A stretch of 64,000 nucleotides of DNA, from positions 1,488,001-1,552,000 of the forward strand of contig NZ_CP062946.1 in assembly GCF_014898095.1 (NCBI RefSeq), given 5' to 3'. This document shows positions 1 through 64,000 of the stretch, piece after piece. Numbering within the stretch: the first letter of the stretch is position 1; each line of letters starts with the position of its first letter. The DNA comes from Thalassotalea sp. LPB0316. GTDB lineage: Bacteria; Pseudomonadota; Gammaproteobacteria; Enterobacterales; Alteromonadaceae. The notes under the pieces were generated by a model. It searched no databases and was not told where the DNA came from. It saw only the letters and a list, made by a program, of their open reading frames with translations. A program made the translations under genes and the position numbers.

Positions 1-369
1 GAGCAAGTACTTGAACACCAAGGGTTTAAGCAAAGCTTTGACAACTTTAGCTTAACCGAAGATGAACGGGATAAGGTGCAAATGTGGGGTAAAGATATTC
101 GCATCGACGTATTCTTTGCCATTTGGTGCCACGATAGTGAGCGCGAAGTACCCCGCCTACTTAAGGCGCTAGAAACAAAGCCCGGTGCCCAAATCAAGCT
201 TTATGCTTTAGATGTCAAAAAGTCTGATCCGAAAGGGCTTGCCAAATTAAATAAGGTTAAGTACACGCCAACCATGATTGTTTATGTTGACGATAAAGAA
301 GTGGGTCGAGTCATTGAAAGGCCTGAAGTTAGTTTAGTCGAAGACATCCATCAGTTGTTAGTCAAATAG
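1..369 (+). CDS. thioredoxin-like protein, 5'-truncated by window edge
   Basis: The frame is open from base 1, so the true start lies outside the window; 122 residues are visible. The segment around V-F-F-A-I-W-C-H-D-S followed by E-V-P-R-L-L-K resembles the thioredoxin fold's beta strand, active-site loop and helix. A cis-proline-like T-P-T sits about 30 residues before the end, followed by a strand ending in G-R-V-I-E. The active-site loop is W-C-H-D-S, with one cysteine instead of the usual C-x-x-C. It is therefore more likely a monothiol or non-redox thioredoxin-fold protein than a classical thioredoxin. Fold assignment is fairly confident; substrate is unknown. Confidence 0.7.
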   Translation, partial: EQVLEHQGFKQSFDNFSLTEDERDKVQMWGKDIRIDVFFAIWCHDSEREVPRLLKALETKPGAQIKLYALDVKKSDPKGLAKLNKVKYTPTMIVYVDDKEVGRVIERPEVSLVEDIHQLLVK

Positions 370-499
370 CCTCAGGTAAACGGATTAATTAACCACGATT
401 ATATATTCGCAGGCTACGAGTTATCTGACCGATATGAGCGAGTAGCGGAAGTTAACATCTTTCCGTCATCAATTTAAAATGTGGTCGGTTGCTATCGTA

Positions 500-511
500 T
501 ATGCTAGCATA
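500..511. promoter_or_regulatory. 12-bp perfect palindrome upstream of the PIN/RHH module
   Basis: TATGCTAGCATA is its own reverse complement and ends seven bases before the likely toxin start codon at 518. Toxin-antitoxin operons are usually autoregulated by the antitoxin binding such palindromes over the promoter, and an RHH-type antitoxin is encoded here. The AT-rich sequence around it could also be the -10 region. The palindrome is seen directly; the operator role is inferred. Confidence 0.5.
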
Positions 512-517
512 ATTAGT

Positions 518-943
518 ATGAAAGTAATTATTGATACGAACGTACTAATCAATGTTCTGCGTAGTTCTTCCACTCGAAGTGCAAGTTACAAGGTGTTGGA
601 GCTTTGCTTAAAACAAGAGCTTAATCCTCAAATGGGAGCAGCTTTATTTGCAGAACATGAAGATGTTGCATACCGAGATCATATCATTAGAAAAAGTATT
701 TATGACACGTATGAAATAGACCAAATATTAGATGGTTATTTTAGCGTATGTGACTGGGTCAAAATAAACTATTTGTGGCGTCCGAATTTGAAAGACGAAG
801 GCGATAATCATATTGTGGACTTAGCTGTTGCAAGTAATGCTAAATATGTAATTACACAAAACGTTAAAGATTTACTTTCTGGTGATTTGAAATCTTCTTT
901 TGAAGTATTAACGCCAGAAGACTTTTTGAAAAAGGTGATTTGA
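518..943 (+). CDS. PIN-domain toxin of a type II toxin-antitoxin pair
   Basis: This 141-residue protein begins M-K-V-I-I-D-T-N-V-L, the classic first strand and first acidic residue (D6) of a PIN-domain ribonuclease. Further acidic residues expected for metal binding are in the L-K-D-E-G-D-N-H-I-V-D-L-A block near residues 90-100, followed by Y-V-I-T-Q-N. PIN toxins cleave RNA, often tRNA or mRNA, and are held inactive by a cognate antitoxin. I chose 518 because an upstream in-frame ATG at 479 would put the palindromic operator inside the coding region and add 13 non-family residues. The next gene starts two bases after the stop, so the two are co-expressed, with the toxin first. Confidence 0.8.
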   Translation: MKVIIDTNVLINVLRSSSTRSASYKVLELCLKQELNPQMGAALFAEHEDVAYRDHIIRKSIYDTYEIDQILDGYFSVCDWVKINYLWRPNLKDEGDNHIVDLAVASNAKYVITQNVKDLLSGDLKSSFEVLTPEDFLKKVI

Positions 944-944
944 T

Positions 945-1157
945 ATGGCTACCATTACATACCGTACAACAGATGAAAAAAAAGAAAAGCTAACTGCACT
1001 GGCTTCTGAGCAACATCTCAGTGTTAATAAAGTGCTAGATGAACTTGTTACTATAGCCATCACTGAACGAGATGCCTTTGCCCGTTTTCAAGCAAGAGCT
1101 AATCGTGGTGATGCTGAAAATGCTTTAAACGTATTAAAGTCTAAAGCTTTGAATTAG
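945..1157 (+). CDS. ribbon-helix-helix-like antitoxin
   Basis: This 70-residue protein starts with a short strand (T-I-T-Y-R-T) followed by K-K-E-K-L-T-A-L-A and S-V-N-K-V-L-D-E-L-V, the strand-helix-helix pattern of Arc/MetJ/CopG DNA-binding proteins. The C-terminal part is probably the toxin-neutralising tail. Its ATG begins one base after the toxin stop codon, which suggests translational coupling. It likely binds the palindrome at 500-511 to repress the pair. The fold is assigned by pattern only. Confidence 0.7.
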   Translation: MATITYRTTDEKKEKLTALASEQHLSVNKVLDELVTIAITERDAFARFQARANRGDAENALNVLKSKALN

Positions 1158-1220
1158 TCATAAGAGCGATTAGCAGACATTCTCGCTTTTCAAAGTAACA
1201 GAATTAGCTTCGCTAAAGTA

Positions 1221-1256
1221 GGGAGTCAGATACATTAATTAAAGTGTACTGACCCC
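1221..1256. repeat. degenerate GGGGTCAG-type REP-like inverted repeat
   Basis: The stretch begins GGGAGTCAGATACA and ends TGTACTGACCCC, an imperfect inverted repeat around an AT-rich centre. Its arms resemble the 30-bp perfect palindrome at 57931-57960. Similar GGGGTCAGAGT motifs are, from memory, associated with REP-like palindromes and IS200-type (RAYT) transposases in marine gammaproteobacteria. No transposase is nearby. Confidence 0.45.
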
Positions 1257-1341
1257 ATTTATTTTTTTGATGATTAGTTTACGTGAAATTTTTGGAGATC
1301 CCCTGTAAAAGCATCAGAGGATGACTGCTCTTCTTAGTATT

Positions 1342-1932
1342 TTAAAACTGGTAGGCTAGACCAATAGAAAACGAGGTATCGAACCATAAAGTATCTTGGA
1401 ACTGGGCACTACAAACCGCATTTTGGCAAAATATATCGGAATCTTCATCGACTAAGCTGATGTTGCTTCTGATCTCAGTGACAAATGCCAACTGTTGGGA
1501 AATATTATAACGCGTACCTACTGCGACACCGGCAGAAGCAAATACGTCATCACCGTATTCTGCATCAAATTGGGCAAAGCCAATGCCCAGTGAGACGGTC
1601 GTGATATAACTTTCTTGGTGAAACAGCGCCACACCACTAAAATGCCCGTAAGTAATGTCGAGATCCTGTGTTTGGTTGTCACCTATGTCATATTGGTGGC
1701 TGACACGGCTTAACATGACTTGACCTTGACCATTTGGGCTATCGTACCAAGCGACACTAAAGCCTAGGCTAGGGCCACTATCGACGGATAAGTCACTTGC
1801 TTGGCTATCATTTAAATCACTGCTCATGCTGTACCCAAACCATGGTGTGATTTCAAACCCCTTATTAGTCGCTGCCGCGTTGCAAACGCTACTAAATAAT
1901 GCGAGGACCAGCATACAACTTATTGACTTCAT
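1342..1932 (-). CDS. small outer-membrane beta-barrel protein
   Basis: This 196-residue protein has a cleavable signal peptide (M-K-S-I-S-C-M-L-V-L-A-L-F-S-S-V-C-N-A, cleavage near residue 19). The rest alternates polar and hydrophobic residues and ends in an aromatic residue (G-L-A-Y-Q-F), the outer-membrane assembly signature of beta barrels. Repeated patterns such as G-F-S-V-A-W-Y and V-G-T-R-Y-N fit an eight-strand OmpA/OmpX-like porin family barrel. Specific function is unknown. It lies on the opposite strand to the toxin-antitoxin pair. Confidence 0.65.
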   Translation of the reverse strand: MKSISCMLVLALFSSVCNAAATNKGFEITPWFGYSMSSDLNDSQASDLSVDSGPSLGFSVAWYDSPNGQGQVMLSRVSHQYDIGDNQTQDLDITYGHFSGVALFHQESYITTVSLGIGFAQFDAEYGDDVFASAGVAVGTRYNISQQLAFVTEIRSNISLVDEDSDIFCQNAVCSAQFQDTLWFDTSFSIGLAYQF

Positions 1933-2033
1933 TTTAGTAATCCCTGTTTATTGTGCTTTTATTATTCGTCATCATAATACGGTTATAGGACAATTCAAAC
2001 CTTTTGCTGATGAAGTTACTTCGCTGTTATTGC

Positions 2034-2582
2034 TTACTCAATCGAGCCATAAAGAACGTGGTTAATCAGATCGAGCATCAAAGCCTTGTCCTGTTGCTCT
2101 TGCCTATTAAAAGGCGCTAGTGTGATTTGATCGCGTTTACTATCTTTAAATTGTAAATCTAGCTGCTCTATCACAAACACAGGTGCTAACTCATTGTTGG
2201 TCAGTCTTTGTTGGTAACGACTTAGCGCAGCTTGCACGTTTTTGTGTAGTCTAGGATCTGTACTGGTCTCAATGCCTGATATCGTCATGTTAGTCACTTT
2301 GATTGGCGGCTTTTTGTAAGACTTTTTATCAACCTCGTAGCTTATTCGGTCAATGTGGAATAATTGCATGCCGAGTTCAGAAGTTGCTGTGATTGAAAAA
2401 ACGTCGCCGCTTAGTGATTTTGTTTCTACTTGCGCTATTTCTATTCGTGTCCCCGTGGCAACAGATAATTCATTTTTGAGTTCGCTATAGACATATTGGT
2501 TAAAGGAACTCGGTGCTAATAACCATAGGGCAGCACCTAACATTAATAAAATTGCGATCGCAACGGGGAACAGTTTATTCAT
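2034..2582 (-). CDS. membrane-anchored periplasmic protein of unknown function
   Basis: This 182-residue protein has one N-terminal membrane segment (residues about 5-23, ending L-L-A-P-S-S) followed by a soluble domain rich in beta strands. The segment resembling T-G-T-R-I-E-I-A-Q-V-E and V-T-N-M-T-I-S-G-I-E recalls the short strand repeats of AsmA/DUF748-like envelope proteins, but it is far shorter than those. I do not recognise the family. It stands alone between the barrel gene and the divergent efflux operon. Confidence 0.55.
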   Translation of the reverse strand: MNKLFPVAIAILLMLGAALWLLAPSSFNQYVYSELKNELSVATGTRIEIAQVETKSLSGDVFSITATSELGMQLFHIDRISYEVDKKSYKKPPIKVTNMTISGIETSTDPRLHKNVQAALSRYQQRLTNNELAPVFVIEQLDLQFKDSKRDQITLAPFNRQEQQDKALMLDLINHVLYGSIE

Positions 2583-2727
2583 AGTTAATTTAAGTCTTTC
2601 ATGATGTTACCCCTATTATAACGAGTATTTTGCGTTTAATAAGTCAAAATTTGAGATAAGTCGTATCGAGCTAAAATAGCTAAATGCGCTATATTATTGA
2701 AGATTTCCTTTATCTGAATATTGGCTT

Positions 2728-3774
2728 ATGTCTACGTCTATTTCTACACGATTACCTTTGATTATTCTCGCAGCAATGCTGATCGGCGTTGTTGTCTATT
2801 TACAGTGGCCACAAGAGGCTCAACAACAACAGCGCTCGGCGCGCACCGTATCAGTGAAAACGGCTCAAGCTCAGATCCAAGATTTTAAAGATACCGTTGA
2901 ATCACTTGGCAGTGCAATTGCTAATGAGCAAGTACTTATTACCTCTAAAAGCTCTGATTTGGTCGAGCAAATTTCGTTTGAAGATGGTCAATTAGTAAAA
3001 GCTGGAGATGTGTTAGTAAGGCTCAATAGCCAAGAAGAACAAGCTAAGGTCAAAGAGCTTGAAGCCAATTTAGCCGAATCTGTCGCACAGCTTAATCGCT
3101 TGCAGGACCTATATCAGAAAAAAGCCACGTCGAAATCAGTGGTCGAAGAGCAAGAAGCTAAAACTAAAGCGATTGGTGCTCAATTAATGAGTGCAAAAAC
3201 CAAGTTATACGATTTAACGATTAGAGCGCCATTTGACGGTGTTTTAGGCTTTAGAGAAATCAGTTTAGGGGCTTATATTAGTGCTGGTGATGTTATCACG
3301 AGTTTAGATGATCTCAGCCAAGTAAAGGTTGACTTTAAAATTCCAGAGCGATTTTTTACTACCTTGAAAGTGGGTCAAAAAGTAGAAGCGACTAACGCGG
3401 CATACCAAGAAGTGTTTGTCGGTAAAGTTAGTTCAATTGATTCGCGTATCGACCCGACCACGAGAATGGTCAAGGTTCGGGCGATAGTGGCTAATGAAGA
3501 GCAAAAACTGCGCGCCGGCATGCTACTTAAGATTGTTGTAGAGCGTCAAGTTGAGCAAATATTAATGGTACCGGAAAGCGCGATTATTCCAATTGAAAAT
3601 GATCATTTTGTTTTCACGATTAACGACGGTAAAGCGCAAAAAACTCAGGTTACCATCGGGCGTCGTCAGCCTGGCATCGTTGAGATAAAAGCGGGTTTAA
3701 CAGCCGGCCAAGATGTTGTGATTGAAGGAGCGCTCAAGTTACGCGAAGGCAGCGCTGTTAACGTGTTGGAGTAA
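2728..3774 (+). CDS. RND efflux pump periplasmic adaptor (membrane fusion protein)
   Basis: The 348-residue protein has an N-terminal membrane anchor (residues about 8-25), a lipoyl half-motif (S-F-E-D-G-Q-L-V-K-A-G-D-V-L-V-R-L), a coiled-coil hairpin (about 100-150), the second lipoyl half (I-R-A-P-F-D-G-V-L-G) and a beta-barrel region. This is the order expected of HlyD/AcrA-type adaptors. It bridges an inner-membrane RND transporter to an outer-membrane channel. The transporter gene starts five bases after its stop, so they form one operon. No outer-membrane factor is encoded next to it, so a TolC encoded elsewhere is probably used. Confidence 0.92.
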   Translation: MSTSISTRLPLIILAAMLIGVVVYLQWPQEAQQQQRSARTVSVKTAQAQIQDFKDTVESLGSAIANEQVLITSKSSDLVEQISFEDGQLVKAGDVLVRLNSQEEQAKVKELEANLAESVAQLNRLQDLYQKKATSKSVVEEQEAKTKAIGAQLMSAKTKLYDLTIRAPFDGVLGFREISLGAYISAGDVITSLDDLSQVKVDFKIPERFFTTLKVGQKVEATNAAYQEVFVGKVSSIDSRIDPTTRMVKVRAIVANEEQKLRAGMLLKIVVERQVEQILMVPESAIIPIENDHFVFTINDGKAQKTQVTIGRRQPGIVEIKAGLTAGQDVVIEGALKLREGSAVNVLE

Positions 3775-3779
3775 AGGCC

Positions 3780-6700
3780 GTGATTTTATCTGATTTGTCG
3801 GTAAAACGCCCTGTTTTTGCCACCGTTATTAATCTCTTGTTGGTGACCTTTGGTATTGTCGCATTTTTCTTTTTACCGCTGCGAGAATATCCGGATATTA
3901 ACCCGCCAGTCGTAAGTATTAATACTGCTTATCCCGGGGCGAGTGCGGCGATTGTCGAAACGAAAATTACCCAGGTTCTTGAGGATCGCATCAGTGGGGT
4001 AGAAGGGGTAAAAAACATCACCTCAAATTCACGTGTTGGTCGCTCAAATATTACGATAGAGTTTGAGTTAGACCGCGATATCGACGCGGCAACTAACGAC
4101 GTTCGTGACCGCATCTCAAGGGCGTTGCGACAAATGCCTGAGCAGGCAGACCCTCCTCAAGTCTTTAAAGCCAATGATGACGAAAGCGTTATTGTTTGGT
4201 TCGTTTTACAATCTGAATCGCTCTCAACACTCGAGCTGACTGATTACGCCAACCGCTATATCGTTGATCGCTTTTCCGTGGTTGATGGTGTTGCTCAAGT
4301 GCGCGTTGGTGGTGGTCGAACCTATGCGATGAAGGTGTTTTTAGATAAAGCGCGCATGGCGGCACGGGGTGTAACCGTCGATGACGTTGAAAGCACATTG
4401 CGCTCTGAAAATATTGAATTGCCGGCCGGTGAAATAGAGTCGATAGATCGCGATTTTTCAATTCGCGTTGAGCGCAGTTTCCTTACCGCTGAAGATTTTG
4501 CCAACCTTGTTATTGCGCGCTCAAATGACAACACGTTAGTGCGACTTTCTGATGTTGCGCGGGTTGAAGTGAGCGCCGAAGACGACGAGAACATGTTTAA
4601 AGGCAACGGCAAAAACATGGTTGGTCTGGGGATCATCAAGCAATCAAAAGCCAATACTTTAGAGGTGGTCAAAGCGGCGCGAAGCGAAATGGAGAAAATT
4701 CGCGAAGGCCTGCCGATGGGCACTCAGATCTTAAATAGTTATGATTCCTCAGTGTTTATTCAAGGCTCAATAGATGAAGTCTACAATACCTTGTTTATTG
4801 CCATGTTAATGGTGGTGTTGGTTATCTTCTTGTTCTTGGGCAATATCCGCGCAACTTTTATTCCCGCGGTTACCGTACCTGTAGCCTTAATTGGTTCGCT
4901 GATCGTGTTATCTAGCTTAGATTTTTCAATTAACTTACTGACCTTGTTAGCGCTTGTTTTAGCCATTGGCTTGGTCGTTGATGACGCGATCGTCGTGTTG
5001 GAAAATATCTACCGCCGCATTGAAGCCGGTCAAACGCCATTAATGGCGGCTTATCAAGGTGGCCGTGAAGTTGCCTTTGCCGTAGTGGCAACGACCTTGG
5101 TGCTAGTCGCTGTGTTTGTTCCTTTGGTTTTCTTATCTGGCAACATTGGCCGGCTATTTACTGAATTTGCTCTCGCTATTGCCGCAGCGGTTGTGTTTTC
5201 AAGTTTTACTGCGTTGTCGTTAACCCCGATGATGTGCTCTAAACTCCTCAGGCGTAAAGAGCGTACGTCCTCGTTTGGCCAACTACTTGACCGTGGCTTT
5301 GCCAAGCTAGAAGAGAAGTATAAAAACAGCTTACGTTATACGATAAAACAACCTTTGATGTTGGTTGTTGTCGTTGCTTTAGCCTTGTTTGCAACCTTTT
5401 CACTGGTTAACAAACTGCCTTCAGAATACACGCCTAAAGAAGATCGCGGCAATATGTTTGTCATTATGCAAGGCGCTGAAGGCGCGAGTTACGAAAACAA
5501 CGTTAAAAACATGAATCAAATAGAGGGCATGTTACTTGAGTACCTAGAGCGCGGTGATTTAGATCGCGTGATCACTCGTGTTCCTGGCTTTGGCGGTACT
5601 GGTGGTATTGCTATTATTGGTTTACCCGATTGGGGTGAGCGCAATATTTCAACCTTTGAGTTTGCTGCCCGTTTTAATCGTGAGCTTGCCTCAGTCACCG
5701 ATGTGCGCGCCTTCGCTATTATGCGCCGAGGCATTGGCGGGGGCGGTAATAGTCAACCCGTAGAGTTTGTTTTACAGGGCAATACTTATGAGGAGTTGGC
5801 CAAGTGGCGTGATATTGTGATTGCCAAGGCACAAGAAAACCCGAACTTGTTAAGTGTTAATAGTGACTACAAGGAAACCTTCCCACAGCTATTGGTGCAA
5901 ATTGATCAAAATCGCGCCTACGACTTAGGTGTGCCAGTGGGCGATATCGCAAAAACATTGGAAACGATGTTAGGGCAACGCCGCGTTACCACCTATGTTG
6001 AACGCGGTGAAGAATACGATGTTATTTTGGAAGGCTTTAAAGAAGACTATAAGAGCCCGCAAGATATCGACAATATTTACGTGCGATCGCGTAAAAGTGG
6101 CGAATTAATTCCGCTGGCTAATTTATTGACCATCAAAGAAAATGCGACATCTTCACAATTAAATCGCTACAACCGTTTACGCAGTGTAACGATTACCGCC
6201 AACCTTGCGCCAGGTTATGCGTTAGGTGATGCATTGGCGTACTTGAATCAAGTGGTCGATGAGAACTTACCAAGTGATGCTCAGGTTGACTACAAAGGCC
6301 AGTCATTGCTATTAAAAGAATCGGGTAACTCAATCGCCTTCGTTTTCTTATTAGCGTTACTTATCACCTTTTTGGTGTTGTCAGCACAATTTGAGAGCTT
6401 TATTCATCCGTTTGTCATTCTGTTAACGGTGCCATTAGCACTTGTTGGCGCCCTGATGGGGTTGGAGTTGATGGGGATGAGCTTAAATATCTATTCGCAA
6501 ATCGGGATAGTTATGCTCATTGGTTTAGCAGCCAAAAATGGTATCTTGATTGTTGAGTTTGCCAACCAGCTGCGCGATAAAGGCATATCCTTTGAAGAAG
6601 CACTGCTTCAAGCCTCACAACAGCGTTTGCGTCCGATAGTGATGACAACCTTTACCACCGTAACAAGTGCTATTCCGCTAGTCTTAGCAACTGGCCCAGG

Positions 6701-6866
6701 CGCTGAGTCAAGGATGGTAATAGGTGTGGTAATTTTTGCTGGTGTATCAGTGGCCAGTATCTTCACTTTATTCGTTGTGCCAGGTGCTTACTATTGGCTG
6801 TGTCGAAATACCGGCTCACCTGAAGCTATCGCGAAGCAAATAGCGAAAGAAGAGCAAGCTCAATAG
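3780..6866 (+). CDS. RND multidrug efflux transporter (AcrB/MexF-like, HAE1 family)
   Basis: The 1028-residue length is typical of HAE1 transporters. The first membrane helix follows L-S-V-K-R-P-V-F-A-T-V-I. The proton-relay aspartates appear in G-L-V-V-D-D-A-I-V-V-L-E-N, and the matching TM10 lysine in G-L-A-A-K-N-G-I-L-I-V-E-F. Two large periplasmic loops separate the two sets of helices. It exports drugs, detergents or metabolites using the proton gradient. The start is GTG at 3780, five bases after the adaptor gene. A strong terminator follows. No local regulator gene is adjacent, so induction is not readable here. Confidence 0.95.
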   Translation: MILSDLSVKRPVFATVINLLLVTFGIVAFFFLPLREYPDINPPVVSINTAYPGASAAIVETKITQVLEDRISGVEGVKNITSNSRVGRSNITIEFELDRDIDAATNDVRDRISRALRQMPEQADPPQVFKANDDESVIVWFVLQSESLSTLELTDYANRYIVDRFSVVDGVAQVRVGGGRTYAMKVFLDKARMAARGVTVDDVESTLRSENIELPAGEIESIDRDFSIRVERSFLTAEDFANLVIARSNDNTLVRLSDVARVEVSAEDDENMFKGNGKNMVGLGIIKQSKANTLEVVKAARSEMEKIREGLPMGTQILNSYDSSVFIQGSIDEVYNTLFIAMLMVVLVIFLFLGNIRATFIPAVTVPVALIGSLIVLSSLDFSINLLTLLALVLAIGLVVDDAIVVLENIYRRIEAGQTPLMAAYQGGREVAFAVVATTLVLVAVFVPLVFLSGNIGRLFTEFALAIAAAVVFSSFTALSLTPMMCSKLLRRKERTSSFGQLLDRGFAKLEEKYKNSLRYTIKQPLMLVVVVALALFATFSLVNKLPSEYTPKEDRGNMFVIMQGAEGASYENNVKNMNQIEGMLLEYLERGDLDRVITRVPGFGGTGGIAIIGLPDWGERNISTFEFAARFNRELASVTDVRAFAIMRRGIGGGGNSQPVEFVLQGNTYEELAKWRDIVIAKAQENPNLLSVNSDYKETFPQLLVQIDQNRAYDLGVPVGDIAKTLETMLGQRRVTTYVERGEEYDVILEGFKEDYKSPQDIDNIYVRSRKSGELIPLANLLTIKENATSSQLNRYNRLRSVTITANLAPGYALGDALAYLNQVVDENLPSDAQVDYKGQSLLLKESGNSIAFVFLLALLITFLVLSAQFESFIHPFVILLTVPLALVGALMGLELMGMSLNIYSQIGIVMLIGLAAKNGILIVEFANQLRDKGISFEEALLQASQQRLRPIVMTTFTTVTSAIPLVLATGPGAESRMVIGVVIFAGVSVASIFTLFVVPGAYYWLCRNTGSPEAIAKQIAKEEQAQ

Positions 6867-6882
6867 TTACTCCCCCTTCCTT

Positions 6883-6924
6883 AAAAAGCCCTCAAAGATG
6901 TTATTCAACGATGAGGGCTTTTTT
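6883..6924 (+). terminator. Rho-independent terminator of the RND operon
   Basis: AAAAAGCCCTCA pairs with TGAGGGCTTTTT across a 17-base loop and ends in a T-run, 16 bases after the transporter stop codon. Confidence 0.85.
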
Positions 6925-7040
6925 TATGCCCAGGACTCAAACAAAAATGTGAATTGGTAGTTACATGGTGCTTGACGAGAATTGTGGTTGAATGTATAAA
7001 AAATAACCTGATACAAAAACAATAATAAAAGGAAAGTATC

Positions 7041-7439
7041 ATGCTTAACGTAAATAAGAAGCTTTGGTCGTTCATTATCGGTCTTATGATGTCTGTTAGC
7101 TTTGTATGGCTGGTTGCTTTTGCTAACAGCTTACCTATTCCGTCATTTTTGGCGAGTACACCAGCGTCATTAACTGTTTATTACAGTGAAATTGTGACTA
7201 TTTTCTTGTCGATAGTATTCACCTACACCATGATCATCTTGATGCGTCAAATACTTGGATTATGCCCAAGTGAGCACCCTTTTTGGTTGTTATTACCCGT
7301 TTGTATTTTTATTTTGGGCTTGTTTGTCGCTAACCACGTGTTACTAACAACCTTGTTATGTGCAGCCTTGCCGGCATTAATATTATTGAGTTTGCGTTAT
7401 TGGCGACAGCGTTTTAACCAGCGAAGAATTTTTAGTTAA
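7041..7439 (+). CDS. small polytopic membrane protein, unknown function
   Basis: This 132-residue protein has about four hydrophobic segments (roughly residues 10-30, 48-68, 78-98 and 100-118) separated by short loops, with a basic C-terminal tail (R-Y-W-R-Q-R-F-N-Q-R-R). An AAAGGAAAG ribosome-binding site sits just before the ATG. I do not recognise the family. It stands alone between two terminators, so it is probably transcribed from its own promoter in 6930-7030. Confidence 0.6.
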   Translation: MLNVNKKLWSFIIGLMMSVSFVWLVAFANSLPIPSFLASTPASLTVYYSEIVTIFLSIVFTYTMIILMRQILGLCPSEHPFWLLLPVCIFILGLFVANHVLLTTLLCAALPALILLSLRYWRQRFNQRRIFS

Positions 7440-7462
7440 TACTGACTGACGTAAGGTAGTAA

Positions 7463-7483
7463 AAGAGGGCTCAAGGCCCTCTT
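7463..7483. terminator. bidirectional terminator between the membrane protein gene and pheA
   Basis: AAGAGGGC pairs exactly with GCCCTCTT across a five-base loop. The two genes converge on it. The flanking sequence is A-rich on the left but has only short T-runs on the right, so it is a better terminator for pheA (minus strand). Confidence 0.65.
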
Positions 7484-7493
7484 GTTGTGATAA

Positions 7494-8669
7494 TTAAACG
7501 GCGGTGCTTGGTACACTCGTTGGGTTGATATGTTCGATAGGGTAACAACCGAGTACTTTAATGAAGTTGGTTAAACTGTTAAGTTCACTCAGTACTTCTT
7601 GCATCGCTAAAGATTTAATATTCGCTTCAACATCGATATAGAACATCTCTTCCCATGGGCGTCCCTGAATGGGGCGAGACTCCAATTTGCACATATTAAT
7701 TCCTTTATTTTTCAGCACTAATAAACATTCTACTAATGCACCAGGTTTTTGGCCTGTCGCTAAAATCAGGGTCGTTTTAGCAGGGATTTGTTCAGCAACA
7801 TCAACCGATTTACGGGCGACTAAAATAAAGCGGCTGTGGTTTTCATCTTGGTTGGCAATTGATTTTTCTAAGGCGTGTAATTGATACAGCTGACCACCTT
7901 CTTCACTGCCAATAACGGCAACACTTGGATCTTTTAGCTCACAGGCTTTAGCCATAGCATCAGCGGTACTATCACAATATTCAATGCGAATATCTTTTTG
8001 CTTATTGAGGAAGTTACTGCATTGAGTAAATGGCTGGCCATGAGCGTAAATGGTTTTAATGTTTTCTAATTCGGTATTCACGGCTGCTAATAAGCAGTGC
8101 TCAATCGGTTGCGTGATTTCACCGACAATAGATAAGTTTGTGTGTTGGAGTAAATCGTAAACTTCATTGATACTGCCAGACGAGGTATTTTCAATCGGTA
8201 AAATGCCGTAATCGACATGGCCACCTTCTACCAGTTGCATGATTTCATCAAAAGTTTGACAACCAGATTCAATCATATATTCAGCGCGACGAGAAAAATA
8301 ACGGTGGCTTGCAAGGTAGCTATATGAGCCTTTATCACCTAAAAAGGCAACACTTACTGCTGGCATTTGTAGGTTAGGGTTAGCAAGGGTTTGCAAATAG
8401 GCTTGTTGGTTTAAAACCGAGTCTTCGATAATCGTTTGGAATACGCTGGTTACGTAGTGCGCATCGAGGCCGAGCGCTTTACCTTGTTTGATCAAGCGAA
8501 TTAACAGTTCTTGTTCGCGTTGCTGATCGCGAACTGGACGAATTTCATGGGCTTTACTTTTAGCAACATTGAGGGTTAGGGCACGTCGTTTGGCAAAAAG
8601 TGTTAATAATTGCTGATCGAGCTCGGTTATTTCTTTTCGAATTTCATTTAAGTCTAACGTTTGTGCCAC
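7494..8669 (-). CDS. pheA: bifunctional chorismate mutase / prephenate dehydratase
   Basis: The 391-residue P-protein catalyses chorismate to prephenate and then to phenylpyruvate, the committed branch to phenylalanine. Residues 1-90 form an AroQ chorismate mutase helix bundle (L-N-E-I-R-K-E-I-T-E-L-D-Q-Q-L-L). Residues about 105-285 are the dehydratase (F-L-G-D-K-G-S-Y-S-Y, P-I-E-N-T-S-S-G). An ACT domain near 295-380 carries the E-S-R-P motif for Phe feedback. The start is GTG at 8669, preceded by AGAGG. A Phe-rich leader peptide and attenuator lie directly upstream, so expression should respond to charged tRNA-Phe. Confidence 0.97.
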   Translation of the reverse strand: MAQTLDLNEIRKEITELDQQLLTLFAKRRALTLNVAKSKAHEIRPVRDQQREQELLIRLIKQGKALGLDAHYVTSVFQTIIEDSVLNQQAYLQTLANPNLQMPAVSVAFLGDKGSYSYLASHRYFSRRAEYMIESGCQTFDEIMQLVEGGHVDYGILPIENTSSGSINEVYDLLQHTNLSIVGEITQPIEHCLLAAVNTELENIKTIYAHGQPFTQCSNFLNKQKDIRIEYCDSTADAMAKACELKDPSVAVIGSEEGGQLYQLHALEKSIANQDENHSRFILVARKSVDVAEQIPAKTTLILATGQKPGALVECLLVLKNKGINMCKLESRPIQGRPWEEMFYIDVEANIKSLAMQEVLSELNSLTNFIKVLGCYPIEHINPTSVPSTAV

Positions 8670-8703
8670 CGTTTTTTCCTCTTGCTAATGTTGTTTTTAG
8701 GGC

Positions 8704-8728
8704 AAAAAAAAACCTCCACTTGGAGGTT
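8704..8728 (-). terminator. pheA attenuator (terminator hairpin)
   Basis: Read on the minus strand, AACCTCC and GGAGGTT form a seven-base stem with a four-base loop followed by a run of nine T. A GGGAGG segment just after the leader peptide stop (8761-8766) can pair with the CCTCC arm instead, giving the competing antiterminator. A weaker TATCGT/ACGATA stem (8731-8754) lies between. This is the expected layout of transcription attenuation. Confidence 0.8.
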
Positions 8729-8767
8729 CTTATCGTTATTTTCTTTTGACGATAGTCTGCCTCCCAC

Positions 8768-8818
8768 TAAGGTCGGATAAAAAAGAAAATAAAGAGATTG
8801 TTGCCTAATTTGTTCATG
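8768..8818 (-). CDS. pheL: PheA operon leader peptide
   Basis: A 16-codon reading frame on the minus strand encodes M-N-K-L-G-N-N-L-F-I-F-F-F-I-R-P. It has four phenylalanines in five positions, directly upstream of the attenuator hairpin and pheA. In enteric bacteria the analogous pheL peptide stalls ribosomes when charged tRNA-Phe is scarce, favouring the antiterminator. The sequence differs from the E. coli peptide but the position, Phe cluster and downstream hairpins fit. Confidence 0.8.
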
Positions 8819-8825
8819 CCTTTAC

Positions 8826-8853
8826 CATATAACTAGAGTAATCACTCTGTCAA
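8826..8853 (-). promoter_or_regulatory. probable pheL-pheA promoter
   Basis: On the minus strand TTGACA (8848-8853) and TATATG (8826-8831) are separated by 16 bases, and the leader peptide begins eight bases further on. Such a short gap would leave almost no 5' untranslated region, so the exact -10 may be slightly different. The -35 is a perfect consensus. Confidence 0.5.
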
Positions 8854-8924
8854 CACTTTCCTACGCTTCTATACGTTTTAGCCCTTACCGCACCTTACGA
8901 TAAGGGCCTGATGTTTCGTTGTTG

Positions 8925-11303
8925 TTAATAGCTTAACAAAACCATCGAATATTTAGTCTCGCCTGGCAAGAATGCCGATGGCTTGCCGTCAGTCCAATCT
9001 TTATGACCTAAACCGTAATAAGGTGACCACGGGTGACCTGCTTGGCTTGTCGGCATATGGAATATACCGCGCTCTTCGTGACCAGGTGATACAATCATCC
9101 GCTCTGAAGCACCAAAATCAGTGCCTTGAACGCGCGGCATATAGCTATCGCCTGCCAATGGCATGTTGGGCATATCTAACCATCGGCCAATAAACGGAAC
9201 CGCTTTGCTTAAAGGATGTTGAATATTACTGGTATTTTGCTGACCCCATGTCGCCTCAGATAGTGGCTGATTTTCAGTCATTTCTGCCAACGTGCTATCA
9301 AGTGCTTTAGCAAATAGTGCTTGCCATGAATCTTCTGGTCTTAGCATGAAATTGTCTGGCTGCTGAGTCACCAGTTGCCATAGCGGTGTTTCAATTTGGT
9401 GGCGAATACTGCGCAAGCTAAAACTCTCATCGAGTTGTTTGAGCGACTTGGTGAGGTCGCTAAACACGAGATCGCGCATTTCATAGCGAAAATTTCTAAC
9501 GATTCTGTAGGCGACCGAATCTATACTCGCTTGCAATGTTGTCGACTGACTTAAATAGCGTTTTGCTTCCTGCCACAGTGGCTTATTGGCAATATTGTCA
9601 GCCGTTAGTACTCGCTCAAGTAAAAACTGCTGCCAACGAGTGAGAAAAATGGCATTATCGTCTAGTGCAACGTCAAGCAACGCCTGTTCGTCAAAATGAT
9701 CTATTGCCATTAAATCGTCGCGAATTTGTTGGCTACGAGCGCCTAGAGCATAACCGCCGTTACCGATTTTTTCATACATCTCACCACCAACGACTCTGGA
9801 GTTGCCGGTCCATAATCGATTATTTACTGGGTTCTTTACTTTAGGGTATTGGCTTGCGCTAAGGTATTCACCCCAAGCGTTTTCACCCGTCGACCAATCC
9901 GTGGGTAAATCGCCTACTTGACCAATTTTCTGCGGGATAGGGCCCATGATGGTCCAGCCAATATTGCCTTGGTTGTCACCGACCATCAGGTTTTGTGCTG
10001 GAATTCCAGTAGTGGCGGCAATCGCAAACGCTTCATCGACGGTTTTTGCTTGCTCTAACTGCATTTGATTCAAATTAACAGCTTCTAAGTCATGGGCGAC
10101 CCAGCGGTAAACAATTGGCTGACTTAGGTGGTTTTCACCGATAACGGGTCCCCAGATAGTTTCCTGAACCATGATCTCTTCAGAAGGCTTATCTTTGATT
10201 GCAATAACTTGCGGGACATAAGTAAAACTGCGCCAACCATCAGGGGTTAAATACTGGTTACCGGCTTCGTTAAGTTTTAATTCGATAACATCACTCCAAT
10301 CGCCGTAACTATTGGTGTAGCCCCAAGCTATATGACCGTTACTGCCGGTGATAATATTGGGCGCTCCAGGTAACGTTGTGCCCGTGACTTTGATGCGTTG
10401 GTCGTCAACCTTAAACTCAAGCGAGGCGCGAAACCAAGTATTTGGCACACGGATCCCTAAGTGCATATCATTGGCGACAATCGCTGATTTTGTAGCACTA
10501 ACTTGACCACTAACTGCCCAATTGTTTGAACCGGGTAAAAAGTCATTTTTAGCGACAACCGCTGTCGGGGGTTCAACAGTTGATGCTGTCGCTGAAGGCC
10601 AAGGCAGTTCTGGCATCTTGCCTGCTGGGAATACAGTGCCGTCAACTGCGGCATCCCACCTAGAACCTTTCGGATTTAGAAAGGCAAATGCTTCGTCGCC
10701 TAAGGTGCTACGTAATAAGTCTAATGTTCGCTCGCGTTTGCCATCAGAAGATTGCAAGTCTAAATACATACTAAAGACGGCTAACACCGTATCTTCTTCT
10801 TGCCACTCAACGGGCTCAAGCTGAAGTAACAGATACTCAAATGGCTTGGCATTCATATACTTGAGACCTTGATTAACCCCTTGTGTATACGCCTTTAAAA
10901 ACGCGACCTGCTCTTTTGGCAGGTGGCTGACAATTTTACGCGCTCGATCGCGAAAGCGGTGTTGGCGAATACGTTTATCATAATCAAGCGCAAGCTCACC
11001 AAATAAGCTAGATAATTCGCCAGCAGAGTTCTTCCGCAGCAAATCCATTTGGAAAAATCGCTCTTGCGCATGGACATAGCCTAGTGCCACTGCAGCATCT
11101 GTTCTACTTTCAGCAATAATTGTCACGATACCTTGTTCATCGCGGTCAACTTGCACCGCTTTTTTAAGACCAAGTAACGTTCGCTTGCCCTCTAATTGCG
11201 GTAAAGAGCCATCGATTTGACTGTAGATATAAGCGCTACCAGCTATCAGTATAAAGATAAGGATAAAGCCAAAGAAAATTATAAATTTGCGCAGTTTTGT
11301 CAT
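8925..11303 (-). CDS. penicillin acylase-family Ntn hydrolase
   Basis: The 792-residue precursor has an N-terminal membrane or signal segment (residues 8-28) and then an alpha chain containing D-R-D-E-Q-G-I-V-T-I and the A-L-G-Y-V-H-A-Q-E-R-F-F-Q-M motif. The autoproteolytic junction is G-S-N-N-W-A-V-S-G, with the catalytic N-terminal serine at S259, followed by the beta chain with M-H-L-G-I. Members act in the periplasm on N-acyl amides such as beta-lactams or N-acyl homoserine lactones. Substrate here cannot be told from sequence. The gene is monocistronic on the minus strand. A weak hairpin (8881-8908) lies downstream but lacks a clear T-run. Confidence 0.93.
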   Translation of the reverse strand: MTKLRKFIIFFGFILIFILIAGSAYIYSQIDGSLPQLEGKRTLLGLKKAVQVDRDEQGIVTIIAESRTDAAVALGYVHAQERFFQMDLLRKNSAGELSSLFGELALDYDKRIRQHRFRDRARKIVSHLPKEQVAFLKAYTQGVNQGLKYMNAKPFEYLLLQLEPVEWQEEDTVLAVFSMYLDLQSSDGKRERTLDLLRSTLGDEAFAFLNPKGSRWDAAVDGTVFPAGKMPELPWPSATASTVEPPTAVVAKNDFLPGSNNWAVSGQVSATKSAIVANDMHLGIRVPNTWFRASLEFKVDDQRIKVTGTTLPGAPNIITGSNGHIAWGYTNSYGDWSDVIELKLNEAGNQYLTPDGWRSFTYVPQVIAIKDKPSEEIMVQETIWGPVIGENHLSQPIVYRWVAHDLEAVNLNQMQLEQAKTVDEAFAIAATTGIPAQNLMVGDNQGNIGWTIMGPIPQKIGQVGDLPTDWSTGENAWGEYLSASQYPKVKNPVNNRLWTGNSRVVGGEMYEKIGNGGYALGARSQQIRDDLMAIDHFDEQALLDVALDDNAIFLTRWQQFLLERVLTADNIANKPLWQEAKRYLSQSTTLQASIDSVAYRIVRNFRYEMRDLVFSDLTKSLKQLDESFSLRSIRHQIETPLWQLVTQQPDNFMLRPEDSWQALFAKALDSTLAEMTENQPLSEATWGQQNTSNIQHPLSKAVPFIGRWLDMPNMPLAGDSYMPRVQGTDFGASERMIVSPGHEERGIFHMPTSQAGHPWSPYYGLGHKDWTDGKPSAFLPGETKYSMVLLSY

Positions 11304-11682
11304 CGTCCATTCTAGCCTTTGTTATTTTTATCGACTTAGAGTAGTCAAATTAACAATGAAAAAACAGCTATAAGTGAATAAATTGTCGTTAATGGTGCTG
11401 ATAATTATAGAAAAGTAGCAAAAGTATGCTAAATGAGAAGTACTAATATATTGAAAATTAATCGCTTTGTAGATTGTTAAAAAAATGTTTAGCGCTATAC
11501 CCGATTCAATGTAATAATACTTTCGTAGATGTAGGTAAAGATGTACCTACAACTTCTCCTTTTCGTTGTTTTCTCTTGTGTACAGACTGTTTATTACCGC
11601 TGGCATCATCAATTTATGATGATTTGAGGTATCTTGCTAAGAGTTATTTAAGGTCTGTTTTTCCCGGTTAGGTTTTGTTTAG
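11304..11682. other. 379-base intergenic region
   Basis: It separates the acylase gene (minus) from a plus-strand gene, so both promoters should be here. I see a small hairpin (ATCATCA/TGATGAT at 11605-11623) and a possible 65-codon frame (11474-11671) with no ribosome-binding site or recognisable composition. I do not call that frame a gene. Confidence 0.5.
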
Positions 11683-11997
11683 ATGATTGATAACACGCGT
11701 TATATAAAAATTGATGATTGGTACTTCGAAATTAAAATGGTTAAAGCGATCAAGGTCGACGAATTTGGTCAGCCATATTCCGCTGTTGCAAACTGCAATA
11801 TTAATGGCGATCAAATGTACATTGATGGGCTACTCACTAAGGATGATGAAAAGTTTTCTAAAGATGACGTCAATGCGTTTTTAAAGTTCTGCCAAAAATT
11901 AGGCATTGAAAGTGTTTCTTATCATCGAATGAAAGATGGCCAAGCCGTGTTAAAACATATGAAACAAGATGAACAAGACTCGATTAAGATAGCTTAA
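11683..11997 (+). CDS. hypothetical protein, 104 residues
   Basis: This soluble, charged 104-residue protein has no signal peptide and no membrane segment. It contains W-Y-F-E-I-K-M-V and V-A-N-C-N-I-N-G-D-Q-M-Y-I-D-G-L-L, suggesting a small alpha/beta domain with a beta sheet in the first half and helices in the second. I do not recognise the family. The preceding sequence (GGTTTTGTTTAG) gives only a weak ribosome-binding site. It lies between the acylase and recA, on the opposite strand to both. Confidence 0.6.
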   Translation: MIDNTRYIKIDDWYFEIKMVKAIKVDEFGQPYSAVANCNINGDQMYIDGLLTKDDEKFSKDDVNAFLKFCQKLGIESVSYHRMKDGQAVLKHMKQDEQDSIKIA

Positions 11998-12161
11998 CCA
12001 CAACAGGCTGCTCTATGTTGGCTAAAATAAGCTAGTGACATTGGTGTAGGCGATATATTCAAAATGAAAAGGTGATACCCGAGAAATCGGTTATCTTCTT
12101 ATTTCATCGACTAATCATTAGATAGGCAAAATGACACTGACGTTTTCACGGAAATGACGAT

Positions 12162-12275
12162 TTAGTGCCTAATTAGTAAGTTATCCAACCTAGCTTCTAT
12201 AGTATTTAACCTTTCACTAAGTTGAAGTTTCAGTAACGCTAACTCAGACTTTAGCGCTTTCACTTCTTGATTCAT
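12162..12275 (-). CDS. 37-residue coiled-coil small protein
   Basis: This short minus-strand frame begins with ATG at 12275, preceded at good spacing by AGGA. It encodes 37 residues with hydrophobic positions V5, L8, L12, L15, L19 and later L23, I26, L30, L33 spaced as heptads, surrounded by K, E and R. Such a pattern is typical of a coiled coil or a single amphipathic helix. The family is not recognised. It lies in the gap downstream of recA on the same strand, beyond the recA terminator, so it needs its own promoter. Expression is unproven. Confidence 0.5.
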   Translation of the reverse strand: MNQEVKALKSELALLKLQLSERLNTIEARLDNLLIRH

Positions 12276-12510
12276 TATTACATCCTGTAATTTTATTATT
12301 ATTTTATTTCAGTTTATTACCTACTTAATAAATTTGCTACTAGAGATTTTTGTCAAACATGTGGTAGACAAATTATAGGGTTTTATACAACTGAACACTT
12401 AATGGTTTAACTCATGGGAACACATTTTAAGAAGTGAAAAGCTAACTGTAAGCCTTATTTTTTTGGCTTTTGGAGATAACGAGATAGTGCAGCTTCTGGC
12501 GTAGTATAAA

Positions 12511-12546
12511 AACAAAAAGCCCCATTACCAGAGGTTATGGGGCTTT
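12511..12546 (-). terminator. recA terminator
   Basis: AAAGCCCCATTACC and GGTTATGGGGCTTT form a 14-base stem with one mismatch and a three-base loop. On the minus strand it is followed by T-rich sequence, about 50 bases after the recA stop. It is the strongest hairpin in this gap. Confidence 0.85.
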
Positions 12547-12594
12547 AAATCACTTTGCCGAAACAGTACAGTGAGAGCGTTGATAAGGCTGCGT

Positions 12595-13617
12595 TTATGC
12601 CTCTTCTTCAACTTCTTTTTGTGGCGCAGCTTTGGTTAAAAACAACTCGCGTAGCTTGCCATCAATTTCTTGTGCAATAGCAGGGTTTTCTTTTAAGAAG
12701 TCGACTGCTTTTGCCTTACCTTGGCCAATCTTGTCGCCTTGGTAGCTATACCAAGCGCCCGCTTTTTCAATCATTTTGTTTTGCACGCCAAGGTCAATTA
12801 ATTCGCCAAAGTTGTTAATGCCTTCACCGTAAAGAATTTGGAATTCAACTTGTTTAAACGGCGGAGCAATTTTGTTTTTAACGACTTTTACGCGAGTCTC
12901 GTTACCGACGATCTCATCACCGTTCTTTACAGCACCAATGCGGCGAATATCTAAACGGACAGAAGCGTAGAATTTTAATGCGTTACCACCGGTAGTGGTT
13001 TCTGGGTTGCCAAACATAACACCAATTTTCATACGAATTTGGTTAATGAAGATCATCATGGTGTTTGATTGCTTCAAGTTGGCTGTTAATTTACGCATAG
13101 CTTGTGACAGCATACGAGCCTGTAAGCCCATGTGAGAATCACCCATCTCACCTTCAATTTCCGCTTTCGGCGTTAATGCGGCTACCGAGTCAACTACGAT
13201 CACATCAACTGCGCCTGAGCGCGTTAACATGTCACAAATTTCTAACGCTTGCTCACCCGTATCAGGTTGAGACACTAATAATTCATTAATGTTTACACCT
13301 AGTTTTTCCGCGTAAATTGGGTCAAGTGCGTGCTCTGCATCAACGAAGGCACAGGTTTTGCCATTTTTTTGCGCTTCAGCAATAACTTCAAGGGTTAAGG
13401 TTGTTTTACCACTTGATTCTGGACCGTAAATTTCAACAACACGACCCATTGGTAAGCCGCCAGCACCTAAGGCAATATCTAAACCTAATGAACCCGTAGA
13501 GATCGTTTCTACATCCATACTACGGTTTTCACCAAGTTTCATAATTGAGCCTTTACCAAATTGACGTTCAATTTGACTCAATGCTGCTGAAAGTGCTTTT
13601 TCTTTGTTTTGGTCCAT
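12595..13617 (-). CDS. recA: recombinase A
   Basis: The 340-residue protein forms filaments on single-stranded DNA, performs strand exchange and triggers LexA self-cleavage. The Walker A motif G-P-E-S-S-G-K-T-T is at residues 65-73, the Walker B region is [12 protein letters not shown], and loop L2 contains the expected [15 protein letters not shown]. The acidic tail is present (E-V-E-E-E-A). The start has a CCGGAG ribosome-binding site. A LexA box about 50 bases upstream makes it SOS-regulated. No recX follows in this window. Confidence 0.99.
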
Positions 13618-13665
13618 TGCAATGGCTCCGGTTAATCATCAATATTTGTAAAATTGAAATTAGTA

Positions 13666-13685
13666 TACTGTATAGTTTTACAGTA
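13666..13685 (-). promoter_or_regulatory. LexA (SOS) box of recA
   Basis: The sequence TACTGTATAGTTTTACAGTA contains CTGT-N8-ACAG, the gammaproteobacterial LexA operator consensus. It lies about 50 bases upstream of the recA start codon, where it would overlap the promoter. Confidence 0.9.
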
Positions 13686-13904
13686 TCAACAGTTTTCCAT
13701 TAAAAATTTTTGTTATTTTTATAATATGCTGTTTTTTAATAGTTTATTTTGTATCTTTGACTTTGTTAGCGGTAATGAATCAGTTGTTTGATTTTTGTTC
13801 AACGCAAATATCCTCAGTAATTGTGCAAATTTCGCGGATTTATTTTCGTCTCTTATGGCATAATAAATTAATTGTAATCAGACTGATAAAAATAGCTAAT
13901 AAAC

Positions 13905-16478
13905 ATGACAACAAGCCCTGCCGATTTCTCTTCACATACACCCATGATGAAGCAGTACTTAACGATAAAAGCGGAATTCCCAAACATTTTATTGTTTTAT
14001 CGGATGGGGGACTTTTATGAGCTGTTTTTTGATGACGCGAAAAGAGCGGCAGATTTACTCGATATTTCATTAACCGCGCGCGGTAAGTCAGGTGGTAATG
14101 CTATTCCTATGGCCGGGGTGCCTTATCACGCGGTTGAAAACTATCTTGCGCGACTGGTTCAACTTGGCGAGTCGGTTGCTATTTGTGAACAAGTCGGTGA
14201 TCCGGCGACGAGTAAAGGCCCAGTTGAGCGTAAAGTGGTTAAGGTGGTAACACCTGGTACCGTTAGTGATGAAGCATTATTAACCGATAGACAAGATAAT
14301 TTATTGGTCTCGGTATTTGAAGAACAAGGTCATTTTGGTGTTGCTTATCTCGACATTAGTTCTGGTCGCTTTGTCGTTACTGAGCCAGCATCGAGTGAAC
14401 AGCTTCAAGCCGAGTTGCAACGTCTTGCACCGGCAGAGTTGTTATATCCTGAATCGTTTCGTGAATACGGTTTAGTTCAACACTATAAAGGCGTGCGTAA
14501 ACGCCCTGATTGGGAATACGATTTTGATACCGCAACCGCGGTGCTAACTCAGCAATTTGGCACTAAAGATTTGTCTGGTTTTGGCGTGAGTGATAAACAA
14601 TACGCAATTTGTGCTGCGGGTTGTTTGTTTCAATACGTAAAAGATACTCAACGCACAGCACTGCCACATATTCGCTCGATTATTAGTGAGTCGGCAACCA
14701 CTGGCGTGGTACTCGATGCCGCAACGCGAAGAAACTTAGAGTTGACCCAAAACTTACAAGGCGGTCTTGAAAATACCTTAGCGTCTATTCTTGATACGAG
14801 CATTACCCCAATGGGCTCTCGTTTGCTTAAGCGGTGGATCCATTTCCCGTTACGTGACTTACAGGTATTAACCGCGCGTCAGGTGGCTGTTCGTAATATT
14901 CTCGATTTAGAACTTGGTGATATTTTAGCGCAAACGCTTAAGCCGATTGGCGATATTGAGCGTATTGTTTCTCGTATTGCTATGCGCTCAGCAAGACCAA
15001 GAGATTTCGCTCGTTTGCGAAATGCCTTGATGAATTTACCAAATTTAGCCGAGGATCTCGCTGATGTTAGCGCACCACATTTAACCACAATTGCATCAGC
15101 CGTTGCGCCACAGCCAGTATTACAAGTGTTACTTGAAAAAGCGATCGTCGATAATCCTCCGGTATTAATTCGCGATGGTGGCGTTATTGCGTTAGGCTAC
15201 AACGCAGAACTCGATGAATTGAGAAATTTAAGTCAAGGTGCGAGTGATTACCTTGAGCAATTAGAGCTTCGTGAACGTGAAGCCACGGGGATCGCAACAC
15301 TAAAAGTTGGTTATAACAAGGTTCACGGTTTTTATATTGAGATTAGTCGAGCTTCATCAAATCAAGTCCCTGGACATTATATTCGCAGGCAAACGTTAAA
15401 GAACAATGAGCGCTTTATCACTGAGGAGCTAAAACAGCACGAAGAAAAGGTATTGACGGCACAAAGTCGATTTTTGGCGTTAGAGAAAAAGCTTTATGAT
15501 GAACTGTTTGAGTTAATTTTACCTGATTTAGAAATACTGCAAGCGTTAGCGACAAATTTAGCCGAGCTTGATGTGCTAAATACCTTTGCGCGTACTGCTG
15601 AAAGACTGAATTACGTACAACCTGAGCTTACTGTTGAGCCGGGCATTCGGATTGAAGGCGGTCGCCATCCGGTCGTTGAACAAATGACTAGCGAGCCCTT
15701 TATTGCCAATCCCGTCACACTTGATAGCAATCGTAAAATGTTAGTGATCACAGGTCCTAACATGGGCGGTAAATCTACCTATATGCGTCAAACCGCATTG
15801 ATTGTGTTAATGGCTCATATTGGCGCTTTTGTGCCTGCTCAATCTGCAACTATTGGCTTAGTTGATCGGATTTTCACGCGCATCGGTGCTTCGGATGACC
15901 TAGCTAGCGGCCGTTCAACTTTTATGGTCGAGATGACTGAAACCGCTAATATCTTGCACAATGCCACAGAAAAAAGCTTGGTATTACTCGATGAAATCGG
16001 TCGTGGAACCAGTACCTATGATGGGCTTTCACTTGCTTGGGCGTGTGCAGAAATGCTGGCACTTAAAATAAAAGCATTTACCTTATTTGCCACCCATTAC
16101 TTTGAGCTAACGATGTTATCGGAGCAAATTGCTACTTTAGCCAATGTTCATCTAGATGCAGTTGAGCACGGTGATAACATCATTTTTATGCACGCCATTC
16201 AAGAAGGGGCGGCAAGTAAAAGTTTCGGTCTGCAAGTAGCGCAATTAGCAGGTGTACCTAAAGACGCGGTTAAACGAGCCAAACAAAAACTTGCCGAGCT
16301 CGAAAGTGATCACAAACAGCAACTTATGCCGGCTAGTAGTGATCCTATACCTCAACAGCAGTTGTCATTAATTGAGCAGCCTCATCAAGTGGTAGAGCGA
16401 TTAACAAAACTTGATGTTAATGACATGAGTCCAAGACAAGCGCTAGACCTCTTATATGAGCTTAAATCCCTTATTTAA
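13905..16478 (+). CDS. mutS: DNA mismatch repair protein MutS
   Basis: The 857-residue protein recognises mismatches and recruits MutL. The N-terminal mismatch-binding domain has H-T-P-M-M-K-Q-Y and the [11 protein letters not shown] motif with the mismatch-stacking Phe and the Glu. The C-terminal ATPase has G-P-N-M-G-G-K-S-T (Walker A), [14 protein letters not shown] (Walker B and signature) and A-T-H-Y-F-E-L. Length and domain order match the family. It diverges from recA; an A-rich stretch precedes the ATG but no strong ribosome-binding site is visible. Confidence 0.99.
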
Positions 16479-16567
16479 TTATCAGCTAGCTTATTTTGTA
16501 TAAATAAATTTGCGAGAAGTTGATTGATCACCTATAACTCTAGTGAACAAAATCAAAAGGAATTGAT

Positions 16568-17494
16568 ATGTCACTTGCCAGTAAAGGATTAGTCGCACAA
16601 AAGCACTGTTCAACTAATTCAACCCAATGTGTAATCGGCCTCAAACATCTTAAGCTCATACTTAGCTTGTTGATGCTACTCGCTTTTTTGCTATTCGGCT
16701 TTTTGTTTGATGCCATTCGGCTAGATGTGAGCCGATGGTTGTCTTTTGGCTCCCTTTCACAACCGGAATATGTTCAGCCGGTAACGGTTAAAAATGTTTG
16801 GATAAAGCCTGGTGATTACATTCACGTGGGCACAAAATTAATGACATTAACGATTGATGATAGTACTGAAAAGGGGAAAAAATTAGCCCATAAGCTTGGT
16901 AATTATGTAAGACAGCAAGTGGAATATTATCGGGGGCAAATCGCTGAACTTAAATTACATAAGCGCGATCAAACCTCGCTGCTAAATCAAGAATTGAAAA
17001 ATGTCCAAAATCAACTTGTCGCGTTGAAATATTTCAACCACACAGCCAGTGAAGCGGCTATGAGCCAGCAAAATCGAGAGCATCATATCGGACGGTTATC
17101 AAAGCGCCAACACGACCTTACTATGCAATTAAGAGACTTGCCGCTAAATATTCAAGAGCAATTACGAGTGTTAAGTTGGTTAAAAACCGATCTACTTTAT
17201 CAACTCGAAAATATTGAACAACACAATACTTACCATCTGATTGCCGAACAAGAAGGGCTTGTTAGGCATGTTTATTTTAACCATGGCGATATTGTGTTAG
17301 CTAAAAGTGCCTTAATCAGTATTTCACCTGCAAATACAGGGAGACTGCCGCACATGGCGAGTCGCCCAGAGTTCCGAGCGAACCTCATGCCATTAGAAAC
17401 TGAGATTGGCTTAATTGGCAATCAAAGTGATGACTCTATTCGCACTGTCGATATAAAACTAAGAAAAGCCGCATTTCGCTATTTGCATCAATAG
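16568..17494 (+). CDS. orphan HlyD-like membrane-anchored protein
   Basis: The 308-residue protein has one strong membrane segment (residues about 28-50), then a lipoyl-like half-motif (V-K-N-V-W-I-K-P-G-D-Y-I-H-V-G-T-K-L-M-T-L) and a coiled-coil hairpin rich in Q, L and E (about 100-215). A second half-motif follows (I-A-E-Q-E-G-L-V-R-H-V-Y-F-N-H-G-D-I-V-L). This is the architecture of HlyD/EmrA-type adaptors, but no transporter gene is adjacent and the usual beta-barrel region is short. It follows mutS with an AAGGA site before the ATG. The partner and function are unknown. Confidence 0.7.
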   Translation: MSLASKGLVAQKHCSTNSTQCVIGLKHLKLILSLLMLLAFLLFGFLFDAIRLDVSRWLSFGSLSQPEYVQPVTVKNVWIKPGDYIHVGTKLMTLTIDDSTEKGKKLAHKLGNYVRQQVEYYRGQIAELKLHKRDQTSLLNQELKNVQNQLVALKYFNHTASEAAMSQQNREHHIGRLSKRQHDLTMQLRDLPLNIQEQLRVLSWLKTDLLYQLENIEQHNTYHLIAEQEGLVRHVYFNHGDIVLAKSALISISPANTGRLPHMASRPEFRANLMPLETEIGLIGNQSDDSIRTVDIKLRKAAFRYLHQ

Positions 17495-17550
17495 CTTTGT
17501 TTCCGCCTGTAAGCTTGCTATCCAAAGTTTCGTCATGCAAGGAACTGGTT

Positions 17551-18567
17551 TTATGCAGTGATATAAAATAGGCAATCGCTCTGCGCAATGGCTATATCGG
17601 TTGTCGCCATAAAAATCTGGAAGTCACAGGCGGCAATTAAACGGCTATCTTCAAAGTAAAAATAGTCGTCAATGACGTTGTTTTGATTTTCATCGATGAG
17701 CACTAAATTCTCTAAGCCCATGTGATCTAGCCAACCGAGAATTTGCCCTGCTCGGCAAACGCCGTAATTAAATTGAGTAATGTTTTCGATAATCGTCACG
17801 CCATCATCGCCTTTGTCCTCTAATGCAAATACAAGATCGGTATCTTTTGCCAGTTGTAAGCGCATTGGATGATGGATCACTTTAATTGCTTGTTTGTGTG
17901 ACAGTGTTAAGTCAACACTATTTGCCAAAATAGCGATTGCATCAAAGGCAACTTTGTTGGCTTGAATGTCTTGGCAGCCACCACATTCTAGGGTGATGAC
18001 GGGGCAGTCGATATCGATCTCCATCAACGCACCAAGAGCAATATGAGACAAAATGACGTTGTCACAGAAAAAGCTGGCAAGCTTCAGGTGTTGTTTAGTC
18101 ATATGGCTACTAACACAAAATGCTGGACTGCTGCCCGAGGTGTTATGCATGTCGACAACGAGCACAGGGGATACTTGCCTGATCGCTTGTTCAATAATAT
18201 TTGCCCGTAAATAGTATTCGCGATTTTCTTGGTGGTTAAAACAACGATTGATATCCTTGCCACCAGGTAAAAAACGATGGCTAAATAATGGCGTTGCTTG
18301 AGCGGCTTCTACCGAGCAGATAATAAAACGCAAGTTTACTTTATTTTGCCATGGTCTTTGATTTAGCCATTGATGTAAGGCGATAAATCCCGACGGCTCG
18401 TTGCCGTGTAGTAGTGTTGTAATGACATACCACTGATCGCTATCAGGGCAAGTAATATCGATAACTGTTGGACTACACAGAGAGAGTAAAAACTGTTTGT
18501 AGTCGGCTTTTAAAGTAATGTTATCTGGATTTTCTAGGTAACATACATCAGAAAAATCTATTGCCAT
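17551..18567 (-). CDS. AstE/aspartoacylase-type zinc deacylase (M14-like)
   Basis: The 338-residue enzyme carries the zinc ligands of the succinylglutamate desuccinylase/aspartoacylase family: H54 and E57 in H-G-N-E-P-S-G, and H141 in V-V-D-M-H-N-T-S-G. The catalytic glutamate E194 is in I-T-L-E-C-G-G. These enzymes hydrolyse N-acyl amino acids. I chose the start at 18567 because GGGA precedes it at good spacing; the longer frame to 18639 would overlap the upstream gene by 82 bases. It overlaps the end of the upstream ligase gene by ten bases, so the two are translationally coupled. No ast operon is present, so a role in arginine catabolism is unlikely. Confidence 0.8.
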   Translation of the reverse strand: MAIDFSDVCYLENPDNITLKADYKQFLLSLCSPTVIDITCPDSDQWYVITTLLHGNEPSGFIALHQWLNQRPWQNKVNLRFIICSVEAAQATPLFSHRFLPGGKDINRCFNHQENREYYLRANIIEQAIRQVSPVLVVDMHNTSGSSPAFCVSSHMTKQHLKLASFFCDNVILSHIALGALMEIDIDCPVITLECGGCQDIQANKVAFDAIAILANSVDLTLSHKQAIKVIHHPMRLQLAKDTDLVFALEDKGDDGVTIIENITQFNYGVCRAGQILGWLDHMGLENLVLIDENQNNVIDDYFYFEDSRLIAACDFQIFMATTDIAIAQSDCLFYITA

Positions 18568-20033
18568 ATTTGTTCCCATTGACTGACCGGTTGGCAAGTT
18601 CTGCAATTCGATAAATACAATTGTGTGAGTTGGTGGCAAGCATCGTCACTTGATTGGCTTTTCATCAGGTGCTCGAGAGTTTTCTTTTGCCAGATGGCAC
18701 CAGTGACGCCTGTCGCGAGCCTTTGACGAATAATAGTTAAGAATTTATCAGCTTCTTGTTCGCTAATGTTTAATGAAAGTAGGCCGTCTTTGGCAATGGG
18801 TAAGAGTTTGTCGATAACTTCGGTAATGTTCACTTCACCGACGTGATATTTGTGTTTTAACGGCCAAAGTACTTTTGCCGATAAGCCTGATTGAGCTGCT
18901 CGATAAAAGTTGTATTCGGCATATTGAAAAGGCAAAACACTGGTATAAGCGTCAATATCTTTGGCGACACCTGTGGCAAGGCCGATTGCAAAAGCAGCAT
19001 TGGCTAACATGTCGATACTGGTTGGGCCGGCGGGAATCGCTCTAAACTCGAGACGAATATGGCCATTGCCGTCGTTACAGTAAACTGGTCGGTGCCATGG
19101 CCAAGTCGTACCTAAATGCAATGACAACTCTTTGAGCGGTGGTAATTTTGTCTCGCTTTTAGTGTCAAAAATAACTGGGATCACAGGTTCAAACAGGCAG
19201 ACTGCTTGAGAAAATAATTGCCAAGCACTTCCTTGCAGCCAACCAAAGCCAAAGTTTACCCGCGGTTGCTCTTGCCAAGGCGTACTGTCTGGGCGCCGAA
19301 TATCAATGGATTGTTTAAACAAGGCGATGCGTGTTTCATCCCAAAGTCTTTTACCCAGAAAAACTGAGGAGTTAGCGCTAATCGCGGTAACGAGCGGTAG
19401 CGTCAATTGCGCCGCATTATAGACGGCGGTAAATTGCTCTGGCGCTATCATTAAATGCACTTGGAATGAGGTATTGGCACCCTCTGCGCTAATATCTTCT
19501 AGATCAATAGCGAGTGATTCATCACCGTTAATATTGATTTGAAAAACATCGCCACGGGCTTTGTAGAGATAGTTTGACAAGCAGTGATAGCGAGGAATGT
19601 CGGTCATAAACTCAGCATTAAGGTGCTGTTTTTTTAAGGTCGGTAAAATACCGATTGGCAAGACATTGATATTTAATTGCTCCGCAACGCGCTCAAGGTG
19701 GTCAGTTTTGTCTTGCATTTGCCGTTGAAGTGTTGAAAACGGTGTACCCGCTAAATCAACGGGTGCTAGATTTAATTCTAAATTGTATCGGTTGAGTTCA
19801 GGTTGGTACTGAGGATCATCAAGTGCTTCAAGTAAGGTTTGGTTGGATAAGCTAATATCGCCATTGTCGTCGATTAAATACATTTCAAGCTCGGCGCCAA
19901 ATTTTAATTTGCCACGACCAAAGTTAGGTTGCTGAACAATCTCTTGAAGCGTATCTAGTTGCTCGCGAATTACCTGTTTAAACGTATTAAACTGTGCTTG
20001 ATCAAAACTTACTTGCTCAATGTTTTGCCCCAT
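18558..20033 (-). CDS. GCS2-family carboxylate-amine ligase
   Basis: The 491-residue protein resembles glutamate-cysteine ligase family 2 and related ATP-dependent carboxylate-amine ligases. G-A-E-L-E-M-Y-L-I is the metal- and ATP-binding strand, N-L-E-L-N-L-A-P follows, then A-N-T-S-F-Q-V-H and R-P-D-S-T-P. Near the end of the core comes H-I-R-L-E-F-R-A-I-P-A-G-P-T. Such enzymes join an amine to a carboxylate, often the gamma carboxyl of glutamate. The start at 20033 has AGGAGAG five bases upstream, better than an upstream ATG at 20066. It is coupled to the deacylase gene that follows. Whether it makes gamma-glutamylcysteine is uncertain. Confidence 0.8.
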   Translation of the reverse strand: MGQNIEQVSFDQAQFNTFKQVIREQLDTLQEIVQQPNFGRGKLKFGAELEMYLIDDNGDISLSNQTLLEALDDPQYQPELNRYNLELNLAPVDLAGTPFSTLQRQMQDKTDHLERVAEQLNINVLPIGILPTLKKQHLNAEFMTDIPRYHCLSNYLYKARGDVFQININGDESLAIDLEDISAEGANTSFQVHLMIAPEQFTAVYNAAQLTLPLVTAISANSSVFLGKRLWDETRIALFKQSIDIRRPDSTPWQEQPRVNFGFGWLQGSAWQLFSQAVCLFEPVIPVIFDTKSETKLPPLKELSLHLGTTWPWHRPVYCNDGNGHIRLEFRAIPAGPTSIDMLANAAFAIGLATGVAKDIDAYTSVLPFQYAEYNFYRAAQSGLSAKVLWPLKHKYHVGEVNITEVIDKLLPIAKDGLLSLNISEQEADKFLTIIRQRLATGVTGAIWQKKTLEHLMKSQSSDDACHQLTQLYLSNCRTCQPVSQWEQIWQ

Positions 20034-20221
20034 ATAACTCTCCTGATATCTGCCACCAAAGACCAACTCATTGAGCTTATTAGTTTTTTATATTGGCTCG
20101 GGTTTTTGTCTAGGGGCTATGCAAATAATAGTTCCTATTAACTCATGTTGACATAAAGTGGTTGAGCTCTATTTGATATGAGTCAAAAAACGAACAGTTA
20201 CTTTCGCGGTGAGATAAAAGA

Positions 20222-20241
20222 CAAAGCCCCGATAACGAGGC
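20222..20241 (-). terminator. probable pdxH terminator
   Basis: On the minus strand GCCTCG and CGGGGC pair (with one G-T pair) around TTAT, followed by TTTGTCTTTT, about 35 bases after the pdxH stop. The stem is short. Confidence 0.55.
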
Positions 20242-20275
20242 GTTGATTGAGTATAATTGAATAAGTTATCGCACT

Positions 20276-20929
20276 TTATGGATGGCGCTTGAATACTTTG
20301 GCTTGGTCACCGGTTAAGTCAAAACATAGTCTATCGTGTAGTCTTGATGCTCGACCTTGCCAAAATTCAAAATAATGAGGCTTCACTCTAATGCCACCCC
20401 AAAAATCCGGTAACGGTACTGTCTGATCTTTAAATTTTTCGGTGAAGTGTTTTACGCTATCTTTAAGTTCGTTGTCACTCGCCATTTCTTTACTTTGATG
20501 TGATGCCCATGCCCCGATTTGGCTGCCGCGATCACGTGAGTGAAAGTAACGCTCTGACTGCGCTTTTGAGGTGTGCTCAATGTGCCCTTCAATACGCACT
20601 TGGCGTTGTAGCACCCCCCAGTGAAAGAGCAGAGCGATTTTACTGTTTTCTTCTAGTTGTCGATGCTTGTCACTGCCGTAGTTGGTATAAAAAACAAAGC
20701 CGTCATCGTCAAATGCCTTGAGTAAAACCATACGCGACTTGGGTTGGCCATCTTTACCACAGGTACTAATCGACATAGATTCAGGCAACAAAATACCTGC
20801 TTGATTAGCTTCGTTGAACCATTTAGTAAACAGCTCAAGTGGGGTTGTTTGATGGTCGAGTTCAGGCATTGGCAAGGCAACACCTTGACCAAACGTAAGT
20901 AAACAACGCAGTTTTTCGAGAAAAGTCAT
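20276..20929 (-). CDS. pdxH: pyridoxamine 5'-phosphate oxidase
   Basis: The 217-residue FMN enzyme oxidises pyridoxamine or pyridoxine phosphate to pyridoxal phosphate. Visible are S-R-M-V-L-L-K and F-V-F-Y-T-N-Y-G-S-D-K-H, then L-L-F-H-W-G-V-L-Q-R-Q-V-R-I-E-G. After these come Y-F-H-S-R-D-R-G-S-Q-I-G-A-W-A-S and E-F-W-Q-G-R-A-S-R-L-H-D-R. These cover the FMN and PLP contacts. The C-terminus is a little different from the E. coli enzyme. The start codon lies eleven bases after a hairpin with a T-run (20935-20969) that ends the upstream gene. pdxH must therefore have a promoter inside that hairpin region or depend on read-through. Confidence 0.95.
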   Translation of the reverse strand: MTFLEKLRCLLTFGQGVALPMPELDHQTTPLELFTKWFNEANQAGILLPESMSISTCGKDGQPKSRMVLLKAFDDDGFVFYTNYGSDKHRQLEENSKIALLFHWGVLQRQVRIEGHIEHTSKAQSERYFHSRDRGSQIGAWASHQSKEMASDNELKDSVKHFTEKFKDQTVPLPDFWGGIRVKPHYFEFWQGRASRLHDRLCFDLTGDQAKVFKRHP

Positions 20930-20934
20930 AGCAA

Positions 20935-20969
20935 TAAAAAAGGTGTTAAAAATAATATTCTAACACCTT
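20935..20969 (-). terminator. terminator of the M20 hydrolase gene, just before pdxH
   Basis: On the minus strand AAGGTGTTA and TAACACCTT form a perfect nine-base stem followed by TTTTTTATT, 25 bases after the M20 stop. The T-run ends within a few bases of the pdxH start codon, so it could also act as an attenuator for pdxH. Confidence 0.75.
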
Positions 20970-20993
20970 ATACCGATTATAGAATTATCTAGA

Positions 20994-22307
20994 TCAATGA
21001 TTTTTCATATAATCTATTGTTAAGTTACTTAATAATTTAACGCCAAGCGACATACCGCTTTCGTCAATTTTAAACTCTGGGGTGTGATGGCCTGGCGCTT
21101 GGTCAGCGGGAATGTCGCGACTCTTACCGCCAACAAATAAATACAAACCTGGCACTTGCTCTTGGAAGAACGAGAAATCTTCTGCGCCAGTCACTGCTTT
21201 ACTTAGCTTAACATTCTCGTCACCAGCAGTGGCTTTGAGCACGGGTAACATTTCACGCATTAACTCAGGTTGGTTGTAAGTGATTGGGTACTGGTAATCC
21301 AAGGGCAGTGTAACTTCGGCTGTGGCATTCATACTGGTGGCAATTGCGTTAACTTTGCGGTGCACAGCTTCGTGAATGTGTTTACGTGTATCTGGATTTA
21401 AGCTGCGAATCGTGCCGATCATTTCAACTTGATTTGGAATGATATTCGAGCGGTTACCACCGGTAATCTTACCAACACTGACCACCGCTGCACTATCAAT
21501 TAACTCGACTTCTCGACTGACAATGGTTTGCAGACCCATAATGATCTGTGCAGAGGTCACAATAGGATCCGCGCTTAACCAAGGGTAGGCGCCGTGCGAT
21601 TGCTTGCCATTAACAACGATTTTAAATGGATCAACTGCGGCCATAATACCGCCTTCTTTATAATGGACCGTACCAACGTCTTTGTCAGAAGATATGTGTA
21701 AGCCAAAAATAACATCTACGTCAGGGTTTTTCAGTACACCTTCTTTGACCATAACTTCAGCGCCGCCAACTTCACCTGCTGGCGCACCTTCTTCAGCGGG
21801 TTGGAAGATAAATTTAATCTTACCTCTTAGTTGATCTTTCATTTGAGTAAGAATCGTTGCTGCGCCCATGAGCATGGCAATATGGGTATCATGACCACAG
21901 GCATGCATAACGCCTACTTGATTACCGTCGAGCTCGCCGATAGCTTTAGAAGCAAACGCTAAGCCGGTATTTTCCGTAACGGGTAAGCCATCGATATCGG
22001 CGCGCAGTGCTATCGTTGGCCCTGGTTTGCCCGTATCGAGTAAACCAACTACCCCTGTTTTTGCAATCCCCGTTGTGACCTCGAGATTTAATCCTTGTAA
22101 AAACTCGGCGATAGTTTTCGCTGTTTCAAACTCGCGGTTAGATAGTTCAGGGTGTTGATGAAAATGACGGCGCCACTTAATGACATCAGCTTCGATGTTA
22201 TCGGCAATTTTGGCGACTTGTTGAGTGTCAGCAAACGCTGGAGCAGCGAAAGATGTGCCAGCTAGTACTAGGCTAGCGATGAGTGTTTTTTTCATTGGTA
22301 ATGCCAT
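20994..22307 (-). CDS. periplasmic M20-family amidohydrolase
   Basis: The 437-residue enzyme has a signal peptide (S-L-V-L-A-G-T-S-F-A-A-P-A-F-A, cleaved before D-T-Q). Metal-binding motifs of M20D amidohydrolases are present: H-H-F-H-Q-H-P-E-L-S-N, V-M-H-A-C-G-H-D-T-H, F-Q-P-A-E-E-G and T-G-A-E-D-F-S-F-F. Related enzymes are hippurate hydrolases and N-acyl-L-amino acid amidohydrolases. The secreted location suggests scavenging of N-acyl amino acids or peptides. The start could be the fifth codon (M-K-K-T at 22295); neither has a clear ribosome-binding site. It is a single-gene unit ended by the hairpin before pdxH. Confidence 0.9.
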   Translation of the reverse strand: MALPMKKTLIASLVLAGTSFAAPAFADTQQVAKIADNIEADVIKWRRHFHQHPELSNREFETAKTIAEFLQGLNLEVTTGIAKTGVVGLLDTGKPGPTIALRADIDGLPVTENTGLAFASKAIGELDGNQVGVMHACGHDTHIAMLMGAATILTQMKDQLRGKIKFIFQPAEEGAPAGEVGGAEVMVKEGVLKNPDVDVIFGLHISSDKDVGTVHYKEGGIMAAVDPFKIVVNGKQSHGAYPWLSADPIVTSAQIIMGLQTIVSREVELIDSAAVVSVGKITGGNRSNIIPNQVEMIGTIRSLNPDTRKHIHEAVHRKVNAIATSMNATAEVTLPLDYQYPITYNQPELMREMLPVLKATAGDENVKLSKAVTGAEDFSFFQEQVPGLYLFVGGKSRDIPADQAPGHHTPEFKIDESGMSLGVKLLSNLTIDYMKNH

Positions 22308-22375
22308 TTTTATTGTTAATTTATGACATTACCTTACTGAAATAAACGCATGATAGCTATTAAAAAACAATAAAA

Positions 22376-22555
22376 TTAGAGCTCCCAGTCATCGGTGTCA
22401 TCTAATAATAATTTGAGTCTTTTTTGTTCGAGTATATCGTCAATCCGCTTGCGAGCAATTGAATTTCTTTTATCTTGCTCATCCTGTAAAAAGCGTTGGT
22501 CTTGCTCGTTAAATTCTTCAGTGTTGTTTAAATTTTCAAGTTCGTGGTTATTCAT
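22376..22555 (-). CDS. PA3496-like small protein, 59 residues
   Basis: A short frame preceded by AGGTGA encodes a highly charged 59-residue protein. Its C-terminal half, R-K-R-I-D-D-I-L-E-Q-K-R-L-K-L-L-L-D-D-T-D-D-W, resembles the conserved end of the PA3496 family, described as putative envelope integrity proteins. The first half is acidic and low in complexity. It has no signal peptide or membrane segment. It lies between the nap operon terminator and the M20 gene, on the same strand. Confidence 0.7.
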   Translation of the reverse strand: MNNHELENLNNTEEFNEQDQRFLQDEQDKRNSIARKRIDDILEQKRLKLLLDDTDDWEL

Positions 22556-22688
22556 AGTTCACCTACAAAATGGCCTAAACAATGATGCGATTATCTTTAA
22601 TCGGCATAACTTGAAAATAGTCAAAAATTTTAGAAGTGTTAAATAAATATTTGTATTTTTATGTAATTGTAAAAGTTTTCAGATCAAA

Positions 22689-22721
22689 AAAGCCGGAAAT
22701 TTACGTCTCATTTCCGGCTTT
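22689..22721 (-). terminator. nap operon terminator
   Basis: AAAGCCGGAAAT and ATTTCCGGCTTT form a perfect 12-base stem with a nine-base loop. On the minus strand it is followed by TTTTTTGATCT, about 30 bases after the napC stop. Confidence 0.85.
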
Positions 22722-22749
22722 GCTATTTGGTATAGCTTGTACTTTACTG

Positions 22750-23343
22750 TTACCAGCCCTCAACACCTTTCATATCAGGCAGTTGATGAGCAATGCCTTT
22801 GTGGCAGTCGATACAGGTTTTTTCACCGCTCGCCAACGAGGTTGAATGCATCTCTGCTGCGCGGTTACTTTGTGCGGTAAAATCCATATAATCAAAGTTA
22901 TGACAGTTACGGCACTCTAGCGAGTCATTAGCTTTTAACCTTGCCCATTCGTGTTCTGCTAACTCACGGCGCTTGGCGAGAAACTTCTCTCGGGTGTTAA
23001 TGGTGCCAAATATTTTACCCCAAACTTCTTTCGAAGCTTGCATTTTCCGAGCTATCTTATTGGTCCACTTGTGCGGCACGTGGCAATCAGGGCACGTTGC
23101 GCGAACACCAGAACGGTTAGTAAAGTGAATGGTAGGTTTTAGCTCAGCATAGACATTGCTCTCCATCTCATGGCACGAAATACAAAATTCTTCAGTATTA
23201 GTAAGCTCTAATGAAGTGTTAAATGCACCCCAGAAGATAATGCCGGCAATAAAGCCACCAAAAGTCAGAAACCCTAAGCTGTAGTATTTACTCGGGGTTG
23301 AGAGCGTATGCCAAAACTCTTTCAGTTTTTTCATTAATTTCAT
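22750..23343 (-). CDS. napC: NapC/NirT-family tetraheme cytochrome c
   Basis: The 197-residue protein has an N-terminal membrane helix (residues about 17-40) and four C-x-x-C-H heme sites: C-I-S-C-H, C-P-D-C-H, C-R-N-C-H and C-I-D-C-H. NapC takes electrons from the quinol pool and passes them to NapB/NapA in the periplasm. It is the last gene of the operon, ten bases after napB. No napG or napH is present, so quinol oxidation depends on NapC. Confidence 0.96.
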
Positions 23344-23352
23344 GGCCGCTCC

Positions 23353-23817
23353 TTATTGAGAGTCCGATTTGGCTTTCATCAACTGATGCATATCAACAAA
23401 GGTATTGTCGACCAGCGGTTTAGCGTTTTGCTGGGTCACGTGACACTGGCTACAAAAATAACGCCTTGGTGAAATCTCTGCCAAGAAGTTACCATCTCTG
23501 TCCATAAAGTGAGTAACACTTACCATTGGCGCTTGTGATTCACCTGTACGCGTGCGACTGTGACAAGACATACATTTGTTGGTGTTTAAGTTAACCTCAT
23601 AATTTCTAATGGTATGAGGAATAATGGGTGGCTGCATTGGGTAGTTACGAGCCTGTTTTATGTCGGTATTTTCAACCTTGTACATTTTGTTTGGTGTTTT
23701 TTGCTGTTCGATCTTCGTCGCATTACGCAAGGTTGAAATTTCTTGTTTTTCATTGGCAATAACTAGGCCTGAACATGCAATACTGGCGATTAAAAGCCCT
23801 TTGATAATAGTTTTCAT
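23353..23817 (-). CDS. napB: periplasmic nitrate reductase diheme cytochrome subunit
   Basis: The 154-residue protein has a signal peptide (I-A-S-I-A-C-S-G-L-V-I-A-N) and two C-x-x-C-H heme motifs (C-M-S-C-H and C-S-Q-C-H). The P-P-x-I-P-H segment lies between the signal and the first heme. NapB carries electrons to the catalytic subunit NapA. It lies ten bases after napA and ten before napC. Confidence 0.95.
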   Translation of the reverse strand: MKTIIKGLLIASIACSGLVIANEKQEISTLRNATKIEQQKTPNKMYKVENTDIKQARNYPMQPPIIPHTIRNYEVNLNTNKCMSCHSRTRTGESQAPMVSVTHFMDRDGNFLAEISPRRYFCSQCHVTQQNAKPLVDNTFVDMHQLMKAKSDSQ

Positions 23818-23827
23818 GGTTATCTCC

Positions 23828-26323
23828 TTATGCCTTCATCACTTTAACCGCACATTTCTTGAAGTCAGTTTCTTTTGACAACGGATCTGTAGCATCAAGT
23901 GTTACTTTGTTTACCAAGCGACGAGCATCAAACCAAGGCATAAAGACTAACCCTTTTGGTGGTTTATTGCGGCCTCGCGTTTCAACTCGGGTTTCTACTT
24001 GACCGCGACGAGAGACTATTTTTACTAGATCTCCTCGGCGTAAACCTCTGTCTTTGGCGTCATCAGGGTGCATATAGATAAGTGCGTCTGGCATCGATTT
24101 ATAAAGCTCAGGCACGCGTTGTGTCATTGAGCCTGAGTGCCAATGCTCTAACACACGACCGGTTGATAACCATAAATCATACTCGCGATCAGGTGACTCT
24201 GCTGGCGGCTCATAAGGCAGGGCAAAGATTACTGCTCGACCATCTGGCTTGCCATAAAATTCAAAGTCTTTTCCTTTACCAACGTACGGATCGTAGCCTT
24301 CTTTAAAGCGCCATTGGGTTTCTTTGCCATCGACCACCGGCCAACGCAAGCCACGTGTTTCGTGATAAGTTTCATAAGGTGCTAAATCATGGGCTTTACC
24401 GCGACCAAAGGCGGCATATTCTTCAAACAAGCCTTTTTGTAGGTAGAAACCAAAGTGGCGAGATTCGTCGTTTAATCTATCGTCTGGCACTTCACTTAAG
24501 GCATATTTATTGACTTGGCCATTGGCGAACAGTACGTCAAATAAAGTCTTTCCTTTGTAGCTAGGGTTGTCGTCTAAAATCTCTTTTGGCCAAGTTTCAT
24601 CAGTGGTGAAGCGTTTTGAAAATTCAACGGTTTGCCATAAGTCAGATTTAGCGCCTTTAGGTGCTTCAACCATTTGATACCAAGCTTGCGTGCGGCGCTC
24701 AGCATTACCGTATACCCCCTCTTTTTCTACCCACATCGCCGTTGGTAAAATCAAATCTGCGGCTTGGGCAGTGACTGTTGGGTAGGGATCTGAAACGACA
24801 ATAAAGTTTTTCGGATTGCGGTAGCCAGGGTAACCTTCTTCCATCATGTTGGCCGCTGCTTGCATGTTGTTATTACATTGCACCCAGTAGAAGTTTAATT
24901 TGCCATCTTTGAGCATGCGGTTTTGTAGTACAGCGTGATACCCAGGTTTTGGCGGAATGATACCGTATGGGATTTTCCACTTCTCTTCAGAGAATTTACG
25001 GTGTTTGGGATTAGCAACGACCATGTCCGCTGGTAAACGGTGAGAAAAGGTACCAACCTCACGCGCAGTGCCACAGGCCGATGGTTGACCAGTTAATGAA
25101 AATGGGCTGTTACCCGGCGTCGATATTTTACCGGTTAATAAATGGATGTTATAAACTAGGTTATTGGCCCAAACACCACGCGTGTGTTGGTTGAAGCCCA
25201 TGGTCCAGAAAGAGCATACCTTGGTTTTAGGATCAGCGTATAGCTCCGCTAATTCGACGAGTTTGTTTTCTGGTACGCCTGAGAGTTTAGCGGTGTATTC
25301 GAGGGTGTAACTACTGACGAATTCTGCGTATTGTTCGAAATCAATCGCCGTTGAACCACCTGCTTTATCGGCATTTTTCGCGCGTTTTTCTAATGGGTGA
25401 TCTGGGCGTAAGCCATAACCGATATCGGTATTGCCCATTCTAAAATTAGTGTGCTTATTAACGAAATCTTTGTTAACGCGATCGGTTTGAATAATGTAAT
25501 TGGCAATAAAGTTTAAAATGGCTAAATCGGTTTGTGGCACAAAAATCATACCGTTGTCGGCTAGCTCAAAACTTCTATGTTCGTAGGTTGATAGCACTGC
25601 GACTTTAACGTGCGGGGCACTTAAACGGCGGTCGGTAATTCGCGTCCATAAAATAGGGTGCATTTCTGCCATGTTAGAGCCCCACAATACGCAAGCATCG
25701 GTGTGCTCCATATCATCGTAGCAACCCATCGGCTCATCAATACCGAAAGTGCGCATAAAGCCACCAACGGCCGATGCCATACAGTGGCGCGCGTTAGGAT
25801 CGATATTGTTACTTCTAAATCCCGCTTTGTATAACTTAGCAGCCGCATAGCCTTCAAACACTGTCCACTGGCCTGAGCCAAACATCCCCACGCCAGTAGG
25901 GCCTATATCTTTAAGCGCTTTTTTGGCTTTTTCTTCCATGATGTCGAAAGCTTGTTCCCATGACACCGGCGTAAATTCACCATCTTTATCGTAGCGACCA
26001 TTCTTCATGCGCAATAACGGTGAAGTCAGGCGATCTTTACCGTACATAATTTTTGATAAAAAGTAGCCTTTAACGCAATTTAAGCCTTTATTAACGGGGG
26101 ACTTAATGTCGCCGTGCGTAGCCACGACTTTACCGTCCATTACCCCGACATTAACACTACAGCCTGTACCACAGAATCGGCATGGCGCTTTGTCCCATTT
26201 TAATTTTGTTATATCACTGCTAGTAATCAGGTTTGATGCAACGGAGGGTACCGAAACACCGGCAACGGCAGCAGCAGCGGCAACAGCATTAGCTTTGATA
26301 AACTCTCGGCGATTAATCGTCAT
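23828..26323 (-). CDS. napA: periplasmic nitrate reductase catalytic subunit
   Basis: The 831-residue molybdoenzyme has a twin-arginine signal (N-R-R-E-F-I-K, then an alanine-rich stretch). A 4Fe-4S cluster is bound by C48, C51, C55 and C83 (C-R-F-C-G-T-G-C ... N-C-V-K-G), and the molybdenum ligand is probably C181 (H-C-M-A-S-A). It reduces nitrate to nitrite in the periplasm with electrons from NapB. The gene is preceded by napD, whose product binds the twin-arginine signal. Confidence 0.99.
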
Positions 26324-26342
26324 GGTTTCACCTTGTCCTTAA

Positions 26343-26603
26343 TTATGAAGCTTGTTGTTCATTTAAATATTGATGATACACAGGTGATAACGACATCACT
26401 TTTTTGTGTATCTGAATGGGCGCAATGAGATGGTCTACTGCTTTATGAGAACTGGCTTCGATGGTGAAGACAATTTTTCCATCCTCGCTAACAGCGTGAA
26501 CTTGGCCACCCTGCTGTAAATTGATGAGCTCGCTCAATTCGTCGATATCCTCAGGCATCACGTGCGCGACGAAGCTAGCGACATGGTATTCAACGTTATT
26601 CAT
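26343..26603 (-). CDS. napD: NapD chaperone for NapA
   Basis: The 86-residue cytoplasmic chaperone begins M-N-N-V-E-Y-H-V-A-S-F-V-A-H-V. It has the ferredoxin-like fold pattern of NapD proteins and binds the NapA signal peptide to control its export. The start at 26603 has GAGAG upstream and overlaps the end of napF by eight bases. A longer frame to 26657 is an artefact of that overlap. The ribosome-binding region is identical to that of napE. Confidence 0.92.
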   Translation of the reverse strand: MNNVEYHVASFVAHVMPEDIDELSELINLQQGGQVHAVSEDGKIVFTIEASSHKAVDHLIAPIQIHKKVMSLSPVYHQYLNEQQAS

Positions 26604-27108
26604 AACAACTCTCTGTTTGTAGTAGTGTGATTGCCTCTTGTGGGCAGGTCGATACACAGGCTCCGCAGGCAGTGCAATCTTGTTGAATGATTTCTGGTTG
26701 TGGCACTTGGTTGGCTAGCAGGGGAAATTTTATTGCTTGGGCATCGCAAATATCCCGACAGCTTTGACAATAGATGTTGCTTTTTGCCAAACACTTGTCG
26801 GTTATCTCGAGCTCTGCTTGCCACGGCCTAGTTTTATCTGGATCGTCAAACATATCGACGTCGCAGGCTTCGACACACTTTTGGCAAAACGTGCATTCGT
26901 TTACGGTAAAGTCAACATAGGGAAAACCTTGGCGATCGCGTTTAATAATGCTAGTTTCACACACTGCTATACACTGTTTGCATTGCGTACAGTTTTCGGT
27001 GAAGTTCGTTTCACTTTTCGACCAAGGTAATCTAAATGTTGTCGGTTTTTCTTTGTTGGCCGCAGCTGTGAAAAAGCGCCTGCGGGCAACGTCAATCGAT
27101 TCAACCAT
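26596..27108 (-). CDS. napF: ferredoxin-type protein NapF
   Basis: The 170-residue protein has cysteine groups for 4Fe-4S clusters: C-T-Q-C-K-Q-C, C-T-F-C-Q-K-C, Y-C-Q-S-C-R-D-I-C and C-T-A-C-G-A-C-V-S-T-C-P. NapF helps to assemble the NapA iron-sulfur cluster in the cytoplasm. It overlaps napD by eight bases. The N-terminus includes R-R-R-F-F-T-A-A, typical of NapF. Confidence 0.95.
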   Translation of the reverse strand: MVESIDVARRRFFTAAANKEKPTTFRLPWSKSETNFTENCTQCKQCIAVCETSIIKRDRQGFPYVDFTVNECTFCQKCVEACDVDMFDDPDKTRPWQAELEITDKCLAKSNIYCQSCRDICDAQAIKFPLLANQVPQPEIIQQDCTACGACVSTCPQEAITLLQTESCYE

Positions 27109-27123
27109 TTATTTACTTCGCCT

Positions 27124-27290
27124 TTAACTGCTCGGTGGGCCAGTTAAGATTTGGCTGATCCAAATAGTAAAACCCAGTACGCCGACAATGATTACCGATA
27201 GAATAGGCGCTAAAAAAACCGTTAGAAAGATAAACATATTTCTTTCTTTGCGCTTTGTTGTTGCTTCATCTTCACTCAATGTACTCATAA
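27124..27290 (-). CDS. napE: NapE membrane protein, reading frame broken at an A-run
   Basis: NapE is a small single-helix membrane protein of the nap operon, function poorly known. From the ATG at 27290 (GAGAG upstream) the frame reads M-S-T-L-S-E-D-E-A-T-T-K-R-K-E-R-K and then stops after five unrelated residues. One frame back, the sequence continues M-F-I-F-L-T-V-F-L-A-P-I-L-S-V, the membrane helix, and L-T-G-P-P-S-S to the stop at 27124. That is the normal NapE ending. The break is at AAAAA (27239-27243); one extra A would restore a 55-residue protein. It could be a true mutation, a sequencing error, or slippage. A start at ATG 27237 would give a 37-residue shorter form. Confidence 0.7.
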
Positions 27291-27416
27291 CAACTCTCTG
27301 TTTTAATTATTGATTGTTACAACGTGAATAAAATGTTGTTTATTAATTAACCATATTATGTCAGGAGCAAATGTACAACGAATCTTTTAGGGAGATCCTG
27401 ACAAACATATCATTTT

Positions 27417-27430
27417 ATGTTCTAGATCAA
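27417..27430 (-). promoter_or_regulatory. candidate FNR/EtrA site upstream of napE
   Basis: On the minus strand the sequence is TTGATCTAGAACAT, compared with the FNR consensus TTGAT-N4-ATCAA. The first half matches perfectly and the second 3 of 5. It is about 127 bases upstream of napE, in the divergent region shared with tmcA. An FNR site would fit nitrate respiration under low oxygen. Tentative. Confidence 0.4.
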
Positions 27431-27494
27431 GTGTAGTTTAGATTTGCTGATATGGCTGATAGACTAGCGTTTATTTTTCGCTGAAACGCTAATT

Positions 27495-29714
27495 GTGGAT
27501 CAAACACTTAAAAGCTATCTACTTGCCCAACTCAAGGTACTTGATAAGTATCGCATTCGACAATTGATTATCTTGGTTGGTGAAGTTGATTTTGCTTATC
27601 AGTATGTAGAGTTGATTGAGCAACAAGGTAGTCGCTGTTTGGTCTATAGCCAATATTCTGAAATTGTCAGTGATATCCAGCCATACGAGGTTAAGAAATA
27701 CTTAGGCACAGAAGCGTCACATATTGCCCTATTGCCTCGTGAGTTTGAGCCTACGACTTTTGCTTTGCTTACCGGTGTGCTCAGAGGGGGTGGGGTCATG
27801 TTGCTCCATATCAGCCCTGAGAACATACAAACTAGCCGCTTTGCGCGATACTTTGTCAACCAATGTCGGCAACACGACTTTCATCTTGTGATCGAGCAAG
27901 CATCTTTTGATCAAGTCATCAATGACCAAACAATTAACAATCAACGACGGCAAGTAACAGCGTTAGCACAGGACATAGAGCGCAGTCAGTTGTATTTGAG
28001 GAACAAACTACCGTTAATTGGTGTCAATGATAGCGCTGAATTAAGTCAAAGACACTGCTTAACCCTAGATCAATCCCAAGCGGTTAATACAATACTTGAA
28101 AATACCTGGCAACATGATCACTCCGTTACCGTTATCACCGCAGATCGCGGCAGGGGCAAGTCATCAGCACTAGCGATTAGTTGCGTAAACTTGTTAGCCA
28201 AAGATCTCGGTAATAAAAGTGCTGGCCAAAACACAGGCTCAAACTTTGACCTTAACACCGACATAAGCATCGGTATAAGCGCACCGAAAAAATCAAGTTT
28301 GTCGGTGTTTTATCAACAATTAGATAGATCTATTGCGCAGCTTGCTCATGATAGTTCACAGCAAGAGCAACTCAGAGCACGCGTAAAGTTTTATCCGCTC
28401 GATGAGCTTGTTCTAGCGTCACCTGAACTCAATATCCTTATGGTTGATGAGGCATCGGGTATTCCTGTACCTCAATTGCAGTCGCTAGCTGCTAATTATT
28501 CTCACGTGGTATTCGCCACCACGATTCACGGCTACGAAGGGGCAGGGCGAGGATTTACCTTTAAGTTTTTAAACCATCTGAGCGAACGCGCTCAAAGACG
28601 TCAAATTTCGCTAAAACAATACCATCTTCACCAGCCTATCCGTTGGGCATCTGATTGCCCATTAGAGCAATTTAGTTTTGATAGTCTGTTGTTAAATGCC
28701 GAAATTAAACCGATTTCAAACGCTGATATCGCCGATCAAGTAACGTGTTTTGAATTCCTAGATAAAAACCAATTAGCTGAGCACAACGAGATACTGCGTG
28801 AAATATTTGCACTATTGGTTAGTGCTCACTATCAAACATCGACAAGCGATTTAATGCTTATCTTAGATCACCCTGCGATAGACGTATATCGCCTAACGAT
28901 AGCAGGTCAGTTAGTAGGGGTTGCCTTGATGATCCAAGAGCGCGAGTTACCGAGCGATATACGCGCTGAGGTTATTGCGGGCGCTAGGCGTGTACGAGAT
29001 CACTTTACCGCTCAATCACTCATTCAACACCTAGGGTTCGACAGCGCTAGCGCGTTGTCTTTTTATCGTGTGATGCGTATTGCTATCCACCCAAATTTAC
29101 AAAGCTTAGGTCTAGGTCATCATCTGTTAGGTGAGCTTGAAAAACAAGCGGTAAAATTGAGGTTTGATGCGCTATCAACCAGTTTTGGTGTTAATGACAA
29201 ATTACTGAACTTTTGGCGACAAAACCAATTTTCATTGCTGAGGTTGGGCTTAAAAAAAGATCAAGCCAGCGGTGAATATTCAGGTTTGTTGGTCAAGCCG
29301 TTATCTAGTGAAGCACAGCGTCTTAAACAACAGGCGAGGGAACAATTTACTCGTAGCTTTGAGACGCTCCACGCCATCAGTTGGCAGGCGTTACCTACTG
29401 CTGTCGTTAATCAAATTGAACAGGAATTTGTTGAAGTCAATGTGCTAAAGGTATGTGATTACGATTTAAAAGCCTTGTCAGATTTTGCCTGTGGTAGGCG
29501 CCAGCTCTTAAATTGTATTCACGGCATTAAAGTGGTTTTACTCGATTATTTAGCGTCTCATCAAGATCTATCATTTGCCGCGTTGATCAGCTTTGTGGTG
29601 GAGCAGCAGCCGCTTAAAAAGGTTTGTCAACAATATGGCTTTAGCGGCAAAAAAGCCTTTGAGTCTTATTGCCGCCAAGTGTGTAATGAGCTAATAAAGC
29701 AAGGCTATCGCTAG
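27495..29714 (+). CDS. tmcA: tRNA(Met) cytidine acetyltransferase
   Basis: The 739-residue enzyme makes N4-acetylcytidine at the wobble base of elongator tRNA-Met, using acetyl-CoA and ATP. An N-terminal DUF1726-like domain is followed by an RNA-helicase-like ATPase. Walker A is D-R-G-R-G-K-S-S at about 217-224, and the Walker B region is I-L-M-V-D-E-A-S-G. A GNAT acetyltransferase follows (R-I-A-I-H-P-N-L-Q-S-L-G-L-G), then a C-terminal helical tail. The start is GTG at 27495. It is transcribed divergently from the nap operon. Confidence 0.95.
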   Translation: MDQTLKSYLLAQLKVLDKYRIRQLIILVGEVDFAYQYVELIEQQGSRCLVYSQYSEIVSDIQPYEVKKYLGTEASHIALLPREFEPTTFALLTGVLRGGGVMLLHISPENIQTSRFARYFVNQCRQHDFHLVIEQASFDQVINDQTINNQRRQVTALAQDIERSQLYLRNKLPLIGVNDSAELSQRHCLTLDQSQAVNTILENTWQHDHSVTVITADRGRGKSSALAISCVNLLAKDLGNKSAGQNTGSNFDLNTDISIGISAPKKSSLSVFYQQLDRSIAQLAHDSSQQEQLRARVKFYPLDELVLASPELNILMVDEASGIPVPQLQSLAANYSHVVFATTIHGYEGAGRGFTFKFLNHLSERAQRRQISLKQYHLHQPIRWASDCPLEQFSFDSLLLNAEIKPISNADIADQVTCFEFLDKNQLAEHNEILREIFALLVSAHYQTSTSDLMLILDHPAIDVYRLTIAGQLVGVALMIQERELPSDIRAEVIAGARRVRDHFTAQSLIQHLGFDSASALSFYRVMRIAIHPNLQSLGLGHHLLGELEKQAVKLRFDALSTSFGVNDKLLNFWRQNQFSLLRLGLKKDQASGEYSGLLVKPLSSEAQRLKQQAREQFTRSFETLHAISWQALPTAVVNQIEQEFVEVNVLKVCDYDLKALSDFACGRRQLLNCIHGIKVVLLDYLASHQDLSFAALISFVVEQQPLKKVCQQYGFSGKKAFESYCRQVCNELIKQGYR

Positions 29715-29729
29715 CTTCCTTACCTTTTG

Positions 29730-30260
29730 TTACTTTAATTTACTGGCAAAGGTCTTTTTAAACTTAGCCAGTTTTGGTGATACTACCATTTGGCAATATT
29801 GATTTTCTGGATTGTTGTTAAAGTAATCTTTGTGCTCTTGTTCGGCTGGGTAAAAAGTTTGCGCCGCCTCAATTTGAGTAACAACGTCACCTTGCCAAAT
29901 TTCATCTTCGGTAATTTCAGTGATGATCTGCTCTGCCAATACTCTTTGCTCATCATTGTGATAAAACACCGCACTGCGATATTGGGTGCCAACATCATTA
30001 CCTTGACGATTGAGTTGCGTAGGGTCGTGTAAGGCAAAAAAGATCTCTAATATTTCGCGTGTTGAAATAATAGTGGGATCATAACTTAACTTAACGACCT
30101 CAGCGTGTCCCGTATTGCCACTGCATACTTCTTTATAACTTGGATTTTGTGTTTCACCACCACTATAACCCGATTGTGCGCTGATAATCCCTTTGACACT
30201 CAAGTATGCTGCTTCAATACACCAAAAACAGCCGCCTGCTAATGTAATTTCTTGTGCCAT
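29730..30260 (-). CDS. msrA: peptide methionine-S-sulfoxide reductase A
   Basis: The 176-residue enzyme repairs S-methionine sulfoxide. The catalytic cysteine is C11 in G-G-C-F-W-C-I-E. Other family motifs are S-G-Y-S-G-G-E-T-Q-N-P-S-Y, H-A-E-V-V-K-L-S-Y-D-P, G-N-D-V-G-T-Q-Y-R-S-A-V-F and E-Q-E-H-K-D-Y. AGGTAA precedes the start. It converges with tmcA, 15 bases apart, with no clear terminator between. Confidence 0.97.
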   Translation of the reverse strand: MAQEITLAGGCFWCIEAAYLSVKGIISAQSGYSGGETQNPSYKEVCSGNTGHAEVVKLSYDPTIISTREILEIFFALHDPTQLNRQGNDVGTQYRSAVFYHNDEQRVLAEQIITEITEDEIWQGDVVTQIEAAQTFYPAEQEHKDYFNNNPENQYCQMVVSPKLAKFKKTFASKLK

Positions 30261-30357
30261 GATTAAATTTACCTAAAACCTTAAATATTTCACTTAGCGC
30301 TAAAGATATACTATAGCCATTTAGACGTCTATAACTCTTTCGTGAATTTTTTATTTT

Positions 30358-31470
30358 TTATAGGTTATAAGCAATATGTTGATGAAAGCGCACCATAATC
30401 GTGTCTTTATCAGGGCTGATGTTTAATTCAGCCATCATCTGACTAACGGCAGCATTAATTTGATTGAGAAATCTACCATAGCCTACTTCCGTGCGGCTCT
30501 CTTCACTCGCGACAAAAATCAACTGACACTGATCAACGAGTTCACTTGCATCCCACCAACTCATCATGCCACAAGGTTTTTCATGCGGATTGTAGCCAAG
30601 CATTTGTAACTCTCCTTGTCGCGAAACGGTATTTGACGGTGAATAACGAACAATGGGCACAAGACCATTGGCAATGAGCGCACCGTTGTTCAAATTGTAT
30701 TTTAAACTTGCTTTTGACAATGCTTTATTGATTGCACTGTAAAGAGGGTTGTATGGATCAGCAGCCTGATGATCGATTTCACATTCAGCTAAAAGCGCCT
30801 GACCTATTGGAATATTGATCACCGCGTAAGTCATTGCTGAGATATCTTCTGGTAATGAAACATGGTGCGCAAGATAGCGATTTCTGATCGTTCTTAGCTT
30901 GTGTACTTGGCTTTGTTCAAAGCCCTTGTGTTTGGCAAAAAGATCGTAGGTCAAATGCTGGTGGTCACGCAGTCTCATAACTTGATTAGGCAAGCCGATC
31001 ACTTTGCAGTATTGAGTGAGTAGTTGTTTAACCTTGGCGTGAAAGCTCGCGGCATTGAATCGAATATCTTGGCCGCTACTTAAAAATAACAAACTGATTT
31101 TTTGTGCTTTTTTATCCGGCTCGTAGAAGGCTTTTTGCAAGTTGTGATACTGCGGATTGTAGTAAAACAATATTTGTTGATTGGTTTGCCACTGGTGGAT
31201 TTCTTCACTAAAGCGCACGCGCACGAGCTTGTCATTAGCGATAAATTGCCCGTTATTCATTTCAAAATAGTGGCAAAGTTCGAAAAATTGTTGAGATAAG
31301 TGCTGGTATAGCTCATTAAAGTTATTGTTTATATTGAGTGACAAACGACCAACGAGTTGCTCAATTAGGTCGTCGTTAAGCCTAAATTCCGCCAAGATGT
31401 ACTGATTGTCTCTAATATTACCGGTGATAAATGCCTTGTGAGCTGCACTGCGTTTTCTGATAATTGACAT
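30358..31470 (-). CDS. conserved protein, probably DUF3083 family
   Basis: The 370-residue soluble protein starts M-S-I-I-R-K-R-S-A-A-H-K and has no signal or membrane segment. It appears from memory to match DUF3083, a family found in Alteromonadales and Vibrionaceae. Recognisable parts are R-D-N-Q-Y-I-L-A-E-F and C-G-M-M-S-W-W-D-A-S. I chose the start at 31470 because GGAGG lies just upstream; a longer frame to 31509 lacks that. No function is known and no catalytic motif is visible. Confidence 0.65.
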   Translation of the reverse strand: MSIIRKRSAAHKAFITGNIRDNQYILAEFRLNDDLIEQLVGRLSLNINNNFNELYQHLSQQFFELCHYFEMNNGQFIANDKLVRVRFSEEIHQWQTNQQILFYYNPQYHNLQKAFYEPDKKAQKISLLFLSSGQDIRFNAASFHAKVKQLLTQYCKVIGLPNQVMRLRDHQHLTYDLFAKHKGFEQSQVHKLRTIRNRYLAHHVSLPEDISAMTYAVINIPIGQALLAECEIDHQAADPYNPLYSAINKALSKASLKYNLNNGALIANGLVPIVRYSPSNTVSRQGELQMLGYNPHEKPCGMMSWWDASELVDQCQLIFVASEESRTEVGYGRFLNQINAAVSQMMAELNISPDKDTIMVRFHQHIAYNL

Positions 31471-31611
31471 AACGTCCTCCACATCGATGAATGCCCATAC
31501 TATAGGCACAGAAGATGACAGAAACGTGTCAGTAGGTGATGAAAGGACTAGTATCTTAATGAAATTTTTATGACAATATTACGATTGTCAAAGCGAAAGC
31601 GAAAGGTTCAG

Positions 31612-31845
31612 ATGAATACGTTGTTAAATGATGAGCAAGGGCAAGCGTTTTTAAAACAAGCCGTTAATACTACCATGCCCTTTGGTAAATACGCGGGCAG
31701 TAAGTTATTACACTTACCTGAACCTTATCTCGTGTGGTTCAACGCCAATGGCTTTCCTGACGGTAAATTAGGTCAGCAATTAGCGTTGATGTATGAAATT
31801 AAACTCAATGGCTTAGAGAAAATGTTAACGCCATTACTTGATTAA
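31612..31845 (+). CDS. DUF3820-family protein
   Basis: The 77-residue protein contains M-P-F-G-K-Y-A-G-S-K-L-L-H-L-P-E-P-Y-L-V-W and ends with E-I-K-L-N-G-L-E, the signature of DUF3820. This family has been called a putative quorum-sensing-regulated virulence factor, but its role is not clear. The start at 31612 has AAAGG upstream. An in-frame ATG at 31570 would add a basic, unrelated extension. Its last four bases overlap the end of the converging maoP gene. Confidence 0.8.
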   Translation: MNTLLNDEQGQAFLKQAVNTTMPFGKYAGSKLLHLPEPYLVWFNANGFPDGKLGQQLALMYEIKLNGLEKMLTPLLD

Positions 31846-32207
31846 TCGAGATCTAAATCTTCCGCGGGCGCAGAATCACCATCATCATCGACTTTTCTCG
31901 AACCAAATAAGGTGTGAAACTGTCTCGGTGTGAGTACTTTATTCTGGTATTTTAGCCACGTTTTTTCTATTTTTGACTCCGCTTGGTAAATGCCGTCACA
32001 TACCCCTTTAAAGCGAATTTCTGCTTCCGTTTGAGGTTCACGTGTTCCGTTGGCGATTTCCTGTAGAGCGACGCCATGGGTTTCTAAAATTTGCACTTCA
32101 GAAATAGAGTAGTCGCCACTTCGGCTCATACCTCTTGGGTAATTTTTATCATCGTAGAATCGACGGTTAGACAAAAAACTATCATTTAGATTAATTGCTG
32201 CGTTCAT
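31842..32207 (-). CDS. maoP: MaoP / DUF413 macrodomain Ori protein
   Basis: The 121-residue protein contains R-R-F-Y-D-D-K-N-Y-P-R-G-M-S-R-S-G-D-Y-S-I. Further on come the E-x-x-x-L-E-T-H-G block and F-H-T-L-F-G-S near the end, matching DUF413. In E. coli the member YifE (MaoP) helps organise the Ori macrodomain by acting with the maoS DNA site. The tail is acidic. It ends overlapping the DUF3820 gene by four bases. Confidence 0.85.
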   Translation of the reverse strand: MNAAINLNDSFLSNRRFYDDKNYPRGMSRSGDYSISEVQILETHGVALQEIANGTREPQTEAEIRFKGVCDGIYQAESKIEKTWLKYQNKVLTPRQFHTLFGSRKVDDDGDSAPAEDLDLD

Positions 32208-32609
32208 AGTGACTCACTTCAATAAATTAAAAATCAAATCAATTTTGGCAATATTTACCCCAAGATTTCGTTGTGATCAACAAAAATTTTATGACAATGT
32301 TAAGTCTGGGTTTAAGGTCATCGATTTTGTAGTGTCACCGCGTAAGAGTAAGCTATAGTTGACGATGAGTTATATATCGAAGTGACATAAACACTAGCTA
32401 AAATTGCGCCAATTTGAACCGCTTATTGCTAACTAGTTGATTTTATCTAGCAAAAAAAAACGCCAACACTTAATTACATATTTATGACGTTTTTCGCTTG
32501 CATTGTCATAAAAACTTCTTTTAAATGAAATTGTCACTCGGTTTTGAAATTCGTGTGGCCGCTAATATCAAATCATATAGTTTTCAATGTTTTATGAGAG
32601 GTTTTACCT
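32208..32609. other. 402-base intergenic region upstream of rmf
   Basis: It is AT-rich and lies between the divergent maoP and rmf genes, so both promoters should be here. An A9 run occurs near 32452. I see no reading frame, strong hairpin or recognised operator. Confidence 0.4.
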
Positions 32610-32783
32610 ATGAAAAGACAGAAGAGAGATCGTTTAGATAGAGCGTTTTCAAATGGTTACCAAGCGGGTATTTCTGGTCGCAGCCGCGACAATTGCCCTT
32701 ATCAAAATACCGATGCCAAATCAGAATGGCTAGGAGGTTGGCGAGAAGCCATCCAAGACAGACACATGGGTCTCTTTAGATAA
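32610..32783 (+). CDS. rmf: ribosome modulation factor
   Basis: A 57-codon frame encodes M-K-R-Q-K-R-D-R-L-D-R-A-F, then G-Y-Q-A-G-I-S-G-R-S, C-P-Y-Q and W-L-G-G-W-R-E-A. These match ribosome modulation factor almost position by position over its length. RMF binds 70S ribosomes in stationary phase and, with HPF, makes inactive 100S dimers. AGAGG lies upstream of the ATG. A strong terminator follows. It is a single-gene unit. Confidence 0.97.
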   Translation: MKRQKRDRLDRAFSNGYQAGISGRSRDNCPYQNTDAKSEWLGGWREAIQDRHMGLFR

Positions 32784-32807
32784 GTTTTCCTTCACCTCGT
32801 TAAAAGC

Positions 32808-32838
32808 AATAAAGCCTGCCTCTGAAGCAGGCTTTATT
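32808..32838 (+). terminator. rmf terminator
   Basis: AATAAAGCCTGC pairs perfectly with GCAGGCTTTATT across a seven-base loop, 25 bases after the rmf stop. There is no long T-run after the stem, but its own TTTATT may serve. Confidence 0.75.
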
Positions 32839-32974
32839 GATCTTGGCTGAGTGTTTTTTTCAATATGGCAAACTTACTTATTAAAAGGATTAAAATCATT
32901 TTTAGTATAAGATAGTTTTTTTAGTTATATGCGGTTATGATAACGCCAAAATTTATCTCTTTGGTCGTAAGATA

Positions 32975-35284
32975 ATGCTTGCTTTACGTGATATTCAACC
33001 TCAAAAAAATGAAGTCTATTTAGACAACAATGCAACCACGCCGGTACTTCCCCAAGCTATTGAAGCTTCTACTCATACGATGCAGTTGTGTTATGGCAAC
33101 CCAAGTAGTAGCCATATAACCGGCATTAAAGCGAAATATATTCTAGAAACTACCCGTGATTTAACGCGTCAAGTTATCGGTGCTAAAACTGGCCAAGTGA
33201 TGTTCACAAGTGGTGCTACTGAAGGTATTCAAACGGCGATTATCTCATCGTTAATTGCTGCGAAGCATCAACAAAAATCGATTGAAAACCCTGTCCTATT
33301 GTACGGTGCAACCGAGCATAAAGCCGTTCCTGAATCATTAAAACACTGGAACAAAATGCTTGATATTGGCGCGCAAGTACTCGCTATTCCGGTAGATGAG
33401 CGCGGCATTTTAGATATGACGTTTATTGCTGAACACGTACCTAATGCACTGATGATCTGTACGATGATCGCCAATAATGAAACCGGTGTTTACCAAGATT
33501 TAGCCTTATTAGAGCAAACCATTCGTCAACACAACAGTGATGTTTATTGGATGGTTGATTGTGTTCAGGCACTCGGCAAGATCCAGTTATCGATTTCTGA
33601 CACTAGCATTGATTACGCGCCATTTAGTGGTCATAAATTATATGCGCCTAAAGGTATTGGGATTTTGTACGTGCGAGAAAGTGCACCTTTTACACCATTT
33701 ATTGCTGGTGGTGGTCAAGAAAGTGGCTTGCGCTCGGGAACGGAAAATCTGCCGGGGATCGCTGCATTACAAGCCGTATTAGCACTACTTAACGACGAGC
33801 AAGACGATACCTTTAAAAGTCACGAGCAACTAGAGAAATATCGCGAACAACTGGTTCAAACCTTAACCAAGGCATTTCCGGCGATTGTTTTTAACCATGA
33901 CTTTACTTGTTCATTACCGACGACAATTAACTTTTCGGTTAAAGGCTTAAGCAGCAAAGATATTATGGATTTATTCGATGCGGCTCATATTCGCGTCAGT
34001 GCCGGTTCGGCCTGCTCGTCAAAAGTTACAGGTAGTTTTGTGCTTGACGCCATGGGCAAGCCAAAATGGCAAAGTAATAGTGCCATTCGCATGTCGTTCG
34101 GCCCAGCGACTAGCCAGCAAGAAATCGATGATGCCTGCCATGCAATTGAACAGGCAGTAAAAGCACTTAAAAGCAGTTGTTTGATCCTCTCTGATACCGC
34201 AGATAATAGTGCTATTGGGGTAGATGGTTTGCAGCAGTGGTTATATGACAACGGTTGTACTTGGTGTTATGTCGACAAAGCCACTAAACAATGTTTTGTG
34301 ATCGATTTAGCACCTGAGCTAGTGGCTAAGTTTGAAACCTTAGTTGAATGTCAAGGCTATGAAGTTGTCGCGGTGTTAACAACACATATTCACCAAGCCA
34401 ATGAAGCTCATCAAAATATGATCCAAACACTATGGCAAAACGATAGCTCTAGTTATGATGTGCTTGGTTGGCCACAAAATACTCGCTTAGTTTCGCTAGA
34501 AAATGAGTTAGCCGTTGAAGCAATAACGATTGGTAATAAAGTGATAGCGCGTTTACCTTTGCCTGGCCACACCGAAAATAGTGTCGCTTATTTGCTTGGT
34601 CGCGCGGATAATCAGCAACTTAAAGCGGTCGATATTGAGTTCGTGTTTGTCGGAGACCTAATACAAATTAACGGCTTGGGTCGCTGCGATGTTCAAGATG
34701 GCGACGCGAGTTCGTTGTATCGTTCATTGCAACTGCTTAATCAAGTCATCACCGAACAAACATTGCTTTGTCCGGCACACGATTATCTTCAGTTGTTTAA
34801 CACGACGCTAGCACTTGAGATGCAGAGCCAGCCGATGTTAAAACAAATCATTGATGGGGAAATAAGCGAGCAGGCATTTATCGAATACAAGAACAAAGCG
34901 GATGAACAGTTGCCGCCTGCAGATTATCATCAGTACTGTGGTCCTGTTGGCTCGTTTAATAACATCATTGAAACGGTTCATCCGAATCAATTAGTTAAAT
35001 TTATTAGTGACTCACCAAATACTGTAGTCGTTGACGTGCGAGAGCCTCACGAATATGATGCCTATCCAGATTCGACCATCGGTGGCAAAACTATGGTCAA
35101 TATTCCATTGTCTCAGATCACGCAATTTGTCCAACGCAATAAATCTGGCCAAGCTGATAATCGATACGTGTGTATTTGTCGAAGCGGTAAACGCAGTGAA
35201 GCAGCAGCAAAAACGCTGCAGCGCAATAACTTTACTCACATTTATCACGTGCCTGGAGGCTTTGCCTTACTCAATAAAAGTTAA
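32975..35284 (+). CDS. cysteine desulfurase-metallo-beta-lactamase-rhodanese fusion
   Basis: The 769-residue protein has three domains. Residues about 10-395 are a NifS/IscS-like cysteine desulfurase: Y-L-D-N-N-A-T-T-P, PLP lysine K221 in S-G-H-K, catalytic C347 in G-S-A-C-S-S. Residues about 415-640 resemble a persulfide-dioxygenase-like metallo-beta-lactamase fold: H471-x-H473, H532 in P-G-H-T, D561 in V-G-D, H602 in P-A-H-D. The usual D-H after H-x-H is replaced by A475-N476. Residues about 665-769 are a rhodanese with active C735 in C-R-S-G-K-R-S. Likely it makes, oxidises or transfers persulfide sulfur. It stands alone, after the rmf terminator. The domain order is unusual; the combined reaction is inferred. 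Confidence 0.88.
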   Translation: MLALRDIQPQKNEVYLDNNATTPVLPQAIEASTHTMQLCYGNPSSSHITGIKAKYILETTRDLTRQVIGAKTGQVMFTSGATEGIQTAIISSLIAAKHQQKSIENPVLLYGATEHKAVPESLKHWNKMLDIGAQVLAIPVDERGILDMTFIAEHVPNALMICTMIANNETGVYQDLALLEQTIRQHNSDVYWMVDCVQALGKIQLSISDTSIDYAPFSGHKLYAPKGIGILYVRESAPFTPFIAGGGQESGLRSGTENLPGIAALQAVLALLNDEQDDTFKSHEQLEKYREQLVQTLTKAFPAIVFNHDFTCSLPTTINFSVKGLSSKDIMDLFDAAHIRVSAGSACSSKVTGSFVLDAMGKPKWQSNSAIRMSFGPATSQQEIDDACHAIEQAVKALKSSCLILSDTADNSAIGVDGLQQWLYDNGCTWCYVDKATKQCFVIDLAPELVAKFETLVECQGYEVVAVLTTHIHQANEAHQNMIQTLWQNDSSSYDVLGWPQNTRLVSLENELAVEAITIGNKVIARLPLPGHTENSVAYLLGRADNQQLKAVDIEFVFVGDLIQINGLGRCDVQDGDASSLYRSLQLLNQVITEQTLLCPAHDYLQLFNTTLALEMQSQPMLKQIIDGEISEQAFIEYKNKADEQLPPADYHQYCGPVGSFNNIIETVHPNQLVKFISDSPNTVVVDVREPHEYDAYPDSTIGGKTMVNIPLSQITQFVQRNKSGQADNRYVCICRSGKRSEAAAKTLQRNNFTHIYHVPGGFALLNKS

Positions 35285-35350
35285 TATCACTCTAGAGCTT
35301 TGATGAAATCTTGTTAGAATAGCGTTTAACTCTTTAAGCGCTATTTTTTT

Positions 35351-35491
35351 ATGGCTAAAACACCACAACCCTCAGACAAACAGCCTTGGTGGCATACTGA
35401 CTGCCCATTTTGCAAAAAAGCGAGACTTTTGATCATTTGGCTTCTCCTGATGCTATTGGCTGACTACGCGTGGTTTCAAGTGATTTTTTAG
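35351..35491 (+). CDS. 46-residue membrane mini-protein with CxxC
   Basis: A short frame encodes a 46-residue protein with W-W-H-T-D-C-P-F-C-K-K-A followed by one hydrophobic helix (L-L-I-I-W-L-L-L-M-L-L-A-D-Y-A-W-F). The C-P-F-C could bind zinc or act in redox chemistry close to the membrane. No clear ribosome-binding site is visible, only a T-run before the ATG. Not recognised; sequence composition favours a real gene. Confidence 0.5.
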   Translation: MAKTPQPSDKQPWWHTDCPFCKKARLLIIWLLLMLLADYAWFQVIF

Positions 35492-35660
35492 TGCGCGCTA
35501 ATTGATCGAATATATCGCGCTCTTGATATTAAATATTTCTTTTTAATCATAAAGTTAAATGGTTGGCTTTGTTACTTCCTAGCGATGCACTATACTTCAC
35601 GGCAATAAGATAGTGTTGCTCACTATTTAAAACCTCTTGTAAAAGTGATAACAAATTCAA

Positions 35661-37352
35661 ATGACAACAGCAAAAAAACGCCCTTTATACATACCTTATG
35701 CAGGTCCTACATTAATTGAAACGCCATTGCTCAACAAAGGCAGTGCTTTTACCAAAGAAGAACGCGAACACTTTAACCTAGCAGGCTTATTGCCACCGCG
35801 CTACGAAACTATCGAAGAGCAGGTTTCACGCGCGTATATGCAATACAGTAGCTTTCACACCGATTTGAATAAACACATCTATTTGCGATCCATTCAGGAC
35901 AATAACGAAACGCTGTATTATCGCTTAGTGCAAGCGCATCTCGAAGAAATGATGCCGATTATCTACACGCCAACGGTTGGTGATGCGTGTGAGCAATTTT
36001 CAGACATTTATCGCTCTTCGCGCGGTTTATTTATTTCTTATGAAGACCGTCACAATTTAGATGATATCTTACGCAACGCGACGAAAAACAAAGTAAAAGT
36101 TATTGTCGTGACTGACGGCGAGCGGATTTTAGGTCTAGGTGACCAAGGTATTGGCGGTATGGGGATCCCAATTGGTAAACTGGCACTTTATACCGCCTGT
36201 GGTGGCATTAGCCCTGCGTATTGTTTACCGATTACCTTAGACGTCGGCACGAACAATGAAAAACTGCTGAATGATCCAATGTATATGGGGACGCGACACA
36301 AACGTATTGAACAAGATAAATACGACGAGTTTGTTGATTTATTCATTCAGGCATTAAAGCGCCGTTGGCCACATGCTATGCTGCAATTTGAAGACTTCGC
36401 TCAGCCTAATGCGATGCCGCTACTTAACCGTTACAAAGATGAAATTTGTTGTTTTAATGACGATATTCAAGGTACTGCGTCAGTAACTGTTGGTACGCTA
36501 TTGGCCGCTTGTCGAACCAAAGGCGTAAAATTGTCTGAGCAAAAAGTTGCTTTTGTTGGTGCTGGGTCAGCCGGTTGTGGTATTGCTGAGCAAATTATTA
36601 GCCAAATGATCAGTGAAGGTATTTCACCAGAGTTGGCGCGCAGTCAAATTTATATGGTCGATAGATTTGGCTTATTGACTCAAGGTATGACAGGTTTGCG
36701 AGACTTCCAAGAAAGTCTCATGCAATCTACTGAGACTGTCGCTAATTGGTCAATAAGTGGCGACTATGCGTCACTTGTTGAGGTGATCAACAATGCTAAG
36801 CCAGATATTTTAATCGGTGTTTCGGGGCAGGCGGGCTTATTCACTGAAGAAGTGATTACGACAATGCACAGCCATTGCCCGCAGCCGATTATCTTTCCAT
36901 TAAGTAATCCATCTCGCCAAGTTGAAGCAACGCCTGAGCAAGTGATTAACTGGACACAGGGCCAAGCAATTGTCGCGACCGGCTCACCATTTTCACCGGT
37001 TGACTATAAAGGAAAGCTTTATCCGATAGCCCAATGTAACAACAGTTATATTTTCCCTGGCTTGGGTTTAGGGGTCGTGGCGGCTAATATTAATCGCATT
37101 ACCGATGAAATGTTGATGGTGGCTAGTGAAACCCTCGCTAAGGCTTCACCTATCGCCAATACGGGGGAAGGCGATTTATTGCCACCAATTACACAAATCG
37201 CTAGTCTGAGTAAGGAAATAGCATTTGCTGTTGCCAAAGTCGCTTATCAGCAAGGCTTGGCGTTAGAAATTAGTGATGAGCAATTAATTGCTAAAATTGA
37301 GCGCAATTTCTGGCAACCTGAATACCGCGATTACCGCCGTATCAGCATTTAA
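35661..37352 (+). CDS. maeA: NAD-dependent malic enzyme
   Basis: The 563-residue enzyme converts malate and NAD+ to pyruvate, CO2 and NADH. Motifs are [29 protein letters not shown] and [10 protein letters not shown]. The NAD-binding [10 protein letters not shown] is also present. Length matches the E. coli SfcA/MaeA type rather than the shorter or MaeB forms. It is a single gene with a strong terminator. Confidence 0.96.
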
Positions 37353-37373
37353 TCGCTGTGCTCAATATTTGAT

Positions 37374-37400
37374 AAAAAGCCAACAACAGTTGGCTTTTTT
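37374..37400 (+). terminator. maeA terminator
   Basis: AAAAAGCCAAC pairs perfectly with GTTGGCTTTTT across the four-base loop AACA, with one more T beyond the stem, 21 bases after the maeA stop. Confidence 0.9.
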
Positions 37401-37522
37401 CATTTGGTGCTAATGAATTACAACTAAGCTAGATTACCACTAGGTATTTTTGCCTATTTGGTCTATAATCGCGCCCAAAATTTTTACCTATTTTTAATTT
37501 ACACAATTTAAGAGGGCTTATC

Positions 37523-37954
37523 ATGGCTATCGAACGTACTTTTTCAATCGTAAAACCAGACGCAGTTGCTAAAAACGTAATTGGTCAAATCTACAACCGT
37601 TTTGAAACAGCTGGTTTAACAATCATTGCTTCAAAAATGGTTCACTTATCAAAAGAGCAAGCTGAAGGTTTCTACGCAGAGCACAGTGAGCGTCCTTTCT
37701 TCGGTGCATTAGTTGAATTCATGACTTCAGGTCCAGTGATGGTTCAAGTTTTAGAAGGCGAAGGTGCTGTGCTTAAAAACCGTGAAATCATGGGTGCAAC
37801 AAACCCAGCTGAAGCGTTAGCGGGTACTTTACGTGCTGACTACGCAAACTCAATCGACGAGAACGCTGTTCACGGTTCAGATGCTTTAGAATCAGCTGCA
37901 CGTGAAATTGCTTACTTCTTTACAGAAGACGAGATTTGCCCACGTACTCGCTAA
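37523..37954 (+). CDS. ndk: nucleoside diphosphate kinase
   Basis: The 143-residue enzyme transfers phosphate from ATP to other nucleoside diphosphates. It has [11 protein letters not shown], the [11 protein letters not shown] block and the catalytic histidine in [15 protein letters not shown] at 37464-37469 and an AGAGG site precede the start. It begins the housekeeping cluster leading to rlmN, from which it is separated by a strong hairpin. Confidence 0.98.
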
Positions 37955-38268
37955 TTTGCCTTTAAGCGTCATATTTGGCGCCGTTTTTTTGTTGGAAGTG
38001 CTCACTTGGCTAAATTAGTTAGAAAAGCCAAGCTCCGCGCTTCCGCCTCAAAACAACGCCAACTATTTAAGCTTAAATATCAAATTATAAAAAAGGATTT
38101 TACTGGTTCCGGTAAAATCCTTTTGCTTTAAATGAAGTGGCTAATCGTAAGGGATTCATATCTAGATACTTTTACGATTAGCGGGTAAAAAATTGTCACC
38201 TGTGTCTAAAAAGTGTACAATTTCGCCCCTTTAAATTCTTTGTAATAAGACGTTTTGAGAATTATTTT
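37955..38268. other. 314-base gap between ndk and rlmN
   Basis: It contains a T7 run shortly after ndk (near 37985), the strong hairpin at 38090-38124, and AT-rich sequence that may hold the rlmN promoter. No reading frame is convincing. Confidence 0.5.
38090..38124. terminator. strong hairpin terminator between ndk and rlmN
   Basis: AAAAGGATTTTAC pairs exactly with GTAAAATCCTTTT across an eight-base loop. A- and T-runs on both sides would allow termination in either direction. Confidence 0.75.
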
Positions 38269-39423
38269 ATGACAGAAGTCGTTGTTCCAGCTGAGCAGAA
38301 AACCAAAATTAATCTATTGAATTTTGATCACCAAATGATGCGAGACTACTTTGAGTCGATCGGTGAAAAGCCGTTTCGCGCCGATCAAATGATGAAGTGG
38401 ATATACCATTTTGGTTATGACGACTTCGAGCAAATGACCAACTTTAATAAGAAGTTAAGGGAAAAGCTTGCGCGCAACTGTGAAATTAAAGCGCCGGAAA
38501 TATCAAAGAAACAAGTATCGAACGACGGTACCATTAAGTATGCCTTAATGCTTGAAGGTGGCCAAGAAGTTGAAACCGTGTGGATCCCAGAAAACAACCG
38601 AGCCACTTTGTGTGTATCTTCGCAAGTTGGCTGTGCTTTAGAATGCTCATTTTGCTCAACCGCGCAACAAGGTTTTAACCGCAATTTATCAATGTCGGAA
38701 ATTATTGGTCAAGTATGGCGAGTTGCCAATGATATAGGTGCAACGCGTATTGCTGGTAAAAGACCTATCACTAATATCGTGATGATGGGCATGGGTGAAC
38801 CCTTACTTAACATGAAAAACCTGATCCCATCATTAGACACCATGTTGAACGATTTAGGCTATGGTCTATCAAAACGTCGTGTTACCGTGAGTACCTCGGG
38901 TGTTGTACCGGCGTTAGATATGCTAAAAGAAAAGATCGACTGTGCATTAGCAATTTCAGTACATGCGCCGAATAATGCATTGCGCGATGAATTAGTACCT
39001 ATTAATAAAAAGTACCCGTTAGAAGACTTCTTAGCTGCGTCACGTCGCTATATTGAAGGCTCAAAAGCGCAAAAAGCCGTAACCATTGAGTACGTGATGA
39101 TTGATCACGTGAACGACTCTACTGAGCAAGCACATGAATTAGCTCATGCGTTAAAAGACACGCCAAGTAAAATTAACTTGATTCCGTTTAATCCATATCC
39201 AGGTTCACCATACAAGCGTTCGAGTAATTCTCGTATCGATCGTTTCGATAAAGTCCTGCAAAGTTATGGCTTTACCGTGATTACCCGTCGAACCCGTGGT
39301 GATGATATTGACGCGGCTTGTGGCCAGTTAGCCGGCGATGTATTAGATAGAACGAAGCGCACTGGTGCAATTCAAGCAAAAAAACAGGTGAATCCTGACG
39401 AAATTTCAGTAAAAATGGTTTAG
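38269..39423 (+). CDS. rlmN: 23S rRNA/tRNA adenine-C2 methyltransferase RlmN
   Basis: The 384-residue radical SAM enzyme methylates A2503 of 23S rRNA and A37 of some tRNAs. The radical SAM motif is C-A-L-E-C-S-F-C. Other family segments are [15 protein letters not shown] and [10 protein letters not shown]. The catalytic cysteine is in D-A-A-C-G-Q-L. It leads the gene row rlmN-pilF-rodZ-ispG-hisS-yfgM-bamB-der. Confidence 0.98.
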
Positions 39424-39460
39424 ATAAGACAAATAAAACGTTTATTGGAATTTTCTGCGA

Positions 39461-40681
39461 ATGGATAAATGGCAAAAATTACTTCTTAGTGTCGCTTTAG
39501 CAAGCTCGCTAAGCGCTTGTGTTACCCAACAATACGGTAAAGACAACACCCCTGTTGTTGAGAATGAAGCTAGTAATGATGAAATTGCCATGACCCGTAT
39601 CTCGCTTGGTTTGGGCTATCTCAATATTGGCAATACCACCCAAGCGAAAATTAACTTAGAAAAAGCCAAGCGATATTCGCCAAAACTAGTGCAAGTGCAT
39701 ACGGCGTTTGCCCACTATTACGAAACTGTAGGTGAACCCGAACTGGCTAGCCAGTCATTTCAAACGGCACTTAGTATAAAATCTGACGACCCTGACACGC
39801 TCAATAACTATGGTGTGTTTTTATGTCGTCAAGATGATGTTGAAGGCGCACAAACGCAGTTTTTAAAAGCGATTGCGGTGCCTGAATATGTCAGAGTCTC
39901 TGAAAGCTACGAAAACTTGGCCTTGTGTCATCTCAATAAAAACAATTTTGAGCAAGCAGAGTTTTACCTCACTAAAGCGTTAATGCATAGCCCAAGTAGT
40001 GACTCTGTGTTGCAGCAACTAGCCCAGCTTGCCTATATCAAGGCTGACTATAAAAGCGCGCAAAATTACATTGCTCGTTACGAAAAGGCAACGCGACAAT
40101 TTAGCCCTAGTGCCTTGGCATTAGCATATAAAGTATACCGTGCTCAAGGTAATACACAGGTAGCGAAAAACTATGGTGCGATGCTCGTTAAAATGTTTCC
40201 AAGCTCATACGAGGCAAAGCAGTATTTGCTGAATGAACTTGCGAGAATACCGGCTGATGATTTAGCCGATATTTATGCTCAGCAACAAAATAAAAGCACT
40301 AAACGCGTTGTGGTGTTGTCACCGAAAAAACAAGCCAATGATGCGAATAGTAGTGAACAAGATTTAAACATCGCGAGTTTTTCAACTGAAGATAATCAGG
40401 TGAAACCCGTGTCTAAGTCTGAATCTGAACCTGAAAATAAGCAAAAATCTGAGCCGGTAGCGACATTAGATGAAAGCAGTCAAGCGCGAATAGAGCAGCT
40501 GCCAAGTATGCGCTCAGTCCCTGTTCATGTAGTCAAATCAGGGGAATCGGTTTATGGCATTGCTCGGCGATATAACCTAACGATGAGAGAAGTACAAAAG
40601 TGGAATCGTTTGTCTTCTCGCAGTATTTTAAAAATTGGTCAAGTGCTGGTATTAGCTGATCCTAACCAAGCTGATAAATAG
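39461..40681 (+). CDS. pilF: type IV pilus biogenesis lipoprotein PilF/PilW with C-terminal LysM
   Basis: The 406-residue lipoprotein has a lipobox with C20 (L-S-A-C) and TPR repeats from about 40 to 255 (L-G-Y-L-N-I-G-N-T-T-Q-A-K-I-N-L-E and others). A low-complexity linker about 290-350 follows, then a LysM domain near 354-406 (H-V-V-K-S-G-E-S-V-Y-G-I-A-R-R-Y-N-L). PilF/PilW helps PilQ secretin assembly at the outer membrane. The usual PilF has only about 250 residues; the LysM tail suggests peptidoglycan anchoring. It lies seven bases before rodZ. Confidence 0.9.
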   Translation: MDKWQKLLLSVALASSLSACVTQQYGKDNTPVVENEASNDEIAMTRISLGLGYLNIGNTTQAKINLEKAKRYSPKLVQVHTAFAHYYETVGEPELASQSFQTALSIKSDDPDTLNNYGVFLCRQDDVEGAQTQFLKAIAVPEYVRVSESYENLALCHLNKNNFEQAEFYLTKALMHSPSSDSVLQQLAQLAYIKADYKSAQNYIARYEKATRQFSPSALALAYKVYRAQGNTQVAKNYGAMLVKMFPSSYEAKQYLLNELARIPADDLADIYAQQQNKSTKRVVVLSPKKQANDANSSEQDLNIASFSTEDNQVKPVSKSESEPENKQKSEPVATLDESSQARIEQLPSMRSVPVHVVKSGESVYGIARRYNLTMREVQKWNRLSSRSILKIGQVLVLADPNQADK

Positions 40682-40688
40682 TGAAAAA

Positions 40689-41678
40689 ATGAGTGAAGTA
40701 ACAGAAATTACCGAAGATATCGAAGTGATTGGCCCTGGCAGGCTACTCAGTGATGCTCGTCAAGCTAAGGGCTTAACGATTGAGCAAGTTGCAGAAAAGT
40801 TAAACTTTCGCAAAGGCTTAGTAATAGACATTGAAGCCGACCAGTTTGATCGCACTTTGCCATCAACATTTAACCGAGGCTATTTAAAAAACTACGCCAA
40901 GCTTGTCGAAGTGCCTGAAGAGGACGTTTTATCCAGTTATGAAATGCTCGGAGTTGCAGAAAAGCAAAGTACTGAAATGCAGAGCTTTTCAAAAATCACT
41001 AAAAAACAAGCACAGAATCGGAGCTTAATGTGGTTGAGTTACCTTATTCTAGCTGTATTAATTGGTTCAACCTTGGTGTGGTTTTATCAGTATCAGTCGA
41101 GTATTGAGGCAAAGTCAGTTGTACTTGAGCCTAAACTGGCGGACTCGACAAATGATAATTCCTCTCAAGCGCAGCAGCTAAAAGAAAGTGCTAAACAAGC
41201 TGAAGATGGTACTGAATTAACACCTAGCACTTCTGTGACAGAGCCGGCAAAAGAGGCTAGTGAGCAAACTTCGCAAGCAATTGAACAAGGTACTATTGAA
41301 CAACAGCAGTCTGTTGAGGCTAGTACTGACACGGTTGTTGGGCAAACGCCAGAAAATACAGCTGAAATTGAGCAAACTTTAGAAATCGACCAAGCGGACA
41401 CTACCGGCACAGAGGCAACCGCAATCGTTGAAGATGTCGCAATATTTACTTTTTCAGGTGATTGTTGGGTTAATATTTATGATGCGACTGGCGAGCGCGT
41501 TGCTTGGGGTGTCAAAAAAACAGATTATGTCATGACCATTAAAGGTCGAGCGCCATTTAATGTTACACTGGGTAAACCTGAATTAGTGACTATCGAGTTT
41601 GCCGGTCAAGCAGTCGATATGTCTCGATTTAACGCTGGTAATATTGCCAAATTCACGCTGCCTCTTGAGCAAAACTAA
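40689..41678 (+). CDS. rodZ: cytoskeletal protein RodZ
   Basis: The 329-residue protein has an N-terminal Cro/C1-type helix-turn-helix (L-S-D-A-R-Q-A-K-G-L-T-I-E-Q-V-A). A membrane helix at about 112-132 and a low-complexity S/T/E/Q linker follow. The C-terminal DUF4115 domain contains F-T-F-S-G-D-C-W-V-N-I-Y-D-A-T-G-E. RodZ links MreB filaments to cell wall synthesis. It is in the conserved position between pilF and ispG. Confidence 0.95.
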   Translation: MSEVTEITEDIEVIGPGRLLSDARQAKGLTIEQVAEKLNFRKGLVIDIEADQFDRTLPSTFNRGYLKNYAKLVEVPEEDVLSSYEMLGVAEKQSTEMQSFSKITKKQAQNRSLMWLSYLILAVLIGSTLVWFYQYQSSIEAKSVVLEPKLADSTNDNSSQAQQLKESAKQAEDGTELTPSTSVTEPAKEASEQTSQAIEQGTIEQQQSVEASTDTVVGQTPENTAEIEQTLEIDQADTTGTEATAIVEDVAIFTFSGDCWVNIYDATGERVAWGVKKTDYVMTIKGRAPFNVTLGKPELVTIEFAGQAVDMSRFNAGNIAKFTLPLEQN

Positions 41679-41712
41679 TAGTCTAGAGTCTTAGAAATAG
41701 TAAAGTAATTTT

Positions 41713-42828
41713 ATGTTTAAAGAATCACCGATAATTCGTCGCAAGTCTCGCCAAATTATGGTGGGTAATGTTCCCGTTGGTGGCGATGCCCCAATTTCAG
41801 TTCAGTCAATGACCAACACACTTACAACAGATGTTGATGCCACGGTTGCTCAAATTCGCGCGTTAGAAAATGTCGGCGCAGATATTGTTCGTGTTTCAGT
41901 ACCAACAATGGATGCCGCTGAAGCGTTTAAAGAAATTAAAAAGCAAGTTAACGTGCCATTAGTTACCGATATCCACTTTGATTATCGCATAGCACTGAAA
42001 GTGGCCGAATACGGCGCTGATTGTTTGCGTATTAACCCAGGTAATATTGGTAAAGAAGATCGTGTTCGCGCTGTTGTTGAAAGTGCACGCGATAAAAATA
42101 TTCCAATTCGCATTGGCGTAAATGGTGGCTCGTTAGAGCGTGATTTGCAGGAAAAGTACGGAGAACCGACACCTGAAGCCTTGCTTGAATCGGCGATGCG
42201 GCACGTTGAAATTCTCGACCGATTAAATTTCCACGATTTTAAAGTCAGTGTGAAAGCCTCTGATGTCTTTTTAGCTGTTGGCGCCTATCGTTTACTGGCA
42301 AAACAAATCGACAACCCATTACATCTTGGTATAACTGAAGCCGGTGGTTTCCGCTCGGGTTCGGTTAAATCAGCCGTTGGCTTAGGGATGTTGTTGGCCG
42401 AAGGTATTGGCGACACCTTAAGAGTGTCATTAGCGGCTAATCCGGTTGAGGAAATTAAAGTCGGTTTTGATATTTTAAAATCATTAAAACTCCGATCTCG
42501 CGGCATTAATTTTATTGCTTGCCCAAGTTGTTCGCGTCAAGAATTCGATGTGATTAACACGGTTAACGCCCTAGAAGAGCGTTTAGAAGATATTATTACC
42601 CCAATGGATGTCTCGATTATTGGCTGTATCGTAAATGGTCCAGGCGAAGCAACCGTATCAGATTTAGGCTTGACGGGAAGCAGTAAGAAAAGTGGTTTTT
42701 ACCTCGATGGCGTACGTCAAAAAGAGCGGATCGACAACAATGACATGGTTGACCAGCTAGAAGCTAAAATACGTGCCAAAGCAAGCCAAATGGAACAAGC
42801 GCGCATAAACGTAAAAGAAGTTGATTAA
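41713..42828 (+). CDS. ispG: 4-hydroxy-3-methylbut-2-enyl diphosphate synthase (flavodoxin)
   Basis: The 371-residue iron-sulfur enzyme of the MEP isoprenoid pathway makes HMBPP from MEcPP. The N-terminal TIM barrel starts [25 protein letters not shown]. The cluster ligands are C-P-S-C and [10 protein letters not shown] near the end. Length is typical of the bacterial two-domain form. Confidence 0.98.
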
Positions 42829-42877
42829 GTTTATTCAAATCGAAAAGTATAAATGCGCGCGAGTCGTCGGCAGGTGA

Positions 42878-42906
42878 TTTACGTTTGTCCAGATTGTGCC
42901 TATAAT
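42878..42906 (+). promoter_or_regulatory. possible hisS promoter
   Basis: A perfect TATAAT at 42901-42906 is preceded, 17 bases upstream, by TTTACG, in the 115-base gap between ispG and hisS. The gap is longer than elsewhere in the row. The -35 is only a partial match. Confidence 0.45.
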
Positions 42907-42943
42907 GCGCGCTGCAATTTAATTTAAGAGAGATCCTACGCCC

Positions 42944-44218
42944 GTGAGTAAAGCGATTCAGGCAGTTCGAGGCATGAATGATTGCCTACCATCAGAAACT
43001 AATATTTGGCAAATGGTTGAAGCAACCCTTAGACGTGTTGCTGGTAACTATGGTTTTGCCGAAATTCGCATGCCAATCGTAGAATCAACTCATTTATTTA
43101 AGCGCTCAATTGGTGAAGTAACAGATATCGTTGAAAAGGAAATGTATACCTTTGACGATCGCAATGGCGATAGTTTAACACTTCGCCCTGAAGGTACGGC
43201 AAGTTGTGTGCGCGCAGGTAACCAGCACGGTTTACTTTATAACCAAGAGCAACGACTGTGGTACATGGGGCCAATGTTTAGGCACGAGCGTCCACAAAAG
43301 GGGCGCTATCGTCAATTCCATCAATTTGGTATTGAAGCCTTTGGTATTGCGACACCTGATATCGACGCTGAAGTGATTATGTTATCAAATCGCTTGTGGA
43401 AGGAACTTGGCATCAAAGATGTTGTCACATTAGAATTGAATACCTTAGGTTCGAATGAAGAGCGTGCAACCTATCGAGATGCTTTAGTTGACTACTTAAC
43501 TCTGCATGAAGATAAACTTGATGATGATAGCAAGCGTCGTATGCACACAAATCCACTGCGAGTTTTAGATAGTAAGAACCCAGAGGTACAAGCGGCATTA
43601 GTTGATGCGCCTAAGCTATCTGAGTTTTTAGGTGATGAATCTAGAGAACATTTTGCTAGCTTATGTGCTAAGTTGGACGCAGCCGGTATCGAGTATGTTA
43701 TCAATGAACGCTTAGTTCGCGGTTTGGATTACTACAATCGCACAGTGTTTGAATGGGTAACTTCAAGCCTAGGTGCACAAGGTACGGTATGTGCCGGTGG
43801 CCGTTATGACGGTTTGGTTGAGCAACTAGGCGGTAAAGCAACACCGGGTTTTGGTTTTGCTTTAGGGATTGAGCGATTAGTCTTGTTGCTAACGAGCTTA
43901 GATAAAGTTAACAATATTCGCCCACAAGTTGATGTTTACATTGCCATGATGGGTGAAAACGCTGAGCTAGCCGGTAATGCTTTAGCTGAACAATGGCGCG
44001 ATGAAGTCAAAGAAATCAGAATTCAATGTCACTGTGGTGGTGGCAACTTTAAAAAGCAAATGAAGCGCGCAGATAAATCAGGTGCAAACATTGCGGTTAT
44101 TCTTGGGGACAACGAAGTTGCTGAAAAAACAGCAACGGTGAAATATTTACGTGAACAAAAAGATCAAGAAAGCGTGGCATTTGATCAAATGCCAGCTTTG
44201 TTAGAAAAATTAATGTAA
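42944..44218 (+). CDS. hisS: histidine-tRNA ligase
   Basis: The 424-residue class II synthetase charges tRNA-His. Class II motifs include R-G-M-N-D-C-L-P, the motif 2 region [16 protein letters not shown], and [12 protein letters not shown]. The histidine-binding loop is [11 protein letters not shown]. The start is GTG at 42944 with AAGAGAG upstream. yfgM follows nine bases later. Confidence 0.98.
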
Positions 44219-44227
44219 GGAAGTACT

Positions 44228-44890
44228 GTGGAAACTTATCAAACAGAAGAACAACAAGTAGAAGCGATTAAAAAGTTTTGGCAAGAAAACGGCAACTTTA
44301 TCATCGGTGGTATCCTTGTTGGTTTAGGTAGCTTTGTTGGCTTTAACTACTACAAAGACAGCAAATTAGAAAGTGAAGAAGCCGCGACATCTGCTTACAT
44401 TGAGATGATGGAGTCAGTTCAAGAGCACAGCGACAACTTTGTCGAAGAAGGTGAAGCTTTTATTCAAGCAAACAAAGAAACAAGTTTCGCATCGTTTACC
44501 TCGCTTGCATTAGCTAAAGATGCTGTTAGCCACCAAGATTGGGCCGGCGCAGAAAAGCACTTACAAATGGCTATTGATAATGCCGCTGATGAAGGTGTAA
44601 AAAGCATTGCGATATTGCGTTTAGCTCGTGTTCAATTACAACAAGCGCAAGCGGATAAAGCGTTAGCAACATTAGCTAACGATATGGCCGAAGGCTTTGT
44701 TGGCGCTGCCGAAGAAGTTAAAGGTGACGCGTATTTAATGCAAGGTAAAAACGAGTTAGCGCGTAACGCTTACCAAGCTGCCATCGACGCTTTAGGCGCA
44801 GCTGCCGCAAATAACCAAAGCTTGCAAATGAAGCTTGATGATTTAGCTCAGCACGTTGAATTAACAACGTTACCTGAAATTAGCAAATAG
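44228..44890 (+). CDS. yfgM: YfgM family periplasmic chaperone/translocon accessory protein
   Basis: The 220-residue protein has a short cytoplasmic N-terminus (E-Q-Q-V-E-A-I-K-K-F-W-Q-E-N-G), one membrane helix (F-I-I-G-G-I-L-V-G-L-G-S-F-V-G) and TPR-like repeats. YfgM associates with SecYEG and PpiD and supports periplasmic folding. It starts with GTG and lies between hisS and bamB as in E. coli. Confidence 0.93.
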   Translation: METYQTEEQQVEAIKKFWQENGNFIIGGILVGLGSFVGFNYYKDSKLESEEAATSAYIEMMESVQEHSDNFVEEGEAFIQANKETSFASFTSLALAKDAVSHQDWAGAEKHLQMAIDNAADEGVKSIAILRLARVQLQQAQADKALATLANDMAEGFVGAAEEVKGDAYLMQGKNELARNAYQAAIDALGAAAANNQSLQMKLDDLAQHVELTTLPEISK

Positions 44891-44898
44891 GATTTATT

Positions 44899-46098
44899 GT
44901 GCAGTTGCTACATAAAAAAATACTAACAACACTAGCACTTGTGTTAACCCTTGCCGCTTGTTCGTCAACTGATGATGAAAATGAAGAGTTAGCGGTTGCA
45001 CCATTAACTGAGATTGAACAGCAGTTTAAGCCAAAAGTTGTCTGGTCAGGCAGCGTTGGCAACGGTGTTAAACACTATTACTCACGCTTAAAGCCTGGTG
45101 TTGGCTACGATAAAGTTTTTGCTGCAAGCCGCGAAGGCGATGTGATTGCCTTTGATGAAAAAACCGGTAAATCTGTGTGGAAACTCAATTTGCGTAAGCC
45201 ATATACGGGTAATGCGCTCATTTTCCGCTCCGACGAATCGGCCAAGTTAGGCGGTGGTTTAGTACCCGGTGGCAGAAAAGTTTACGTTGGTAGTGAACAA
45301 GGTGACGTATACGCACTAGAGGAAGCTACGGGTAAAATTGCATGGCATGCCAAAGTTAAAGGTGAAGTAATTGCTGCGCCTGCGTTTGAAAGCAACGTGG
45401 TATTAGTGAATACCGTTTCGGGTTTACTGATTGCACTAGATGCGCAAAACGGTGAAGAACTTTGGAAAGTTGAACAAGACGTACCGCCACTAACATTGCG
45501 TGGTACTAGTGCTCCGGCTGCGGCATCAGGTGGCGTCTTAATTGGCACGCCATCAGGTGAGTTGACGGTTTATATCTTAGAAAATGGTCAGCAAGGCTGG
45601 TCAGTAAACTTGGGTGAGCCAACAGGTTCAACTGAATTAGATCGCGTAGTCGATGTTGACTCAAAACCGCTTATCCTTGGTGAAACTGTTTATGCGGTCT
45701 CTTCTCGCGGAAACTTATCTGCACTTGAGTTGCGCAGTGGTCGCGTTTTGTGGCAACGTCAATATTCGTCATATCGCCAATTGAGCATTGCCCGAAACAA
45801 CATTTATTTAACAGATGTTAAAGGACACGTATATGCGATTGATCGCTTAAATGGTCTCGAGCGTTGGAGTAATGTGTCACTTACCAACCGCAATGTGACA
45901 GGCCCTGCAGTACAAGGTAACTATGTTGTTGTTGGTGATCTTGAAGGTTACCTGCATTGGCTAGATGTTGATACGGGTGATATCGTCGCACGCATGGAAG
46001 TTGACTCAAGTGGTATATATGCGACACCAACAGTGTCAGACGATGTTTTGTACGTACAGTCAAGAGATGGCGACATCGCGGCGATTCAACTGCCATAG
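44899..46098 (+). CDS. bamB: outer-membrane protein assembly factor BamB
   Basis: The 399-residue lipoprotein (C21 after L-T-L-A-A) folds as a PQQ-like beta propeller, visible as repeated W-K/W-x-A segments (G-K-S-V-W-K-L-N-L, G-K-I-A-W-H-A-K-V, G-E-E-L-W-K-V-E). It is a subunit of the BAM complex that inserts beta barrels into the outer membrane. It starts with GTG, eight bases after yfgM. A terminator-like hairpin follows. Confidence 0.96.
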   Translation: MQLLHKKILTTLALVLTLAACSSTDDENEELAVAPLTEIEQQFKPKVVWSGSVGNGVKHYYSRLKPGVGYDKVFAASREGDVIAFDEKTGKSVWKLNLRKPYTGNALIFRSDESAKLGGGLVPGGRKVYVGSEQGDVYALEEATGKIAWHAKVKGEVIAAPAFESNVVLVNTVSGLLIALDAQNGEELWKVEQDVPPLTLRGTSAPAAASGGVLIGTPSGELTVYILENGQQGWSVNLGEPTGSTELDRVVDVDSKPLILGETVYAVSSRGNLSALELRSGRVLWQRQYSSYRQLSIARNNIYLTDVKGHVYAIDRLNGLERWSNVSLTNRNVTGPAVQGNYVVVGDLEGYLHWLDVDTGDIVARMEVDSSGIYATPTVSDDVLYVQSRDGDIAAIQLP

Positions 46099-46214
46099 TG
46101 TGATTGAAAGTTGCTGTAAATAGACGAAGTTACAGCACAAGCGTTAAAATAAGCTAAAATTTAGAACAAGTTCATTCATTATTTAGTTAACTGTTAATTG
46201 AACTTGGTATTCTT

Positions 46215-46250
46215 AACGGCTCCTTGGTAAATCCATCGAGCCGTTGTGTT
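46215..46250 (+). terminator. probable bamB terminator
   Basis: AACGGCTC and GAGCCGTT pair perfectly across a 15-base loop and are followed by GTGTTTTATTT. It separates bamB from der. Confidence 0.6.
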
Positions 46251-46257
46251 TTATTTG

Positions 46258-46279
46258 ATTATCCCAAATTTGGGATAAT
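46258..46279. promoter_or_regulatory. 22-bp perfect palindrome just upstream of der
   Basis: The 22 bases are an exact inverted repeat centred on CCCAAATTTGGG, ending 22 bases before the der start codon. It can be an operator or an mRNA hairpin near the ribosome-binding site (GAGG). The palindrome is seen directly; the role is inferred. Confidence 0.55.
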
Positions 46280-46301
46280 AATGAGTTTTTTTGAGGTATA
46301 C

Positions 46302-47759
46302 ATGCTTCCTGTAGTCGCACTTGTCGGCAGACCAAATGTTGGTAAATCAACGTTGTTTAATCGTTTAACACGCTCACGTGATGCGCTTGTTGCAGACTAT
46401 CCTGGCCTAACGCGTGACCGTCAATATGGTCAGGCGCAGGTTGAAGAACATCCGTTTATTGTCATTGATACTGGTGGTATTCACGGTGATGAAGAAGGTA
46501 TTGATGCGTTAATGGCAGAGCAATCGTTAATGGCGGTTGAAGAGGCCGATGCAGTGCTGTTTTTGGTTGACGCACGTGCGGGTCTTACTGCCGCAGATCA
46601 AGCGATAGCTGAATATCTTCGCAAACAAAATAAGCGTGTATTTCTCGTTGCCAACAAAGTTGATGGGATTGACGCCGATTCTGCCGTTGCAGAGTTTTAT
46701 TCGCTTGCACTTGGTGACGCTGTTCATCAAATAGCTGCTGCTCATGGCCGCGGTGTAACACAACTCATTACCTTAGCCCTTGAACCTCACATTGCAGCAC
46801 TGGCAGAAGAAAAAGCTGCTCAAGCTGAAAATGACGAGTTTGACGGTGAAATCTTTGATGAAGAAGGTGAGCATTCACCGCTCGAAGATGACAAAATCAA
46901 ACTGGCAATAATTGGTAAGCCAAATGTTGGTAAGTCAACGCTTACTAACCGTATTTTAGGCGAAGAGCGGGTTGTTGTTTATGATATGCCGGGTACTACT
47001 CGCGATTCAGTATACATTCCTATGGAGCGTAATGGGCGTGAATATACCCTCATCGATACCGCCGGCATTCGCCGTCGTAAAAACGTTAACGATGTTGTAG
47101 AAAAGTACTCAGTGATCAAAACGCTGCGTGCGATTGAAGATGCTAATGTCTGCTTATTGATCATTGATGCACGAGAAGGGATCACAGATCAAGATTTGAG
47201 TTTACTCGGTTTCATTTTAGAAGCGGGGCGTTCATTGGTGCTAGCTGTCAATAAATGGGACGGGCTAGATGAGTCGGTCAAAGATCGTATTAAGTCTGAA
47301 CTTGATCGTCGCTTAGGCTTTATTGATTTTGCCCGTATTCACTTTATTTCAGCACTACATGGCACCGGCGTTGGCCATCTGTTTGAATCTGTCGAGGAAG
47401 CCTTTGTCTCGGCAACGAAACGGATTTCAACGTCTATGGTCACCAAAATCTTGGATTTAGCGGTGTTTGATCATCAGCCTCCGATGCACAATGGTCGCCG
47501 GATCAAACTTAAATATGCGCACGCTGGTGGTTATAACCCGCCAATTATTGTGATTCACGGTAATCAGGCACGCCATTTACCACCATCTTACAAGCGTTAT
47601 TTAATGAACTATTATCGCAAGTCGTTAAAGATCATGGGGACGCCAATTAAAATTGAATTCAGAGAAACTTCAAATCCATTTGCCGGTAAGAAGAAGTTAT
47701 CTTATACCGAGCAAAAGAAAAAAGCGCGTGCCACGCAAGGCTACAAAAAACCAGAGTAA
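46302..47759 (+). CDS. der: ribosome assembly GTPase Der (EngA)
   Basis: The 485-residue protein has two GTPase domains in a row: G-R-P-N-V-G-K-S-T near residue 8 and G-K-P-N-V-G-K-S-T near 205, each with D-x-P-G/D-T-A-G and N-K-x-D motifs. A KH-like C-terminal domain and a lysine-rich tail follow. It acts in 50S subunit maturation. I chose the ATG at 46302 because GAGG precedes it and M-L-P-V-V-A-L-V-G matches the family; an upstream ATG at 46224 would read through the palindrome. Confidence 0.97.
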
Positions 47760-47874
47760 CTGGCTGCTAAGCTTAGCGCTATTCAACTAAAAATGTCGTG
47801 CCATAGCATTGATTTTGTTATGGCTTTTGGCTAGTGTAAATCTTTAATTAACAAAATATTCGTGCGTTGAGTTT

Positions 47875-48564
47875 ATGGCTAGCCAAGTTGATATAGATAC
47901 TAATGAAAGGTTGTATCGCAATGTAGGGTTGATACAACCCGGTGGTGTGGTCACAATCGATGTGACAACGCCTGCAGGCAAGCGAGGAAAGTTTCGGACA
48001 ACCTTTATTGGCTTTTTACCTAAGCGCTATGTGCTTATTCAAATGCCGGATAAAAACAAACTTGGCAATTTTGCCCAGTATATCTATCCAGATACAACGG
48101 TGACAGTACGTGGCTTAATTGAAGGTCACGAAGGTGCTGTTGTTGCCTTTGTCGGTGTGGTTAAGCAAACCCTTCAAATTCCTTCGCGTATTATTGTTTT
48201 AGATTTTCCGACCCGAGTTTCACTTCAGAGCTTGCGCAGTGCAATGCGTATCGACACTGACATGCCAATTAAAGTTGGGGTCGATAAAGAGTATTGGCAA
48301 GCAAAAATGCTCGACTTATCGATTAACGGCTGTCAAATAGCTGTGCCGAATGCCGAAACTTTGTTATTGGCTAATGACAAGTCAATTGCCATTACCATCG
48401 AAGATATTTCTGGCGTTGCCGATGTTAAGCTCAATGGTCAAATTTGTAACGTTAAACAGCAGATAAACGATGTCTCCCTAGGGGTCAAATTTAAAGATGA
48501 TGACAAAGAGAAGGTCGCCAAATTACTCAAAGAAACCGTGACACTCGAAACTCAACTGCGTTAG
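47875..48564 (+). CDS. PilZ-domain c-di-GMP receptor protein
   Basis: The 229-residue protein has an N-terminal YcgR-N-like beta domain (V-T-I-D-V-T-T-P) and a C-terminal PilZ domain. The c-di-GMP contacts are the arginines in L-R-S-A-M-R-I and the D-L-S-I-N-G-C motif. Members act as brakes of flagella or regulate adhesion and polysaccharides. No flagellar gene is near. It stands alone and converges with xseA. Confidence 0.9.
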   Translation: MASQVDIDTNERLYRNVGLIQPGGVVTIDVTTPAGKRGKFRTTFIGFLPKRYVLIQMPDKNKLGNFAQYIYPDTTVTVRGLIEGHEGAVVAFVGVVKQTLQIPSRIIVLDFPTRVSLQSLRSAMRIDTDMPIKVGVDKEYWQAKMLDLSINGCQIAVPNAETLLLANDKSIAITIEDISGVADVKLNGQICNVKQQINDVSLGVKFKDDDKEKVAKLLKETVTLETQLR

Positions 48565-48588
48565 TGGTTTAGCCAAGCTTAGGGTTGT

Positions 48589-49935
48589 TTAGTCTTTCTC
48601 TACTTTGTTAAGGGCTGTCACTTTTGCCTCAATACTGCCGTCACTTACCTCGACTGAAATTGTTTGATTAACTTGCACATCACCGACGCGTTTTACAATA
48701 GCGTTGTTTTGATCACGGGTAACACTATAACCCCTCGCGATGGTAGCAAGCGGACTAATCATATGCAGTTGCTCAACTAAATAACCAAACTGTGACTTTT
48801 TATTATCTAGCTGATGCTTACTCGTTGCTACTAATCGTTTGTGTAGGTTAGTCTGCTGATCTTGCCATAGTGTTATTTGCTTGTTGGGCGCTGTTTGGTT
48901 TAACCGATGGCTCAGGCGCTCGATATTTATTTTAGCGTGTTGCTTTTGTTGAGAAATAATACGTAATAGTCGATGGTTTAATTCATCAACTTGCTGTTGT
49001 TTTAGCTGTAATTTTTGTACCGGGTGGCATTGTTGATGGCGATGTATTAAGCCGGTTAGTTTATCTTGCCAACGATTCATTTGTAGTTGTAGACGACTGG
49101 TTAGTTGCTGAATTAACTGGATCTGGCGTGTTATCATCTGAGTAAGCTCCCCTGAAACTAATTCAGCTGCAGCTGAAGGGGTTGGTGCTCGAACGTCTGC
49201 CGCGAAATCGGCTAATGTGGTATCAATTTCATGACCAACAGCGCTGATCACTGGTAGCGTTGAGGCTGCTATAGCACGAACAACTGACTCTTCGTTAAAA
49301 CACCACAAGTCTTCTAGTGAACCACCACCACGGCCGACAATTAAGACATCACACTCCATGCGTTGGTTGGCTCGAACAATACTCTGAACGATTTGCTCAG
49401 CGGCTAGCTCACCTTGAACAAGGCAAGGGTAAATTATAATGTTGAGCAATGGGTTACGCCTACTAACGACAGCTAATATATCTTGAATTGCAGCGCCCGT
49501 TGGTGAGGTAACAATACCTACGGTGCTAATAGCTCTGGGCATCGGCTGCTTATTAGCAAGGTCGAATAGGCCTTCTTGGCTCAATTGCTGTTTAAGCTGC
49601 TCATATTGTTGGCGCAACAGACCATCGCCGGCATCTTCCATTTGCTCAATAATCAGCTGAAAATCACCTCGTGGCTCGTACAGTGAAACTTTTGCCCTAA
49701 CCAATACTTGCTGACCATTGGTGGGTCGAATGCGAACTCGGCGATTACTGCCTTTAAACATCGCGCAGCGCACTTGTGATTTTTGATCTTTTAACGATAA
49801 ATACCAATGACCCGAACTTGCCGCGATGAAATTTGATATTTCACCAGTTAGCCAAACGGTATTGAGCTCAGATTCCAGCATAAAACGTACTTTTTGTGTT
49901 AACTGGCTCACTTGTAAAATGTGGGGATTGGGCAT
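48589..49935 (-). CDS. xseA: exodeoxyribonuclease VII large subunit
   Basis: The 448-residue protein has an N-terminal OB-fold (S-E-L-N-T-V-W-L-T-G-E-I-S-N-F) and the catalytic core with the G-I-V-T-S-P-T-G-A-A and V-I-V-G-R-G-G-G-S-L-E-D-L-W-C-F-N-E motifs. The D-T-T-L-A-D-F-A-A-D-V-R-A-P-T-P-S-A-A-A motif follows, then a coiled coil. It degrades single-stranded DNA together with XseB, which is not encoded here. It diverges from guaB. Confidence 0.97.
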   Translation of the reverse strand: MPNPHILQVSQLTQKVRFMLESELNTVWLTGEISNFIAASSGHWYLSLKDQKSQVRCAMFKGSNRRVRIRPTNGQQVLVRAKVSLYEPRGDFQLIIEQMEDAGDGLLRQQYEQLKQQLSQEGLFDLANKQPMPRAISTVGIVTSPTGAAIQDILAVVSRRNPLLNIIIYPCLVQGELAAEQIVQSIVRANQRMECDVLIVGRGGGSLEDLWCFNEESVVRAIAASTLPVISAVGHEIDTTLADFAADVRAPTPSAAAELVSGELTQMITRQIQLIQQLTSRLQLQMNRWQDKLTGLIHRHQQCHPVQKLQLKQQQVDELNHRLLRIISQQKQHAKINIERLSHRLNQTAPNKQITLWQDQQTNLHKRLVATSKHQLDNKKSQFGYLVEQLHMISPLATIARGYSVTRDQNNAIVKRVGDVQVNQTISVEVSDGSIEAKVTALNKVEKD

Positions 49936-50081
49936 AAATTTATCTTTGAACAGGGCTGATTACAATTTTATGCAAGATAGTATAAATTTTTTAAAGAATT
50001 AAGTTTACCTATTTTAATAAAACGGTTAAAATTCTGCCGCAATATTAAGTACCCTTCATTCTTATTCGGTGAGATATTGCG

Positions 50082-51554
50082 ATGCTACGAATTGCTCAAG
50101 AAGCCCTAACTTTCGATGATGTTCTATTAGTACCTGCCCATTCGACGGTGCTACCTCATACTGCCAACTTAACCACAAAATTAACGCGAGATATTTCGTT
50201 AAATGTGCCAATGGTTTCTGCGTCTATGGATACAGTCACTGAAGCGCGTTTGGCTATTACGCTTGCCCAAGAGGGTGGTATTGGTTTTATCCATAAAAAC
50301 ATGACAATTGCGGAACAAGCAAAAAATGTTCAGCAAGTGAAAAAGTACGAAAGTGGTGTTGTTTCTCACCCGGTTACTGTCACCCCTGATGCCACGATCG
50401 AAGACGTGATGAAACTTGCTGATGAGCTAGGCTTCTCAGGTTTCCCTGTTATCGATGGCGCAAATAATTTAGTCGGCATTATTACTGGCCGCGATTTGCG
50501 TTTTGAAACGCATTTGGATAAAACCGTTTCAGCGTTAATGACGCCAAAAGACAAGCTAATCACTGTGAAAGCGGGTGCTAAGCGCGAAGAAATCCTTGGC
50601 TTAATGCACGAGCATCGCATCGAAAAAATCTTAGTGGTTGATGATGCATTTAAACTTGAAGGCATGATCACAGTAAAAGATTACAAAAAAGCTGAGAGCA
50701 AGCCAAACGCCTGTAAAGACGAATTTGGTAGCCTTCGCGTTGGTGCTGCTGTTGGTGTTGGCGCAGGTACCGATGAACGTATCGATGCCCTCGTAGCAGC
50801 CGGCGTTGATGTCTTGCTTATCGACACCTCTCACGGCCACTCGCAAGGTGTACTTGATCGCGTTGCAGAAACTCGTGCTAAATACCCTGATTTACAAATT
50901 ATTGCGGGTAACGTGGCGACAGGTGCTGGTGCTAAAGCATTAGCAGATGCTGGTGTTGATGCGGTAAAAGTAGGTATCGGCCCCGGTTCAATTTGTACAA
51001 CACGTATCGTCACAGGTGTCGGTGTTCCTCAGTTAACGGCTATCTCTGATGCTGTTGAAGCTTTAAAAGGTACAGGTATTCCGGTGATTGCTGACGGCGG
51101 TATTCGTTTCTCAGGCGATATTGCGAAAGCATTAGTTGCAGGTGCTCACTGCGTAATGGTTGGCTCAATGTTTGCTGGTACAGAAGAATCGCCAGGTGAA
51201 GTTGAGCTTTACCAAGGCCGTTACTACAAGTCATATCGCGGTATGGGTTCTTTAGGTGCAATGGCACAAAAAGAAGGATCATCAGATCGTTATTTCCAAA
51301 AAACGGATGGCGAAGCGGATAAGTTAGTGCCAGAAGGTATCGAAGGTCGCGTGGCCTATAAAGGTCCTGTAGCGGCAATTATCCACCAGCAAATGGGGGG
51401 CTTGCGTTCATCTATGGGCTTAACAGGTTGTGCGACAATAGAAGAAATGCGCACTAAGCCACAATTTATGAAGATCACCGCAGCAGGTATGGGTGAATCT
51501 CACGTACATGATGTAACCATAACTAAAGAAGCGCCTAATTACCGCATGGGCTAG
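50082..51554 (+). CDS. guaB: IMP dehydrogenase
   Basis: The 490-residue enzyme makes XMP from IMP with NAD+, the first step to GMP. It begins [12 protein letters not shown], has two CBS domains (about 95-205) and the active loop with catalytic cysteine [10 protein letters not shown] flap region contains G-S-L-G-A-M. It is followed by guaA after 152 bases with hairpins. Confidence 0.99.
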
Positions 51555-51578
51555 TTGAATCATTATTTGATTGCTACT

Positions 51579-51681
51579 CGACACTATCACGACATCAGAA
51601 GTGCTCTAGTGTCGATTACCTGCCAAATAAGTGATTCTTACCATAACGACTTTTTTAAGGCTGACTAAAGACGTCAGCCTT
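51579..51681 (+). promoter_or_regulatory. two hairpins in the guaB-guaA gap
   Basis: CGACACTA pairs with TAGTGTCG (51579-51614) and AAGGCTGAC with GTCAGCCTT (51657-51681). Neither is followed by a T-run, so they look like mRNA structures or processing sites rather than terminators. The second lies about 25 bases before the guaA start. Possible control of guaA relative to guaB. Confidence 0.4.
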
Positions 51682-51706
51682 CACTTTACATTTTATAGGG
51701 TTTGAT

Positions 51707-53284
51707 ATGACCAAAGATATCCATGATTCACGAGTCCTCATTTTAGACTTCGGTTCACAATACACTCAATTAATTGCCCGCCGTGTGCGTGAAATTGGTG
51801 TTTACTGTGAGCTTTGGGCGTGGGACGTTACTGAAGAGCAAATCAAAGAATTTAACCCAACAGGTATCATCTTAGCAGGTGGTCCTGAAAGTGTTACTGA
51901 AGCGAACTCTCCGCGTGCACCTGAGTATGTCTTTAATGCCGGAGTACCGGTGTTAGGTATTTGCTACGGCATGCAAACGATGGCTGAACAACTCGGTGGT
52001 GGTGTTCAATCTTCTGAACACAAAGAGTTTGGTTACGCTGGTGTTGAAATCATTAAGCAATCTTCATTATTTAAGAATATAGAAGACTCGATTGGTGCTA
52101 ATGGCAATGCAGTATTAGATGTCTGGATGAGTCATGGCGATAAAGTATCAAATATCCCAGCTGGCTTTGAAACTATTGCTCAAACGCCTAGTTGTGCACA
52201 CGCTGCGATGGCAAACGAAGAGAAAAACTTCTACGGCGTGCAGTTCCACCCTGAAGTAACACACACTAAACAAGGGATGCGTATTTTAGAGCACTTTGTT
52301 GTTGATATTTGTCAGTGTGAAAAGCTTTGGACTGCAAGCTCAATTATCGACGACGCTATCGCGAAAATAAAAGAGCAAGTAGGTGATGACGAAGTTATTT
52401 TAGGTTTATCAGGCGGTGTCGACTCATCTGTTGTTGCGATGCTGATTCACCGCGCGATTGGCGACAAGCTAACCTGTGTATTTGTCGATAACGGCTTACT
52501 TCGCTTAAACGAAGGTCAGCAAGTTATGGACATGTTTGGTGATCACTTTGGTTTAAATATCGTACACGTTAATGCTGAAGATCGCTTCTTAGACCGCCTA
52601 GCCGGTGTCGATGAACCAGAAGCAAAACGCAAAATTATTGGTAACGTATTCGTTGAAGTATTTGACGAGGAAGCAGGCAAACGAGCCAACGCAAAATGGT
52701 TAGCTCAAGGTACTATTTACCCAGACGTCATCGAGTCAGCTGCCTCGAAAACAGGTAAAGCACACGTGATTAAGTCTCACCACAATGTTGGCGGCTTACC
52801 AGAAGATATGGAGTTAGGCTTAGTTGAACCATTACGTGAATTGTTTAAAGACGAAGTACGTAAAATTGGCTTAGAGCTAGGTTTACCTTATGACATGCTT
52901 TACCGTCACCCATTCCCTGGCCCAGGTTTAGGCGTTCGAGTATTAGGTGAAGTGAAGAAAGAATACTGTGACTTACTTCGCCGCGCTGATGCTATCTTCA
53001 TCGAAGAGCTTCACAAACATGATTTGTATAACAAAGTCAGCCAAGCGTTTACGGTATTCCTACCCGTGCGCTCTGTTGGTGTAATGGGCGACGGTCGTAA
53101 ATACGATTGGGTTGTTAGCTTACGTGCGGTTGAAACTATCGATTTCATGACCGCCCACTGGGCACATTTACCTTATGATTTCTTAGGATTAGTCTCTAAC
53201 CGTATCATCAATGAAATTGATGGCATTTCTCGCGTGGTTTACGATGTTTCTGGTAAGCCACCAGCAACTATCGAATGGGAATAA
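51707..53284 (+). CDS. guaA: GMP synthase (glutamine-hydrolysing)
   Basis: The 525-residue enzyme aminates XMP to GMP. The N-terminal class I amidotransferase has the catalytic G-I-C-Y-G-M and F-H-P-E-V-T-H. The ATP pyrophosphatase domain has L-S-G-G-V-D-S-S. The dimerisation domain ends with P-P-A-T-I-E-W-E. Length is as expected. Confidence 0.99.
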
Positions 53285-53310
53285 GACATTAGGTAGCGAG
53301 TGAAATCATT

Positions 53311-53340
53311 AAAAATGCGCTTAGTAAGCGCATTTTTTTT
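53311..53340 (+). terminator. guaA terminator
   Basis: AAAAATGCGCTTA and TAAGCGCATTTTT form a long stem with a very small loop and a run of T after it, 27 bases after the stop. Confidence 0.9.
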
Positions 53341-53430
53341 GCTTTAAATAACGAATTTGGTATAAATCGGTTGTTTGTTTTTGAGTTTTTTAACTAGGCT
53401 TACTTAAAAGTATAAAAAAGAGAGTTGTGT

Positions 53431-53976
53431 ATGAGATCATTAGTGTTAACGATATTATTGTGTTTACCTTTGTTCGCGGTTGCTGGTGTAGAAAAAGATC
53501 GCAAGAAAGTGTTGGATGAGAGTGAAAAGATTTTAGCGCGTTTATATAAAGAAGAGCCGGATGCTAAGGGAAAAATTGCCAGAGCAGCTGGCTACGCAAC
53601 GTTTTCTAACGTGGGTGTAAATGTTATCTTCGTTTCTGCAGGAGGCGGCAGTGGCGTTGTTCACAACAATAAAACGGGTGAAAAAACCTATATGAAAATG
53701 GGGACGGCAGGTTTAGGTATCGGTTTAGGTGTTAAAGATTTTAGAGCAGTCTTTATTTTCCATGAAGCCGATGCCATGACAAAATTTATCGAAAGCGGTT
53801 GGGATTTTTCTGGCCAAGCTGACGCAGCGGCTAAGTCTGGTGACAAGGGAGCTGAGGGCAGCACAGCCGGCACTATTGTTAATGGCGTGTCGATTTATCA
53901 AATGACGGAAAATGGCCTTGCTTTACAAGCCACATTGCAAGGAACAAAGTATTGGAAAGACAGTAAATTAAACTAA
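53431..53976 (+). CDS. SYLF (YSC84)-domain lipid-binding protein, secreted
   Basis: The 181-residue protein has a signal peptide (M-R-S-L-V-L-T-I-L-L-C-L-P-L-F-A-V-A-G). The SYLF domain is visible in A-G-Y-A-T-F-S-N-V-G, the glycine-rich V-S-A-G-G-G-S-G-V-V and K-M-G-T-A-G-L-G-I-G-L-G. SYLF domains bind lipids; in bacteria the function is not well known. The start at 53431 has AGAGAG upstream. Confidence 0.85.
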   Translation: MRSLVLTILLCLPLFAVAGVEKDRKKVLDESEKILARLYKEEPDAKGKIARAAGYATFSNVGVNVIFVSAGGGSGVVHNNKTGEKTYMKMGTAGLGIGLGVKDFRAVFIFHEADAMTKFIESGWDFSGQADAAAKSGDKGAEGSTAGTIVNGVSIYQMTENGLALQATLQGTKYWKDSKLN

Positions 53977-54022
53977 TACTTTAGGGCTAATTATTTAAGC
54001 CTACTAGTAAATGTGAACGTTA

Positions 54023-54054
54023 GTAAAAAACGCGCTTGACTGCGCGTTTTTTAC
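54023..54054. terminator. terminator after the SYLF gene
   Basis: GTAAAAAACGCGC pairs exactly with GCGCGTTTTTTAC across a six-base loop; T-run within the stem. Confidence 0.8.
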
Positions 54055-54067
54055 TTTATGTATTGTT

Positions 54068-54331
54068 ATACCAAGTGAATTAAATATTTGATCACTCAGC
54101 GAGATTTAAAAGGCTTTTAGGCAAGGCTTTGATTGCCGATAATGGTTATTCCCTTATCAAAATCAGTAACGAAGCATAAAAGTCTTTTATACTCGCCCTT
54201 GGGAGCTCGTCAGAAAAGTGATAATTTCGCAAATTTATTTGATGGAGAATGACTACACCTGCATAAATTTCCTTTATTCTAACTTCCCTGACGCAGCTCT
54301 GAGTTGGTCAAATATTTATTTCAATTGGTAT
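54068..54331. mobile_element. MITE-like element with 32-bp terminal inverted repeats
   Basis: The left end (54068-54099, beginning ATACCAAGTGAATTAAATAT) and the right end (54299-54331, reverse complement beginning ATACCAATTGAAATAAATAT) match over about 32 bases with few differences. About 200 bases without a reading frame lie between. The 8-base TATTGTTA occurs at both edges (54061-54068 and 54329-54336), overlapping the repeat ends slightly, as a target duplication might. No transposase is in the window. It fills most of the gap between the SYLF and DUF748 genes. Confidence 0.65.
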
Positions 54332-54394
54332 TGTTACTTGGCTTTTTGGCTTGAACCTCTAAACTAGCAGATAATACTCGAAGGGAATGATGTT

Positions 54395-56749
54395 ATGTGG
54401 ATAAAAATACTTACTAGCTTGGTTGGTGCGATCTTGTTGCTACTTGCCTCATTCTGGTTATTTAGCCCGCAGCTTATTACTTATATTGCCAATCAACAGC
54501 TAGCACAACAAAACATGGTTTTTGGTGAGCAAAGTCAGGTACGGATCAATCCTTTTGTACTGTCGCTTAGTGTTGAGAATTTGACGATTGAGTCATTAAA
54601 GGATCAAGAACAACTACTAAGATTAGACAATGCCGATGCCCAAATTGCGGTGTCGGGTCTCTTTAACCGGCAACTCGTGTTGACAGGCTTAAGTGTGTCT
54701 GGCTTTGAAACTCAGATAAAACAGCTCAACACTGGTTGGCAGGTCGCCGGTCATATCATTGAACAGTCGCCGAGCTCTGAACAAGAAGAGCAAGAGCCGA
54801 ACCACCGTCAACCTAATGAAGTGGCGGACGCACCATGGCAATTAATCGCGAGCCAAATTTTTATCAATAATAGTAAAGTTATCCTTCATGCTGATCAGTT
54901 ACATCAGTTTACGGTTAATCAACTAATCTTAACCAACGTAATATTTAGTGAACAATATCAGTCATTAATCGCAAAGCTCGACGCCGCGATAGATAATTCT
55001 CCACTGAGCTTTAGCCTCAATCTCGATATTATCGCTCAGCAATATCAAGGGCATTTCACGATTAATGATGTTGATCTGCAAGATTATCAACAGTGGCTCC
55101 CCGAGCAGTTAAAAAGTCTATCTGCTAAGGTGAGTTTTAAGACAGCTTTTGATGCTAATTTGGCAAATGAAACTCGATTGTCGTGTAGCGATACAGCATT
55201 AGCGCTCGAGCAGGTATTGGTTCAAGATGTGCTCGCTGACTCGCTAATCAATGCAGACAAAATAGCATTTGAAATACCGCAACTTAACGTGGTTAACACT
55301 GATATTAATGGTCAGCTGTCGGCTCAACTAGCAAATTTAACGCTAACTAAAGTCTCAAATAATGACTTGTTACTTGCTGCGGCATTACTTTCATTACCTG
55401 AGATAACAGCGTCGATGCAAAATAATCAGCTCATGCTAGCATTTGATCAACTCACAATTGATGAGCTAGCTGGCTCTCAATTGGCTGACGCAGAACAGCC
55501 ATTAATAGGTTTTGAGCAGTTAGCGATCAAAGGGGTTAATGCTAAGTATGATTTAGCCCGAAGTACTGGTGGTGTTGAAGTTGAAGAAATCATGCTTGCA
55601 AAGCTAGCGAGTTACTTGCAAATGGAAGCACAACAACTTAAAAACTTGGTTAATGTCAGTCAAGAAAGTCAGCGTGAATCAATGCCTATTGATAATGTGA
55701 CAGATCCCCAAGAGCAATCTAGTGCCCAAGTGTTTAATTTCGTGATTGATAAAATCAACGCGGATGCTATCGTGACTATAGAGGATACGGTGGCAAGCCC
55801 TGCATTTTCCGAAAGCATTGAGTTTTCATCTATTAGCTTGACTGATATCGACAACTCTCATGCAACTAACCCCGTTAACTACCAAGTTAACGGGACGACC
55901 AATAAACACGGAAGATTCGCCCTAAATGGCTTTTATCAGCCATTTAACCCTAAAATGAATCTGTTACTACAGGGCGATGTTCATGAGTTATCTCTGCCTA
56001 AGTTAGTTGGTTATTTTGCTAAAGGTGCGCAAGTTAATATTCTCAGTGGTCAACTAGATACACAACTTGATGTTAAAGTGGTAGACGATCAAATTGATGG
56101 CGAAACTAAGCTAGCAGTGAGAGGGTTAGAGCTTGCTAAGCAAGATAAGGCCAGTAAACAAATACAACAAGATAACTCGGTTATTTCGCTCAATACGGCG
56201 TTAACTATGCTTCAAGACAGTAAAGGCAACTTGGACCTCGATGTACCTTTATCCGGTGATGTTAGTTCGCCGGAGTTTGGCTTACAGAGTTTTATCGGTA
56301 TTATCACTCAAAAAGCTGTGATGATGGCCGCCGAGAGTTATCTCATGCAAACCATGGTGCCATACGGCAATATTTTATCGTTGGCGAAAATCGCTGGCGA
56401 AATGATGTTAAAAGTCAGGCTTGAAGACTTAATCTATCGAGCGGAACAAATTGAATTGTCAGATGAGCAAATGACATTTGTTAACAACCTTATCAAGTTA
56501 ATGACAGATCAAGATGAACTGCAATTTAAAGTGTGTGCGATTGCCACGGCTGCAGATTTACCGAAAGCGCACAGCTTGGATGAAAAGCAACAAGTTACAT
56601 ACTTACATCGGCTGAGTGAACAGCGAGGTCAGGCGTTTAAAAACTATTTGGTGCATCAAGGTGGGATCGCCTCTAAGCGTCTACTTTTATGCCATGGCCA
56701 GATTGAACTATCGGGTACCAAATTACCGCGAATAGAGTTTGAGGATTAA
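54395..56749 (+). CDS. DUF748/AsmA-like envelope protein
   Basis: The 784-residue protein has an N-terminal membrane anchor (residues about 5-25), then a long region of beta-strand repeats. Examples are V-E-N-L-T-I-E-S, L-V-L-T-G-L-S-V-S-G-F-E and G-R-F-A-L-N-G-F-Y. The C-terminal part, near L-S-D-E-Q and R-G-Q-A-F-K-N-Y-L, resembles the DUF748 ending. AsmA-related proteins span the periplasm and may move lipids between membranes. It is shorter than many DUF748 proteins of about 1000 residues. AAGGGA precedes the start. A fold-back element begins right after the stop. Confidence 0.75.
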   Translation: MWIKILTSLVGAILLLLASFWLFSPQLITYIANQQLAQQNMVFGEQSQVRINPFVLSLSVENLTIESLKDQEQLLRLDNADAQIAVSGLFNRQLVLTGLSVSGFETQIKQLNTGWQVAGHIIEQSPSSEQEEQEPNHRQPNEVADAPWQLIASQIFINNSKVILHADQLHQFTVNQLILTNVIFSEQYQSLIAKLDAAIDNSPLSFSLNLDIIAQQYQGHFTINDVDLQDYQQWLPEQLKSLSAKVSFKTAFDANLANETRLSCSDTALALEQVLVQDVLADSLINADKIAFEIPQLNVVNTDINGQLSAQLANLTLTKVSNNDLLLAAALLSLPEITASMQNNQLMLAFDQLTIDELAGSQLADAEQPLIGFEQLAIKGVNAKYDLARSTGGVEVEEIMLAKLASYLQMEAQQLKNLVNVSQESQRESMPIDNVTDPQEQSSAQVFNFVIDKINADAIVTIEDTVASPAFSESIEFSSISLTDIDNSHATNPVNYQVNGTTNKHGRFALNGFYQPFNPKMNLLLQGDVHELSLPKLVGYFAKGAQVNILSGQLDTQLDVKVVDDQIDGETKLAVRGLELAKQDKASKQIQQDNSVISLNTALTMLQDSKGNLDLDVPLSGDVSSPEFGLQSFIGIITQKAVMMAAESYLMQTMVPYGNILSLAKIAGEMMLKVRLEDLIYRAEQIELSDEQMTFVNNLIKLMTDQDELQFKVCAIATAADLPKAHSLDEKQQVTYLHRLSEQRGQAFKNYLVHQGGIASKRLLLCHGQIELSGTKLPRIEFED

Positions 56750-56751
56750 TA

Positions 56752-56947
56752 AACCTGAACTCGGGATAACAAATTGCTTTCTAGCGGTTATTTTTCCTTA
56801 TTACGTTGTTAAATTTGTGTGCAATAGCGGGCTATTCCAAACAAATTTGTCTAGTACTAAGAAAAAATCCCTCGCTAGAAGAGTTAACAGTGATTGTAAG
56901 TTTTTACTTTTAATAGGTTAGCTAACTTCTTATCCCGAGTTTAGGTT
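56752..56947. repeat. 196-bp fold-back element with nested inverted repeats
   Basis: The ends match as an inverted repeat (AACCTGAACTCGGGATAA and TTATCCCGAGTTTAGGTT, one mismatch). Inside are further nested pairs: TTCTAGCG/CGCTAGAA (56779-56786, 56873-56880), AAATTTGT/ACAAATTT (56811-56818, 56841-56848) and AATAGC/GCTATT (56823-56836). The whole element could fold into one long hairpin. It begins three bases after the DUF748 stop and ends just before the ribosome-binding site of the next gene. Confidence 0.7.
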
Positions 56948-56961
56948 AATAAGGTAAATAT

Positions 56962-57456
56962 ATGCGATATATCCTGCGACAAAAAATATTTTCATTGCGC
57001 GATGTTTTCAGAATTAAAGACGAAAATGATGAGCTTGCATTTGAAATTGTTTCTAAAATTTTGGCTTTGCGTCGAACTTTTGTTATGCGCGACCATAATG
57101 AAAATGAAGTCGTCACTATCAAACGAAAAATATTTGCCATTAGACCAACCTTTTATTTGAGTTTTGTTGATGGCACACATGCGCTACTCAAGAAAAAGTT
57201 TTTTACCTGGTTTTCGAGTAAGTACTATTTGAATTTCAATGGCCAAGATATTGTTATTATTGGTGATTTTTTAGATCACGAATACGATTTTTTGATTGAT
57301 GATCAGGCTATCGCTTCAGTGTCGAAAAAGTGGTTTTCATGGACAGATACCTATGGAGTAGACGTTGCCGAACAACAATTTGCACCGTTAATTTTAGCGT
57401 CTGTGGTGATCATTGATGAAGTTCAGCACAACAAAGATAACGTATCTTCTGACTAA
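56962..57456 (+). CDS. LURP-one-related (DUF567, scramblase-like) protein
   Basis: The 164-residue protein shows the repeating pattern of the LURP-one/tubby-like fold: [15 protein letters not shown], then [28 protein letters not shown] and the F-D-G-T-H block. Function in bacteria is unknown; relatives include plant LOR proteins and phospholipid scramblases. AAGGT lies upstream of the ATG. It is followed after 14 bases by the UPF0178 gene. Confidence 0.8.
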
Positions 57457-57470
57457 AAGGTTATAAATCA

Positions 57471-57917
57471 ATGAAAATATGGGTAGACGCAGATGCATGC
57501 CCTGCGGTGGTTAAAGAAATTTTATTTCGCGCCGCTGATAGAGCAAATATCATGACGACGTTATTGGCCAATCACCCAATGCGAGTGGCTAACTCACCCT
57601 TTATACGTTTTGTTCAAGTTGAGTCCGGTTTTGATGTTGCAGACAACGAAATAGTAAAACGTGCACAGGTTGGCGATTTGGTGATAACCGCTGATATTCC
57701 ATTAGCAGACGAAGTGATAACTAAAGGGGCTTTTGCTTTGAGTCCGCGAGGAGAAATGTTGACTAAGCACAATATAAAGCAGCGGTTGAACATGCGTGAT
57801 TTTATGGATACGTTGAGGGCAAGTGGTATGCAAACTAAAGGGCCAGATAAACTCTCGTCACAGGATAAACAGGCCTTTGCCAACCAACTCGATAGCTTTA
57901 TCGCTAAACACAAGTAA
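57471..57917 (+). CDS. UPF0178 (YaiI/YqxD) family protein
   Basis: The 148-residue protein begins [16 protein letters not shown] and has [12 protein letters not shown] and the F-A-L-S-P-R-G segment. These are signatures of YaiI/YqxD, a PIN-like fold probably acting on nucleic acids. No function is established. AAAGG precedes the start. Confidence 0.92.
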
Positions 57918-57930
57918 CGTGTTTAAACAT

Positions 57931-57960
57931 AGGGGTCAGAGTCAATTGACTCTGACCCCT
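57931..57960. repeat. 30-bp perfect palindrome, REP-like
   Basis: A perfect inverted repeat with arms of AGGGGTCAGAGTCAA and TTGACTCTGACCCCT lies in the gap between the converging UPF0178 gene and a small membrane gene. It may end transcription or be an REP-type sequence; a degenerate relative lies at 1221-1256. Confidence 0.8.
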
Positions 57961-57990
57961 TAGCTATTTTTACGCTGAACCTTAGGTTGA

Positions 57991-58167
57991 TTATGGGTAA
58001 TCAGTCACCCAGATCATTAAAATAAAAAAGGCGATAATTATCGCATTAAACGCAATAATGTAGGCAAACCCCTTGATGCCATCTTTTGCTTGGAAGCCCT
58101 TACTTCTTAGATACCACCACCAAATTGCACACATTATTATTGGTATTAAGAAAAACAGTCGAATCAT
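57991..58167 (-). CDS. 58-residue membrane protein before ampG's 3' side
   Basis: A short frame with AGG upstream encodes a 58-residue protein with two membrane helices (L-F-F-L-I-P-I-I-M-C-A-I and A-Y-I-I-A-F-N-A-I-I-I-A-F-F-I-L) joined by a basic loop R-S-K-G-F-Q-A-K-D-G. It lies 27 bases after the AmpG-like gene on the same strand, so they are probably one operon. It is not recognised by name. Confidence 0.65.
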   Translation of the reverse strand: MIRLFFLIPIIMCAIWWWYLRSKGFQAKDGIKGFAYIIAFNAIIIAFFILMIWVTDYP

Positions 58168-58194
58168 GTGGTTACCTATAAACTAACAGTATTT

Positions 58195-59823
58195 TTATAC
58201 TAAGTTGCTTTCTTTGTCTGTGCAATTATTCTTCTCAATAATAGCGTTAAGTGGCTTTCTTATAGCATATAAAAACAGCAAGCTTGGTATCACCATTAAC
58301 GCTGTTAAGACAAAGAACAAGGCCCAGTTACCGTTTAAGTAGTCAACGACGATACCTGAGTATGAACCGAGCATGACTCGACCAAAGGTACCTAATGAGG
58401 CCATAAGCGCATATTGACTAGCGGTAAATGTTTTATTACACAATACGGATAATAGTGCGACAAAGGCCACTGAGCCCCAAGCCGAAGTAAAGCCATCAAC
58501 AATAACGGTAAATGCGAACAAAGGTTTATTAGGGCCGACGATTGCTATAACTGAAAATAATAAATTACTTGCTGACATCGCGATACCGCCAATAAACAGC
58601 CCCTTTAAAATGCCATAGCGAATCGTGAAGATACTGCCGATAAGTGAAAAAATTATGGTTACCGACCAATTGATCATTTTAGAGTAGTAAGCAATGTCGG
58701 CATTGGAAAACCCAACCTCGCGGTAAAAGACTATAGACATACGTCCTAAATAGGCTTCACCTAATTTAAACAAAAAGATAAACAGCAATATCGATAAGCT
58801 GAGCTTGAAGCCATTGCGACTGAAAAACTCATGAATTGGTGCAACTAACGTGGTAAGTAGCCATGCGGTGAGACGAGTACTCGTGTCACTAATTTGATTT
58901 CGATAGTCAGCAGGCTTTCGGGTTAGTGTCATAGAGACTTGTTTATTCAGTGTTATCATCTGGCTGATGAAAATACTTAGCATTAAGATCACCATCAAGC
59001 TAGTCGCGCCAAATTGAAGATTGGTATCTATTAGTTGCTCTGGCCAATAGGGATAGCCAAAATTGGCATAGCCAATGGTTAGTATTATCAGTGGTAGTGT
59101 GAGTAGTACAATGAGCTGTCGAGTTTTGTGGCCTTGCAAAGCGACTTGATATTGTCGTTCAATATTGCTTTGATTTTGTTCCCGTTGACTTTGTGGCTCT
59201 TTGACGAATAAGACGACAGTGGATAGCGCTAACATAATTAAGGCTAACACGATATAAATCTGTGGCCAGTGCCAATCCGGTTGGTCAGCGAGTAAAAATG
59301 GAATTGCGCCAAGGCCGGCGTAACCGGTCCACCAACCAGAGGTCGCCATTGCCGAGCCGGCTGCCATTTCATTGTTGTCCTGCTCGCCCAAGCTATCAAT
59401 ACGGTATGCGTCAATTGCTATATCTTGTGTTGCTCCCGCTATTGCGATGATTAAACCCAATACAGCCATTACAGCAAGTGATTGATTCGCTTCTAAGCTA
59501 CTCATTTGCCAACAAGTAAAGGCGATAATTAATTGGGTAGTAAAGATCCAACTACGACGTTGACCAAGCTTTTTGTGCAAGAGAAATAGCTTGATGCGAT
59601 CGACCAGTGGCGACCACAAAAAATTGATACTATAAGCGACAAAAATAAGCCCAAATAATCCAATACTTGAGCGCGATAGCCCTTCATCTTTTAGCCAACC
59701 GCTCATTGCTGAGCCGATCATTACCCAAGGAAAACCAGAAGCGATGCCAAAACAGAAAATAGTTAGCAGGGTTTTGTTTTTAAAATATTGGAGAGCTTGC
59801 CAAAAAGAGCGCGTTGACGACAT
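58195..59823 (-). CDS. ampG: AmpG-like anhydromuropeptide permease (MFS)
   Basis: The 542-residue MFS transporter has about 14 hydrophobic segments. Its N-terminal region, L-L-T-I-F-C-F-G-I-A-S-G-F-P, and the G-A-T-Q-D-I-A-I-D-A-Y-R motif match AmpG. AmpG imports anhydro-muropeptides from the periplasm for cell wall recycling. The C-terminus resembles that family. It lies near yajG and bolA, as in E. coli, though two other genes intervene. Confidence 0.88.
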   Translation of the reverse strand: MSSTRSFWQALQYFKNKTLLTIFCFGIASGFPWVMIGSAMSGWLKDEGLSRSSIGLFGLIFVAYSINFLWSPLVDRIKLFLLHKKLGQRRSWIFTTQLIIAFTCWQMSSLEANQSLAVMAVLGLIIAIAGATQDIAIDAYRIDSLGEQDNNEMAAGSAMATSGWWTGYAGLGAIPFLLADQPDWHWPQIYIVLALIMLALSTVVLFVKEPQSQREQNQSNIERQYQVALQGHKTRQLIVLLTLPLIILTIGYANFGYPYWPEQLIDTNLQFGATSLMVILMLSIFISQMITLNKQVSMTLTRKPADYRNQISDTSTRLTAWLLTTLVAPIHEFFSRNGFKLSLSILLFIFLFKLGEAYLGRMSIVFYREVGFSNADIAYYSKMINWSVTIIFSLIGSIFTIRYGILKGLFIGGIAMSASNLLFSVIAIVGPNKPLFAFTVIVDGFTSAWGSVAFVALLSVLCNKTFTASQYALMASLGTFGRVMLGSYSGIVVDYLNGNWALFFVLTALMVIPSLLFLYAIRKPLNAIIEKNNCTDKESNLV

Positions 59824-59910
59824 CGAAAGTACTTTATGGATTGTTATCTGCTAAGACTATCAATAAGCAAGGGGAGGGTAAAGCGTTGAAATGCTGGAAT
59901 GCTTAAACGC

Positions 59911-59946
59911 GGAAATGTAGGAATGTAGGAATGTAGGAATGTAGGA
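59911..59946. repeat. 8-bp tandem repeat (GGAATGTA)
   Basis: GGAATGTA occurs three times exactly from 59920, with an imperfect copy before and a partial copy after. The array lies between the ampG start (59823) and the 109-residue gene end (60016), where an ampG promoter would be. Confidence 0.8.
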
Positions 59947-59955
59947 TGGTACACT

Positions 59956-60008
59956 ACCTTGAAACCTTGAAACCTTGAAACCTTGAAACCTTGAAACCTT
60001 GAACCTTG
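59956..60008. repeat. 8-bp tandem repeat (ACCTTGAA) with six copies
   Basis: ACCTTGAA repeats six times exactly from 59956 to 60003 and ends with CCTTG. It starts nine bases after the first array. Copy-number change by slippage would alter spacing upstream of ampG. Both arrays are octanucleotide microsatellites. Confidence 0.85.
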
Positions 60009-60015
60009 CCGCGCT

Positions 60016-60345
60016 TTAAGCGATGGGTCGCCAGCCAATACAATCGACGGGATAACTGCCTTTGCCATAGAAAAAGTCGAGGCAGGTATTGATTTCAGCA
60101 ATAAAAAACAAGTCGTGTTTCAACGCTTGGCCACCGTGTAAGGTGAGTTCGTGAATTAAATGCCAAAACACCCGCTCGCGAGCATTGCCAGGGGTGTCAT
60201 CGATAACCTTTAGCAATGTCCACTCTTCCATCGTATCGTTAATGAACCGATCTAACTCCGTGTAATGGATCTTTTTGTTAAAAACCGCTTCAACATAGGC
60301 GGTTATTTGGCTAATTTTTTCATTGATAAACTGCTCAATTATCAT
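60016..60345 (-). CDS. hypothetical protein, 109 residues
   Basis: The 109-residue protein starts M-I-I-E-Q-F-I-N-E-K-I-S. A later block, E-R-V-F-W-H-L-I-H-E-L-T-L-H-G-G, is followed by C-L-D-F-F-Y-G-K-G and D-C-I-G-W-R-P. The pattern seems conserved and globular, but I do not recognise the family. A longer frame to 60426 adds a hydrophobic, unlikely extension; GGAG precedes the ATG at 60345. It is upstream of ampG on the same strand, separated by the tandem repeats. Confidence 0.65.
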   Translation of the reverse strand: MIIEQFINEKISQITAYVEAVFNKKIHYTELDRFINDTMEEWTLLKVIDDTPGNARERVFWHLIHELTLHGGQALKHDLFFIAEINTCLDFFYGKGSYPVDCIGWRPIA

Positions 60346-60669
60346 GGATTTTCTCCAGCGACAATACGTTATAATTATTATTTTTATTAACGAAACAAGA
60401 TAAAAGGAAAAAGCTGGAAAAGGCACTATCTGCTCTCTTCAATAAACTAAGTGTAGGTACAAATAATCTATTTTGCTGATTTAATTTGTATCAAATTTGT
60501 TTCGTCAGTAGCTTTGTCTACGTTATTGAGTCAATTTAACTATCTGACATTCTGACCAATTGGTCTAATAACATATCGTTATATCTTTATAACAGAAGTG
60601 AGGGCTCATTCACATTTTTTAATGAGTCCCTCGAAATAAAAGTAAGAAGCCTGGTCTCAGGCTAAATGA
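60346..60669. other. 324-base gap upstream of the 109-residue gene
   Basis: It contains the 12-bp perfect palindrome at 60554-60565 and an imperfect hairpin near 60598-60633 (GAGGG-CTCATT with AATGAG-T-CCCTC) downstream of the cyclophilin gene. No reading frame is convincing. Confidence 0.5.
60554..60565. promoter_or_regulatory. 12-bp palindrome GACCAATTGGTC
   Basis: A perfect palindrome with a flanking TAA on one side, similar in form to TetR/NemR-type operators (GACC-N4-GGTC). No TetR gene is in the window. It lies between the cyclophilin gene and the 109-residue gene, about 210 bases upstream of the latter's start. Confidence 0.35.
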
Positions 60670-61254
60670 TTAAACGGCAGGTAATAGCGTGGCTTTGATT
60701 AAAATGATTGGCTCAACCGGAACATCTTCCCAACCAAGCTCAGCATTAAAGTCGGTTTTTTGTTTGGCGATTTCTTCGAGCACTTCTTCCCCTTGGGTAA
60801 CCGCGCCAAAAACAGCATAACCCCAGTTAATACCGGGATCTAAATTGGTGTTGTCGGCCATATTGAAGAAGAACTGTCGGTTAGCCGTGTGAGGGCGATG
60901 CTCTTTTGCCATTGCTATGGTGTATGTTTGGTTTTTTAATCCGTTACCCGATTCGTTAACAATATTTTCGCCCACTTTTCTCGGTACATAGTTTTTGTCG
61001 TAACCACCACCTTGGACAACAAACCCTTCAATTACTCGGTGAAAAATCGTGTTGTTGTACTCGCCTGTTACCACATAGGTGAGAAAGTTATCAACGGTTA
61101 TTGGTGCTTTGATTCGATCAAGCTCAACGACTATTGTCCCTTTACTGGTTTCTAATTTTACTTGAGGAAACAAATTATTGGGATCGATGGCAACGTTTTT
61201 CGCCATCACCATACTGGTAAATAAATAGCCAATTAAAATGAGTATTCTAGCCAT
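60670..61254 (-). CDS. periplasmic cyclophilin-type peptidyl-prolyl isomerase
   Basis: The 194-residue protein has a short signal sequence (I-L-I-G-Y-L-F-T-S-M-V-M-A-K). Cyclophilin motifs are V-D-N-F-L-T-Y-V, F-H-R-V-I-E-G-F-V-V-Q-G-G-G-Y and R-Q-F-F-F-N-M-A. It speeds folding at proline bonds, probably in the periplasm like PpiA. It lies 14 bases after yajG, so one operon with yajG is likely. Confidence 0.93.
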   Translation of the reverse strand: MARILILIGYLFTSMVMAKNVAIDPNNLFPQVKLETSKGTIVVELDRIKAPITVDNFLTYVVTGEYNNTIFHRVIEGFVVQGGGYDKNYVPRKVGENIVNESGNGLKNQTYTIAMAKEHRPHTANRQFFFNMADNTNLDPGINWGYAVFGAVTQGEEVLEEIAKQKTDFNAELGWEDVPVEPIILIKATLLPAV

Positions 61255-61268
61255 AAAAATATTACTCG

Positions 61269-61832
61269 CTATTGGTTGATGTAGTTGAACAGCTCTTGAT
61301 CAGTTAGTATCTGGTTTAACACTTTAGTTAATGCTTGGTTGAAATCACGGCCTAGCACAGCAATGTCGGCTTTTAATGCGCCTTCACTTGTCCCTTTGTG
61401 GTGATAACTTTTAGTCATTTTGCCAAGTGCAGTTTGCACATCGACATTAACGAGCAAATCACTATTTGATTTGTACTTTAACGTTTGCTGTTCAACGTTT
61501 ACTAGGGCTTTTTCAACACTCACTGTGATGGCTGGTTGAGCTGTGTTATCGATTGAAATATTGCGGCTTTTTAGTGCATCTGCTAGCGTGTTTTCAATAA
61601 TTTCACTGATTGGCTGTTGACTGTTAAACAGGTTAGCCGCTTGACCTTCTTTGAGGATTTGCACCAAGTGTTTTGATGCGCGCAGATCCTTCACTGCTAG
61701 GCTGATTTGGCTAATATTTAATGGTAGCTCATTTGTTTGAATAAAATCGGGGGCAACAACAACCTGAGTTGGCGTACTACCACAACCGGCTAAGGTAATT
61801 ACTAAAGGTAAAATAAGTTTGAATACTTTCAT
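61269..61832 (-). CDS. yajG: YajG-family lipoprotein
   Basis: The 187-residue lipoprotein has a lipobox with C17 (L-A-G-C) and the family pattern V-V-V-A-P-D-F, S-L-A-V-K-D-L-R and Q-P-I-S-E-I-I-E-N-T-L-A-D-A-L. Function is unknown. In E. coli yajG lies next to ampG and near bolA; that neighbourhood is partly kept here. Its start overlaps the rlmG stop by one base. Confidence 0.9.
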   Translation of the reverse strand: MKVFKLILPLVITLAGCGSTPTQVVVAPDFIQTNELPLNISQISLAVKDLRASKHLVQILKEGQAANLFNSQQPISEIIENTLADALKSRNISIDNTAQPAITVSVEKALVNVEQQTLKYKSNSDLLVNVDVQTALGKMTKSYHHKGTSEGALKADIAVLGRDFNQALTKVLNQILTDQELFNYINQ

Positions 61833-62968
61833 TATTTTCTCGCAGATAAAACAACAAATTTCTTGTCACTAGCAATGGTTTTACAACCACCAAAAATTCT
61901 TTTTAATTTTATGTGATAGGCTAAATTTCTATTGCCTATTATCCGTAATTCGCCACCGTGCTTTAATACCCTGTGGGCATCGTTAAACATTTGCCAAGCG
62001 ATGTGATCAGTTGTCGCTTGTTGTTGGTGAAATGGAGGATTGCAAACCACTACATCAACGCTATTGGCTTCAAAACCAGATAAACAGTCATTGACGACAA
62101 ATTGGCAGTGCTCAGCTGCATCCGGCAGATTATTTTCTATATTTTGTTTTGCCGAAGCAACCGCCATAAACGATTCATCGACAAAGGTTAACTGAGCAGC
62201 CGGTTGTGTGTTGAGCAAAGTTAGGCCAATAACCCCGTTGCCACACCCCAAGTCAATGACTTGTTGGTTGGGCTTGATATTGGGTAGGTGAGGAATAAAA
62301 AAGCGCGCGCCTAAGTCGAGTTTTTCGCGAGCAAATACATTGGCGTGGTTGCTGATGTTATAAGGTGTACCTTCTAATGGCCAAACGGTTGGGAATGGCG
62401 ATTGATGTGTTTGTTGGTTATCGAGTTGACAAAATACTAACCGAGCTTTCTTCACCGCTAGTGATGTTGTTGTCGTGCCTAAATATTTCTCAAAGACTTT
62501 TAGTGTTGAGCTGTGAATGTCCTTTGCTCTTGCAGCGGCGATGAAGATTATATCACTTGATAATTGCCGTTTAATTTGAATTAACTGCTCAGCCAGTAAT
62601 GCTTTGCTTTTGGGGATTTTATACAGGACTACGTTTGCATCATTAGGCAGGTTAGTTAGGCTATCACTAATGGTTAAATTATCAGCCGATAAATGATTTT
62701 GAGCGATATTTTCCTCTAGGCCGCGATGGGCAAGCCAAGAGTCAGAAACCATAGTTGTTGAGTAATTTAATAGATTGATACTCAGTGCGCCAAAACTGTC
62801 ATTAACCACTAAGACCTTACTATCTTTGTTGAGTAAGTCATTTTCAGTGAGATAATTTATTAAATATTCATCGGCAGCATCCCACGCTTGTAAGGAACGA
62901 TTATTTTGCGAAATAGGGTAGCGATAAAGTGATAAAGCTTGTTCGTTAACAATGAAAGGACTCTGCAT
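61832..62968 (-). CDS. rlmG: 23S rRNA (guanine-N2) methyltransferase RlmG
   Basis: The 378-residue enzyme methylates G1835 of 23S rRNA. The SAM-binding motif is V-I-D-L-G-C-G-N-G-V-I-G, the catalytic motif N-P-P-F-H-Q-Q, and the C-terminus I-A-S-D-K-K-F-V-V-L-S-A matches RlmG. The N-terminal half is a degenerate duplicate domain as in RsmC. It leads an operon with yajG and the cyclophilin gene. Confidence 0.95.
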   Translation of the reverse strand: MQSPFIVNEQALSLYRYPISQNNRSLQAWDAADEYLINYLTENDLLNKDSKVLVVNDSFGALSINLLNYSTTMVSDSWLAHRGLEENIAQNHLSADNLTISDSLTNLPNDANVVLYKIPKSKALLAEQLIQIKRQLSSDIIFIAAARAKDIHSSTLKVFEKYLGTTTTSLAVKKARLVFCQLDNQQTHQSPFPTVWPLEGTPYNISNHANVFAREKLDLGARFFIPHLPNIKPNQQVIDLGCGNGVIGLTLLNTQPAAQLTFVDESFMAVASAKQNIENNLPDAAEHCQFVVNDCLSGFEANSVDVVVCNPPFHQQQATTDHIAWQMFNDAHRVLKHGGELRIIGNRNLAYHIKLKRIFGGCKTIASDKKFVVLSARK

Positions 62969-63051
62969 TACTTACGCGGATCTCGGTTTTTATACTAGTT
63001 TAATGGTATTATTTTCTCAGATTAATAAGACATGTGCTAGCAATACCCACC

Positions 63052-63627
63052 ATGAAAATACCTGCGCCTAACGCTTCACTCGATTATCTACCTCATTTTA
63101 TTTCGCTAAGCCGAGCACGCGCTTTAGAAAAAAGGCTTAAAGATGAAATAGCATTTTCTCAAGATAAAATATCCCTTTATGGCAAAGCATATGATATTCC
63201 TCGGTTGCAAGCGTGGTTTGGCGATGCGAGTTACACCTATTCTGGGCTGAAAATGAATCCACAACCTTGGACACCAGCGTTGCTTGAAATAAAACATATG
63301 GTTGAGGAAAAAACACATTGTTTGTTTAACTCTGCGCTAGTGAATTTGTATCGCAATCATCAAGATTCGGTTGGTTGGCACAGTGATGACGAACCTGAAT
63401 TAGGCGATAACCCGATGATTGCTTCTGTGTCACTCGGCGCTAAGCGAACATTTAAACTAAAACATAAAAATACCGCTGAAAAGCTTGATATTCCTTTGGT
63501 TGAGGGGAGTTTACTAATTATGTCAGGTGAAACCCAAAGGTATTGGCAACATGCTGTTTTAAAAGAAAAATGTAACACTGCGCCGCGGATAAATATCACC
63601 TTTAGACAACTCGTTTTAGCGCAATAA
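63052..63627 (+). CDS. alkB: AlkB-family alpha-ketoglutarate-dependent dioxygenase
   Basis: The 191-residue protein resembles the ALKBH2/3-type DNA repair dioxygenases. Iron ligands are H and D in W-H-S-D-D-E-P-E-L-G and a later H in W-Q-H-A-V. The R-x-N-x-T-F-R signature R-I-N-I-T-F-R binds alpha-ketoglutarate. It repairs alkylated bases by oxidative demethylation. I start it at ATG 63052; a GTG at 63034 would add six residues, and neither has a strong ribosome-binding site. The symbol is by family only. Confidence 0.88.
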   Translation: MKIPAPNASLDYLPHFISLSRARALEKRLKDEIAFSQDKISLYGKAYDIPRLQAWFGDASYTYSGLKMNPQPWTPALLEIKHMVEEKTHCLFNSALVNLYRNHQDSVGWHSDDEPELGDNPMIASVSLGAKRTFKLKHKNTAEKLDIPLVEGSLLIMSGETQRYWQHAVLKEKCNTAPRINITFRQLVLAQ

Positions 63628-63763
63628 TATAGCTAAAACTTTATCTTCAATAATTTCAGTAAGGTGCGAGTTTTTGCTGATGATTCGTGTCGATTGTATG
63701 GCATAATAAGCAGAAACCACTAGACTTAAGCAGTAGGTGGATGGCGTTTATGCAAGGATTTTT

Positions 63764-64000
63764 ATGTTAGTTGAAACAACCATAGAACAAAAATTACTGT
63801 CGGCGTTTGAGCCGAGCCATTTAGAAGTGATCAACGAGAGTCATCAACACAATGTACCGCAGGGCAGCGAGTCTCATTTTAAAGTTGTGATCGTTAGTGA
63901 CAAATTTTCTGGCGAGCGTTTAATTAAGCGTCATCGCGCCATTAATTCAGTGTTGGCGGAAGAGCTTTCTGATAAAATTCATGCGCTTGCCTTGCATACT
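63764..64000 (+). CDS. bolA: BolA family protein, 3'-truncated by window edge
   Basis: The first 79 codons are present. The sequence contains [26 protein letters not shown] and [13 protein letters not shown], matching BolA very closely. BolA affects cell shape and biofilm and, with monothiol glutaredoxins, iron-sulfur handling. AAGGA precedes the start. Position near yajG and ampG fits the E. coli arrangement. Confidence 0.95.

Follow-up and report, generated by a model that had tools for sequence, protein, structure and literature searches.

A three-domain desulfurase, persulfide dioxygenase-type and rhodanese family without a description found, and its diverged member in Thalassotalea sp. 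LPB0316

The gene at positions 32975 to 35284 of the window (the 64,000-nucleotide stretch of the Thalassotalea sp. LPB0316 genome that was analysed) encodes one chain in which a cysteine desulfurase, a metallo-beta-lactamase (MBL) domain of the persulfide dioxygenase (PDO) type and a rhodanese follow one another. This chain belongs, as a diverged member, to a three-domain sulfur family of which we found no description: the open-access literature searched yielded no paper on a three-domain protein and no assay of one. We read the family as a cysteine-catabolising sulfur relay that ancestrally led from cysteine through persulfide to sulfite and that in the window's protein probably leads to persulfide or sulfide only, and we give this reading a probability of about 0.58. 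Judged by its residues in 113 family rows, the PDO site has been lost several times, while the catalytic residues of the desulfurase and the rhodanese never vary.

Domain architecture and spread of the family

The features of the gene are listed below, with positions in the window.

32975 to 35284, + strand: whole gene, 769 amino acids, desulfurase, PDO-type MBL and rhodanese in this order
33014 to 34174, + strand: group I cysteine desulfurase domain, residues 14 to 400 (Pfam PF00266, E 4e-60; closest PDB sequence 1ecx)
33635 to 33637, + strand: K221, PLP lysine (SGHKL), in 113/113 family rows
34013 to 34015, + strand: C347, persulfide cysteine (GSACSS), in 113/113 family rows
34178 to 34180, + strand: C402, conserved cysteine at the desulfurase/MBL junction, in 84/84 iron-triad rows and 114/114 Planctomycetota/Verrucomicrobiota-type rows
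34220 to 34894, + strand: PDO-type MBL domain, residues about 416 to 640, from sequence and fold matches
34385 to 34402, + strand: H-I-H-Q-A-N (residues 471 to 476), a degenerate HxHxDH motif; H471 (predicted iron ligand) and H473 are present, with Ala/Asn in place of D475/H476
34568 to 34570, + strand: H532, predicted iron ligand, in 33/34 rows of the window's clade
34655 to 34657, + strand: D561, predicted iron ligand, in 34/34 rows of the window's clade
34682 to 34690, + strand: R570-C571-D572, putative equivalent of R139/D141 of the Acidithiobacillus caldus PDO (AcPDO), substrate pocket (role from PMC6060420); R570 and D572 in 34/34 rows
34778 to 34786, + strand: H602-D603-Y604, putative equivalent of AcPDO H171 and Y173; H602 and Y604 in 34/34 rows
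34937 to 34939, + strand: C655, probably corresponding to the cysteine conserved in type I PDOs (AcPDO C224, hETHE1 C247)
34967 to 35269, + strand: rhodanese domain, residues about 665 to 765 (PF00581, E 1e-10; fold matches over residues about 255 to 360 of the C-terminal model)
35177 to 35179, + strand: C735, rhodanese cysteine (CRSGKRS), in 113/113 family rows

An earlier note, made from the letters alone, had seen three domains in one chain with intact desulfurase and rhodanese sites, and both observations stood. The two Pfam matches identified the outer domains, and K221, C347, C735, R736 and R740 were invariant in all 113 non-redundant rows (123 minus 10 rows at 95% identity or more). A Foldseek search with the whole-chain model returned only desulfurases and selenocysteine lyases among the 50 matches listed, and the C-terminal half was therefore modelled separately for fold comparison. 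The fold match of this model, together with a sequence match to the PDO-rhodanese fusion BpPRF, bore out the proposal that the middle domain is an MBL. Of the two cysteines that accompany it, C402 remains in 13 of the 22 rows of the 113-row set in which the MBL is eroded. C655 was assigned by aligning the C-G of a relative (L024) with that of BpPRF, and it lies 53 residues from H602 here, as C224 does from H171; it is present in all 84 iron-triad rows and missing in 27 of the 29 rows of the same set that lack the triad.

Searching proteins with the C-terminal half yielded 55 matches, 51 of them with both desulfurase and rhodanese domains, which rules out chance or a frame artefact as the origin of the fusion. 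Named organisms among the matches were Thalassotalea, Colwellia, Thalassomonas, Shewanella and Rheinheimera. A sampling scan of genome contigs found at least 56 family loci among the 80 kept, in Pseudoalteromonas, Shewanella, Rheinheimera, Alkalimonas, Idiomarina, many Burkholderiales, two Verrucomicrobia MAGs and one Oligoflexia MAG; three Pseudoalteromonas secondary replicons carry the gene. Searching from a Verrucomicrobia protein gave 239 matches, and 114 of the 120 listed were at least 690 amino acids long; those listed with organism names were Planctomycetota or Verrucomicrobiota. The note had called for a count of this domain order across genomes. Within the window's order the gene was found in 41 of 394 genomes, in frames of 747 to 806 amino acids, one with an internal stop, and in all 198 rows with three domains and the iron triad, from Planctomycetota, Verrucomicrobiota and Proteobacteria, were examined (84 + 114). 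In an even draw of 369 genomes from the class, 160 matched the C-terminal profile, and among the matches listed only the window's own genome held the fusion; the other listed frames reached at most 627 amino acids, and none of them spanned both domains with room for a desulfurase. For each genome the draw scored no more than five candidates, and a form lacking the MBL would escape it. Left out of the alignments were three of the 55 proteins with other architectures (P0052, P0054 and P0055), the partial protein P0035, the partial locus L061, 14 of the 29 loci L089 to L117 with the match on the minus strand, and the six Planctomycetota/Verrucomicrobiota-type proteins under 690 amino acids; 15 of the remaining 114 entered the second tree described below. 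The three-domain architecture is thus a real family, patchily spread and with at least about 200 members. To call it unusual requires a qualification, given this size and the published work on a two-domain relative (PMC8931425).

Database names for family members include "aminotransferase class V-fold PLP-dependent enzyme" and "cysteine desulfurase". The window's protein reached no NCBIfam cut-off among the 25 of 36 matches listed, IscS, NifS, SufS and CsdA included; its NifS score was 283.7 against a cut-off of 530.75 and its IscS score 215.5 against 643.2. The genome has an isc locus, in which iscR, iscS, iscU, hscB, hscA and fdx were identified, and no isc protein occurred among the ten neighbours of the fusion gene that were scanned. 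It also encodes a 560-amino-acid SufS-family desulfurase fused to a CsdE/SufE-like domain (L125, 5508 to 7190; contig C1 at about 1806508), the second fused desulfurase of this genome, and a separate Blh-like MBL protein of 287 amino acids that scores below the Blh cut-off. Since these genes are present, the cell need not rely on the fusion for cluster assembly or for persulfide oxidation, and the suggestion that it is no housekeeping cluster enzyme was upheld.

The same evidence bears on whether the fusion is instead a dedicated biosynthetic sulfur donor, for tRNA thiolation, molybdenum cofactor or cluster repair. Relays from a desulfurase to a rhodanese feed pathways of this kind in other systems (PMC8931425). 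In Pseudoalteromonas THAF3 (L007) the second gene upstream of the fusion belongs to the TusA family, and small genes that resemble it occur in five related loci. However, the protein falls below the NCBIfam cut-offs given above, an IscS with its isc genes and a SufS-family desulfurase are already present, the distribution is sporadic in the order (41/394), and a donor would have little use for a fused sulfur-oxidising domain. We therefore consider a biosynthetic role improbable and keep to a catabolic relay.

The dioxygenase site and its repeated loss

In AcPDO the iron ligands are H57, H113 and D130, and D61 and H62 are not ligands and instead form an ionic pair tied to H171 (PMC6060420). According to the same source, the D61A and H62A variants showed no activity above detection and D141A kept 1.5%. 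By alignment, the window's protein has equivalents of H57, H59, H113, D130, R139, D141, H171, Y173 and probably C224, and carries Ala-Asn at the D61-H62 positions. The note's observation that A475-N476 replaces the D-H of the motif was thus correct, and a sequencing error at this point was ruled out, since an intact Asp-His pair is also absent from the 33 other rows of the clade. Its assignment of H471, H532 and D561 as equivalents of the ETHE1-type iron ligands likewise agrees with the alignment, in which they are kept in 33 to 34 of the 34 clade rows. Not supported for the window's protein was the idea that the loss of D-H takes away no more than site-2 ligands, with a functional iron dioxygenase remaining. 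Because alanine at either position of the pair abolishes AcPDO activity, a working dioxygenase is doubtful in the window's branch, and the step is probably absent or much weakened there.

The conservation pattern nevertheless speaks partly for a domain that is still an iron persulfide dioxygenase. The predicted triad, H473, R570, D572, H602 and Y604 are kept in 33 to 34 of 34 clade rows and C655 in 33 of 34, which is more than would be expected of a useless domain. Position 476 is not random (Gln in 29, Asn in 3 and His in none of the 34 rows), and type III PDOs also have another residue in place of the third His (PMC6060420). Position 475, however, is unconstrained, with eight residues across the 34 rows and Asp in one. 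The clade has also changed at 445, 452, 469, 478 and 480, with drift at 445, 469, 478 and 480 again counting against activity, and most other positions conserved in 158 intact rows are unchanged. With the AcPDO variants inactive, we think it unlikely that the window's MBL works as a dioxygenase, and we retain the reading in which this step has largely or wholly gone.

Across the 113 rows, 44 have the triad and the Asp-His pair, 40 the triad without the pair, 22 have lost the ligands and 7 the whole MBL. Two of the 44 lack Y604 (L020 and L062). In 21 of the 44, mostly of the Shewanella/Pseudoalteromonas type, Asn replaces D572; since AcPDO D141A kept 1.5% activity, these rows may be weak dioxygenases. 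Such rows, for example L009, L011, L038 and L117, present a second, different pocket change. The whole site (H471, H473, D475, H476, H532, D561, R570, D572, H602 and Y604) is found in 113 of the 114 Planctomycetota/Verrucomicrobiota-type rows, and the remaining row has Glu for Asp475. The note's idea of persulfide oxidation within one chain finds support in relatives with the triad and Asp-His (44/113) or the whole site (113/114), and is not supported for the window's protein, which lacks Asp-His.

In trees built by a quick method from the desulfurase domain alone, the family forms one group on a long stem, apart from 11 other desulfurases, and each of its deep branches contains intact rows. 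On the first tree 13 changes are needed to explain the four MBL states, and the second gives a similar picture. We infer from this, by parsimony, an ancestral form with three domains, since the outgroup lacks an MBL domain. A gain of the MBL domain is less likely than its loss: rows with two domains fall within branches of three-domain ones. The Asp-His pair would seem to have been lost separately in the window's clade (34 rows) and in a Pseudoalteromonas lipolytica type (7 rows), which stand apart on the second tree and at an open fork on the first. Its replacement also differs: x-Gln with R570 kept in the Thalassotalea type, and Asp/Glu-Arg/Lys with R570 lost in the P. lipolytica type. Burkholderiales include forms with the MBL eroded or deleted.

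These losses raise the alternative that the window's branch has an MBL in decay, retained only as a spacer or as a scaffold for dimers and moving towards the ligand-less Burkholderiales form. Many Burkholderiales rows and an Idiomarina row have lost the ligands and keep a shortened domain, and seven rows have no domain left. P0020, from the same clade as the window's protein, lacks H471, H473, H532 and C655 all at once, with D561, R570 and H602 remaining, and so pictures a further stage of site loss. The MBL also diverges faster than the desulfurase, at a distance ratio of 2.67 in the window's clade against 1.61 to 2.37 in three intact clades and 3.14 in a ligand-less clade. This excess over the intact clades is modest, however, and there is none in the P. 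lipolytica-type clade (2.34), which lacks Asp-His too. All three ligands are kept in 33 of 34 rows and the pocket residues in 34 of 34, so that the pattern suggests more order than simple decay, and we regard a mere remnant as rather doubtful. As dS was saturated for four pairs with the window's gene, no dN/dS is given for them. What the window's branch probably carries is a predicted, remodelled metal site.

Gene neighbourhood and proposed function

The window's gene lies between rmf upstream and a malic enzyme gene downstream. The 57-amino-acid rmf (ribosome modulation factor; 32610 to 32783, + strand; Pfam E 1e-22), shorter than the usual ORF length limit, is its nearest upstream neighbour, on the same strand and 191 bp away. 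Among the loci of 35 relatives searched, only the nearest (L146) has rmf, and a malic-enzyme-like start was seen by eye downstream in L008 and L146. No RNA element was found in the window at gathering score. A promoter scan around the gene gave 7 promoter-like sites against 8.0 in shuffles and no terminator-like site.

In Burkholderiales the neighbourhood is more telling. A DecR-like Lrp-type regulator lies upstream on the opposite strand, divergently, in 27 of 32 Burkholderiales-type loci. These 32 include L052, which the tree places with Burkholderiales although its record is titled Pantoea, and L054, whose title gives no more than Betaproteobacteria. In 26 of the 27 it is 91 to 182 bp from the conserved YLD codons of the fusion, and in one it is 3.7 kb away. 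These regulators are 44 to 52% identical to E. coli DecR versus 35 to 39% to Lrp. By coordinates, the linked regulator was the best DecR match of the genome in all ten genomes tested of the 27, with second-best single-stretch matches at 34 to 39%; the margin is smaller in five of the ten, where another gene matches in two pieces (53 to 55% and 41 to 43%). The pairing occurs with intact, eroded and deleted PDO domains alike. A recurring 8-mer in the intergenic region, GAAATCTA, was considered as a shared operator and rejected: it coincides with the coding start of the fusion (M-E-I-Y-L-D), and we therefore claim no operator motif.

Gammaproteobacterial neighbours are lineage-specific and say little on function. 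In a survey of 47 loci, three of them not gammaproteobacterial, the fusion was found in 45, and no operon partner common to several gammaproteobacterial genera appeared among the 28 gene clusters listed. In seven loci, L007 (4466 to 5792) and P. lipolytica-type ones, an AI-2E-type transporter gene is directly upstream; the TusA-family gene precedes it in L007, and a similar small gene does so in five others. In six Rheinheimera/Alkalimonas-type loci (L014, L020, L021, L022, L023 and L145) the fusion is convergent to a ChrR-type cupin and sigma factor pair, and five of the six have FadR upstream. A UPF0176/TrhO-type rhodanese gene of Paucibacter (L046, 12034 to 12888) overlaps the 3' end of the fusion by 4 bp. 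Genes for a TauE/SafE-family permease (Pfam: sulfite exporter) adjoin the fusion in two unrelated lineages, L006 (4846 to 5748) with L010 of the same species group, and L024 (12455 to 13276). The three-domain members beside them keep the triad and Asp-His, which would fit a sulfite product; with these the only cases among 58 loci searched, they are too few, and we claim no sulfite-exporter partnership.

A two-domain enzyme supplies the biochemistry. Pseudorhodoferax CD-Rhd (WP_056898193.1) is reported to desulfurate L-cysteine with DTT, GSH or mercaptoethanol as acceptors, at a KM of 273 to 476 uM and a kcat of 6 to 8 per s, and its authors call it the most efficient desulfurase characterised so far (PMC8931425). 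The 54-kDa enzyme, with catalytic C334 and C466, passes sulfur to its own rhodanese and then to thiols (PMC8931425, PMC12319549). A two-domain Variovorax member of the family (L057) has 501 amino acids and cysteines at the same positions, C334 and C466; from this match in size and position, CD-Rhd appears to be a two-domain member of the three-domain family. The main text of PMC8931425 contains no mention of "dioxygenase" or "lactamase".

By analogy, we infer the reactions of every three-domain member, the window's protein included, as follows. The desulfurase would convert L-cysteine to alanine and a persulfide on C347, from which sulfur would move to C735 of the rhodanese and on to glutathione or another thiol, as a persulfide or, once reduced, as H2S. 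Ancestrally, oxidation of the low-molecular persulfide by the fused type I PDO would follow, so that cysteine sulfur would exit as sulfite instead of sulfide. The branch of the window's protein, with relatives in Thalassotalea, Colwellia and Thalassomonas, no longer has Asp-His, and this last step is probably absent or much weakened there. The physiological role may be relief of excess cysteine, which is toxic. Bacterial routes of cysteine disposal are known to release the sulfur as sulfide; if the proposal is true, persulfide made and burnt to sulfite within one chain, without release, would be another such route.

We favour cysteine-induced breakdown of cysteine on account of the DecR pairing and the activity of CD-Rhd; in E. 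coli DecR (CyuR), itself activated by cysteine, switches on cysteine degradation (PMC9040844). No DecR-like gene adjoins the window's copy and the best DecR match of its genome is only 32% identical, so that cysteine control is here carried over from Burkholderiales. A combined reading is more tentative and considerably in doubt. In it the intact family would be a one-chain cysteine-to-sulfite pathway of desulfurase, rhodanese relay and iron dioxygenase that cysteine switches on, by way of the DecR-type regulator at loci with such a linked gene. The window's branch would at the same time re-use the site, which would not have decayed, with triad, pocket and C655 kept and the D-H loop rebuilt around Gln/Asn, to bind sulfane sulfur for sensing or a different reaction, gating sulfur release by the desulfurase. 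The intact members and the repeated loss are of more interest than the copy in the window by itself. An otherwise constant enzyme from which one catalytic domain was lost several times offers a natural series on the purpose of the dioxygenase, including a step at which the metal ligands are kept and the catalytic Asp-His is gone. The one-chain route can be tested at once, as the two-domain relative is already a working laboratory enzyme.

Relation to known systems

The two-domain CD-Rhd, basis of the cysteine biosensor CyReB (PMC12319549), shares with the window's protein the outer domains, their order and both catalytic cysteines, and equivalents of the active-site residues K221, C347 and C735 are common to CD-Rhd fusions and the window's protein. 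In the latter the MBL lies between desulfurase and rhodanese, whereas in CD-Rhd the two are joined directly. The C-terminal half runs from PDO to rhodanese as in BpPRF, other PDO-rhodanese fusions and Blh, a group that gave its best sequence match and was among its best fold matches; BpPRF has no desulfurase and an intact D-H motif, and the window's protein is the opposite on both points.

With type I PDOs (ETHE1, MxPDO and AcPDO) the MBL domain shares the fold, the predicted two-His-one-Asp triad, R-x-D, H-x-Y and probably the C-terminal Cys. It differs in reading H-I-H-Q-A-N instead of T-H-x-H-A-D-H, with Asp-His replaced, and in being fused between two sulfur-handling domains. The group I desulfurases NifS, IscS and DndA have the PLP lysine, the SGSAC persulfide loop and the fold in common with the window's protein, but the fusion family forms its own clade on a long stem (11 outgroup rows) and scores below the equivalog cut-offs. 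The pairing of a DecR-like activator with a cysteine-degrading enzyme, known from E. coli CyuPA and DecR (CyuR), is matched in Burkholderiales. Unlike the desulfidase CyuPA, the fusion enzyme is a predicted desulfurase, yielding alanine and sulfane sulfur, and its copy in the window stands without an adjoining DecR-like gene.
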